A stretch of 37,473 bases of DNA from Anaerolineae bacterium (GTDB taxonomy: Bacteria; Chloroflexota; Anaerolineae; Aggregatilineales; Aggregatilineaceae). The notes under the pieces were generated by a model, which worked only from the letters and a program-made list of their open reading frames with translations, had not been told where the DNA came from and searched no databases. The position numbers and the translations under genes are program-made. The stretch lies in assembly GCA_018432315.1 (NCBI GenBank), contig JAHDLB010000034.1, positions 1-37,473 of the forward strand. Reading direction: 5' to 3'. Positions 1-37,473 of this stretch are shown here, piece after piece (the first letter of the stretch is position 1; each line of letters begins with the position of its first letter).

Positions 1-76
1 CTGTCCTGACCAACTTCTCCAATTCTTCCCGTTCACTATCGCTTAACCGGATCGGGTAGTGCTGTTTCCTGGCCAT
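1..76 (-). mobile_element. IS630-like transposase, N-terminal fragment cut by the window edge
   Basis: Reading leftwards from an ATG at 76, 25 codons are open to the window edge. The peptide begins MARKQHYPIRLSDSERE and continues with a Leu/Glu-rich helix. A strong ribosome binding site (GGAGGA) lies 5-6 bases before the ATG. The basic start followed by 'RLSDSEREELEKLV' resembles the first helix of the helix-turn-helix domain of IS630-family transposases; that match is from memory. Base composition is less GC-rich than the neighbouring chromosome, which fits a mobile element. The rest of the gene lies outside the window, so the DDE domain cannot be checked. It could instead be another small DNA-binding protein. 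Confidence 0.55.
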
Positions 77-104
77 GGTATCCTCCGTTTTTCATAAGGA
101 TACC
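77..104. repeat. Short inverted repeat around the transposase ribosome binding site
   Basis: GGTATCC (77-83) and GGATACC (98-104) are perfect 7-bp inverted copies flanking the leader of the transposase-like gene. They could form a hairpin that hides the ribosome binding site, or belong to the element's terminal sequence. No target-site duplication or longer terminal repeat can be identified because only one end is visible. Confidence 0.4.
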
Positions 105-135
105 TCATTTCCTCGCCTTCCTGTGTGGTCGACCA

Positions 136-1242
136 CTAGGCGAGCGCGAACGCGCCATCCCGATACAACACGTCGCCATCGACCCGGATCTCGCCGCCGT
201 CGCGCATGGCGTGCACCATGTCCCAGTGAATCGTGCTCTGGTTCGTGCCGCCGGCGCCGCCCGCCGCCTGCCCAAGTGCCATGTGCAGCGTGCCGCCCAT
301 CTTCTCGTCGAACAGGATATTGCGCGTGAAGCGGTCGATCCCGTCGTTGGTGCCAATCGCGAACTCACCCAGCCGCCGCGCGCCCGCGTCGAGATCGAGC
401 TGCGCCAGCAGGTGATCCTCGCCCTTCTCGGCGCTGGCCTCGACGACCACGCCCTCGCGGAAAACGAGCCGGACGCCGTGCAGTTCCTGGCCGACGTACA
501 CCGTCGGCAGGTTGAACGCTACGCTGCCGTGGACCGAGTCCTCGACCGGGCAGGTGAAGATCTCGCCGTCCGGGAAATTGCGGATGCCGTGGCAGTTGAC
601 CCAGGCCCGCCCCTCGATGCTGAAAGTGAGATCGATGCCGGGGCCGCGCACCTCGACGCGCCGCTTATCCGCCAGCCAGTCCACCAGCCGGCTCTGCCGG
701 TCGCGCAAGGCGGTCCAGTGAGCGACCGGGTCGCCGTGGTCCAGCCCGCACGCGCGGTAACAGAACTCGCGGTAGGCCACCAGGCCCATCTCGGCATCCT
801 GGGCAGCGCCCTGGGTCGGCCACGCCGAGATATTCCAGCGGAGCGAGTCATCGTCGCAGCGCGCCAGGTAGCGCTCGATGAACGGGCGCTGGCCCTGCTG
901 GCGGCGCGCCACGCGGGCCGGGTCGATGGCCGCCAGATTCTTGGTGTTCTCGTCGGCCAGGATGGAGTACATGATGTCGGCCCGTTCGAGCTGCGCCATC
1001 ACGCCGGGATCGATGAAGTCGAACTGCTCATCCGACGCGTGCAGCATGGCGATCTCGGTCAGGTTGGGCAGGTGGACGCGCGTCATGGGGTGCCCGCCGC
1101 GCCGGAGGATGGCCTCGACCAGCGCCTCGACCAGCGGCTCGGCGGCAGCCGGCGCGCTGATGAGCACCGCGTCACCAGGGTGGACGGGACGGCAGTACTC
1201 GGTGAGCACGCGCGCCAGCCGTGGGGCAAAATCAGCAGTCAT
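136..1242 (-). CDS. M29-family aminopeptidase (thermophilic metalloaminopeptidase type)
   Basis: A 368-residue cytosolic protein of normal length for family M29 (AmpS/AmpT/aminopeptidase II), which removes N-terminal residues from peptides with two metal ions. The family's metal ligands can be picked out: Glu227 (DGEIFTCPVEDS), Glu293 (LGEFAIGTN), His320 (GGTLHMALG), and His339/Asp341 (IHWDMVH). The N-terminal half carries the family's alpha/beta domain. There is no signal peptide. The ATG at 1242 has an AGGAG ribosome binding site about 9 bases upstream and a plausible promoter (TTGATT-17-TATCTT) at 1270-1298, so it is probably a single-gene transcript. The stop overlaps the end of a 12-bp palindrome (125-136), but no clear U-tract follows it. 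Family assignment is strong; substrate is unknown. Confidence 0.9.
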   Translation of the reverse strand: MTADFAPRLARVLTEYCRPVHPGDAVLISAPAAAEPLVEALVEAILRRGGHPMTRVHLPNLTEIAMLHASDEQFDFIDPGVMAQLERADIMYSILADENTKNLAAIDPARVARRQQGQRPFIERYLARCDDDSLRWNISAWPTQGAAQDAEMGLVAYREFCYRACGLDHGDPVAHWTALRDRQSRLVDWLADKRRVEVRGPGIDLTFSIEGRAWVNCHGIRNFPDGEIFTCPVEDSVHGSVAFNLPTVYVGQELHGVRLVFREGVVVEASAEKGEDHLLAQLDLDAGARRLGEFAIGTNDGIDRFTRNILFDEKMGGTLHMALGQAAGGAGGTNQSTIHWDMVHAMRDGGEIRVDGDVLYRDGAFALA

Positions 1243-1269
1243 TCAACATTCTCCTGACATTTTACACAA

Positions 1270-1298
1270 AAGATACATCTATTCTTTTGAAAAATCAA
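1270..1298 (-). promoter_or_regulatory. Promoter of the M29 aminopeptidase gene
   Basis: On the minus strand TTGATT (1298-1293) and TATCTT (1275-1270) are separated by exactly 17 bases, in an A/T-rich intergenic stretch 28 bases before the aminopeptidase ATG. This is a normal housekeeping-sigma arrangement, seen in sequence only. The rest of 1299-1364 is A/T-rich with no gene. Confidence 0.5.
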
Positions 1299-1364
1299 GT
1301 TATACCTTCACTTTAATTGATCGCTATGTCAATTTTTTCGAAAATAGCTCGTGGTCGCCTGCAC

Positions 1365-1400
1365 AAAAAACGACGAGGGGAGCCGTGCTGGCTCCCCTCG
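1365..1400 (-). terminator. Intrinsic terminator of the LysM gene
   Basis: CGAGGGGAGCC (1374-1384) pairs perfectly with GGCTCCCCTCG (1390-1400) around a 5-base loop. On the minus strand the stem is followed by CGTTTTTT, ending at 1365. It lies 34 bases beyond the LysM stop codon. Confidence 0.85.
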
Positions 1401-1434
1401 TGCTGATTCGCGATCGCTCGATGCGCTGCCCGGC

Positions 1435-2145
1435 TTAGCCGGGGGCTTGCGGCAGGGCGACCACCTGGATATAGGCCGGGTTGGACGTCACCCAGCAGTT
1501 GCTGCTGGCGTCGACCGCGCACGTCACGCGCCACCACTGGCGGTCCGGGCTGGTGCCCGTCACGTGGGCCTGCTCGCCGGGGCGCAACTGCCCCTCCACG
1601 ACGAAGTTGAAGCCCGGCCCGCTGCGCAGGTTCACCGTGGTCCGCGCGATCACGTAGCTCGGCGGCGCGGGCAGCACCACGTCATTGTTAGTCGGCTGGC
1701 CCGGCCCCGCCGGGATGTTCAGCACCTGTCCCACGTAGATCAGGCTGGGGTTGGCGAGGTTGTTGACCCGGGCCAACAGCGTGACGCTCACGCCGAAGCG
1801 CCGCGCGATCATGGACAGGGTATCGCCCCGCTGGACGGTGTACGTCGACTGCGTCGGGTTGGATGGCGCCGGGTTGGACGGCGGCGGGGTGTTCCCGCCC
1901 GGCGTCCCGTTCACACACAGGCGCTGCCCGGCGTAGATCAGGTTAGGGTTCGACACGTTGTTGAGCGCCTGGAGCGCGCCCATCGTCGTGCCATAGCGCA
2001 GCGAGATCCGGAACAGGTTTTCGCCTGCCTGGACGGTGTGATACGCCTGGCAGGTTTCGGCGGCCTGGGCGGACGGGCCGAACGCCAGCCACCCGGCCAT
2101 GACCGCGACTGCCAGAACCAAGCTGATGATACGAATGCCACGCAT
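1435..2145 (-). CDS. Secreted protein with two LysM domains and a C-terminal SH3-like domain
   Basis: A 236-residue protein with a signal peptide (about 1-28, cleavage after A-Q-A). LysM domain 1 spans about residues 32-77 (starts [18 protein letters not shown]) and LysM domain 2 about 98-142 (starts [17 protein letters not shown]). They are joined by a Pro/Asn/Ser-rich linker. The last ~75 residues look like a bacterial SH3 domain ([17 protein letters not shown]). LysM domains bind N-acetylglucosamine polymers such as peptidoglycan, so the protein likely sits in or on the cell wall. No catalytic domain is visible, so it is probably a wall-binding or structural protein rather than a hydrolase. 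AAGGAGG precedes the ATG, and a palindrome at 2164-2181 lies just upstream. Such LysM-SH3 proteins are common in Chloroflexota (from memory). Confidence 0.88.
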
Positions 2146-2163
2146 AGTGTTGAGCCTCCTTGC

Positions 2164-2181
2164 GCACGCGATCTCGCGTGC
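2164..2181. promoter_or_regulatory. Inverted repeat in the leader of the LysM gene
   Basis: GCACGCGA (2164-2171) and TCGCGTGC (2174-2181) are perfect 8-bp arms with a 2-base centre, immediately upstream of the AAGGAGG ribosome binding site of the LysM gene. A weak -10-like TATGAT (minus strand, 2189-2184) abuts it. The position fits an operator or a translation-blocking hairpin; no regulator can be named. Confidence 0.45.
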
Positions 2182-2224
2182 TCATCATAACTGTCTCAGG
2201 ATAGGCTCGTTGCGGGTGGGATTC

Positions 2225-2246
2225 ATCCGCCCAAAGGCGGATTTTT
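2225..2246 (+). terminator. Plus-oriented hairpin with T-tract and no upstream plus-strand gene
   Basis: ATCCGCC (2225-2231), loop CAAA, GGCGGAT (2236-2242), then TTTT to 2246. It has the form of a weak intrinsic terminator on the plus strand. No plus-strand gene precedes it; the LysM gene and the tRNA on either side both run on the minus strand. It may block antisense transcription or be coincidental. Confidence 0.4.
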
Positions 2247-2300
2247 CCTCGGACCTTCCACCGTCCGCCGGTGGGATGAGGCGGGCGAGCCGGAGCGAGG

Positions 2301-2334
2301 AAAACAAAAACCAGCAGGGCGTTCGCTGCTGGTT
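2301..2334 (-). terminator. Intrinsic terminator of tRNA-Glu
   Basis: On the minus strand AACCAGCAGCG / CCTGCTGG forms a hairpin followed by TTTTTGTTTT (down to 2301). It begins 5 bases after the encoded CCA of the tRNA, so the tRNA is a single-gene transcript. Confidence 0.8.
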
Positions 2335-2338
2335 GGCT

Positions 2339-2414
2339 TGGTGCCCCCATGGAGATTCGAACTCCAGTCTTGGCCTTGAAAGGGCCACGTCCTGGTCCTC
2401 TAGACGATGGGGGC
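2339..2414 (-). tRNA. tRNA-Glu (anticodon UUC), CCA encoded
   Basis: The minus strand gives a full cloverleaf. The acceptor arms GCCCCCA (2414-2408) and TGGGGGC (2349-2343) pair perfectly, followed by discriminator A (2342) and a genomic CCA (2341-2339). The D-arm contains CGTCTAGAGGACC, typical of bacterial tRNA-Glu. The anticodon loop is CTTTCAA, giving anticodon TTC. The T-loop is GTTCGAATC. It has its own strong promoter (2427-2455) and terminator (2301-2334). Confidence 0.97.
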
Positions 2415-2426
2415 TGACGGGACGGC

Positions 2427-2455
2427 ATTGTACCACCGCCGCTAAGCCGCGTCAA
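2427..2455 (-). promoter_or_regulatory. Promoter of tRNA-Glu
   Basis: On the minus strand TTGACG (2455-2450) and TACAAT (2432-2427) are separated by 17 bases. The -10 box ends 12 bases before the mature tRNA 5' end. This is close to the sigma-70-type consensus, as expected for a stable RNA gene. Confidence 0.75.
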
Positions 2456-2511
2456 GGTGGAATCACGCCCTCCCCGCCGCGTTCGCCCCTCGCCAAAGCG
2501 CCCGCCGCCCG

Positions 2512-2520
2512 TGGTATACT
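2512..2520 (+). promoter_or_regulatory. Extended -10 promoter of the GT39-like gene
   Basis: TGGTATACT at 2512-2520 has the TGn extension plus a 5/6 match to TATAAT. No good -35 box is visible, as is usual for extended -10 promoters. It lies about 40 bases before the ATG at 2559, which lacks a clear ribosome binding site. Confidence 0.5.
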
Positions 2521-2558
2521 GGACGCTCTGATCCGCGACCACACACGCACAAGACGCC

Positions 2559-4133
2559 ATGCGATCACCATCGGCCCGACTCCGACAACTCGCGCCCCTC
2601 GTCGTCCTGCTGCTGGTCCAGCTCGCGCTGCGCACGCACCACGTCACCGCCGTCGATCCGTACATCGACGAGGGCTACCACATCGCGCGCGCCGCCGTCG
2701 TGTGGGACTTCGAGACGCATCCGGGGCGCTTTTCGGCGGGCAAGCTGCTGGTCTATTTCTGGCTGGGCCTGTTCGAGGCTGACGCCCCCATCTCGCTGGT
2801 CACCGCCCGGCTGTCGATCGCGCTGTTCTCGCTGCTCAACGGCGCGCTGATCTATCTGCTGGGCCGCCTGCTGAGCGGCCACCGGGCCGGCCTGCTGGCG
2901 CTGGCCCTCTACGCGATGCTGCCCTTCGCCGCCTTCTACGACCGGCTGGCCCTGGCCGACCCGTTCGCGGCGGTGTTCGCCGGGCTGGTCGTCTGGCGGA
3001 GCCTGGTCTTCGCCCGCCGCCCGTCGATCCGCCAGGGCGCGCTGCTCGGCGCGCTGCTGGCGCTGGCGCTGATGGCGAAGCTCTCGATGGCGCTCATGGT
3101 GCTGTTCCCCGTCGCCGCCGCCCTGCTGCTGCATCCCTGGCCGGGCGGATCGCCGCGCGCCCAGATCGCCGGGTGGAGCCGGGCCTACCTCCCGCCGCTG
3201 GCTGTTGCCGCGACGGTGGGCGTGCTGCTGTGGCTGCCGCTGCTCGTCCCGGCCTACGCCGCCCGCCATTCGGAAGCGCCCTTCCGCCTGCTGGACGCGC
3301 ACAACATCCGCGCCGACGAGTCGGCCAGCGCGGTCGAGCCGAAGGACTTCACCACCGGGCGCTACCTGTGGGAAGTCCTGCCGCTGATCGACGACTTCAC
3401 CACCGCCGGGCTGCTGATCCTGGTGGCCGTGGGGTTCGGCTTCTGGTTGGGCGCCGCGCCGTTCGACCCGGCCCGGTTCCGGCGCGGGCTGCTCGTCGCG
3501 CTGTGGCTGCTGCTGATCGCCGGGCCGCCGCTGACACTGGCGACGTTTCTCACCACGCGCTATTTCGTGCCCGCCGCCGCCCCGGCCACCCTGGCCCTCG
3601 CCCACCTGATCGCCGGGCTGTGGGGGCGGTCGCTGGCTCGACGGCTGGCCGCCGGGGTTGCGATCGCGGCGGTCGCAGCCTGGGCGATCACCTTCGCCGC
3701 GCCGTTCCTGCGGGCGATGACGGACGATCCCGCCCGGCTGGACCTGACCGGCGGTAACTGGACCGAGTTCCTCAGCGGGTACATCAGCGGCGACAACGCC
3801 ACCCGCGCCGCCGCCCGCGCGCTCGACACGCTGGCGCCGCCCGCCGGGCACGTCTACGCCACCGATCGCATTTGCCACCTGATGGCGCTCTACGCGGAGA
3901 CGCGCCTGACCTGCCTGGCGGGGAACACCGGGGCGCGGCCCGACATGGCCCGCCGCTTCGAAGCCGAGCTGGAACCGTGCGGGTTCGCCTACGTCGTGCT
4001 GCGCGGCTACACGTCCGCCGTCCGCAACATCCCCGGCACCGCCTGGGAACAACTCGCGGCGTTCGAAAGCCCGATCATCGACCGCCCGGTGACGATCTGG
4101 CGCGTGACGTGGGCGGACCGCTGTCCCGGCTGA
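2559..4133 (+). CDS. Polytopic membrane glycosyltransferase, GT39/ArnT/PMT-like
   Basis: A 524-residue protein with many hydrophobic helices, starting with a membrane segment at about residues 11-26. The first extracytoplasmic loop carries Asp37-Glu38 (VDPYIDEGYHI), the acidic pair expected in GT-C enzymes of the GT39/GT83 group, which transfer a sugar from a polyprenyl-phosphate donor to protein or lipid outside the membrane. A charged loop (FSAGKLLVYFWLGLF) and repeated Leu/Ala-rich helices follow. The last ~130 residues are a soluble outside domain with a few Cys residues. Length fits the group. Donor and acceptor cannot be predicted. The gene is followed by htrA with a 73-base gap and a separate promoter. 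No clear Shine-Dalgarno precedes the ATG. Confidence 0.75.
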   Translation: MRSPSARLRQLAPLVVLLLVQLALRTHHVTAVDPYIDEGYHIARAAVVWDFETHPGRFSAGKLLVYFWLGLFEADAPISLVTARLSIALFSLLNGALIYLLGRLLSGHRAGLLALALYAMLPFAAFYDRLALADPFAAVFAGLVVWRSLVFARRPSIRQGALLGALLALALMAKLSMALMVLFPVAAALLLHPWPGGSPRAQIAGWSRAYLPPLAVAATVGVLLWLPLLVPAYAARHSEAPFRLLDAHNIRADESASAVEPKDFTTGRYLWEVLPLIDDFTTAGLLILVAVGFGFWLGAAPFDPARFRRGLLVALWLLLIAGPPLTLATFLTTRYFVPAAAPATLALAHLIAGLWGRSLARRLAAGVAIAAVAAWAITFAAPFLRAMTDDPARLDLTGGNWTEFLSGYISGDNATRAAARALDTLAPPAGHVYATDRICHLMALYAETRLTCLAGNTGARPDMARRFEAELEPCGFAYVVLRGYTSAVRNIPGTAWEQLAAFESPIIDRPVTIWRVTWADRCPG

Positions 4134-4139
4134 CCGGCC

Positions 4140-4168
4140 TTGCGCCCCCCTCGCCCCCGCGCTAGAGT
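4140..4168 (+). promoter_or_regulatory. Candidate promoter of the HtrA protease gene
   Basis: TTGCGC (4140-4145), a 17-base spacer and TAGAGT (4163-4168) lie just past the preceding stop codon and 38 bases before the HtrA ATG. Each box has a partial consensus match. Confidence 0.4.
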
Positions 4169-4206
4169 CAGCCGCGATGTCGCGCCGGTGAAGAAAGGAT
4201 TCGATC

Positions 4207-5367
4207 ATGGGGCGCATACGGTTCTCAACAGCAGGAATGGCCGCGATTGGCATGGGGCTTGTGGCCGGGTTCCTGGCCGGTTTTCTGCTCGGTCCCGCCA
4301 CCGGGATCAGCTTCTCGCAGGGCGATCCGACGTCCGCGCCGCTGGGGACCCTCGCCCCACCGCCCGCCGAGGTCCTCAGCCTGCTCGACGCCGAGGAAAC
4401 CGCCATCGCCACCATCTACGAACAGGCCAGCCCGTCGGTCGTCCACATCACCAGTCGGACCCAGGTGGTCGATTTCTGGCGCGGCGTGGTGCCCCAGGAA
4501 GGCACCGGCTCCGGCTTCGTCTACGACGACCAGGGGCACATCGTCACCAACAACCACGTCATCGAGGGCGCGGACGAGATCGAGGTGGTGCTGGCCGACG
4601 GGACGCACCTGCCCGCGCAGGTCACCGGCGCGGACTCGTACTACGATCTCGCCGTGCTGCGCGTCGATCCGGCCCAGCTCAACGTCCCGGCGCTGCCGCT
4701 GGGCGCGTCGGACACGCTGCGCGTCGGGCAGCGCGTGCTGGCGATCGGCAACCCGTTCGGCCTGGACCGCACGCTGACCACCGGCGTGATCAGCGCGCTG
4801 GACCGCGTCATCGAGTCGGATTCGGGGCTGTCCGTCGGCAACGCGATCCAGACCGACGCGGCCATCAACCCCGGTAATTCGGGCGGGCCGCTGCTCAATT
4901 CGCGCGGGCAGGTCATCGGCGTCAACACGTCGATTCGCTCGCCGTCCGGCGGATCGGTCGGCATCGGCTTCGCCGTCCCGATCAGCACGATCAAGCGCGT
5001 GATCCCCAGCCTGATCGCCGAGGGGCGCTACCGGCACCCGTCGCTGCGCATCCTGACGCGCGAGCTGGGGTACGAGGTCCGGCCATCGGAGGCGGGGCCG
5101 CAGAACGGCCTGTTGATCGTGAACATGGATCCGGCGGGTCCGGCGGCGCAGGCTGGGCTGGAGGCGGCGCAGGTCCAGCAGCAGGGCTTCCGGCGCGTGT
5201 ACGTGGGCGGGGACATCATCACGGCCATCGACGGGACGCCGATCCACACCCGCGACGATCTGGCGCTCTACCTGGAGAACCACACCCGGCCCGGCGACAC
5301 GATCACGGTCACCGTCGCGCGCCAGGGCCAGGCGCTCGACGTACCGCTGGTCGTGGGCGAGGAATAG
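4207..5367 (+). CDS. HtrA/DegP-type serine protease (S1C) with one PDZ domain
   Basis: A 386-residue membrane-anchored protease that degrades or refolds damaged envelope proteins. An N-terminal hydrophobic helix (about 9-30) acts as an anchor or signal. The trypsin-like domain holds the complete triad: His117 (TNNHVIEG), Asp147 (YYDLAVLRV) and Ser225 (NPGNSGGPLL). One C-terminal PDZ domain (about 290-386) follows, with typical features such as GGDIITAIDG and DLALYLENH. The layout matches DegS/HtrA proteins with a single PDZ domain. GAAAGGA lies about 7 bases before the ATG. It is flanked by a hairpin at 5377-5402. All catalytic residues are intact, so it is likely active. Assignment is firm; the specific client proteins are unknown. 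Confidence 0.95.
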   Translation: MGRIRFSTAGMAAIGMGLVAGFLAGFLLGPATGISFSQGDPTSAPLGTLAPPPAEVLSLLDAEETAIATIYEQASPSVVHITSRTQVVDFWRGVVPQEGTGSGFVYDDQGHIVTNNHVIEGADEIEVVLADGTHLPAQVTGADSYYDLAVLRVDPAQLNVPALPLGASDTLRVGQRVLAIGNPFGLDRTLTTGVISALDRVIESDSGLSVGNAIQTDAAINPGNSGGPLLNSRGQVIGVNTSIRSPSGGSVGIGFAVPISTIKRVIPSLIAEGRYRHPSLRILTRELGYEVRPSEAGPQNGLLIVNMDPAGPAAQAGLEAAQVQQQGFRRVYVGGDIITAIDGTPIHTRDDLALYLENHTRPGDTITVTVARQGQALDVPLVVGEE

Positions 5368-5376
5368 AATAAACGA

Positions 5377-5402
5377 CGCGGCGGGCATGAACACCCGCCG
5401 CG
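5377..5402. terminator. Hairpin between convergent HtrA and propeller-protein genes
   Basis: CGCGGCGGG (5377-5385) and CCCGCCGCG (5394-5402) form a perfect 9-bp stem with an 8-base loop. The plus side continues CTTGCTTTG, a weak U-tract. It sits between two converging stop codons (5367 and 5422) and could serve both transcripts. Confidence 0.6.
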
Positions 5403-5421
5403 CTTGCTTTGTCATATCCCT

Positions 5422-7083
5422 TTACTCAAGCGTGGCGAAAAGGGCCACCACCGAGCAGTTGCCGTTCACCGTGACATTGATGGCCGACGTTGGGGGAGTC
5501 CCGACGACATCCTGGTTGGCGCCGCCACACGTCCCGGACCAGGATTCGACCCAATACTGCTGCGGGTCGCTCACACTGGCATATACCGTCACGCTCGTCC
5601 CCATCAGGTACTGGCTGCGCCCGCAGTTGGGTGGCGTCCGGATTGCAACCGATCCCCAGCCCCCCGGGGTGCCGGATACCGTCACGGTGTAGCATTCCGG
5701 CTCTTCATCGGGCGGTGGGGGAATCTCGGGCGTGATGCCGGGCGGCGGCGGGATGTCGGGCCGGCAGGTTGTCGGGTCCCACACGCACTCGCTCGGGTCG
5801 TAACCGCAGGTGTCGCAGCTTCCGCACGGCCCCCACGATCCGGGCGTGGTCCCCGGCTGTGGGATGATGATCGGCGGCGGTTCCGATGGCGGCACGACGC
5901 CGCACGCGCCGATTTCCTCGACGTCATCCTGGGCCACCCACAGGCTGGTCACCTGCTCGTGATTCGGGAACTGCGTCTTGTCCAGCTCCCACCACAGCGA
6001 CTCATCTTCGGCCTGGGCCTGCCCGATCACCATGAACAACTGGTCGCGCGGCATCGAGGTGAACACGCCCCGGTTCGGCCCCGGCCCCACGCGCACTTCC
6101 ACGTCCTCGCGATCGGTGCGCACCTGGCAGGCCGCCAGTTGCAGGGGCCGCCAATCCGGGTCGAAGTCCTCGGCGGGGTTGTCCGTCAGCCGTACCTCGC
6201 TGGCCCCGTCGGCGGCGATCGCGTACAGCTCGCCGTTGCCGTCACGGTCCGACAGGTACGCGATCCACGCACCGTCCGGCGACCAGTCGGCTTTGCCCAC
6301 GCGGTCCGGCTGGGTGTTCAGGCGGCGGAAGTCCTCGCCGCTGCTGTCCATCACGTACAGGTCGCCCCTGCCGTCGCGCTCGGACGTGAAGCTGATCCGT
6401 GCCCCGTTGGGCGACCACGCCGGATACATCGCGTTCGCGCCGAAGCTGGTCGTCAGGCGCTGCTGGCTCGCCCCGCTGCTGTCCATCACGTAGATCTCAC
6501 CGTTGCCATCGCGCCCCGCCACGAACGCGATCGCGCTGCCGCCCGGCTTCCAGGCGGGCAGGGAATCGCTGTTCGGGTCGCTGGTCAGGCGCTGGACGCC
6601 GCCCCCGTCGACGTTCATCACGTAGATGTCGGGGCTGCCGTCACGCTCGGAGACGAACGCGATCCGCGTCCCGTCCGGCGACCACGCCGGGAACCCGTCG
6701 AACGCCGGGTTGTTGGTCAGGCGCTGCTGGGCACCCCCGTCGGCGTTCATCACGTAGATTTCCGCGTTCCCATCGCGCTCGGACACGAACGCGATGCGCT
6801 CGCCATCCGGCGACCACGACGGGTGCACATCCGCTGCCAGGTCGGTCGTCAAGCGGCGCGGGGCGGCGCCCCCGCCGGCATTCATCACGTAGATTTCCGC
6901 GTTCCCATCCCGCTCGGAGACGAACGCGATCTCCCAGGACGGGTCGATCTGCGCGCGCGCCGAGCGGCTGCCGGTTTCGGCGGCGGGCACCGGCTGGTTG
7001 GCCAGCCCGGCCCCGGCCCCTGCGGTGACTGTGGTGAGAACTGCGATGCTGAACACGATCCAACGGAGTACTCTCAAGCTCAT
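5422..7083 (-). CDS. Secreted TolB-like beta-propeller protein with SH3-like, Pro/Cys-rich and InlB-repeat-like regions
   Basis: A 553-residue exported protein with a signal peptide (about 1-29). Residues ~48-305 hold six WD40-like/PD40 repeats of the TolB type, each with a core like IAFVSERDGNAEIYVM and W(S)PDG, predicting a six-bladed propeller. Residues ~310-395 resemble an SH3-like domain (DVEVRVGPGPNRGVF, LWWELD). Residues ~397-460 form a Pro-rich linker with a Cys cluster (CGSCDTCGYDPSECVW). The final ~90 residues resemble a divergent InlB B-repeat (YTVTVSGTPGGWGSV, VESWSGTCGG). No enzyme motif is visible; a surface protein- or polymer-binding role is inferred. AGGGGA precedes the ATG. 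Two repeats share an identical 24-base DNA stretch (6751-6774 and 6886-6909), indicating a recent duplication or gene conversion. Confidence 0.85.
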   Translation of the reverse strand: MSLRVLRWIVFSIAVLTTVTAGAGAGLANQPVPAAETGSRSARAQIDPSWEIAFVSERDGNAEIYVMNAGGGAAPRRLTTDLAADVHPSWSPDGERIAFVSERDGNAEIYVMNADGGAQQRLTNNPAFDGFPAWSPDGTRIAFVSERDGSPDIYVMNVDGGGVQRLTSDPNSDSLPAWKPGGSAIAFVAGRDGNGEIYVMDSSGASQQRLTTSFGANAMYPAWSPNGARISFTSERDGRGDLYVMDSSGEDFRRLNTQPDRVGKADWSPDGAWIAYLSDRDGNGELYAIAADGASEVRLTDNPAEDFDPDWRPLQLAACQVRTDREDVEVRVGPGPNRGVFTSMPRDQLFMVIGQAQAEDESLWWELDKTQFPNHEQVTSLWVAQDDVEEIGACGVVPPSEPPPIIIPQPGTTPGSWGPCGSCDTCGYDPSECVWDPTTCRPDIPPPPGITPEIPPPPDEEPECYTVTVSGTPGGWGSVAIRTPPNCGRSQYLMGTSVTVYASVSDPQQYWVESWSGTCGGANQDVVGTPPTSAINVTVNGNCSVVALFATLE

Positions 7084-7256
7084 GTAATTTCCCCTTGTGA
7101 CAATTTGCGATGGGTCTATCCTACGCTAAATGTCAGTGCGCTGTACTTAGGAAAATAGTCTTACTGCCGGCCCCTCGGGCGAGGCCGGGCGGAAACTTTT
7201 ACAGCACCTTTACCAGACTGAATCGAGTTTGTTACAAGTCTCTCGCGTGGGCCCAG

Positions 7257-7285
7257 TTGCGCGGGATCACGCTCTGCGCTACAGT
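7257..7285 (+). promoter_or_regulatory. Promoter of the phosphohexomutase gene
   Basis: TTGCGC (7257-7262), a 17-base spacer and TACAGT (7280-7285) lie 43 bases before the ATG at 7329. GTGCA (7284-7288) and TGCAC (7292-7296) form a short inverted repeat at the likely transcription start, a possible operator. The remaining intergenic DNA (7084-7256) shows a GC-rich imperfect hairpin near 7167-7190 and no gene. Confidence 0.5.
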
Positions 7286-7328
7286 GCACACTGCACACTT
7301 TATGCTCAGAAAGAAGGAAGCCCCTCTC

Positions 7329-8771
7329 ATGTCCATTCGTTTTGGAACGGACGGTTGGCGCGCCGTCATCGCCGAGACTTTTACCTTTGGCAACCTGCGC
7401 CTGGTCGCCCAGGCTGTGGCGGATTACGTCAATGCCGAGTGCAACGAAAGCAGCGATCCGCCCGAAGTCGTCGTCGGGTTCGATACCCGCTTCCTGTCGG
7501 ACCGCTTCGCGGCGGAAACGGCGCGCGTGCTGGCCGCCAACGGGATCATCACCTGGCTGGCCCGCACCGACTCGCCCACGCCGTCGATCAGCTACAACAT
7601 CGTCCACAAGAAAGCGTGCGCCGGCGTGGTGATCACCGCCTCGCACAACCCGCCGCGCTATAACGGCTTCAAGCTCAAATCCGGCTATGGCGGATCGGCC
7701 CTGCCCAGCCAGAGCCAGGAAGTGGAAGGCTATCTCGAGGCCCAACAGCGCGAGGCGCGCGGCCCCAACCTGATGGACCTCGACAAGGCGCTCGATCAGG
7801 GCCTGATCCGGCGTTTCAACCCGACCAATGCCTATTACGAGCACCTCGAAACGCTGGTGGACATCGACAAGATCTCGCAGGGCGAGCTGCGCATCGTGGC
7901 CGATCCCATGTACGGGTCGGGCCGGACGGCGATCCGCGCCATCCTCTCGCGCACGCGCTGCCACGTCACCGAGATTCGCGGCGAGCTGAACCCCGGCTTC
8001 GGCGGCATCCACCCCGAGCCGATCCGCCGCTACCTGGACCAGTTGGCCGCCGCCATCCAGATGAGCCACGCCGACGTGGGCATCGCGACCGACGGCGACG
8101 CCGACCGCATCGGCGCGATGGACGGCCAGGGCAATTTCGTCGATCCGCACACCGTCATGTCGCTGGCGCTGCGCTACCTGGCCGAGAATCGCGGCTGGAC
8201 CGGCGACGTGGTCAAGACCGTCTCCACCACGATGATGATCAACCGCATCGCCGCCGCCCACGGGCTGACGGTCCACGAGACGCCGGTGGGCTTCAACCAC
8301 ATCGCGGACCACATGCTCAACGGCGACGTGCTGATCGGCGGTGAGGAGTCCGGCGGGATCAGCATCAAGGGGCACATTCCCGAAGGCGACGGCATCCTGA
8401 TGGGGCTGCTGCTGCTGGAGATTATCGCGGATGCGGGCGTGCCGCTGCACGAGATCGTGGCCGACCTGCAAACGCAGTACGGCCCGACGTGCTACGAGCG
8501 CACCGACTTCCACCTCAAATCGCCCGTGCCCAAAGGCGAGATGGTCGAGCGGCTGCGCCAGCGCGCCCCGGCGGCGATGGCGGGCGAAACCATCCGCGAC
8601 GTGCACACCTTCGACGGGATCAAGTTCGTGCTGGCGGACGATAGCTGGCTGTTGATCCGGCCCAGCGGCACCGAGCCGGTGCTGCGCGTGTATGCCGAGG
8701 CGCCGTCCGAGCAGATGGTCAAGGCGCTGCTGGCCGAGGGGCGCCAGTTGACCGGCAACCAGTCGAAATAG
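7329..8771 (+). CDS. Alpha-D-phosphohexomutase (phosphoglucomutase/phosphomannomutase family)
   Basis: A 480-residue cytosolic enzyme that moves phosphate between C1 and C6 of a hexose. All four family signatures are present: the start FGTDGWR, the phosphoserine loop TASHNPP (Ser105), the metal-binding loop DGDADR (255-260), the sugar-specificity loop GEESGG (338-343), and the phosphate-binding loop RPSGTEP near the C-terminus. The GEESGG sugar loop fits PGM/PMM rather than glucosamine enzymes, but this cannot settle the substrate. The ATG at 7329 is chosen because family similarity begins there and GAAGGAAG precedes it; the frame is open further upstream. It faces ino1, which consumes glucose-6-phosphate, so a link to sugar-phosphate supply is plausible. 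It is not the glmM partner of the distant cdaA/cdaR genes. Confidence 0.93.
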   Translation: MSIRFGTDGWRAVIAETFTFGNLRLVAQAVADYVNAECNESSDPPEVVVGFDTRFLSDRFAAETARVLAANGIITWLARTDSPTPSISYNIVHKKACAGVVITASHNPPRYNGFKLKSGYGGSALPSQSQEVEGYLEAQQREARGPNLMDLDKALDQGLIRRFNPTNAYYEHLETLVDIDKISQGELRIVADPMYGSGRTAIRAILSRTRCHVTEIRGELNPGFGGIHPEPIRRYLDQLAAAIQMSHADVGIATDGDADRIGAMDGQGNFVDPHTVMSLALRYLAENRGWTGDVVKTVSTTMMINRIAAAHGLTVHETPVGFNHIADHMLNGDVLIGGEESGGISIKGHIPEGDGILMGLLLLEIIADAGVPLHEIVADLQTQYGPTCYERTDFHLKSPVPKGEMVERLRQRAPAAMAGETIRDVHTFDGIKFVLADDSWLLIRPSGTEPVLRVYAEAPSEQMVKALLAEGRQLTGNQSK

Positions 8772-8796
8772 CGGCACCCATCCACACGCAGGTACG

Positions 8797-8823
8797 AAAA
8801 CGGGGCGCCCTGGCAGCGCCCCG
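8797..8823 (-). terminator. Intrinsic terminator of ino1
   Basis: CGGGGCGC (8801-8808) and GCGCCCCG (8816-8823) pair perfectly with a 7-base loop. On the minus strand the stem is followed by TTTT (8800-8797). It lies 43 bases beyond the ino1 stop and may also stop the convergent phosphohexomutase transcript. Confidence 0.8.
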
Positions 8824-8865
8824 TGCTGATTCCGGCGTGGTGAGCCGGGGAGGGTTCCTGTTCTG

Positions 8866-10062
8866 CTATTCTTCCGCCGGCGGATCTTCCGGCGCGGCGA
8901 GCGCGTCCTCGCCTCCGGTGTGCGGATTCGCCGGCACGGACGGCGAGTCCTGGCCTTCATAGCCCGCGGCGGGCTTGACGGTGCGGTTGTACTCGCCGCG
9001 AATGAACGCCTCGACGTTGTTGCGCGCCTGGTCGTCCGGGTACTGGACCGGCGGCGACTTCATGAAGTAGGACGCCGGGGCTTCGAGCGTGCCGGCCAGC
9101 TTGCGGTCGAGGCCGATCTTCGCGCAGCGCACCGCGTCGATGATCACGCCGGCGCTGTTGGGGCTGTCCCACACTTCGAGCTTCACTTCCAGGTTCAGCG
9201 GCACGTCACCGAAGGCCGCGCCTTCCAGCCGGATGTGCGCCCATTTGCGATCGGTCAGCCACGGGACGTAATCGCTCGGCCCGATGTAGACGTTGTCCGG
9301 CTCGATCTCGTACGGGAGCTGGCTGGTGACGGCGTTGGTCTTCGAGATCTTCTTGCTCTCCAGGCGCTCGCGCTCCAGCATGTTGTAGAAGTCCATGTTG
9401 CCGCCCACGTTGAGCTGGCTGGTGCGCTCCAGCCGGATACCACGATCGTTGAACAGGTTGACCAGCACGCGGTGCAGGATGGTCGCGCCCACCTGCGACT
9501 TGATGTCGTCGCCGATCATCGGCAGGCCGCGCTCGGCGAAGCGGTTCTGCCAGTACGGCTCGCGGGCGATGAAGACCGGGATGGCGTTGATGAACGCGCA
9601 GCCGGCATTGAGTATTTGCTCGACGTACCACTTGGTGGCCTGCTCGCTGCCGACCGGCAGATAGTTCACCACGACGTCGGTCTTCGTATCCCTCAGAATC
9701 TGGACGATGTCCGCAGTGGGACCGGGCGCCTTGTTGATCTTCAGCTTGAGGTACTTGCCCAGGCCATCGTGCGTCATGCCGCGATGAACGGGCACGCCCA
9801 GGTGCGGCACGTCCACGAACTTGATCGTGTTGTTCTGGCCGCTCCACATGGCCTCGCTCAGGTCCTTGCCCACCTTCTCGGCATCGATGTCGAATGCGGC
9901 GCTGAATTCAATGTCGCGGATGTGATAGCCACCCAGGTTGACGTGCATCAGCCCAGGGATTTGCTCGTCTGGGCTGGCGTCTTTGTAGTAATGAACACCC
10001 TGGATGAGGGAGTTGGCGCAGTTCCCTACGCCAATAATGGCGACACGGACTTTGTTTGACAC
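8866..10062 (-). CDS. ino1: Myo-inositol-1-phosphate (inositol-3-phosphate) synthase
   Basis: A 398-residue NAD-dependent enzyme converting glucose-6-phosphate to inositol-3-phosphate, the first step to inositol lipids and other inositol compounds. The Rossmann motif [14 protein letters not shown] starts at about residue 9. Family landmarks follow: [10 protein letters not shown], the active-site region [27 protein letters not shown], and the C-terminal [12 protein letters not shown] stretch. Length and motifs fit the short actinobacterial/archaeal type, not the longer eukaryotic enzyme. The last ~35 residues are a Pro/Glu/Ala-rich tail of low complexity. The start is GTG at 10062 with GGAGGA seven bases upstream. 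The 5' leader carries two inverted repeats (10100-10114, 10139-10169). A terminator lies at 8797-8823, so it is probably monocistronic. Confidence 0.94.
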
Positions 10063-10099
10063 GGGAATCCTCCATCACAAGAAACCGTCTGATTGACAA

Positions 10100-10169
10100 C
10101 CGGAACGGATCCGGTCCGCGATGAACCATACACAAAAATTCCCATTCCATGCATGGGCATGGATGGGAA
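10100..10169 (-). promoter_or_regulatory. Two inverted repeats in the ino1 upstream region
   Basis: The larger repeat pairs TTCCCAT (10139-10145) with ATGGGAA (10163-10169) and CCATGC (10147-10152) with GCATGG (10157-10162). That is a 13-bp stem with one bulged T and a 4-base loop. A second repeat, CCGGA (10100-10104) and TCCGG (10110-10114), lies closer to the GTG start. No clear -10/-35 pair stands out in 10063-10235. The repeats could be operators or RNA hairpins controlling ino1. Confidence 0.45.
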
Positions 10170-10235
10170 AGCCCCAAGTTGTCTGGATGGACGAGTGTAC
10201 CCCTGACCCGCGCAAACCTCAAATTTGCCCTGATT

Positions 10236-10850
10236 TCATGGCCCGCCATGCCCATTCGATGGCGATTCCGGGTGCGAGCGCCGCCAGGTGTGGGCCAACA
10301 GCAGGAGCATCACCGCATCGACGACGACGTGCGCCGCGATGGGCGCCCACAGGCCATCGCGCCAGATCGCCAGCGCACCCAGCACCAGCCCCGCCCCGCT
10401 GGCATACACGAAGTAGGCGGGCGTCACGGCGTGGAGCGCCCCAAACAGCAGCGACGTCACGACCAGCCCCAGCAGCGGCTGGATCGCGCCGCGAAACAGG
10501 ATCTCCTCAGGGATGCCGGCCACCAGTCCCAACAGCAGCGCGTGGCGCGGGCGCAGGGCGCTCATGTCGAGCAGGCGGACCAGCAGGGTTTCGATCCGCT
10601 TGAGGGGCGGCACCACCGCCAGCAGGCCCCACACGCCCAGCGCGCCAGCCGCGCCGGTCAGCGCGCCGGCCAGCAGATCGAGCGCCCAGGCGCGGCGCGG
10701 AAACCACGTCGCCACGTCCACCCCGCGAAAGACGACGGCGATCAGCCACGCGAGCGCGATCATCCCGGCGCCGAACAGCGCGCCCTGGATCACCAGCAGC
10801 CGGGGCGGATACCCCGACGGGCGCGGCGCGAGGAAGCGAAATTCTTTCAT
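10236..10850 (-). CDS. CPBP-family intramembrane glutamic protease (CAAX/Abi type)
   Basis: A 204-residue polytopic membrane protein. It has the two family motifs: EEILFRG (Glu-Glu with Arg, the catalytic motif 1) at about residue 115 and FGALHA (motif 2, His) about 20 residues later, plus a third region near the C-terminus (HVVVDAVMLL). Bacterial CPBP proteases cleave within the membrane, and some are linked to peptide maturation or self-immunity; the substrate here is unknown. The start ATG at 10850 has only a weak ribosome binding site. It is divergent from the sigma-factor leader and shares a 409-base A/T-rich region with it, so promoters could overlap. Its residues look intact. Confidence 0.88.
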   Translation of the reverse strand: MKEFRFLAPRPSGYPPRLLVIQGALFGAGMIALAWLIAVVFRGVDVATWFPRRAWALDLLAGALTGAAGALGVWGLLAVVPPLKRIETLLVRLLDMSALRPRHALLLGLVAGIPEEILFRGAIQPLLGLVVTSLLFGALHAVTPAYFVYASGAGLVLGALAIWRDGLWAPIAAHVVVDAVMLLLLAHTWRRSHPESPSNGHGGP

Positions 10851-10896
10851 ATTCTACTTATTTTTCTCAAACGCGATTCTTATATGGGTAGGGTAG

Positions 10897-11185
10897 TATA
10901 ATGTTCACAAGCAGACCGAGCTTTCGCGTCTGACCCACACTGACCGCTCATCATCACCACCATCGCCGCCCGCGGTCTCTTTGACCCGATCACGCGCTGC
11001 AACAACCGCCCGCCCGGTTGTCGTTCCGGGTCAGAAGAGCATACAACCTTTCGCCGGGTTATGCATCTAATTAAGTGAACTCAAAAAACGGGGTCAACGT
11101 GTAGCGTTCTCAGCCCTCTTTCCCCAAATATTTATCTGATTTTAATCATAATAATGTTGAAATACAGCGGAAAAAATAGTACCAT
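10897..11185 (+). promoter_or_regulatory. Sigma-factor upstream region: two candidate promoters and a structured leader
   Basis: The 409 bases between the CPBP gene and the sigma factor hold no gene. A perfect TATAAT (10897-10902) marks a distal start with no good -35. A proximal promoter reads TTGAAA (11157-11162), a 17-base spacer, TACCAT (11180-11185). Between them lies a nested hairpin: GACCCG (10983-10988) with CGGGTC (11027-11032), enclosing ACAACCG (11002-11008) with CGGTTGT (11015-11021). RNA from the distal start would carry a leader of over 350 bases. No known riboswitch family was recognised. Confidence 0.5.
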
Positions 11186-11259
11186 GAAAGTGGCATTATA
11201 ACACCCGGTCACATTATTGGATTGGATTCCGTCGGCAAACAAAGGCAGGCAACCAAACA

Positions 11260-12330
11260 ATGATCGCTACACGAGAGTATCGTAACGAGAATATCAACGC
11301 GCCGGGTCACATCGCTGAGTCCGAACCTGATGCAGACATCGAGACCCCGTTTCTCAGCGAATACGAAGCCATCGAAGAAGCCAGCGACCAACGCGAAAAC
11401 AGCGCCCACGTTCCCCCGGCAGACGCGGACCTGCTCCAGTTCTATTTCCGCGACATCCGGCCCATCTCCGAGCCGATCGATACCGACCGCGAGCAAGGGC
11501 TGGCGCGGATGGTGCAGGCCGCCAACGAAGCGCAGGAACGGCTGAACTCGGACGAGGCGCTTTCCGAACAAAGCGAGTGGGAACTGACCCGCGTGCTGGA
11601 CCTGGGCGAGGCCGCCCGCCAGGAGCTGATCATGGCGAACACGCGGCTGGTCATCTCGATCGCCAAGAAATACCAGGGCCGCGGCCTGCCGCTCCCGGAC
11701 CTGATCCAGGAAGGCAACCTCGGCCTGATGAAAGCGGTCGACCGCTTCGACCCGGCGCGCGGCGTGCGCCTGAGCACGTACGCGACCTGGTGGATCCGGC
11801 AGTCAATCGCGCGCGCCGCGGGCGACCGGGGCCGCACGATCCGCCTCCCGATCAACCAGGGGCAGCGCTGGGGCCGCCTGCGCCGCGCCAGCGAAAAACT
11901 GGCCCAGGAGCTGGGCCGCGAGCCGACCTACGAAGAGCTGGCCGAAGACAGCGACCTGACGCCGGAGCAGGTCGAGACGACCATGCTGGCCGCGCGCGAG
12001 CCGGTGCAGCTCGACGAGTTGATCGGCGACGAGGAGAACCGCCCGCGCGCCGACCTGGTGGCGGACCAGGAAAGCGAGCTTCCTGAAGAAGCCGCCGCCC
12101 GCCAGCTCCTGGTCGAGTCGATCAGCTTCCTGCTGGGCGCCCTGCCCCCGCGCGAGGCGCGGATCATCCGGCTGCGCTTCGGCCTCGAAGACGGCGACAC
12201 CCACAGCATGTCCCAGATCGGCAGCCTGATGGGCTACAGCCGCGAGCGCATTCGCCAGCTTCAGCACGCCGCGCTCAGCAAGCTCCGCCAGATGCAGAAC
12301 GAGTACGGCCTGGGCGAATACCTCGACTAA
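11260..12330 (+). CDS. RNA polymerase sigma-70 factor, RpoD-like (probably group 2)
   Basis: A 356-residue sigma factor. It has region 1.2 ([13 protein letters not shown]), region 2 with the core-binding and -10 recognition segments ([34 protein letters not shown]), region 3 ([19 protein letters not shown]) and region 4 ([15 protein letters not shown], then a helix-turn-helix ending [17 protein letters not shown]). The first ~45 residues are acidic and short, without a long region 1.1. Region 2.4/3.0 reads [19 protein letters not shown], whereas the primary sigma typically has IADQARTIRIPVHM, and region 4.2 has [15 protein letters not shown] rather than VTRERIRQIEAKAL. These differences suggest a group-2 factor rather than the housekeeping one. 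The long structured leader suggests regulated expression. A strong terminator follows. Confidence 0.92.
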
Positions 12331-12365
12331 ACGCTTGCAACCACTGTGATTCCCCTCGCAGTGAT

Positions 12366-12404
12366 GCCCGGCCAGATTCACGTGCAATCTGGCCGGGCGC
12401 TTTT
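12366..12404 (+). terminator. Intrinsic terminator of the sigma-factor gene
   Basis: GCCCGGCCAGATT (12366-12378) and AATCTGGCCGGGC (12386-12398) form a perfect 13-bp stem with a 7-base loop, followed by GCTTTT. It begins 35 bases after the stop codon. Confidence 0.9.
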
Positions 12405-12432
12405 GTGCCGTGCGCGGTTGGGCAGATCCGGC

Positions 12433-12438
12433 TATAAT
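12433..12438 (+). promoter_or_regulatory. -10 box of the zinc-ribbon/FHA gene
   Basis: A perfect TATAAT at 12433-12438 lies 40 bases before the ATG at 12479, just past the sigma-factor terminator. No convincing -35 box is visible. Confidence 0.5.
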
Positions 12439-12478
12439 ACGTTAGAGGGAACCAGTCACCCGGGTAAGCGGAAACTGT

Positions 12479-13003
12479 ATGTCAACGCAAGACTGCGAGA
12501 ATTGTGGTAAACCCAATCCACCGGACGCCCTCTACTGCTTTGCGTGCGGGCATATTCTCCCTGCTGGCCTCAATGCCATCGCCACCCACAGCCTGCCCGA
12601 TACCCAGACCATGCAGCCTCAGATCCGCTGGGGAACGGCCTACTTCGGCGATAACACCATCCTGCGCATTCGCATCCGCGACACCGGCGCGATCATCGAA
12701 GCGCACTTCGACCGCGAATGCCTGCTGGGCCGCGCCGCCGGGGATACCATGCCGGACATCGACCTGACGCCGCACAACGCCATCACGATGGGCGTCTCGC
12801 GCCTGCACGCCCGCCTGACGCGCCAGAGCGAGACGATCATGGTCCAGGACCTGGGCAGCGTGAACGGGACGTTTCTCAACGGCGCGCGCCTGCTCCCCCA
12901 CCAGCCGCGCGTGCTGCGTAACGAAGACGAGCTGTGCCTGGGTCGCCTGATGATGCGCATCAGCTTCGTGCGCCCCCCCAACGACTCCAACGACGACGCC
13001 TGA
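12479..13003 (+). CDS. Zinc-ribbon plus FHA-domain protein
   Basis: A 174-residue cytosolic protein. An N-terminal zinc ribbon uses Cys6, Cys9, Cys20 and Cys23 (CENCG, CFACG). After a ~45-residue linker, the FHA fold occupies about residues 60-165. Its conserved residues are present: Gly84-Arg85 (LLGRA), Ser107-Arg108 with His110 (SRLHARL), and Asn129-Gly130-Thr131 (VNGTFLNG). FHA domains bind phosphothreonine, so the protein should read the output of a Ser/Thr kinase, but no kinase is in the window. It has its own TATAAT box and converges on der with only 16 bases between stops and no visible terminator. The ribosome binding site is weak. Partner unknown. Confidence 0.9.
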   Translation: MSTQDCENCGKPNPPDALYCFACGHILPAGLNAIATHSLPDTQTMQPQIRWGTAYFGDNTILRIRIRDTGAIIEAHFDRECLLGRAAGDTMPDIDLTPHNAITMGVSRLHARLTRQSETIMVQDLGSVNGTFLNGARLLPHQPRVLRNEDELCLGRLMMRISFVRPPNDSNDDA

Positions 13004-13019
13004 CCGGCCCGATCCGGGT

Positions 13020-14414
13020 CTACCTGTTGCGCGCCCGCCGGTTTTCGTCGCGCGGACGAAAGCTCAGGCGCACCGGCGTGCCCGTGAACGGGTACACGCG
13101 GCGAATCTGGTTTTCGAGATAGCGCTCGTAGGTGAAGTGCAGCAGGCGCGTGTCGTTGACGTGGAACAGGAACGTCGGCGGATCGACGCGGACCTGCTGC
13201 GCCAGGAAGATCTTGAGCGGGCGCGGCTGCTTGGTGTGCGGCGCGTGGCGGAGCATGGCCTCGCGCACGATCTTGTTCAGCTCGCTGGTCGGGATGCGCA
13301 CCAGCCGCTCCTCCTGGACGCGCACGGCAGCCTCGAGCACAGTGTGAATCCGCTGGCCGGTGAGCGCGCTGATGAACAACACCGGCACGTACGGCATGAA
13401 CGCCAGATCGCGCCGCACCTCGTCCATCACCGCGTTCATGGTGTGCGTGTCTTTCTCGATCGCGTCCCACTTGTTGACCACGATCACGCAGCTTTTCATC
13501 TCGTCGCGGATCATCCCTGCAATGTGCGCGTCCTGCTGCGTCACGCCGTCGGTCGCGTCGACCAGCAGCAGCACGACGTCGGCCCGCTGGATGGCCTTCA
13601 GCGCCCGCAGCACGCTGTATTTCTCGATGCCGGGCGCGATGCGGCCCCGCCGCCGGATGCCCGCCGTGTCGATCAGCGTGATCGGCATGCCCTCCCAGGT
13701 CAGCGACATATCGACCGCATCGCGCGTGGTGCCCGCCACCGGGCTGACGATGGCGCGCTCCTGGCCGAGCAGCTTGTTGAGCAGCGAGCTTTTGCCAACG
13801 TTGGGCCGCCCCACCAACGCCACTTTGATCGTCTCGTCGTCCAGATCGTCATCGGCGTCGTCGGTGGGCTTGAACGGCAGCGCCTCCACCACCGCGTCGA
13901 GCAGATCGCCCGTGCCCGTGCCGTGCAGCGCTGAGATCGGGAACACCTCGCCCATGCCCAGCGCGTAGAACTCGAACGCGTCCTCGCGGCGGGCGGCGTT
14001 GTCGGCCTTGTTGGCGGCGACGATCACCGGCTTGTCGCTGCGGCGCAGGATGTCCGCGATCTCTTCGTCGGCGGCGGTGACGCCCGCGATCGCGTCCACG
14101 ACCAGCACGATCACGTCCGCCTCCTCAATGGCGATCATCGCCTGGCCGCGGATCTCCGGCACGAAATCGCGCGAGCCTTCTTCCAGCGGGCTGGTCGGGG
14201 CCGCCTCGACCTGGCGCGGCTGGTAAACCTCCAGGCCGCCGGTATCAACCACGCTGAACACTGCGCCGTTCCAGTTCGCGTCACCGACCAGCCGGTCGCG
14301 CGTGGTGCCGGGCACTTCGGATACAACCGCTTTGCGCTGTCCCACCAGCCGGTTGAACAGCGCCGATTTGCCCACATTGGGCCGCCCTACCAGGGCCACG
14401 AGAGGTTTTTTCAT
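13020..14414 (-). CDS. der: GTPase Der (EngA), double-GTPase ribosome assembly factor
   Basis: A 464-residue protein needed for maturation of the 50S subunit. Two G domains in tandem are clear. Domain 1 has a P-loop GRPNVGKS at about residues 10-17, switch DTGG, and NKAD. Domain 2 has a second GRPNVGKS near residue 203, DTAG and NKWD. A C-terminal KH-like domain (about 380-450) ends in a basic tail (LSFRPRDENRRARNR). An acidic linker (TDDADDDLDDE) joins the G domains. Length is slightly above the usual ~440-490 midpoint. The ATG at 14414 is followed directly by family sequence (MKKPLVALVG); the ribosome binding site is weak. All nucleotide-binding motifs are intact. Confidence 0.97.
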   Translation of the reverse strand: MKKPLVALVGRPNVGKSALFNRLVGQRKAVVSEVPGTTRDRLVGDANWNGAVFSVVDTGGLEVYQPRQVEAAPTSPLEEGSRDFVPEIRGQAMIAIEEADVIVLVVDAIAGVTAADEEIADILRRSDKPVIVAANKADNAARREDAFEFYALGMGEVFPISALHGTGTGDLLDAVVEALPFKPTDDADDDLDDETIKVALVGRPNVGKSSLLNKLLGQERAIVSPVAGTTRDAVDMSLTWEGMPITLIDTAGIRRRGRIAPGIEKYSVLRALKAIQRADVVLLLVDATDGVTQQDAHIAGMIRDEMKSCVIVVNKWDAIEKDTHTMNAVMDEVRRDLAFMPYVPVLFISALTGQRIHTVLEAAVRVQEERLVRIPTSELNKIVREAMLRHAPHTKQPRPLKIFLAQQVRVDPPTFLFHVNDTRLLHFTYERYLENQIRRVYPFTGTPVRLSFRPRDENRRARNR

Positions 14415-14539
14415 GTCAGATCATTTCATCGCTAACACAGCGTGCCGGGCCGCCAGCGGGCAGCCGGTCGGTGTGTCGAGAGGTAGTTTGATTCTAACAA
14501 ATCCGGCGCGCCGTGAGAAGGCTGGATTGGCCCCAGGGG

Positions 14540-14576
14540 AAAAAAGGTAAGGGAAGGGGCGGGGACTCCTTCCCTT
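14540..14576 (-). terminator. Intrinsic terminator downstream of the cdaA-cdaR-glsB genes
   Basis: AAGGGAAGG (14549-14557) and CCTTCCCTT (14568-14576) pair perfectly with a 10-base loop. On the minus strand the stem is followed by ACCTTTTTT (to 14540). It is 212 bases past the GlsB-like stop codon, so the transcript would have a long 3' untranslated region. Confidence 0.7.
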
Positions 14577-14585
14577 GGCTGTATC

Positions 14586-14649
14586 ACAGGGCAGCCCAGT
14601 TGGTGGGTCAGGTGGGGGTGGGGAGCATACCAGGTATGCACTGCCCTGT
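14586..14649. repeat. Nested inverted repeats in the der/glsB intergenic region
   Basis: ACAGGGCAG (14586-14594) and CTGCCCTGT (14641-14649) are perfect 9-bp inverted copies. Between them, close to the right arm, lies GCATACC-A-GGTATGC (14625-14639), a perfect palindrome around one central base. Together they could fold into a branched hairpin or be two operators. The rest of 14415-14788 is A/T-rich towards the right and shows no gene. Confidence 0.5.
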
Positions 14650-14788
14650 TAATACACACATGCAAACAGACGAAACGTACATCTGTCTGCTATTAGGATA
14701 GCGCGCTGTCATTAAGTTACGATTAAAATATGTTCGGAAAACGTAATTATCACGATGATTCGAGGGAAGCGAGAGGTTGGGCGCGCCC

Positions 14789-15064
14789 TCACCGCCGGCG
14801 GACGCCCATGATCAGCTCCGCGAACACGATCAGCACCGCCGCCCCGATGAACGACGTGATCAGGTCGCCCAGGGTGAAGGTCAGCGACGCGTCCGGCAGG
14901 TCGAAGCCCAGCGCGTCCACGATGAACCCGCCGACCAGCGCCCCCAACAGCCCGGCCAGCACCATCTCGAAGAAGTACAGGTTGCGGCGCACCAGTCCGC
15001 CCGCCGCCGCGCCGGCCACGGCTCCAATGATCAGCCACACCAGGATCGCGTTCGTCTCGGGCAT
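14789..15064 (-). CDS. GlsB/YeaQ/YmgE-family small membrane protein
   Basis: A 91-residue protein with three hydrophobic helices: about 7-24 (ILVWLIIGAVAGAAAGG), 31-50 (EMVLAGLLGALVGGFIVDAL) and 63-86. The Gly-rich pattern with 'GAVAGAAAGGLVRR' is typical of the transglycosylase-associated (GlsB/YeaQ) family, small stress-related membrane proteins of unclear biochemical role. The name does not imply enzyme activity. AGAGGAG precedes the ATG. It lies 14 bases after the cdaR stop on the same strand, so it is very likely co-transcribed with cdaA and cdaR. An envelope-stress link to c-di-AMP signalling is inference. Confidence 0.85.
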   Translation of the reverse strand: MPETNAILVWLIIGAVAGAAAGGLVRRNLYFFEMVLAGLLGALVGGFIVDALGFDLPDASLTFTLGDLITSFIGAAVLIVFAELIMGVRRR

Positions 15065-15078
15065 CGCGTCCGCTCCTC

Positions 15079-16452
15079 TCAGTCAGCCGTTCCGGTCGGT
15101 GGGGCGCTGCGCCCCACCGGGATCGTCACTTCAGGGGTGGCCGTCGGTGTGATCGTGGGGACCGGCGGCTCGACGGTGGGCGTGGGGCTGGGCGCCGGCG
15201 TCGGGTTGAGCGTCTCGATCGTCACGCTCACCTGCTCGGGTCGCACGGTCACCTGCATCCCTTCGCTGGACTCCTGGTCGATGATCAGGCCCTGCGGCGC
15301 CAACTGGTAATTCCCGGCATCCATCTCGGCCAGGTCGACGATCACGCGCACCTCGTCACGCTCGGGCAGCATCGCCTCCGGCCCCACCACCAGCACTGTC
15401 ACGGCGTTGGGCAGCACGATCGCGCGGTGGGCCGTCGGGTCCAGCCCGGTGATCTCGACCGGCACCTCCTGGAACTGGCGGCTGCTGCGCACCGGCGAGA
15501 TCGTCACCGTCACGCGGATGAGCTGGTTTTCGGGCACCAGGGTCACCCCGTCCGGCAGGTCGAGCGGGACCTCGCTGGTGAACGTCTCGGTTTCGTCGCT
15601 GATGTCGATCGGGACTGTCCGCACCAGCCCGCCCATCGCGCTGATCGCGCTGCGGCTGCCGGTCACGCCGACCGTCTCCGGCTCGGCGCTGTAGCCCTCG
15701 AACAGGTACCCCTCCGGCGGATCGCCCACGATCTCCGGCAGCACGCGCATCTGGATCACGTCCTCGCGCGCCTGAATGTCGACGGTGCACGACACGCTGG
15801 CCGGGACGATCTCCACCTGGGTCGCGGTGCGCCCGTCGCTCTGCACGGCGATCAGGTCGAAGCTGCGCGTCAGCGGGTTGCGCTGGTCGCTGAGATCCAT
15901 CCGCACCTCGACGTGATCGACGCTGTTGACGCGCTCCGCGCTGCCGCGCACCGTCACTTCCGTCTGGTCGCAGACGCTGCTCAGGTCCGACGGCAGGCTG
16001 TACCCCAGCGGCGGCTCGCGGCGCACGATCACGCGGACGGCCACGCGCTTCTCCGCTTCCTGGTCGATGGCGAACACCAGCGTGCTGGGCCGGATCGCCA
16101 CCACGCGCGCGTGGCGCTGCGAGACGACGTCGCCTTCCAGCTCGATCCGGTACTCGCCCGGCGCGCGAATGCTGCTCAGGTCCGCCGAGATAATGATGTC
16201 CTCCGGCACCAACAGGTTCCATTCGCGCTGCTGGGTGCGCACCACGGCGCTCACGCTCGACGGCTCCGGCTGGCGGGTGAGCACGAAGCCCTCCGGCAGG
16301 GTGACCGACACCGGCAGGTTCTTGATCTCGCGTTCCTCCACCGGGTTGTTCGCCATGTTCGCGGCCAACCAGATCGTCACCGCCAGGAACAGCGACACGA
16401 GCATCCAGCCCAGATTCCGCAACACGAATTGGATCATGGAGTTTTCACGCAT
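15079..16452 (-). CDS. cdaR: YbbR-domain protein CdaR, regulator of diadenylate cyclase
   Basis: A 457-residue protein with one N-terminal membrane helix (about 13-30, LGWMLVSLFLAVTIWLAA) and a large outside region of about four YbbR-type repeats (such as NLPVSVTLPEGF, RVAVRVIVRREPPLGYSL, QEVPVEITGLDP). A Pro/Thr-rich tail ends the protein. CdaR proteins sit beside CdaA and modulate its cyclase activity. The gene starts 42 bases after cdaA on the same strand, the conserved cdaA-cdaR order. The ATG at 16452 is chosen; a TTG at 16458 and an ATG at 16437 (MIQFVLRN) are alternatives, and no strong ribosome binding site decides. The third member of the classic operon, glmM, is absent; a GlsB-like gene follows instead. 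Confidence 0.88.
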   Translation of the reverse strand: MRENSMIQFVLRNLGWMLVSLFLAVTIWLAANMANNPVEEREIKNLPVSVTLPEGFVLTRQPEPSSVSAVVRTQQREWNLLVPEDIIISADLSSIRAPGEYRIELEGDVVSQRHARVVAIRPSTLVFAIDQEAEKRVAVRVIVRREPPLGYSLPSDLSSVCDQTEVTVRGSAERVNSVDHVEVRMDLSDQRNPLTRSFDLIAVQSDGRTATQVEIVPASVSCTVDIQAREDVIQMRVLPEIVGDPPEGYLFEGYSAEPETVGVTGSRSAISAMGGLVRTVPIDISDETETFTSEVPLDLPDGVTLVPENQLIRVTVTISPVRSSRQFQEVPVEITGLDPTAHRAIVLPNAVTVLVVGPEAMLPERDEVRVIVDLAEMDAGNYQLAPQGLIIDQESSEGMQVTVRPEQVSVTIETLNPTPAPSPTPTVEPPVPTITPTATPEVTIPVGRSAPPTGTAD

Positions 16453-16494
16453 GGTCAAACAAGCCTATCGATTGCCCGGTGCCAGCGACACCCA

Positions 16495-17385
16495 TCACGC
16501 GGCCCGCCGCCCGGAGCCCGAGTCGCCGTCCTGGCGCCAGCGCTCGATCTCGTCCCGCGCGCGGGCCAACAGCGACGACCACGGCCAGGTGGTTTCGGAC
16601 TGGGTCCGCGTGCTGGTGTAAAACGCGCTCAGGATCGTGCGCAGGCGGTTGGCGTCCAGGCGGCGGATCATGCGCCCCCGGTTCGCCACGGAGATTCGCC
16701 CGGTTTCTTCGGAGACGATCACGCACAGGGCATCCGACACTTCGCTGATCCCCAGCCCGGCGCGGTGGCGCGTGCCCAGCTTGCGATCGGAGAGGTTGCG
16801 GCCCGACGACAGCGGCAGCACCGACGCCGCGCTGGCGACCTTGCCCCGGCGAATGATCACCGCGCCATCGTGCAGTTCGGTCTTGGGCCAGAAGACGGTC
16901 AGGAACAACTGCGGGCTGACTTCGGCATCCAGCGCGACGCCGGTATCGATGAACTCGTCGAGAGCATCGTTGCGCTCCAGCACGATCAGCGCGCCATGCC
17001 GCCGCTCGGACAGGCGCGCCGCCGCCGCGCAAATCGCGTCGATGATCTGCTCGTCGTTGGTGAAGGTGGGAGTCCGGTTGAACAGGACGCTAAGCCCGGT
17101 CCGCCCGATGCGCTCCAGGCCGCGCCTCAGCTCCGGCTGGAAGATGACGGGGATGGCGACGAGAATCGCCGTGAGCATGTTGTTCAGCAGCCAGCGGAAG
17201 GCGACCCAGTCCATCACCGTCGCCAGGAAGGCGATGAGCAGGGCGACCGCGATCGTCCCGCGCAGCAAGGGGGCCGCCTGCGTGCCGCGCATCAGCAGCG
17301 TGGCGACGAAGATGATCACCGCCACGACCAGGATATCGGGCACATCGCTCCATCGAAACGTTTCCAGCGTCCATATCAGTCTCAT
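16495..17385 (-). CDS. cdaA: Membrane diadenylate cyclase CdaA (c-di-AMP synthase)
   Basis: A 296-residue enzyme that joins two ATP into cyclic di-AMP, a second messenger for potassium and osmotic balance and cell-wall state. Three N-terminal membrane helices lie within residues 16-82. The DAC (DisA_N) domain covers about 100-250 with both signature motifs: Asp173-Gly174-Ala175 (LHDGAVII) and Arg206-His207-Arg208 (GTRHRAGLG). The last ~45 residues are a charged tail. The ATG at 17385 (MRLIWTLETF) is preferred because the hydrophobic segment starts soon after; an in-frame GTG at 17424 would add 13 residues. cdaR follows at once. Upstream, 86 bases away on the same strand, is the TPR gene. All active-site motifs are intact. 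Confidence 0.95.
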   Translation of the reverse strand: MRLIWTLETFRWSDVPDILVVAVIIFVATLLMRGTQAAPLLRGTIAVALLIAFLATVMDWVAFRWLLNNMLTAILVAIPVIFQPELRRGLERIGRTGLSVLFNRTPTFTNDEQIIDAICAAAARLSERRHGALIVLERNDALDEFIDTGVALDAEVSPQLFLTVFWPKTELHDGAVIIRRGKVASAASVLPLSSGRNLSDRKLGTRHRAGLGISEVSDALCVIVSEETGRISVANRGRMIRRLDANRLRTILSAFYTSTRTQSETTWPWSSLLARARDEIERWRQDGDSGSGRRAA

Positions 17386-17471
17386 AACGTCACCCAGCCA
17401 CCCGCGAGCAGCATTCCCTCGCACTCATGCGTCGATTCGCCTATCCCCCTCGTGTTGCCGGACCCAGCCCC

Positions 17472-19748
17472 TTACCCGCTCAACTGGCGCAGCAGGCGCT
17501 GGTAATCGCCCGCCTGCTCCGGGTTGAGCCCGATAATCCGCCGGATCGTCACGACTGCGTCATTGTGCAGCCCGGACTCGAGCTGCAGCTCGGCCAGCGC
17601 TTCCAGATGCTCGACCGCCTTGTCCACGCTGCCCGTCTGGCGATAGACCGCCGCCAGCCGCGAGCGCAGCGCCATATCCTGCGGGTAGCGCGTCACCTGT
17701 TCTTCCAACACCTGAATGATCTGGTTGGCGCGGCGCTGCTTGGCGTAGATGCGCAGCAGGCCGTCCAACTCGCGCACTGCCGACACCGCGTTGTCCAGCC
17801 GGTAGTTGAGGTCCACCAGCGCGCGCCGGGCGCGTTCGTCGTCGGGGTCCAGCTTGCGGATCTGCTCGTAGGTGCGCATCGCTTGGCGCAGGTCCAGGCG
17901 GCTCACGTCGATGTCGCCCATGCGGTGCATGATGTGGATGATCTGCTCTTTGGGCGCCTCGGTCCGCTGAGCGAGTTGGATCGCCGCCTGATAGGTGGCG
18001 CGCGCCGCATCCAGGTCGGCCAGTTGGTAATACGCGTCGGCCAGATCGATGTACTGGTTGAGCAGTTTGTCCCACTTCTGTTCCTGTTCGAGCAGGTCGA
18101 TCAGCGTGTGGTGCAGGCCGGTATCCATCGGTGCGATCTTCAGCGCTTCCTGCAAAATCTCGGCGGCGCGCTCGTTGTCGCCGCGCATCATGTACGTGTT
18201 CGCCACCAGGTTGTACTTGTGGATGGCCTGCCCGATCTCGTTGCGCTCCAGCAGAATCTGCCCCACGCGCCAGTGAATCGGCAGGTAATCCGGCGCCGCT
18301 TCGAGCATGTAATGGGCCTGGTCCATTGCCAGCGTGTACAGGTGCTCGCGCATGTAGCGGTCGATCAGGTTCAGGCCCTCGGTGACCTTGTCGTCCAGGT
18401 ACAGCGCGATGCTGATCAGCGAGTCCGGCTCCTGGAGCGTGATCGCCTCTTCGAGCTGGCGGCGCGTCTTGGCGACGCGCTGCTTCCACGATGGCCCGGT
18501 CAGCATCTCCAGGAAGCGGTTGTTGAGGCTGCGAAGCTGGTGCTCGTCCGATTCGTCGATGCTGGCCGTCAGCCGGTCGTAGATCGCGCTGAGCTGGATC
18601 GCCTCGTCGCCGCTGATCGCCAGGCCGATATCCACCAGCCGCAGCGTCTGGATCAGGTGAAACGCCGCGGCGCGCGGGTTGTCGAGCATGGTATACGCGA
18701 TGCTCAGGCCGTGCTCCGCGCCCGCCGCCAGCGCGGGATCGTTGGCGGCAAATTCCAGGTTCTTGATCGCGTCGTCCCACCGGTCAAGCTCAAGCTGGAG
18801 CATCCCCAGGCTGAAATGCACGGCGGTGTGGCGCAGCTTGGCGGCGATGGCCCGCTCGTAAGCGCCGATCGCCTCCTCGAACAGCCCCTGGCGCTGGTAC
18901 TCGATCGCCTGGATGGCGTTCGCGCCGCTCTCGTCCAGCTCGCCCGCCTCGAACACGTACGACGCCAGCTCTTCCAGTGCCGTCTGCGTCGCCTCGCCCA
19001 GCGGACCGGTCGGGTCGGCCTCGGCCACGTCGCGCGAGTCGCCCTCGCCCAACAGGCCGGCGGACGTGCCCGCCCGTTTGACCATCGTCTTGTCGAACGC
19101 CTGCTCGCGGTCCAGCCCGGCGGGGGCGTTCTCCTCGATCACCTCGACCGAGATCATCGAGCCGGACTCGATCGCCTGGAGCGTGTTGAGCGCCTCCGGG
19201 TTGGCCGGCTCGATGCGCAGCGCGCGCTCGACCGCCTGGCGCGCGATGTCGTCGCGGTTGGCCCGCTGGAAGTTGAACGCCAGCGTCAGGTATTCGCGGA
19301 TCGCGTTCTTCCTCTGGCCGGTGCGCTCATAGGCCAGCGCCAGCCGCTGGTGAATGTGCACCAGCCCGGACGTCAGGTGTGTCGCGCGCTCCCAGTTGCT
19401 GATCGCCTTCTCCAGGTCGCGCTGGTTCAGGTACACCTCGGCCACGTTGATATACTGCTGGGCGGCTTCCTTCAGGCGGCCCAGCCGCTCGAGCACGTCC
19501 GCGCTCTTTTCCAGCGGGATCGGATCGTCGGGCGCGAGTTGGTGGGCACGGGTGTACACCTTCAACGCATCGTCCAGCCGCCGCGCCTGGAGCAGCGCCA
19601 GCCCCAGGCTGTTGTGAGCCGCCGGGTCTTCGGGCATTTCCTGCACGGCGCGGCCATAGGCAGCGATCGCCTTGTCCCATTCCTGGTCCCAGGCGGCGCT
19701 GTGCCCCATGTTCATCGCTTGCTCGTAGATTTGACGATTTCCGGCCAT
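17472..19748 (-). CDS. Large tetratricopeptide-repeat protein
   Basis: A 758-residue protein made almost wholly of TPR-like helix pairs. The N-terminal third has clear units (AAWDQEWDKAIAAYGRAV; NSLGLALLQARRLDDALK; VYLNQRDLEKAISNWERA). A second cluster spans about 270-345, and a third about 440-700 (GQAIHKYNLVANTYM; DNERAAEILQEALKI). A charged, low-complexity stretch near 215-265 separates the first two. There is no signal peptide, membrane helix or enzyme domain, so it is probably a cytosolic scaffold. It begins 72 bases after argF and ends 86 bases before cdaA, all on one strand. That position hints at an interaction with the c-di-AMP machinery, but gene order alone supports it. Confidence 0.9.
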   Translation of the reverse strand: MAGNRQIYEQAMNMGHSAAWDQEWDKAIAAYGRAVQEMPEDPAAHNSLGLALLQARRLDDALKVYTRAHQLAPDDPIPLEKSADVLERLGRLKEAAQQYINVAEVYLNQRDLEKAISNWERATHLTSGLVHIHQRLALAYERTGQRKNAIREYLTLAFNFQRANRDDIARQAVERALRIEPANPEALNTLQAIESGSMISVEVIEENAPAGLDREQAFDKTMVKRAGTSAGLLGEGDSRDVAEADPTGPLGEATQTALEELASYVFEAGELDESGANAIQAIEYQRQGLFEEAIGAYERAIAAKLRHTAVHFSLGMLQLELDRWDDAIKNLEFAANDPALAAGAEHGLSIAYTMLDNPRAAAFHLIQTLRLVDIGLAISGDEAIQLSAIYDRLTASIDESDEHQLRSLNNRFLEMLTGPSWKQRVAKTRRQLEEAITLQEPDSLISIALYLDDKVTEGLNLIDRYMREHLYTLAMDQAHYMLEAAPDYLPIHWRVGQILLERNEIGQAIHKYNLVANTYMMRGDNERAAEILQEALKIAPMDTGLHHTLIDLLEQEQKWDKLLNQYIDLADAYYQLADLDAARATYQAAIQLAQRTEAPKEQIIHIMHRMGDIDVSRLDLRQAMRTYEQIRKLDPDDERARRALVDLNYRLDNAVSAVRELDGLLRIYAKQRRANQIIQVLEEQVTRYPQDMALRSRLAAVYRQTGSVDKAVEHLEALAELQLESGLHNDAVVTIRRIIGLNPEQAGDYQRLLRQLSG

Positions 19749-19820
19749 GTAATGCTCACCCTCAATGCCAATGGCCGGACGCTCCCCATCGCAGCGCCCG
19801 GCCTCACCGTTCGTGCCGCG

Positions 19821-19895
19821 TTATTTCTTCTGTTTTTTCTTGTCCTGCTTGTTCTTCTTGTCTTTCTTGTCTTTCTTATCGCCTTTTTTAGCCAT
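19821..19895 (-). other. Lys-rich 24-residue tail of ArgF; possible internal start
   Basis: From an in-frame ATG at 19895 the encoded peptide is [18 protein letters not shown] followed by KKKQKK and stop: 14 lysines in 24 residues. GAAAAGGG lies about 8 bases before this ATG, a usable ribosome binding site. The stretch may therefore be made both as the tail of ArgF and as a free basic peptide. The repetitive AAG/AAA coding pattern suggests expansion of a short repeat. It may bind nucleic acid, ribosomes or acidic membrane surfaces; nothing in the sequence decides this. Confidence 0.45.
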
Positions 19896-20822
19896 GCTTG
19901 CACCCTTTTCGTCTAACAAGGTCACCAGGATTCCCTTCTGGGCGTGCAGGCGGTTTTCCGCCTGTGGGAAAAGGCGCGACTGTGGGCCGTCGGCCACGTC
20001 GTCGGTAATCTCCTCACCGCGATGGGCGGGGAGGCAGTGCATCACGATGGCGTGCGAAGCCGCGTGCGCCAGCAGATCGGCGTTCACCTGGTAGGGCGGG
20101 AACACCCGGCGGCGTTTTTCGGCCTCTTCTTCCTGGCCCATGCTGGTCCAGGTGTCGGTGTAGATCACGTCGGCGCCCGTGACGGCGGCGATCGGGTCGG
20201 GCGTGACGGTCACGTCCAGCGTGTCCTGCGAGAGCACGCGCGCCCGCGACAGGATGTATTCTTTGGGCTGGTAGCCGTCGGGGCTGGCGATAGTCACCTT
20301 CACGCCGAACTGGGCGGCGCCCATCAGCAGGCTGGTGAGCACGTTGTTGCTGTCGCCCACGTACGCCAGGTGCAGCCCCTCGAGCTGGCCGAACTCCTCG
20401 TAAATCGTCAGGTAGTCGGCCATGGCCTGGCAGGGGTGGTTGTAATCGGTCAGGCCGTTGATGATCGGCACCGGGCTCCAGCGCGCCAGATCGATCACGT
20501 GGTCGTGGTCGAAGGTGCGCGCCATCACGACATCCACGTAGCCCCCCAGCACGCGCGCGATGTCGGCAATGCTCTCGCGCTTGCCCAGGCCGATCTCCTG
20601 CGGGCTGAGATAAAACGCGTAACCGCCGACGTGCTGCATCGCCATCTCGAAGCTCACGCGGGTGCGCAGCGAGGGCTTCTGGAAGACCATCGCCAGCGAC
20701 TTCCCGGCCAGTCGTGGCGGGTTGCCGCCGGCACGAAACTCCTCTTTGAGCGCCACTGAAAGCCGCAGGATGTCCCACAAATCGCCGGCGGTCCAGTCGG
20801 CCAGATCGAGAAAGTGTTTCAC
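19821..20822 (-). CDS. argF: Ornithine carbamoyltransferase with a lysine-rich C-terminal tail
   Basis: A 333-residue enzyme making citrulline from ornithine and carbamoyl phosphate in arginine synthesis. Diagnostic motifs: carbamoyl-phosphate loop [10 protein letters not shown] (Ser51-Arg55), [11 protein letters not shown], the ornithine-binding SMG loop ([10 protein letters not shown]), and [12 protein letters not shown] with the catalytic Cys. These separate it from aspartate and acetylornithine enzymes. The start is GTG at 20822, with AGGGGAG about 7 bases upstream; the frame stays open further but without family similarity. The enzyme should end near [11 protein letters not shown], yet the frame runs on for 30 residues. 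The last 24 (from an internal Met) contain 14 lysines. An extended -10 promoter lies at 20865-20873. The tail is discussed as a separate feature. Confidence 0.93.
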
Positions 20823-20864
20823 CTCATGCTCCCCTTTGAACAGCGAGTGAGTAAGTTGCTGCGT

Positions 20865-20873
20865 AGTATAGCA
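20865..20873 (-). promoter_or_regulatory. Extended -10 promoter of argF
   Basis: On the minus strand TGCTATACT (20873-20865) has the TGn extension and a 5/6 match to the -10 consensus, 42 bases before the GTG start. No clear -35 box. The remaining intergenic DNA to 21085 shows a -10-like TAGAAT (plus strand, 21023-21028) that may serve the cupin gene. Confidence 0.5.
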
Positions 20874-21085
20874 CAATTTGAACGTGGGCACGTACCCGGT
20901 GGCCTGCCGCCGGGCAATCGTCATGCAGCCCCGGCAGGCCGCGCCCTCACACGGAAATACACGCCCAGCCGTCTCCAATCCTCACGCCGGTTTCCCAGCG
21001 CGCCCTGGCGCAGCCGGTGTGATAGAATCTCGCCATGTGGCAGGGGATAACTGATCATACATGGAGAGGAATGGAGAGGACCAAC

Positions 21086-21574
21086 ATGGACGACTCACCG
21101 CACGCTCCAGCCAGCATGCCGCCCGCGCTGCGCATCGCTGCCGGTCAGGACCGGTTCGGGGAACGGCGCAGTCTGGGCATCAGCACCATCGACTTCAAGG
21201 TTACCGCGCCAGACAGCGGCGGTCTTCTCATCATCGAGAACACCTTCCACGCGAAGGGCGGCCCCGCGCGCCATCTGCACGTCGACCAGGACGAATGGTT
21301 CTACGCCGTCGAAGGCGAGTTTCTGTTCGAGGTGGGATCCGAGCGATTCACGCTCAAACCGGGCGATTCGCTGCTCGCGCCGCGCATGGTGCCCCACGTC
21401 TGGGCGCACGTCGGCGATGCGCGCGGCAGGATCGTGATCGCGTTCATGCCCGCCGGCAAAATGGAGGCGTTCTTCCGCGAAGTGACGAAGGCCAACGCCA
21501 TGCCGCCGCAGGACCCGGAACTGTGGCGCGCGCATGGGATGGAACTGGTGGGGCCGCCCCTGCCAGTCGGGTGA
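21086..21574 (+). CDS. Small cupin-domain protein
   Basis: A 162-residue single-domain cupin. The two conserved cupin motifs are visible: motif 1 from ARHLHVDQDEWFYAVEGEF (metal ligands expected at the two His and the Glu) and motif 2 from PGDSLLAPRMVPHVWAHVG (His). These residues predict a metal-binding beta-barrel. Function in such proteins ranges from sugar isomerase to dioxygenase to storage, and the neighbours give no clue. The ATG at 21086 is chosen because GGAGAGGA lies about 6 bases upstream; ATGs at 21035 and 21071 in the same frame are alternatives. A strong GC-rich palindrome follows the gene. Confidence 0.85.
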   Translation: MDDSPHAPASMPPALRIAAGQDRFGERRSLGISTIDFKVTAPDSGGLLIIENTFHAKGGPARHLHVDQDEWFYAVEGEFLFEVGSERFTLKPGDSLLAPRMVPHVWAHVGDARGRIVIAFMPAGKMEAFFREVTKANAMPPQDPELWRAHGMELVGPPLPVG

Positions 21575-21597
21575 GATCGCCGCCCGCGCACAAAGAA

Positions 21598-21623
21598 CCG
21601 GCGGCGCCACGTGGCGCCGCCGG
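21598..21623. terminator. Bidirectional hairpin between cupin and binding-protein genes
   Basis: A perfect 26-base palindrome (CCGGCGGCGCCAC / GTGGCGCCGCCGG). On the minus strand it is followed by TTCTTTG, on the plus strand by CATCCTCC. It lies between two converging genes and probably ends the minus-strand solute-binding-protein transcript. Confidence 0.7.
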
Positions 21624-21648
21624 CATCCTCCCTCACCAACCGGAGACT

Positions 21649-23406
21649 CTACCCGCGTGCAGCGAGCTGAGCTTCCTGGTCGATGGTCCGCCAATCCCAG
21701 TGAGCGCCACCGAACAGGCCGTCCGTCTCGAACGGGCCAGTGTACCACGGCTTCACCAGGACGTAGGTCACGCGCAGGTAAATCGGGATGAAGGGCACTT
21801 CGCCCTCAGGCCCGAAGAACTGCTCTTCGATGCGGTAGTACAGCTCGATACGAGCATCGGGGTCGGATTCCTGCGCCGCCAGCTCGATCAGGTCGTCGGT
21901 CTCGGTGCACGCGCGCTTGAACGAGTTCTCGCTGAATTCGCAGTGCAGCACGTCGCCAACCCAGTTGTTGGCATCACCGTAGTCGGGGCCCCAGCCCAGC
22001 GACCACATGTTGGGACGATCCTCCGGCGGGTTGGCCGGGTCGACGGTCTCGAGCAGCACCGAGAATTCCTGCTGTTCGATGGTGAACAGGTTCGGGTCAC
22101 AGCCCAGGTGCGTTTCCGCGCCCGCAGCCATGAACTCGGCCCAGGTCCCGGCACCGGTGTAGGTCACGATTTCCAGGTTCGGGAAGCCTTCGCAGTTCGG
22201 ATAGCCGGCTTCGGCCATCTGCGCGGCGGCATATTCCGGATCGAAGCCAACGCCCACTTCGTTGATCGGCGGCGCGCCGAACATGCCCGGAGGCGTGAAG
22301 TGGATCATGGGCAGGCCGCGACCCTGCTGAACCTGCTGGATGAAGGAGCCACGATCCAGCGCGGCGTTGAAGGCACGGCGGGCGTGGACGTTGTCGAACG
22401 GCGCCTTGTCGTGCGCGAAGGCCAGGTAGAACACCGCCAGGTCGGACACCTGGAGCAGTTGGTCGGCGTAGGCCGGATCTTCCAGAACCGACTGCAGCTC
22501 GGCGGACGGCACGTTGCTGCGGTCAATCTGGTCGTCCTGGTACAGCGCGAACTGCGTACCAATGTCTTCCACCACGGTGTAGATGATGCGCTCCACGTTG
22601 CCGGGGCCACGCATGTCGGCGGGGAAGAACGGGTTGGCGTAGAACACGCGGCGGACGCCACGCACCCACTCGTCGACCACGAACGCGCCGCTGGTGACGA
22701 TGTTGCCGGGCTCGGTCCAGTTGTCACCGAATTCGTCGATGACTTCCTGCGGAACCGGGCGCATCATCCACATCGGGGTCATGCTCTGGAAGTACCCAGC
22801 CGCAAACTTCAGGGTCACTTCGAGGGTGGTGTCGTCGAGGGCCGTCGCAGCGACCTTGTCGAAATCGGCGTCGGTGAAGTCTTCAACGGGGGTGCTGATG
22901 ACTTCGTCGCAGCCCTGCAGCACGCCGGCCAGAATGTTGCCGTAGTAGGCGTTCAGGCGCGGGTCGCAGGCACGCTTCATGCCGTATTCGACGTCGGCGG
23001 CGGTGATGTTCCGCAGGACGGTCGCCTCATCGGCTACCGGATCCCACTGCACCCACGGAATGTCATCGCGCAGCGTGAACGTCCAGGTCAGGCCGTCATC
23101 GCTCACGGTCCATTCGGTGGCGATCTCAGGACGGATCGCGCCCGGCTGGAGCGGGTCGGTGTCGGTCAGGCCCAGGAACAGGTTCTCGATCGCGTTGATC
23201 GACACAGTGTCGCTGGCGAGCTGCGGATCGAGGGTGCTGATCTGCGAGCTGTCGGTCTGGTAGTTGGTAACCGGCTCGGCCTGGCGCACCACGCTGGTCA
23301 GCGTGATGTCGGCGTTGTTTGCAAGGGTGAAACCGGTGGGCACGAGGGCCAGCGCCATGGACAAAACCATAGCAACCGCCAGTACCCGGCGTGTTTTTTT
23401 AATCAT
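21649..23406 (-). CDS. ABC-transporter solute-binding protein, family 5 (oligopeptide type), orphan
   Basis: A 585-residue exported binding protein of the OppA/DppA class (SBP_bac_5). The signal peptide covers about residues 1-29 (KKTRR, then a hydrophobic core ending FTLA). There is no lipobox Cys, unlike most lipid-anchored family members, so it may be free or held otherwise. Family stretches include LTWTFTLRDDIPW, NITAADVEYGMKR, and ARRAFNAALDRG. The ATG at 23406 has GGAGGA six bases upstream. No permease or ATPase gene is next to it; both neighbours are unrelated. It therefore either serves a transporter elsewhere or binds a signal peptide. The leader contains a four-codon frame with a near-perfect ribosome binding site. 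Confidence 0.92.
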   Translation of the reverse strand: MIKKTRRVLAVAMVLSMALALVPTGFTLANNADITLTSVVRQAEPVTNYQTDSSQISTLDPQLASDTVSINAIENLFLGLTDTDPLQPGAIRPEIATEWTVSDDGLTWTFTLRDDIPWVQWDPVADEATVLRNITAADVEYGMKRACDPRLNAYYGNILAGVLQGCDEVISTPVEDFTDADFDKVAATALDDTTLEVTLKFAAGYFQSMTPMWMMRPVPQEVIDEFGDNWTEPGNIVTSGAFVVDEWVRGVRRVFYANPFFPADMRGPGNVERIIYTVVEDIGTQFALYQDDQIDRSNVPSAELQSVLEDPAYADQLLQVSDLAVFYLAFAHDKAPFDNVHARRAFNAALDRGSFIQQVQQGRGLPMIHFTPPGMFGAPPINEVGVGFDPEYAAAQMAEAGYPNCEGFPNLEIVTYTGAGTWAEFMAAGAETHLGCDPNLFTIEQQEFSVLLETVDPANPPEDRPNMWSLGWGPDYGDANNWVGDVLHCEFSENSFKRACTETDDLIELAAQESDPDARIELYYRIEEQFFGPEGEVPFIPIYLRVTYVLVKPWYTGPFETDGLFGGAHWDWRTIDQEAQLAARG

Positions 23407-23946
23407 TCTAGCTCCTCCCATGAGCTATTCGATGATTTGTGCTGACAACACGAAATACATCTGTTGTGAATCGCTGACGATTGTGACCGACCAGGATAGC
23501 CTCGGCGAGCGTGGTCCGGTTACGAACGCGCCATCACACCTCCTCTCGACTCAAAAACAAACGCTGGATCTGCCAAAAAATCTTTTCTAAACACAAACGT
23601 CGCGGGTGCAAGCAAGCAGCACAACACCTACGACGGTTGGTGTCTACGGGTTGTCAGTGTGGTCGGAATCATGCAGTCAATCATACACAATGGCAACTTT
23701 ATGGAATATACAACAAGACTATTCACAAGTTATAAATCACCTACCGAAAAACCGCAACCGGCGCGTTTGTGCAATTTCATCAAGCGATCTCGCCTATACG
23801 TACTACTCGCAGGTTTGCGGACCGGTTCAAAAGACGTTCGTCGTAAAAACTCCGCCGACCAGTGACAACACACCCCCCTGGCACCGTATAACGGGATGAT
23901 GACGACTGCTGACAACACGTTCATCACCGTTCTACCCCTCCCATGA
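23407..23946. promoter_or_regulatory. Long A/T-rich intergenic region with minus-strand leader elements
   Basis: No supported gene of normal size fills this ~540-base region. On the minus strand, reading towards the binding-protein gene, there is a weak promoter (TTGCCA 23696-23691, 17 bases, CATGAT 23673-23668) and a tiny frame at 23534-23520. TGCTGACAACACG occurs twice in direct orientation (23440-23452, 23907-23919). CTCCCATGAGC also occurs twice (23415-23425, 23937-23947). These paired copies suggest that one end is a remnant duplicate of the other. A minus-strand frame at 23730-23924 (64 codons) has no recognisable product and odd composition. Confidence 0.45.
23520..23534 (-). CDS. Candidate four-codon leader peptide (MARS)
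   Basis: ATG GCG CGT TCG TAA on the minus strand, preceded by AGGAGGTGTG, which has a complete Shine-Dalgarno AGGAGG at good spacing. It lies 113 bases before the ATG of the oligopeptide-binding-protein gene. A ribosome stopping here could affect translation or RNA stability downstream. It may also be chance; only the strong ribosome binding site supports it. Confidence 0.3.
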   Translation of the reverse strand: MARS

Positions 23947-23974
23947 GCGCGCATTGGTCATGCGCGCCTTTTTT
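23947..23974 (+). terminator. Plus-oriented intrinsic terminator without a known plus-strand gene
   Basis: GCGCGCAT (23947-23954), loop TGGTC, ATGCGCGC (23960-23967), then CTTTTTT. The T-tract abuts the minus-strand stop codon of the DJ-1 gene, whose own transcript would read the hairpin without a T-tract. The orientation implies an RNA ending here from the left, but no supported coding gene lies there. Confidence 0.65.
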
Positions 23975-24573
23975 CATGGTTGGACCGGCTGCCAGTTGTA
24001 CTCCATGTGCGTCGCCGTCTCGACTGCCGCCGACGGGCTCAGCAGCCGCTGGACCACGTACAGCGCCGTGTCGATCCCCGCCGTGATCCCCGCCGAGGTG
24101 ATCACCTGCCCGTTGTCCACGAACCGGCGATCGCGCAGCACCCGGCAGTCCGGCGCGGATTCGGCCAGCTCGTCCAGCGAGGCGTGGTGTGTCGTCGCCT
24201 CCAGCCCATCGAGCAGCCCCGCCGCCGCCAGCAGCAGCGCCCCGGTGCAAACCGAGAGCACGATCTCCGCGTGTTTGGCCTGGCGTTTGATGAAGCCCGT
24301 CGTCTGGGCGTTGTTCCGCTCGTGCCGCGCCCCGAGCCCGCCGGGAACGATCAGGATGTCGGCCTGGATCGCGTTGCCGTAGGTGAAATCCGGGACGATG
24401 TGCAGCCCGCTGCGCGAGATGATGGGCGGCGAGCGCCGCTCGGCCACGGTCGTCACCGTGAACGGGACCGGCCCGGTTGCGCGCTGGCCGGTGATGGCGA
24501 ATACTTCCAGGGGTCCGGTGAAATCCAGGGCGTCGACGTCATCGAACAACATGATCAAAACGTTGCGCGCCAT
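23974..24573 (-). CDS. DJ-1/PfpI-family protein (isonitrile hydratase/GlxA N-terminal type)
   Basis: A 199-residue alpha/beta protein of the DJ-1/PfpI superfamily. The nucleophile elbow is Cys109 (VLSVCTGALLLAAAG) and the N-terminal acidic residue is Glu23 (DFTGPLEVFAI). The pattern VDALDFTGPLEVF plus ILIVPGGLGAR matches the branch that includes isonitrile hydratase and the sensor half of GlxA/AraC-like regulators, rather than PfpI proteases. No helix-turn-helix follows, so it is a stand-alone enzyme or chaperone-like protein. The substrate is unknown. GGGAG precedes the ATG. Its 3' end abuts a plus-oriented terminator. Confidence 0.88.
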   Translation of the reverse strand: MARNVLIMLFDDVDALDFTGPLEVFAITGQRATGPVPFTVTTVAERRSPPIISRSGLHIVPDFTYGNAIQADILIVPGGLGARHERNNAQTTGFIKRQAKHAEIVLSVCTGALLLAAAGLLDGLEATTHHASLDELAESAPDCRVLRDRRFVDNGQVITSAGITAGIDTALYVVQRLLSPSAAVETATHMEYNWQPVQP

Positions 24574-24709
24574 AAATACTCCCGATAAATATTAGTTAAG
24601 TGTGTGCAACAGGTTGCGCCACATGTTAACCGATTGTAACTATAATCCGGGATTTGGTAAAAAAGAAGGTGGCTCGGTCCTATTCGCGCCGCCGCACACC
24701 GCGCCGCCG

Positions 24710-24814
24710 CTACCGGAAGAAGTAGACCAGGGCCACCGCCAGCACGACCGGCAGCGCCACCGCGATGATCAGCAGCAGCGTCTCGACCCCGCGCGGCATC
24801 TCCTGCTTGCTCAC
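24710..24814 (-). CDS. 34-residue single-pass membrane peptide
   Basis: Starting at GTG 24814 the frame encodes 34 residues: a short polar N-terminus with both charges (SKQEMPRGVET), a hydrophobic helix of about 20 residues (LLLIIAVALPVVLAVALVYF), and a final Phe-Arg. GAGAGGAG lies about 7 bases upstream, a strong ribosome binding site. The start is 49 bases after the stop of the GntR-type regulator on the same strand, so the two are probably co-transcribed. It is too short for usual gene-finding cut-offs. No family was recognised. It could assist a membrane complex; the layout is like other one-helix accessory peptides. The 120 bases to DJ-1 show a plus-strand TATAAT (24641-24646) with no gene following. 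Confidence 0.65.
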   Translation of the reverse strand: MSKQEMPRGVETLLLIIAVALPVVLAVALVYFFR

Positions 24815-24863
24815 CAGGAACTCCTCTCACCAACCGGGTTTGTCATCTTGATTGTACCAGGAA

Positions 24864-25958
24864 TCACTCGATCCACTGCACCTGTCCCGTCGATCCGGCG
24901 TCGTAGCCGCCCAGCGCCGCGATGGCCTCCCCGGCCTCTCCGCTGGCGAACCAGCCGGCCAGCGCCTGCACCGGCGCGGAGTCCCACACCGGCGCGGGGA
25001 TCACGAGATCGTAGCGCTCGGTCGTCAGCGGCACGAAGTCCAGCCCGTAGGCCAGCGCGACCGTTTCGACGCCCAGCCCGGTCCCGGCATCGCCCTGGGC
25101 CACCGCGCGCGCCACCTCCGAATGGGTGGACACGGCGCGGTCGTAACCGTCGATCGCGTCCGCGTCGATCCCCAGCCGGTGGAGCTGCGCATCGAGCCAG
25201 ACGCGCGTCCCGGCCCCGCCCTGGCGGTTGATGAAGTGCAGGCCGGGCTGCGCCAGATCGGTCAGCTCCGCCAGCCCTGCCGGGTTGCCCGGCGGGACCA
25301 TCAGCCCCAGCCGCCGCTGCGCCACCGTCAGCAGGACCACCCGCCGCCCCGGCAAAAAGCGCCGCACGAACGGCGTGTTGTACGTATCCGTTTCGGCATC
25401 CCACAGGTGGCACCCGGCCAGGTCGGCCTCGTATTCGGCCAGCGCGATCAGCCCGCCCAGGCTGCCGGCGAAGGTGATGCGCAGCGTGTGGCCCGGCGCC
25501 AGGTCCGCAAAGTGGGCCGCGATCATCGCGATGGACGGATCGTGGCTGCCCACGAAACGCAGGGCCGGGCCGGTCGCTTCGGGCGGCGCTTCGGACACGG
25601 CCCGCCAGCGGTCGAGCGCCAGCCGCAGCGCCCCTTCGATCTCGCCGGGGGTATACCCGGCGGCCAGCGTGCTCAGCAGGAACGACTCCGCCTCGTGGAC
25701 CAGCGTGGCGCGGCGCAGCGGCGCGTGCGAATCGGGGAGCGTGCTCGCCGCGACGCGCGTGCCCTGCCCCGGTCGCCCCACCACCAGCCCCTGCTGGCTC
25801 AGCTCCTGGTAGGCCCGCTGGACGGTGCCCGGCGCGCAGTTCCACCGCTCGGACATCTCGCGCACCGGCGGCAGCTCGTCGCCGGGCTGGAGCGTCCCGT
25901 ACAGGATCGCCTGCCGGATCGTTTCCGCGATTTCGTGGTACAGCGGCGTTTTGTCCAT
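24864..25958 (-). CDS. GntR-family regulator fused to a periplasmic-binding-protein-like sensor domain
   Basis: A 364-residue cytosolic transcription factor. The winged-helix GntR domain occupies about 1-70 (TPLYHEIAETIRQAILYGTLQPGD; REMSERW; TVQRAYQELSQQGLV). From about residue 125 a type-2 binding-protein fold follows (LRFVGSHDPSIAMIA, GSLGGLIALAEYEADLAGCHLWD, FINRQGGAGTRVWLD). This fits the PBP_like domain (PF12727, from memory), also found in molybdopterin-related proteins. It probably senses a small ligand, perhaps an oxyanion. The ATG at 25958 is chosen because GntR similarity starts there; the frame is open 19 codons further. It is divergent from the two-domain binding protein, with repeated TTAATTG-type sites between them that overlap its own likely -10. 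Confidence 0.88.
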   Translation of the reverse strand: MDKTPLYHEIAETIRQAILYGTLQPGDELPPVREMSERWNCAPGTVQRAYQELSQQGLVVGRPGQGTRVAASTLPDSHAPLRRATLVHEAESFLLSTLAAGYTPGEIEGALRLALDRWRAVSEAPPEATGPALRFVGSHDPSIAMIAAHFADLAPGHTLRITFAGSLGGLIALAEYEADLAGCHLWDAETDTYNTPFVRRFLPGRRVVLLTVAQRRLGLMVPPGNPAGLAELTDLAQPGLHFINRQGGAGTRVWLDAQLHRLGIDADAIDGYDRAVSTHSEVARAVAQGDAGTGLGVETVALAYGLDFVPLTTERYDLVIPAPVWDSAPVQALAGWFASGEAGEAIAALGGYDAGSTGQVQWIE

Positions 25959-25987
25959 GCGCCTCGCTCCACTCCCACACACGACAC

Positions 25988-26071
25988 GGTTAATTGTACA
26001 GCACGCGCACGCCACAGCCTACCGGCCCGCGCCGGAACGCAGCGTGTTAATTGTAACATCTCAATTGACAC
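25988..26071. promoter_or_regulatory. Three TTAATTG-type sites, candidate operators of the GntR regulator
   Basis: GTTAATTGTA occurs at 25989-25998 and again at 26046-26055, 57 bases apart. A third, inverted and weaker copy (TGTCAATTGA, minus strand) lies at 26071-26062. The first contains TACAAT on the minus strand (25998-25993), a likely -10 of the regulator. The third overlaps the -35 of the divergent gene. This geometry suits autoregulation and control of the binding protein. Binding by this regulator is inference. Confidence 0.5.
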
Positions 26072-26093
26072 AACAAGACGTCCCTCTTATACT
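26065..26093 (+). promoter_or_regulatory. Strong promoter of the two-domain binding protein
   Basis: TTGACA (26065-26070), a 17-base spacer, TATACT (26088-26093): a perfect -35 and 5/6 -10 at ideal spacing, among the best promoters in the window. It leaves a ~60-base leader before the ATG at 26161. Confidence 0.8.
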
Positions 26094-26160
26094 CGATACC
26101 CGTTACCGGAACCCGCAGCCATGAAAAATGCACCTGCTTATTGTCGAGGAGAAAGCACCC

Positions 26161-27528
26161 ATGTTCAAACGATGGATCGTCATAGCGGTGAGCGTCGTGC
26201 TCGTCGCGGCCCCGATGGCGGGCCTTGTCCCGGCGCGCGCGCAGGACGCCGCGCTGAGCGTCCTCGCGCCGGAGTCCGCGCGGGATGCCGTCGAAGCCTG
26301 GGCGAGCGCCTTCGCCGGGGCCGACCTGGCGCTCGCGTTCGCCGAGTCCGGCGCGGCGGTGATCGAGGGGCTCAGCGACGCGGACATCGTGTTCTACGAT
26401 GATCCCGCGACCGAGATCGCGACCGACTGCGCGCTGGGGCGCGTGCACGTTCCCCTGCCCGATCTGGCCGCGCGCACGGTGGCCTGTGACGGCGAGCCCG
26501 GCCCGGACGCGGCGGCCTTTCTGGCATTCGCCGTTTCGCCGGACGGCCAGCAGATCGGTATCGACCTCGGCCTGCTGCCCGATGCCGTCGAGATCGTCGA
26601 CCAGGGCGGCGAGACCGTGAGCGTTCCCCAGCCGGTGCGGCGCATCGCTGCCGCTTACGGCGTGGGCACATTTTACGTCTACGCGGTGGGCGCTGCCGAT
26701 CGGCTGGTCGCCGCGGCCTACCTGGCCGTGCGCGACGAAACCAGCCAGGCGATCATGACGCGCATCGACCCCGACTTCCCCACCATCACCGGCGCCGTGT
26801 CGGTCATCGGGCAGAGCGAGACGAACATCGAAGAGCTGGCCGCGCTCCAGCCGGACCTGATCATGGCGAGCGCGCGCACCGGCTGGCTGGATGCCGCGAT
26901 AGAACTGGGCGTGCCGATCATGCGCTTCGAAGGCGAATCGCCGGAAGCCCTCAAGGACGCGATGAGCATGCTGGGCGCCGCGCTGGGACCCAACGCCACC
27001 TATCGCGCCGAGCAGTATAACGCCTACTACGACCGCGTCCTGGCGGACATCCTGGCCCAAACCGAGCTCATCGAGGACCGGGTATCGGTGTATATGTCCG
27101 GCACCGAGGCGCTGCGCGTCGCCAGCGGCGACATGTACCAGACGATGATGATCGAGGCGGCGGGCGCCGCCTCCGTCAGCGCGGAGCTGACCGGCTTCTG
27201 GAACGACGTAAACCTCGAACAGGTCGCCGTGTGGAATCCGGACGTGATCTTCTTCGTGCCCTATGGCGGGGCCAACGCCGAGGCGTTCCAAACCGAGGAA
27301 TGGGCGATCATCGACGCCGCGCAGCAGGGCCGCATCTACCGCGTGCCCAAGCTCACCGGCCCGTGGGACGCGCCGATCCCCGATTCGATCCTGGGCATCA
27401 TCTGGATGGCCCAGACGCTCTACCCCGACCAGGTGAGCCTGGACTGCGCGACCGAGGCCGAAACGTTCTACGACCTGTTTTACGACTACGCGATCCCCGA
27501 CGACGAGATCGCGATGGTCTGCGGCTGA
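26161..27528 (+). CDS. Exported binding protein: ModA-like half-domain fused to a FecB/BtuF-type domain
   Basis: A 455-residue secreted protein with a signal peptide (about 1-28, ending ARAQ) and no lipobox. Residues ~31-142 look like a shortened ModA-type binding domain: LSVLAPESARDAVEAWASAF, then ALAFAESGAA, ADIVFYDDP, and, after a skip, AFLAFAVSPDGQQIG and LGLLP. ModA normally needs ~230 residues; only segments forming lobe I seem kept. From ~145 a full Peripla_BP_2 domain follows (VEIVDQGGETVSVPQPVRRIAAAYG to YDLFYDYAIPD), the class that binds iron chelates, B12 or metal oxyanions. GGAGAAA precedes the ATG. No permease or ATPase gene is adjacent. It is driven by a strong promoter divergent from the GntR regulator. 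Ligand unknown. Confidence 0.8.
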   Translation: MFKRWIVIAVSVVLVAAPMAGLVPARAQDAALSVLAPESARDAVEAWASAFAGADLALAFAESGAAVIEGLSDADIVFYDDPATEIATDCALGRVHVPLPDLAARTVACDGEPGPDAAAFLAFAVSPDGQQIGIDLGLLPDAVEIVDQGGETVSVPQPVRRIAAAYGVGTFYVYAVGAADRLVAAAYLAVRDETSQAIMTRIDPDFPTITGAVSVIGQSETNIEELAALQPDLIMASARTGWLDAAIELGVPIMRFEGESPEALKDAMSMLGAALGPNATYRAEQYNAYYDRVLADILAQTELIEDRVSVYMSGTEALRVASGDMYQTMMIEAAGAASVSAELTGFWNDVNLEQVAVWNPDVIFFVPYGGANAEAFQTEEWAIIDAAQQGRIYRVPKLTGPWDAPIPDSILGIIWMAQTLYPDQVSLDCATEAETFYDLFYDYAIPDDEIAMVCG

Positions 27529-27555
27529 TCGCGGCCCAACTCCCAGCTAGACCAG

Positions 27556-27585
27556 CACGCCGGGCGCCCATCCGGCGTGTTTTTT
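27556..27585 (+). terminator. Intrinsic terminator of the two-domain binding protein
   Basis: CACGCCGG (27556-27563) and CCGGCGTG (27572-27579) with an 8-base loop, followed by TTTTTT (27580-27585). The T-tract overlaps the stop codon of the convergent HxlR gene. Confidence 0.85.
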
Positions 27586-27898
27586 ATGGGCCGTACCGCT
27601 CGCCGTACTCGCGCATGGCCTCGATGATGCCGCCCAGCGCGCGCCCCTTCTCGGTGAGCCGGTACTCCACGCGCGGCGGGATCTCGGCGTGAGCTTCGCG
27701 CGCAACCACGTCCGCCCCTTCGAGCATTTTCAGCCGTTGCGACAGCGTCTTGGGGCTGATCGCGCCCAGCGACGTCTGAAGCTCGCCAAAGCGGCGGCAG
27801 CGCTCCATCAGGTCGCGGATGATGAGCAGCGTCCACGTGTCGCCGATCAGGCGCGCCGTGCGGGCTATGGGACAATCGTCGTGAGATAGGGCTGTCAT
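27584..27898 (-). CDS. HxlR-family (DUF24) winged-helix regulator
   Basis: A 104-residue DNA-binding protein. The HxlR fold is clear: IGDTWTLLIIRDL, then FGELQTSLGAISPKTLSQRLKMLEGADVV as the recognition helix region, then the wing PPRVEYRLTEKG. Cys9, just before the first helix (HDDCPIARTARL), is at the position where YodB, CatR and HypR of Bacillus carry their redox-sensing Cys. Those regulators repress detoxification genes and respond to quinones and diamide. The gene is divergent from doxX with a 116-base gap, the layout of regulator and target. Operator candidates lie in that gap. Function is inferred from family and context. Confidence 0.9.
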   Translation of the reverse strand: MTALSHDDCPIARTARLIGDTWTLLIIRDLMERCRRFGELQTSLGAISPKTLSQRLKMLEGADVVAREAHAEIPPRVEYRLTEKGRALGGIIEAMREYGERYGP

Positions 27899-27918
27899 GG
27901 GCTGTGTCCTCTGTATGA

Positions 27919-27975
27919 ACTATACAAGATTATTTGCCAGATCGCCTCACATGCAATAGTATACATTATATAGTA
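27919..27975. promoter_or_regulatory. HxlR/DoxX divergent control region
   Basis: For doxX, TTGCCA (27934-27939), 17 bases and TAGTAT (27957-27962) form a fair promoter. The direct repeat ATAGTA occurs at 27956-27961 and 27970-27975, the first overlapping that -10. ACTATA (27919-27924) and TATAGT (27969-27974) are inverted copies; the former overlaps a minus-strand -10-like TATAGT. These are plausible regulator sites. Confidence 0.45.
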
Positions 27976-28014
27976 ACTTCCGTTTAGGAAGCATAATGCA
28001 AGGAGGCATTCGTC

Positions 28015-28404
28015 ATGGAAGAGGCATTGTTTCTGATCGGACGCATCATTGCAGGTGGATTCTACATCTTCAACGGCGCGAACCACTACATGAACCTCAA
28101 GGAAATGTCGGGTTTCGCCGAGGCTAAAGGCGTCCCTGTGCCGGCGCTGGCCACGCTGGTCACCGGCCTGATGATGATCGTGGGCGGGGCGAGCGTGCTG
28201 CTTGGCATCTATCCCGACGTGGGTGTGGCGCTGATCGTGGCGTTCCTGCTGCCGGCGGCGTTCATCATGCACAACTTCTGGGCCATCGACGATCCGCAGA
28301 TGAAGATGTTCCAGATGATCTTCTTCATGCGGAACCTGGGACTGGCCGGGTCGGCTCTGATGTTCCTGATGATCCCCGAGCCGTGGGAGCTGGCCCTGGG
28401 CTAA
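28015..28404 (+). CDS. DoxX-family membrane protein
   Basis: A 129-residue protein with four hydrophobic helices (about 5-20, 48-65, 70-88, 100-118) and the family pattern near the N-terminus (RIIAGGFYIFNGANHY) and FAEAKGVPVPALA. DoxX proteins are four-helix membrane proteins; some (such as CatD in Bacillus) are induced by quinone or electrophile stress. The divergent HxlR regulator supports a similar role. AGGAGG lies about 7 bases before the ATG. A terminator at 28426-28453 follows, so the gene is monocistronic. Biochemical activity is not established for this class. Confidence 0.88.
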   Translation: MEEALFLIGRIIAGGFYIFNGANHYMNLKEMSGFAEAKGVPVPALATLVTGLMMIVGGASVLLGIYPDVGVALIVAFLLPAAFIMHNFWAIDDPQMKMFQMIFFMRNLGLAGSALMFLMIPEPWELALG

Positions 28405-28425
28405 CCCGCACCGGCGCCACCCAGC

Positions 28426-28453
28426 GGGCCGGGTCTGTGACTCGGCCCTTTTT
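28426..28453 (+). terminator. Intrinsic terminator of doxX
   Basis: GGGCCGGGT (28426-28434) pairs with ACTCGGCCC (28440-28448) including one G-U pair, followed by TTTTT. It begins 21 bases after the stop codon. Confidence 0.8.
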
Positions 28454-28489
28454 CGTTGCCCCCACCTGCCCCTTGCCGCGCACCGAAAC

Positions 28490-28512
28490 TTCGCGGTAAG
28501 CTAATCCGCGAA
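28490..28512. promoter_or_regulatory. Inverted repeat upstream of the zinc-ribbon membrane protein
   Basis: TTCGCGG (28490-28496) and CCGCGAA (28506-28512) are perfect 7-bp arms with a 9-base A/T-rich centre, 44 bases before the ATG. A weak -10-like GATACAC lies downstream. The position suits an operator. Confidence 0.4.
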
Positions 28513-28555
28513 AACGGATACACTGTCACCCTCTCGGTCTACAAGGAAGGCACGC

Positions 28556-29662
28556 ATGGCTTCAGGCGACAGCCCCGCGACACCTCCCGGCGGGCGTCAC
28601 GGCGCGGGCACGTACCAGATGTTATGGGACTGCCGGTTTTGCGGCACGCAAAAACTGCTCGGGATCACCCATCGTCACTGCCCCAACTGCGGAGCGGCGC
28701 AAGACCCCGCCTGGCGTTACTTCCCCGCCGAGGAAGACATGGTCGCCGTCGAGGACCATCAGTACGTCGGCGCGGACAAAATCTGCCCGGCCTGCCAGCA
28801 GCCCAACAGCGCCGCCAGCACGTTCTGCTCGGAGTGCGGCGCGAACCTGGCGACGGGCGAAACCGTCCAGACCCAGGGCGAGCGCGCGATCGGCACCGGC
28901 AGCGCGGGCGCGGACACCCGCCGCGACGTGGTGAAGGATCAGTTCGTCGCCGAGATGGATCGCGTCGGGGCCGCCGAAGCCAGCCGCCCCGTGTTCCTGG
29001 GCCTGCGCAAAAACCAGTTGTGGATCGCCGCCGGGATCGTCGCGCTCGTGCTGATCGTCGCCGGGATCGTGTACGCCGTGTCGTACCGCAGCAGCGCCAC
29101 CGGCGAGGTCGTCCGGCTGACCTGGGAGCGCACCGTGTCCATCGAGGACTTCCAGCCGCGGGCCGGTTCGGGCTGGCGCGACAGCCTGCCCGGCGACGCC
29201 TACAGCCTGAGCTGCACCGAGCGCCAGCGCGGCACGCGCAAGGTCCCCGACGGGTCCCATGAAGAATGCCGCGACGTGGACCTGGGCGACGGCGCGTTTC
29301 GCCGCGAGTGCCGCACCGTGACGGATTACCGCGACGAACCGGTCTACGATACGTGGTGCAGCTACCGCGTCGACCGCTGGGACTATGCGCGCCAGGTGGC
29401 TTCGCAGGGCGAGGGCAAGTCGCCGCCCCCGGCGTGGCCGTCCTACCAGCTCGCGCAGGGCATCGGGCGCTATGGCGAGGAACGCGCGGCGGGCCAGGCC
29501 GAAAGCTACACCGTGCACTTCCGCGAGAGCGACGGCGACACCCACACCTGCACCTTCCGCGAGCAGGCCGACTGGGACCGGTACGACGTCGGGACGTCGG
29601 TCACGCTCAAGCTGACCATCACCGGCAAGCCGGACTGCGACACGCTGGCGCCGGCGAGCTGA
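28556..29662 (+). CDS. Membrane protein with two N-terminal zinc ribbons, function unknown
   Basis: A 368-residue protein. Two zinc ribbons face the cytosol: Cys26/29 with Cys42/45 (CRFCG, CPNCG) and Cys77/80 with Cys91/94 (CPACQ, CSECG). One membrane helix spans about 155-177 (WIAAGIVALVLIVAGIVYAV). The ~190-residue outside domain contains several Cys (LSCTERQ, ECRDV, ECRTVTDY, WCSYRVD, HTCTF, DCDTL) and many aromatic residues; no family was recognised. The zinc ribbons resemble those of bacterial membrane proteins that sense or bind partners in the cytosol. AAGGAAGG precedes the ATG. It is flanked by a terminator upstream and by the otsA promoter downstream, so it stands alone. The outside Cys may form disulfides. 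Confidence 0.75.
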   Translation: MASGDSPATPPGGRHGAGTYQMLWDCRFCGTQKLLGITHRHCPNCGAAQDPAWRYFPAEEDMVAVEDHQYVGADKICPACQQPNSAASTFCSECGANLATGETVQTQGERAIGTGSAGADTRRDVVKDQFVAEMDRVGAAEASRPVFLGLRKNQLWIAAGIVALVLIVAGIVYAVSYRSSATGEVVRLTWERTVSIEDFQPRAGSGWRDSLPGDAYSLSCTERQRGTRKVPDGSHEECRDVDLGDGAFRRECRTVTDYRDEPVYDTWCSYRVDRWDYARQVASQGEGKSPPPAWPSYQLAQGIGRYGEERAAGQAESYTVHFRESDGDTHTCTFREQADWDRYDVGTSVTLKLTITGKPDCDTLAPAS

Positions 29663-29716
29663 ACCGACCCGGTTGGCCGGGCGCGGTGAGGCGTTTCGGA
29701 CTGCCTATGTACGGCA

Positions 29717-29725
29717 TGTTATAAT
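29717..29725 (+). promoter_or_regulatory. Extended -10 promoter of otsA
   Basis: TGTTATAAT at 29717-29725 combines the TGn extension with a perfect TATAAT, 35 bases before the ATG. No good -35 is visible. Confidence 0.65.
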
Positions 29726-29760
29726 AGGATGTTGGACAAGGCCACAGAAAAGGACTATCC

Positions 29761-31281
29761 ATGATCGTACAAGATACCCTACAGGATGATGCCGTCGCGC
29801 CCGACAGGCCGCTCATTGTGATTGCATCGAATCGCGGTCCTTTCTCGTTCAAACAGAAGAATAACGGCGAGTTCACCGTCCAGCGGGGCAGCGGCGGTCT
29901 CGTGACCGCCCTGGGGGGATTGGCCGAACGCCACGAGGTCTTGTGGGTGGCGGCGGCGCTCAGCAAAACCGATCGCAAATGGGCCGACATGCACGAGGGC
30001 CGCCCGCAGAACGTCGAGGGCATTTCGCTGCAACTGGTCCAGCCTAGCAAGAATCGCTACGAAAAATACTACAACGTCATCGCCAATCCGCTGCTCTGGT
30101 TCGTCCAGCACCAGCTTTGGGACATCCCGCGCACGCCCGTCCTCACGCGCGACATCTGGAACGCGTGGCGCAACGGGTACGTGGCGGTGAACAAGCAGTT
30201 CGCCGAGGTCATCGCCGATACGGTCAAGGACAGCCGGCGGCCCGTGATCGTCTTCCCGCAGGACTACCACCTCTACCTGGTGCCGCAGTACCTGCGCGAG
30301 ATGCTCGGCGACCGCGTGCAGATCCAGCCGTTCGTGCACATTCCGTGGCCCGGCCCGGACGCCTGGCGCATCCTCTCCGAGGAGATCCGCACGGCGGTGC
30401 TCAAGAGCCTGTTGGCCTCGGACCGGGTCGGCTTCCAGACCAAGAAAGACGCGTTCAACTTCGTGCAGTGCTGCCGGTTTTACATCGACGGCGCCCACTC
30501 GCGCGGCAGCCGCGACGCGATCGACTACCAGGGGCGCCGGGTCGAGGCCCGCGCCTACCCGATCTCGGTGGACGTGGAGAAGATCGAGTCGCTGGTCGAG
30601 GAGCCGCAGGTGCCGCTGCTCAAGGCGCAGCTTCTGAACGCCATCGGCGACCGCAAGCTGATCCTGCGCGTGGACCGCATCGAGCCGAGCAAGAACATCC
30701 TGCGCGGCCTGGAAGCCTACCGCTCGCTGCTGGAGATGCACCCGGAGCATCGCGGGCGCGTGCACTTGCTGGCTCTGCTGGTGCCGTCGCGCATGGAAGT
30801 GTTCGAATACCAGAACTACCTGCAGGAAATCATGGCCCAGGCGGGCATGATCAACGCCGAGTTCAGCGACGAATACTGGGAGCCGGTTCGCATCCTGGTG
30901 GGCGAGAACTATTCGCGCGCGCTGGCCGCCATGCAGATTTACGACGTGCTGCTGGTCAACCCGATCGCGGATGGCATGAACCTGGTCGCCAAGGAGGGGG
31001 CGCTGGTCAACCAGCGCGACGGCGTGATCCTGCTCTCGGAGGACGCCGGGGCGTATTACGAGCTGGGCGAGCACGCGCTGACGATTTCGCCGTTCGACAT
31101 CTATCTGACGGCGGAGGCCATGCACCAGGGGCTGATGATGCCCGTCGAGGAGCGCCACGCGCGCGCCGAAGCCCTGCGCCGCCAGGTGCGCGGCGCCGAC
31201 GTGCGTACGTGGTTCCGCGATCAGGTCGAAGACGCGCTGCAAGCGCTCAACAGCCAGGACAGGAACGATTCGACATCCTGA
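29761..31281 (+). CDS. otsA: Trehalose-6-phosphate synthase (GT20)
   Basis: A 506-residue cytosolic retaining glycosyltransferase joining a nucleotide-glucose and glucose-6-phosphate. GT20 landmarks: SNRGPFSF (donor-loop Arg), FPQDYHLYLVP (Asp), HIPWPGPDAWRI (His), VDRIEPSKN (Arg and Lys; the usual text is VDRLDYSKG), and NPIADGMNLVAKE (Asp, Glu). All expected catalytic positions are present; the Arg/Lys loop differs slightly from the E. coli enzyme. GT20 also includes glucosylglycerol-phosphate synthase, which sequence alone does not exclude, but the trehalose-type phosphatase next door supports OtsA. AAAGGA precedes the ATG. Its last 61 bases overlap the 3' end of otsB on the opposite strand. 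Confidence 0.9.
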   Translation: MIVQDTLQDDAVAPDRPLIVIASNRGPFSFKQKNNGEFTVQRGSGGLVTALGGLAERHEVLWVAAALSKTDRKWADMHEGRPQNVEGISLQLVQPSKNRYEKYYNVIANPLLWFVQHQLWDIPRTPVLTRDIWNAWRNGYVAVNKQFAEVIADTVKDSRRPVIVFPQDYHLYLVPQYLREMLGDRVQIQPFVHIPWPGPDAWRILSEEIRTAVLKSLLASDRVGFQTKKDAFNFVQCCRFYIDGAHSRGSRDAIDYQGRRVEARAYPISVDVEKIESLVEEPQVPLLKAQLLNAIGDRKLILRVDRIEPSKNILRGLEAYRSLLEMHPEHRGRVHLLALLVPSRMEVFEYQNYLQEIMAQAGMINAEFSDEYWEPVRILVGENYSRALAAMQIYDVLLVNPIADGMNLVAKEGALVNQRDGVILLSEDAGAYYELGEHALTISPFDIYLTAEAMHQGLMMPVEERHARAEALRRQVRGADVRTWFRDQVEDALQALNSQDRNDSTS

Positions 31282-32030
31282 ACACCGGATGCCAGCAGGT
31301 CGGCGTTGTCGCGGACGGCGGGCGGCATGTTCGCGGACTCGACGCCCAGCCCCACCGCGTAACAGGCGCCGGTTTCGCGCAGGTGCCGCGCCATGCGCAG
31401 GGCGTCCACGTCGGTCGTGTCGTCGCCCAGGTAGAGCGCGGCGTCCAGGTTGTGGCGCGCGACCAGGTGGTGAAAGGCGCTGCCTTTATTGACATCGACC
31501 GGCGGGCGGATCTCGAACACCATCCGCCCCTGAAACAGCTTGAGGCCGTGCTGGCCCGCGAGGTCCTCGAACACGGGCCCCAACCGGGCATGCACCGCGG
31601 CGGGATCGGCAGTCTGCCGGTAGTGGACCGAGATGGTCGCGCCCTTGTCTTCGACGAGCATACCGGGGACCTGTTCGGCCCGGACCGCGTCCAGCGCCGC
31701 TTCGAGCGCCGGGCGAAACGCTGCCGCTTCCGGCGCGATTTCGATGCGCCCACCGGCCCACCACTCCAAGCCGTGATTACCAACATACACCAGGTCCGGG
31801 ATGCCCACCCGCTCGCGCACGTCCGCCGCCGCACGCCCCGAAATCACCGCGACGAGCGCGAGATGGGACTGCAGATCAGCCAGCAGCGCGCGGCTGCGCG
31901 GCGTCACCTGGGCGGCATCGGGATGATCGACGATTGGGCTGATCGTGCCGTCGACGTCGGTCACCAGGCCCACGCGGGACCCGGAAATCACCGACTGCAG
32001 GAGAGTGGATGTTGCCGACTGCCAGTGCAT
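31221..32030 (-). CDS. otsB: Trehalose-6-phosphate phosphatase (HAD superfamily)
   Basis: A 269-residue phosphatase that removes phosphate from trehalose-6-phosphate. HAD motifs are complete: motif I DVDGTIS (nucleophile Asp25, acid Asp27), motif II VISGR, motif III Lys in DVNKGSAFHHL, and motif IV GDDTTDVDAL. The cap domain carries the family's GNHGLEWW and EDKGATISVHYR. The gene runs against otsA, overlapping its 3' end by 61 bases, so the final ~20 residues are coded opposite otsA. Its ATG (32030) is only 35 bases from the start of the divergent PfkB-like gene, leaving little room for promoters. GAGGGA lies close to the ATG. Confidence 0.93.
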   Translation of the reverse strand: MHWQSATSTLLQSVISGSRVGLVTDVDGTISPIVDHPDAAQVTPRSRALLADLQSHLALVAVISGRAAADVRERVGIPDLVYVGNHGLEWWAGGRIEIAPEAAAFRPALEAALDAVRAEQVPGMLVEDKGATISVHYRQTADPAAVHARLGPVFEDLAGQHGLKLFQGRMVFEIRPPVDVNKGSAFHHLVARHNLDAALYLGDDTTDVDALRMARHLRETGACYAVGLGVESANMPPAVRDNADLLASGVQDVESFLSWLLSACSASST

Positions 32031-32065
32031 AGTCCCTCTTTCAACTATGTGGAGGAGAATGAGTG

Positions 32066-33079
32066 ATGATTAGCCAGACCCCCATCGAAGCGCCACGCAC
32101 GGAGAAGAAGATCGTCACCGTGACGCTCAACCCGTCCCTGGATCGCACCCTCACGACCCATTTTCTGTCGCTAGGGTACCATAACCGGACGACCGATACA
32201 ACACGCCTGGACCCGGCGGGCCGCGGGGTGAACGTCTCGCGCGCGCTGCATTCGCTCGGCGTGCCCACCCACGCGATCGTCCTGGTGGGCCACGACGCCA
32301 CCGGGCGCGCCTACCAGGCCCTGCTGGCTGAGGAGCAGTTCCCGATCACGATCCTGCGGCGCGAGGGGCGCACGCGCGGCAACATCAGCATTCTGGACAC
32401 CGGCCACAATCACCAGACCATCATCCTGGAGGAATGCGGCGAGATGAATCGCGCCGACCGGCAGGCCGTCGCCAACACGCTGATCGAACTGATCGAAACC
32501 GGCGACTCGGTCGTGTTCGCCGGCAGCCTGCCCCCCGGCGCCCGCAGCGACACCTACGCCGTGCTGACCAGCCTCGCCGAAGCCAAAGGCGCTGCCGTGG
32601 CGGTCAACGCGGGGGGCGGCGAGCCGCTGCTGCAGGCGCTGCGGGCGCGGCCCAGGCTGCTCTACCTGACGCAAACCCAGGCCGAAGGACTGTTCAACTT
32701 CCCGGTGCGCGCCTACGAGGACGTGCTCTACTGCGCGCAGCGGCTCCAGGAACAGGGCGCGGCGCGCGTGCTGGTCGCCATGGAGAAGCCGGAAGGCGCG
32801 TTTCTGGTCACCGAGGCGGGCGCGTGGATGGCGAAATGGCCCGAGATCTCCGGCACGCGCAGCGGGCGCGCCGAGGCCCTCACCGCCGGGTACCTGGCGG
32901 GGCGGCTGCAGGGCCGCACGTTCGAGGAAGCGCTCAGGCTGGGCGCCGCCGCCACGGCTTACACGGTGTCACAGGTCGGGCACGAGTTCGGCACCATGAA
33001 AGACGTCGAGGAGAACATGGAGCAGGTCACCGTCATCTCGACCGACGACCTCATCGAAAGCTCCGACCCCCAGGCGTGA
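32066..33079 (+). CDS. PfkB-family (1-phosphofructokinase-like) protein with altered catalytic motifs
   Basis: A 337-residue protein aligned along its length with 1-phosphofructokinase/tagatose-6-phosphate kinase. The start is well kept (TVTLNPSLDRTL), as is AGSLPPG. Hallmark motifs have drifted: GGKGxN is GRGVNVSRAL (lacking the Lys); the KPN..EL segment reads YLTQTQAEGLF; VSLGxxGAL reads VAMEKPEGAF; and the anion-hole motif GAGD reads GRAE (residues 267-270), putting Glu270 where the catalytic Asp should be. This suggests a changed or lost kinase activity. The ATG at 32066 is chosen (GGAGGAG 8 bases upstream); a GTG at 32063 is directly before it. Divergent from otsB, so a regulatory role in trehalose or sugar-phosphate control is possible. 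Confidence 0.82.
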   Translation: MISQTPIEAPRTEKKIVTVTLNPSLDRTLTTHFLSLGYHNRTTDTTRLDPAGRGVNVSRALHSLGVPTHAIVLVGHDATGRAYQALLAEEQFPITILRREGRTRGNISILDTGHNHQTIILEECGEMNRADRQAVANTLIELIETGDSVVFAGSLPPGARSDTYAVLTSLAEAKGAAVAVNAGGGEPLLQALRARPRLLYLTQTQAEGLFNFPVRAYEDVLYCAQRLQEQGAARVLVAMEKPEGAFLVTEAGAWMAKWPEISGTRSGRAEALTAGYLAGRLQGRTFEEALRLGAAATAYTVSQVGHEFGTMKDVEENMEQVTVISTDDLIESSDPQA

Positions 33080-33132
33080 TCCCCGGTCCGGCGATCTGCG
33101 CCCGGCTTCGGGACGGAGCGAAACCCGCCCAC

Positions 33133-33166
33133 AAAAAAAGGCGCAGCCCCGCCGGGCGCGCCTTTT
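33133..33166. terminator. Bidirectional terminator between PfkB-like and C39/TPR genes
   Basis: AAAAGGCGC (33136-33144) pairs with GCGCCTTTT (33158-33166) around a GC-rich loop. Both sides carry T-tracts when read outwards: TTTT on plus, and seven T on minus. It ends both converging genes. Confidence 0.8.
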
Positions 33167-33188
33167 CGATTGGCCGGTCCGCTCGCCG

Positions 33189-34295
33189 CTACGCTGGCGG
33201 CACGAACACGCCGTTTTGAACCTGGTCCCGCGCCTGCTGCGCCTCGACGAAATTCCGGTTGAAGCTCAGCGCCTCGTCGAACTGGGCAATGGCGTCCTGG
33301 CTCTGGCCCAGCGCCGCGTAGACCATGCCGCGCCAGTAGCGCGTTTCCTCGACGTAGGCCGTGGTGGCCTCGGTGTTCTCGGCCAGCGTCAGCACGTCGT
33401 CGTAACGCCCCACGTGGTAATACGCCTCGAAGGGGCCGAACTCGTACCACAACAGGCGGTAGGGCAGCCCCTGGCGGAACGCCTCGTCGAAGTAGATCGC
33501 CGCGTCGTGATAGCGCTGGAGCTTGGTCGCCGAGGTGCCGGCGTTGAACCACGCCCAGCCGTCGGTCTGGTCCTGGGCGGCTTCCTGGCGCGCGACGGCC
33601 AGCGCCTGCTCGGCGGCGTAGAGCGGATCGACGTGCGGGCCCAGGATGTCGCGCACGTCCTGCTCGCGGTCCAGCGGGAAGATCACGATGTACGCCCGGT
33701 TGAAGTGGCGCCACCACGAGTCGAACTCGTCGTAGCTGTACGTGCGCCCATACCCGCTGCCAATGCCCAGGTAGCTGTCGTAGACCCATACGGTCTGCGA
33801 GGGATCGTCATACGCGACCACCGTCTCGTAGTGGCCCATCCAGCCCAGGTCTTCGACGTCGTAGCCGCTCTCGGCGATCACCGGGAACCCGGCGGCCAGG
33901 AACCGCTTGATCAGGTCGATGGTGCCGCCGTAACGCCACAACGCCCGGATGGGCAGCTCGGTTTGCTGGTTGACGAACGCGGCCATCTGGCCGGGCGACA
34001 CGTTCTTGTCTTCGGGGTTGGGCTTCAGGAAATTGCCCGCGACCTGCTGCCCATAGCCCCAACCGTAGTACGACATGCCCATCGTCAGGTTGGCCGGGCC
34101 GCAGTTGTTCCACGTCTGGTAGACGTGGCGCACGCCGTCCAGCCGCGCCGATTCGGGCAGCGCCGCCCCGCCCCCGTCCTGGGCCAGGGCCGGGGCGGCC
34201 ACCCAGCCGGCGCACAGCCACGCCGCGATCACCACCAGCAGCCCTACTCGTCTCGACAACCGCTTCCTACGCGATGCTAACAACACCTGGTCCAT
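33189..34295 (-). CDS. Exported C39-like cysteine peptidase with C-terminal TPR region
   Basis: A 368-residue secreted protein. The signal sequence is long and basic (SRRKRLSRR, then a hydrophobic core, cleavage near ALAQ at residue 39). The papain-like C39_2 domain covers about 55-215 with Cys65 (TWNNCGPANLTM), His155 (MGHYETVVAYDD) and Asp173 (VYDSYLG): a complete set in the expected order. About 230-368 is helical with TPR-like units (WAWFNAGTSATKLQRYHDAA, YWRGMVYAALGQSQDAIAQF). Most C39 domains cut leader peptides inside ABC exporters; this free secreted form may process or sequester other extracellular proteins, and its target is unknown. The ATG at 34295 follows GAGG; an ATG at 34319 is possible. 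It stands alone. Confidence 0.85.
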   Translation of the reverse strand: MDQVLLASRRKRLSRRVGLLVVIAAWLCAGWVAAPALAQDGGGAALPESARLDGVRHVYQTWNNCGPANLTMGMSYYGWGYGQQVAGNFLKPNPEDKNVSPGQMAAFVNQQTELPIRALWRYGGTIDLIKRFLAAGFPVIAESGYDVEDLGWMGHYETVVAYDDPSQTVWVYDSYLGIGSGYGRTYSYDEFDSWWRHFNRAYIVIFPLDREQDVRDILGPHVDPLYAAEQALAVARQEAAQDQTDGWAWFNAGTSATKLQRYHDAAIYFDEAFRQGLPYRLLWYEFGPFEAYYHVGRYDDVLTLAENTEATTAYVEETRYWRGMVYAALGQSQDAIAQFDEALSFNRNFVEAQQARDQVQNGVFVPPA

Positions 34296-34407
34296 GACGT
34301 CATGCCTCGATGCTTCCAATACCGGATTGCCCTATACCGTAGCGCAGAATCGGCACCCTTTGCAAGCGATAGATGGGAAAACGTTGGGGGGACGGTGGGC
34401 AGGGTGA

Positions 34408-34440
34408 AGCAGGGGCGCCGTTACGCTGCGCGCCCCTGCT
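34408..34440 (-). terminator. Hairpin after the PPOX-fold gene
   Basis: AGCAGGGGCG (34408-34417) and CGCCCCTGCT (34431-34440) form a perfect 10-bp stem with a 13-base loop, seven bases beyond the PPOX stop codon. No T-tract follows on the minus strand, so it may slow rather than end transcription, or protect the RNA 3' end. Confidence 0.5.
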
Positions 34441-34446
34441 CGACGA

Positions 34447-34854
34447 TCACCGCGCGTTCACCTTCAGCGGCGCGATCTTGTAGATCACGCGCGTTTCCTG
34501 GTGGCGCAGTTCGGGATTGGCCGCGTAATAGTCGTCGTTGCCGCGATATTTCTTGGAGAGCGCGTTGATGTGATCGACCGCGCCCTCTTCGGTGATCGCG
34601 GCCACCTTGCCGCGCACTTCCAGCCAGCGGTACGGGTTTTCGGGATCGATCGCCAGCACCGTCACGCGGTCGTTGCGCTGCATGTTGAAGTCCTTCTGGC
34701 GACCGCGCGCGGTGTTCACCAGGACGTGCGTCCCGTCGTAACTGCACCAGACCGGTGTCGCCTGGGGCTGGCCGTCCGGCATCAGCGTCACCAGCCCGAC
34801 GACCACCGGCCGCTCGAACAAATCCAGGTGACTCTGGGGAATCTGATCTGCCAT
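34447..34854 (-). CDS. PPOX-class flavin/F420-dependent oxidoreductase-fold protein
   Basis: A 135-residue split-barrel protein of the pyridoxamine-phosphate-oxidase-like superfamily. The pattern GLVTLMPDGQPQATPVWCSYDG followed by VNTARGRQKDFNM and VTVLAIDPENPYRWLEVRGKV is typical of the small PPOX-class enzymes that use FMN or cofactor F420. Chloroflexota members with F420 are known, so F420 is possible, but the sequence alone does not decide between the cofactors. Substrate unknown. Likely an active homodimer. The gene is divergent from the GT1 gene with a 70-base gap; GGGAGATGAT precedes the ATG. Confidence 0.85.
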   Translation of the reverse strand: MADQIPQSHLDLFERPVVVGLVTLMPDGQPQATPVWCSYDGTHVLVNTARGRQKDFNMQRNDRVTVLAIDPENPYRWLEVRGKVAAITEEGAVDHINALSKKYRGNDDYYAANPELRHQETRVIYKIAPLKVNAR

Positions 34855-34924
34855 ATCATCTCCCTTTGGGTATCATCGTCCTACCATATGTACAGGTTAT
34901 AGCAATTTCGACTTCGAGGGTCAC

Positions 34925-36178
34925 ATGGCGCGTTTCTGGTTTACTTCGGCCCCCCTGCCCGGCCATCTGGACTGGGGCGGTCTGCTCAAAACGGCCCAGG
35001 CGCTCCGCGCCGCCGGGCACGATGTCGCGTGGATTTCCGAGAAGCGGATCGGCGGGCTGGTCCAGGCGGCGGGCGTGCCGTTCGTCGCGGTCGAGCACAG
35101 CGGGTGGCGCTGGCCGCCGCCGCCCCTGCCCGGCCCCGGCTCGTTCGTCAACGAGAACATCCACACGCTGCGCTACCGCCGCGCGCTCGACACGTGGCTG
35201 CGCGAGGACCTCGTCGCCCAGGGCGCGGAGGCGCTGCGCGCGCTCGGCGAGCAGATCGGCGCGCCGGACGCGATCGTGACCGACCCGTTCCTCTCGGCGG
35301 CGGCGCTGGCTGCCGAAGCGCTGGGCGTCCCGCTGGCGGTGGGCGGGTGGCCCGCCGGGCCGCCGCTCAGCGACGACGATCTGGTCGCGATCCAGCGCCA
35401 GCTTGGGCACGAGGCCACCGCGCGCCTCGAACGGCTCTGCGCGCGCCTGGGCATGGAAGGGATCAACTTCAGTTGGGGGCAGGCGCCCAGCGTGCAAAGC
35501 CCGCACCTGCACATCAGCTACTTCAGCGACTACTGGCACCAGGGCGAGAGCTTCCTGCCGCAGACCATCTTCACCGGCGGGACCGTCACCCCGCCGCAAG
35601 GCGATCCGCCCGGCTGGCTGGCCGACATCCCCGCCGAACAGCCGCTGGGGCTGGTCACGCTGGGCAGCACCTTCACCGGCGACCTGACGTTCTTCAGCCG
35701 GGGGGCCGAGGCCATCGCCCGCAACGATATGATCCCGCTGGTGGTGATCGGCTACAACCCGATCGCGCCGGACCAGAAAGAGGCGCTCAAGCGCCGCCTG
35801 CCGGGCGGGACGCGCCTGCTCAACTGGGTGGATTACGACCACGTCTTCCCGCGCCTGAAGGTGATCGTGCACCACGGCGGGATGGGCACCACCCACGCCG
35901 CCATCGTGCACGGCATCCCGCAGGTGATCGTCCCCCACGCCGCCGACCAGCGCGGCCAGGCCCGGCGCGCGCGCCAGGCCAAAGTGGGCCTCGAAATGTC
36001 CGACGCCGACGTGCGCCAGGGCCAGCTCGTCCCGGCGGTGAAGGCGGTCACGACCACGCCGCTGGTCCTCACCGCGGTCGAGCGGCTGGCCGAAGCGTTC
36101 GCCGGGCTAGGCGGGCCAGCCCGCGCCGCGGACCTGCTGGCGGCGCTGGCCGAGGGCCGCTTGGGGGAAACCGCGTGA
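34925..36178 (+). CDS. GT1-family glycosyltransferase (UGT/MGT type)
   Basis: A 417-residue cytosolic glycosyltransferase of the GT-B fold. The N-terminal acceptor half starts MARFWFTSAPLPGHLDWGG (His at the usual catalytic-base site) and the C-terminal donor half has the family sequence NWVDYDHVFPRLKVIVHHGGMGTTHAAIVHGIPQVIVPHAADQ, where HGG.GT and the acidic DQ contact the nucleotide sugar. Such enzymes decorate macrolides, sterols, carotenoids or lipids; the acceptor here is unknown. GAGGG lies five bases before the ATG. The stop codon overlaps the GTG start of queG by four bases, so the two genes are translationally coupled, an odd pairing of functions. Sequence is intact. Confidence 0.88.
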   Translation: MARFWFTSAPLPGHLDWGGLLKTAQALRAAGHDVAWISEKRIGGLVQAAGVPFVAVEHSGWRWPPPPLPGPGSFVNENIHTLRYRRALDTWLREDLVAQGAEALRALGEQIGAPDAIVTDPFLSAAALAAEALGVPLAVGGWPAGPPLSDDDLVAIQRQLGHEATARLERLCARLGMEGINFSWGQAPSVQSPHLHISYFSDYWHQGESFLPQTIFTGGTVTPPQGDPPGWLADIPAEQPLGLVTLGSTFTGDLTFFSRGAEAIARNDMIPLVVIGYNPIAPDQKEALKRRLPGGTRLLNWVDYDHVFPRLKVIVHHGGMGTTHAAIVHGIPQVIVPHAADQRGQARRARQAKVGLEMSDADVRQGQLVPAVKAVTTTPLVLTAVERLAEAFAGLGGPARAADLLAALAEGRLGETA

Positions 36179-37242
36179 CCGTCCCGCTGGAGGCGCTCCG
36201 CGCGCGCGCCGCGTCGCTGGGCTTCACCCAGGTTGGCGCCATCCGGGCCGCGCCGGCGCCCACCCTGGACGCCTACCTGCGCTGGATCGAGGCCGGGATG
36301 CACGGCGCGATGGGCTACCTCGCCCGCCCCGACCGCGAGGCGCGCCGCCGCGATCTGAACGTCATCCTGCCCGGCGTGCGGTCGCTGGTGGTCGTCGCGC
36401 TGGACTACGGGACGAACGCGATCCCCGAGTCCGTCCTGGCCGATCCCCGGCGCGGCCGCATCTCGAACTATGCCTGGGGCGCGGACTACCACGCGATCAT
36501 GACCCCGCGCCTGGAATCGCTCGTCGCGTGGCTGCGCGAGGCCTCCGGCGACGAGGTCGCCAGCCGGGTTTACGTGGACACCGGGGCGGTGCTCGAACGG
36601 AGCCACGCCCAGCAGGCCGGGCTGGGGTTCGTGGGCAAGAACACCATGCTGATCCATTCCCGGCGCGGATCGTTCATGTTCCTGGGCGAGATCCTGACCA
36701 CTGCCGCGTTCGACGCCTACGACGCGCCGCACCGCCCGACGATGTGCGGCACCTGCACCCGCTGCCTGGAAGCCTGCCCCACCGACGCGTTCGCGCAGCC
36801 CTACGTGCTCGATGCGCGGCGCTGCATCAGCTACCTGACCATCGAGCTGAAAGGGGCCATCCCCGAAGACCTGCGCCCGCTGATGGGTAACTGGGTCTAT
36901 GGCTGCGACGTGTGCCAGCAGGTCTGTCCCTTCACGCGCTTCGTGCAGCCCAGCGCCGAGACCGCCTTCTGGCCGGTCGATGCCGACCGCGCCGCGCCGC
37001 CGCTGGCCGGTCTGCTGGCGCTGGACGAGGACGGCTTCGCGGCGCGTTTCCGCGAGTCGGCGATCTGGCGCATCAAGCGCGAGCGGCTGGTGCGGAATGC
37101 GTGCGTCGCGGCGGGCAACAGTGGGCACGCGGCGTTCGCGCCCCGGCTCGACGCGCTGGCGCGGTCGGACCCGTCGGCGCTGGTCCGCGAGCATGCGGCC
37201 TGGGCGGTACGGGCGCTCGAAAAGGGAATGAAGGGGGCCTAA
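36175..37242 (+). CDS. queG: Epoxyqueuosine reductase QueG
   Basis: A 355-residue cobalamin- and iron-sulfur-dependent enzyme that makes the last step of queuosine in tRNA. The catalytic Asp135 lies in YVDTGAVLERSHAQQ. Two ferredoxin-like clusters follow: Cys191-194-197-201 (CGTCTRCLEACPTDAF) and Cys217 with Cys244-247-251 (CDVCQQVCPF). The C-terminus has a HEAT-like stretch (ACVAAGNSGHAAFAPRL) as in QueG of other bacteria. The GTG at 36175 overlaps the glycosyltransferase stop (GTGA); the frame runs further upstream inside that gene, but family similarity begins here. Other queuosine genes are not in the window. A perfect 15-bp hairpin begins 3 bases after the stop. Confidence 0.95.
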   Translation: MTVPLEALRARAASLGFTQVGAIRAAPAPTLDAYLRWIEAGMHGAMGYLARPDREARRRDLNVILPGVRSLVVVALDYGTNAIPESVLADPRRGRISNYAWGADYHAIMTPRLESLVAWLREASGDEVASRVYVDTGAVLERSHAQQAGLGFVGKNTMLIHSRRGSFMFLGEILTTAAFDAYDAPHRPTMCGTCTRCLEACPTDAFAQPYVLDARRCISYLTIELKGAIPEDLRPLMGNWVYGCDVCQQVCPFTRFVQPSAETAFWPVDADRAAPPLAGLLALDEDGFAARFRESAIWRIKRERLVRNACVAAGNSGHAAFAPRLDALARSDPSALVREHAAWAVRALEKGMKGA

Positions 37243-37244
37243 AA

Positions 37245-37279
37245 TTCAGCACACGCCAAGTTGTTTGGCGTGTGCTGAA
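37245..37279. repeat. Perfect 15-bp hairpin at the queG/right-end junction
   Basis: TTCAGCACACGCCAA (37245-37259) and TTGGCGTGTGCTGAA (37265-37279) are perfect inverted copies with a 5-base loop. Read on the minus strand the stem is followed by TTTTAGG, so it suits a terminator for a minus-strand gene to the right. On the plus strand there is no T-tract. It also marks the drop in GC content, so it may be the end of an inserted element. Confidence 0.7.
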
Positions 37280-37473
37280 ACACAAGGAGGAAAACATAGG
37301 CGCAACACTGCGCAAAAAGGAGTTGGTTTCTTAATAGGCCCTTATGCTAGTTTTTCTAGACTGGGAAAGCCAGGCCCTTGATTTGCAGGAAATCAGGTTG
37401 TCCCAGCAATCGATTGATGAATACACAAAGCGTATGTGCCGTCAACTTGGTATACAGCCGGGCACACAAGCCC
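37280..37473 (+). CDS. Right-edge fragment of an unknown gene in lower-GC DNA
   Basis: From an ATG at 37344 a frame is open for 43 codons to the window edge (MLVFLDWESQALDLQ, then RLSQQSIDEYTKRM). The last part recalls N-terminal segments of tyrosine recombinases or other DNA-binding proteins, but it is too short to assign. No ribosome binding site sits at the right distance; GGAG at 37316-37323 is about 22 bases upstream. 37280-37343 holds AAGGAGG and a GCGCAA..TGCGC hairpin but no obvious gene. Composition is lower in GC than queG. It may belong to a mobile element. Confidence 0.3.

Follow-up and report, generated by a model that had tools for sequence, protein, structure and literature searches.

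When a single exported protein combines parts of two unlike classes of substrate-binding proteins, two questions have to be asked together: what does such a protein capture, and what could a fragment of one class be doing in front of the other? Known importers of molybdate and tungstate employ a binding protein of the ModA class or, rarely, of the FecB class. The gene considered here belongs to an uncultured Anaerolineae bacterium and lies in contig JAHDLB010000034.1 (hereinafter the window, that is, the whole stretch of 37,473 nucleotides that was analysed); it encodes one polypeptide that joins the two classes, with the ModA part reduced to a single lobe. The analysis confirmed that this half-ModA domain is lobe I of a ModA/WtpA-type binding protein, lacking lobe II, and that it stands ahead of a complete FecB-type domain (Table 1). 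Literature searches, confined to open-access PMC, showed no paper on a ModA-FecB fusion among the entries listed.

Table 1. Features of the locus, with positions in the window.
Feature	Position	Strand	Basis
Gene of two-domain exported substrate-binding protein	26161..27528	+	ORF, 455 aa plus stop; Pfam; relatives
Signal-peptide-like segment, residues 1-28	26161..26244	+	Ends ARAQ; boundary set by eye
Half-ModA domain, residues 31-142	26251..26586	+	Profile matches, model, structural match, conservation
FecB/BtuF/MolA-type domain, residues 143-455	26587..27525	+	Pfam match 162-397
Divergent regulator, GntR DNA-binding and PBP_like domains	24864..25958	-	Pfam above cut-off; start codon by eye
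Palindromic operator candidate, GTGTTAATTG-N8-CAATTGACAC	26044..26071		Also seen in promoters of TupA-like genes
Promoter candidate, TTGACA, 17 bp, TATACT	26065..26093	+	Sequence and five-genome alignment

The C-terminal part of the protein is readily recognized: the Pfam model Peripla_BP_2 matches residues 162-397 with an E-value of 3.3e-21 (76.2 bits versus a cut-off of 27.5), so that the complete domain of this type claimed in the original prediction is indeed present. Relatives found in the genomes of the window's family are full-length or nearly so. In the signal-peptide-like segment (residues 1-28) no lipobox was seen by eye; the whole-protein model has a helix at residues 2-20 and low confidence at residues 18-28. 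For residues 1-150, scans with Pfam and NCBIfam returned no matches, and the NCBIfam modA model did not match the window protein up to E 1. Because Pfam is silent on this region, the resemblance to ModA had to be tested with sequence profiles, built from 22 ModA sequences on the one side and from either 16 close homologues or 30 half-ModA N-domains on the other.

The original prediction held that segments from both ends of the ModA chain are kept while lobe II is skipped, and the profiles bear this out. Specifically, the first part of the N-domain of the 16 close homologues aligned with columns 2-46 of the ModA profile with a score of 35.2, all 100 column-shuffled controls staying below this value (best, 18.6), and the last approximately 30 columns aligned, in a comparison run without shuffles, with ModA columns 206-235 at a probability of 90-95%. 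The order of the two segments is that of ModA, and the stretch missing between them is lobe II. Against ModA stripped of lobe II, again without shuffles, the whole N-domain aligned at 96-97.5% (30- and 16-sequence sets), whereas the short form of the domain, found in other Anaerolineae, aligned over its last 30-31 columns only. Since the first part of the short form found no match in the ModA profile (E 0.5), the C-terminal motif is the sole evidence for the short form; with this qualification, the homologues do not look like FecB-type proteins with a plain N-terminal extension devoid of ModA resemblance. When the profile of 30 N-domains was run against all PDB sequences, the top match was PstS (0.0004), with the two segments in reverse order, followed by ModA/WtpA of A. 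fulgidus (0.00048), with both segments in order, each weak alone, and then by ModA of M. acetivorans (0.0015 and 0.0034); lower matches included other type II binding proteins and unrelated entries.

AlphaFold2 with the family alignment gave a mean pLDDT of 92.4 and a pTM of 0.88 for the whole protein, and a pLDDT of 95.8 and a pTM of 0.88 for residues 30-142 alone. Rather than forming an unrelated fold, residues 31-142 superpose in this model on ModA/WtpA: such chains head the VIA-align matches of the N-domain, with 3cfx_A at Z 14.6 and an rmsd of 2.3 over 108 of 113 residues, and the superposition covers the range 41-331 of that chain, that is, both chain ends. With Foldseek, the isolated N-domain had no match below E 0.001 (the best being at 0.013), so that the fold was judged from VIA-align. 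The predicted lobe I fold can thus be considered firm. The runners-up in VIA-align, namely, sulfate-, phosphate- and iron-binding proteins, have Z of 12-13.8, close to the value for ModA/WtpA. It is therefore left to the sequence profiles to tell ModA from its cousins among type II binding proteins, and they favour ModA as the kin of the N-domain.

Could a single lobe bind anything? The usual two-lobed cage of ModA would be out of reach for the half-ModA lobe alone, and it probably binds no oxyanion on its own. The ModA serine position, taken here as that of Ser12 of E. coli ModA, which follows strand 1 and binds the oxyanion, is occupied by serine in 10 of the 16 close homologues, the window protein included, and by other residues in the remaining six; Cys90 and Cys109 are kept in all 16. 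The incomplete conservation of this serine makes it plausible that the half-ModA domain serves for docking or relay and not for binding. An active relay, in which the lobe's own serines and the FecB-type domain would form a second, weak anion site that passes the oxyanion on to the main pocket, could draw on the serine where it is present. Also in its favour, two genomes of the class encode fusions of a full ModA domain with a FecB-type domain, which implies that two binders can stand in series. We nevertheless hold such a relay to be quite improbable: the serine is missing in six close homologues, lobe II is gone, the short form by eye has no serine at the ModA position, and the full fusion arose separately, as judged from the tree.

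Reading of loci from 298 drawn genomes of the class turned up these two full fusions (L039:4316-6205 (+) and L040:30-2351 (+)), and the Pfam and NCBIfam check of this architecture was done on L039, where an XdhC/CoxI gene lies upstream and a further ABC permease gene downstream. Their FecB-type domains form a separate group in the tree (support 99/96); the possibility that the half-ModA proteins derive from them was accordingly rejected. A seven-sequence alignment that included a full fusion misplaced the N-domain and was discarded.

The pairing of two binding classes in one chain, which the original prediction regarded as unusual, was read correctly as architecture; it is not, however, a one-off, since the half-domain is a conserved trait of the family. 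A matching protein occurs in 15 of the 18 genomes of the window's family, the window's own included. Of the 39 loci that came out of a scan of named genomes, 27 belong to Chloroflexota; the other 12, labelled Neomarinimicrobiota, Caldisericota or Bipolaricaulota/Acetothermia, have no N-domain. A midpoint-rooted tree was built from 55 FecB-type domains. One set of 32 rows in it (support 91/100) takes in all 30 half-ModA proteins, along with L036, which sits on a long branch and is of unsure place, and L124. One binding protein (L138:7659-9027 (+)) is split over two reading frames in its MAG, by either a frameshift or an assembly error.

This distribution bears on the possibility that the half-ModA lobe is a functionless remnant of an old fusion and persists for no other reason than that the protein folds with it. 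The length of the lobe varies, from 113-127 residues in the close homologues to 94-100 in the short form of other Anaerolineae; the lobe is absent from L036 (with the above reservation as to its place) and L124, inside the tree set; and among seven pairs of relatives its dN exceeds that of the FecB-type domain by a factor of about 1.3-3.3, all of which would suit a relic. Yet, in the same seven pairs, dN/dS of the N-domain is 0.13-0.27 (versus 0.06-0.17 for the FecB-type domain), and 30 aligned proteins have the lobe, its C-terminal motif being almost invariant among them. On the best reading, the half-ModA lobe is kept by selection, and we regard the relic explanation as unlikely.

Within the window, no permease or ATPase gene like those of the own-genome paralogue described below is found, in keeping with the original prediction that none lies nearby; this absence, however, is peculiar to the window copy and is not a general trait. 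Neighbours were compared in 57 relative loci, some of which are a single contig fetched a second time. In 55 of them the gene of the binding protein is followed by that of a FecCD-type permease, recognised by its similarity to the permease of the paralogue; the other two come from a single contig, fetched twice, which stops within the gene. An ATPase gene is present downstream in 50 of the 57, and in the remainder the contig ends. The paralogue, encoded on contig C61 of the same genome, is 62% identical to the window copy, and its operon holds a FecCD permease (Pfam) and an ATPase. A recent duplication of this paralogue as the source of the window copy was rejected, since in the tree the window copy clusters with proteins from three other genomes (98/82) and not with the paralogue; dN/dS between the two copies is higher than in the seven pairs (0.55 for the N-domain and 0.33 for the rest). 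The neighbouring gene clusters of the relatives gave no hint of the substrate. In 16 loci, including L094:7817-8407 (-) and L111:7332-7955 (+), the operon is directly preceded by a small gene that is similar from locus to locus, and it is PadR-like in both loci tested, L094 and L111. Elsewhere in the window, positions 21649-23421 (-) encode another binding protein (SBP_bac_5), with no permease gene adjoining by eye in the ORF list; convergent overlapping ORFs at 29761-32030 look by eye like a trehalose-6-phosphate synthase (+) and phosphatase (-); and 19821-20978 (-) looks by eye like an ornithine carbamoyltransferase with a lysine-rich C-terminal tail.

Indirect pointers to a substrate come from the control of these genes. 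The RNA class RF01055, as described in PMC2408646, senses Moco, with variants likely triggered by Tuco, and occurs before molybdate transporter genes. Counted at the gathering score, this Mo/W riboswitch lies upstream of the binding protein in 7 of the 29 half-ModA loci scanned (L115 and L035 being left out), namely, in L003, which is the own-genome paralogue, L033, L088, L089, L091, L116 and L138, in the last of which it reaches the start of the binding protein. It is absent at this score from the other 22, the window included, from all 14 scanned loci that carry the small upstream gene, and from all 14 relatives without the N-domain (the upstream sequence of L036 being short). In the window's family, RF01055 occurs in 5 of 18 genomes, six times in all, five of them before a half-ModA operon; the sixth, which is the second one in the window's genome (L152:5197-5379 (+)), precedes an FmdE-type gene. 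The riboswitch also precedes the full fusion L040 and two further loci, L041 and L042; it was not found before L039, L044, L025 and the more distant plain FecB-type relatives L009, L012, L016, L018 and L043, some of these with little upstream sequence. L041:4999-8301 (-) and L042:4118-6553 (+) combine Oxidored_molyb-like front domains (above the Pfam cut-off in L041, below it in L042) with two Peripla_BP_2 stretches in one chain, and are located beside FecCD and ATPase genes.

The window copy itself appears to be controlled differently. The second domain of the divergent regulator is nearest, below the cut-off of the model, to the C-terminal part of a molybdopterin biosynthesis model. Orthologues of this regulator, 68-71% identical when compared in frame, are divergent from TupA-like genes in genomes G232, G672, G673 and G663, and a 57% identical one is found in G666, in a stretch without a TupA-like gene; next to a half-ModA binding protein the regulator is seen in the window only, and in none of the 57 other loci. 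As to the label TupA-like, TupA is the only NCBIfam match of the G232 protein, at 221.6 bits versus a cut-off of 400, and the TupB assignment is likewise below cut-off (153.9 of 320). The core of the palindromic operator candidate, within which the TTGACA (-35) box falls, recurs exactly in G232 and G672 and with 3-4 mismatches in G673, G663 and G664; near the TupA-like gene of G669 it was not found. With up to 3 mismatches, the pattern occurs in the 5.69 Mb genome of the window at this one place, on both strands of the palindrome, with no control match; since the pattern was drawn from the window site and its relatives, only the rarity of the palindrome is informative. Where related genomes have a TupABC-like operon under this palindrome, the window locus has a lone binding protein.

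By fold, the structures nearest to the FecB-type domain are 4ovk, 4hn9, 4pag and MolA (3psa), and by PDB sequence 4hn9, 4ovk and then MolA (3psa/3psh); 4hn9 and 4ovk, which are of unknown specificity or iron-labelled, thus rank above MolA. Curated NCBIfam models are not reached by the window protein (BtuF, 27 of 234 bits; iron dicitrate, 29 of 320; FhuD, 19 of 252), the only matches, to BtuF, F420-0, haem and iron models, being below cut-off. Permeases of the FecCD/BtuCD type usually carry corrinoid, haem or siderophore cargo, and the transporter might carry such another metal complex, the ModA lobe being unrelated to the substrate. Along with the usual cargo, this possibility has in its favour that in NCBIfam the binding protein matches BtuF as well as iron and haem binders, and the permease BtuC, all below the cut-offs, and that the best PDB match bears an iron label. 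The Mo/W riboswitches and the palindrome common to the promoters of TupA-like genes speak against it, as does the absence of any cobalamin riboswitch above the gathering score in the scanned loci, and we consider it very unlikely.

Is there a need for molybdenum or tungsten in these organisms, and who else could supply it? AFOR genes are present in 17 of the 18 genomes of the family, and the window's genome shows four AFOR matches along with seven matches to molybdopterin oxidoreductases. The modA model scores above cut-off in one of the 18 genomes and TupA-like proteins occur in six, so that seven have one or the other; in the window's genome, neither a modA match nor a TupA-like protein was found. 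The best SBP_bac_11 match there is a sulfate-binding protein, above cut-off, which could serve for molybdate; the second stays under every NCBIfam cut-off and comes closest to phosphonate and thiamine models, and the others are the regulator of the window and three weaker ones on contigs C6, C3 and C30. The half-ModA/FecB-type system may be a main route of Mo/W uptake in the family.

Taken together, the fold, the resemblance to MolA, the riboswitches and the regulator all indicate an importer of molybdate or tungstate. On balance, we favour, with moderate confidence, the explanation that a MolBCA-like importer for molybdate and/or tungstate has this protein, with its retained half-ModA lobe, as the substrate-binding component; relatives and gene controls suggest that molybdenum or tungsten is what the half-ModA/FecB-type protein captures. 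The importer would be of type II, with a BtuCD fold. The best reading of the window copy is that of a spare binding protein under tungstate-type control: when tungstate or molybdate is scarce, the regulator would leave its operator and extra binding protein would be made, the FecB-type domain of which would close on the oxyanion and hand it over to the permease encoded with the paralogue on contig C61. Retained in folded form, the half-ModA lobe would most likely help in stabilising or in docking, with the FecB-type domain or the permease as its partner, rather than bind by itself. Several observations weigh against this explanation: the lack of a riboswitch above the gathering score in 22 of the 29 loci, the sub-cut-off TupA and TupB assignments, the higher rank of 4hn9 and 4ovk, the sub-cut-off matches to BtuF, F420-0, haem and iron models, the sulfate-binding protein of the genome, the occurrence of the regulator beside the binding protein in the window only, the higher dN/dS between the two copies and, as regards the use of the C61 permease, the clustering of the window copy with proteins from other species.

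A bolder possibility, which we deem highly improbable, is that the riboswitch-linked BtuCD-type importers of Anaerolineae take ligand-bound molybdenum or tungsten, in a pterin cofactor or a metal chelate, and that interchangeable front modules (full ModA, half ModA, Oxidored_molyb-like domains) load the FecB-type domain. If true, half of a type II binding protein would have been re-used as a loading or docking module, and we know of no other such case. The conserved half-ModA arrangement itself provides a natural test of the capabilities of a single lobe of a periplasmic binding protein.

How, then, does this system relate to the known ones? The FecB-class precedent for molybdate is MolBC-A of Haemophilus influenzae, described as a type II importer, whose binding protein MolA (HI1472, PDB 3psa/3psh) binds molybdate and tungstate (PMC4031551). 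The two are alike in that a FecB/BtuF-type binding protein goes with a FecCD-type permease and an ATPase, here those of the paralogue and the relatives; they differ in that a half-ModA lobe, for which no match to MolA was seen, here precedes the FecB-type domain, and in that the window copy has no adjoining permease. With ModA/WtpA, the N-domain shares the predicted lobe I fold and the terminal motifs; unlike them, it has no lobe II and no match to the NCBIfam modA model, and its partner permease is of another class. With the TupABC-like transporters of related genomes, the window locus shares the same divergent GntR/PBP_like regulator and the palindrome, whereas the divergent gene is TupA-like (below the model cut-off) there and half-ModA/FecB-type here. 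Finally, L039, L040, L041 and L042 likewise have a Mo-related module in front of a FecB-type domain, this module being a full two-lobed ModA in the separate fusion of L039 and L040, and an Oxidored_molyb-like domain, in place of half ModA, in L041 and L042.
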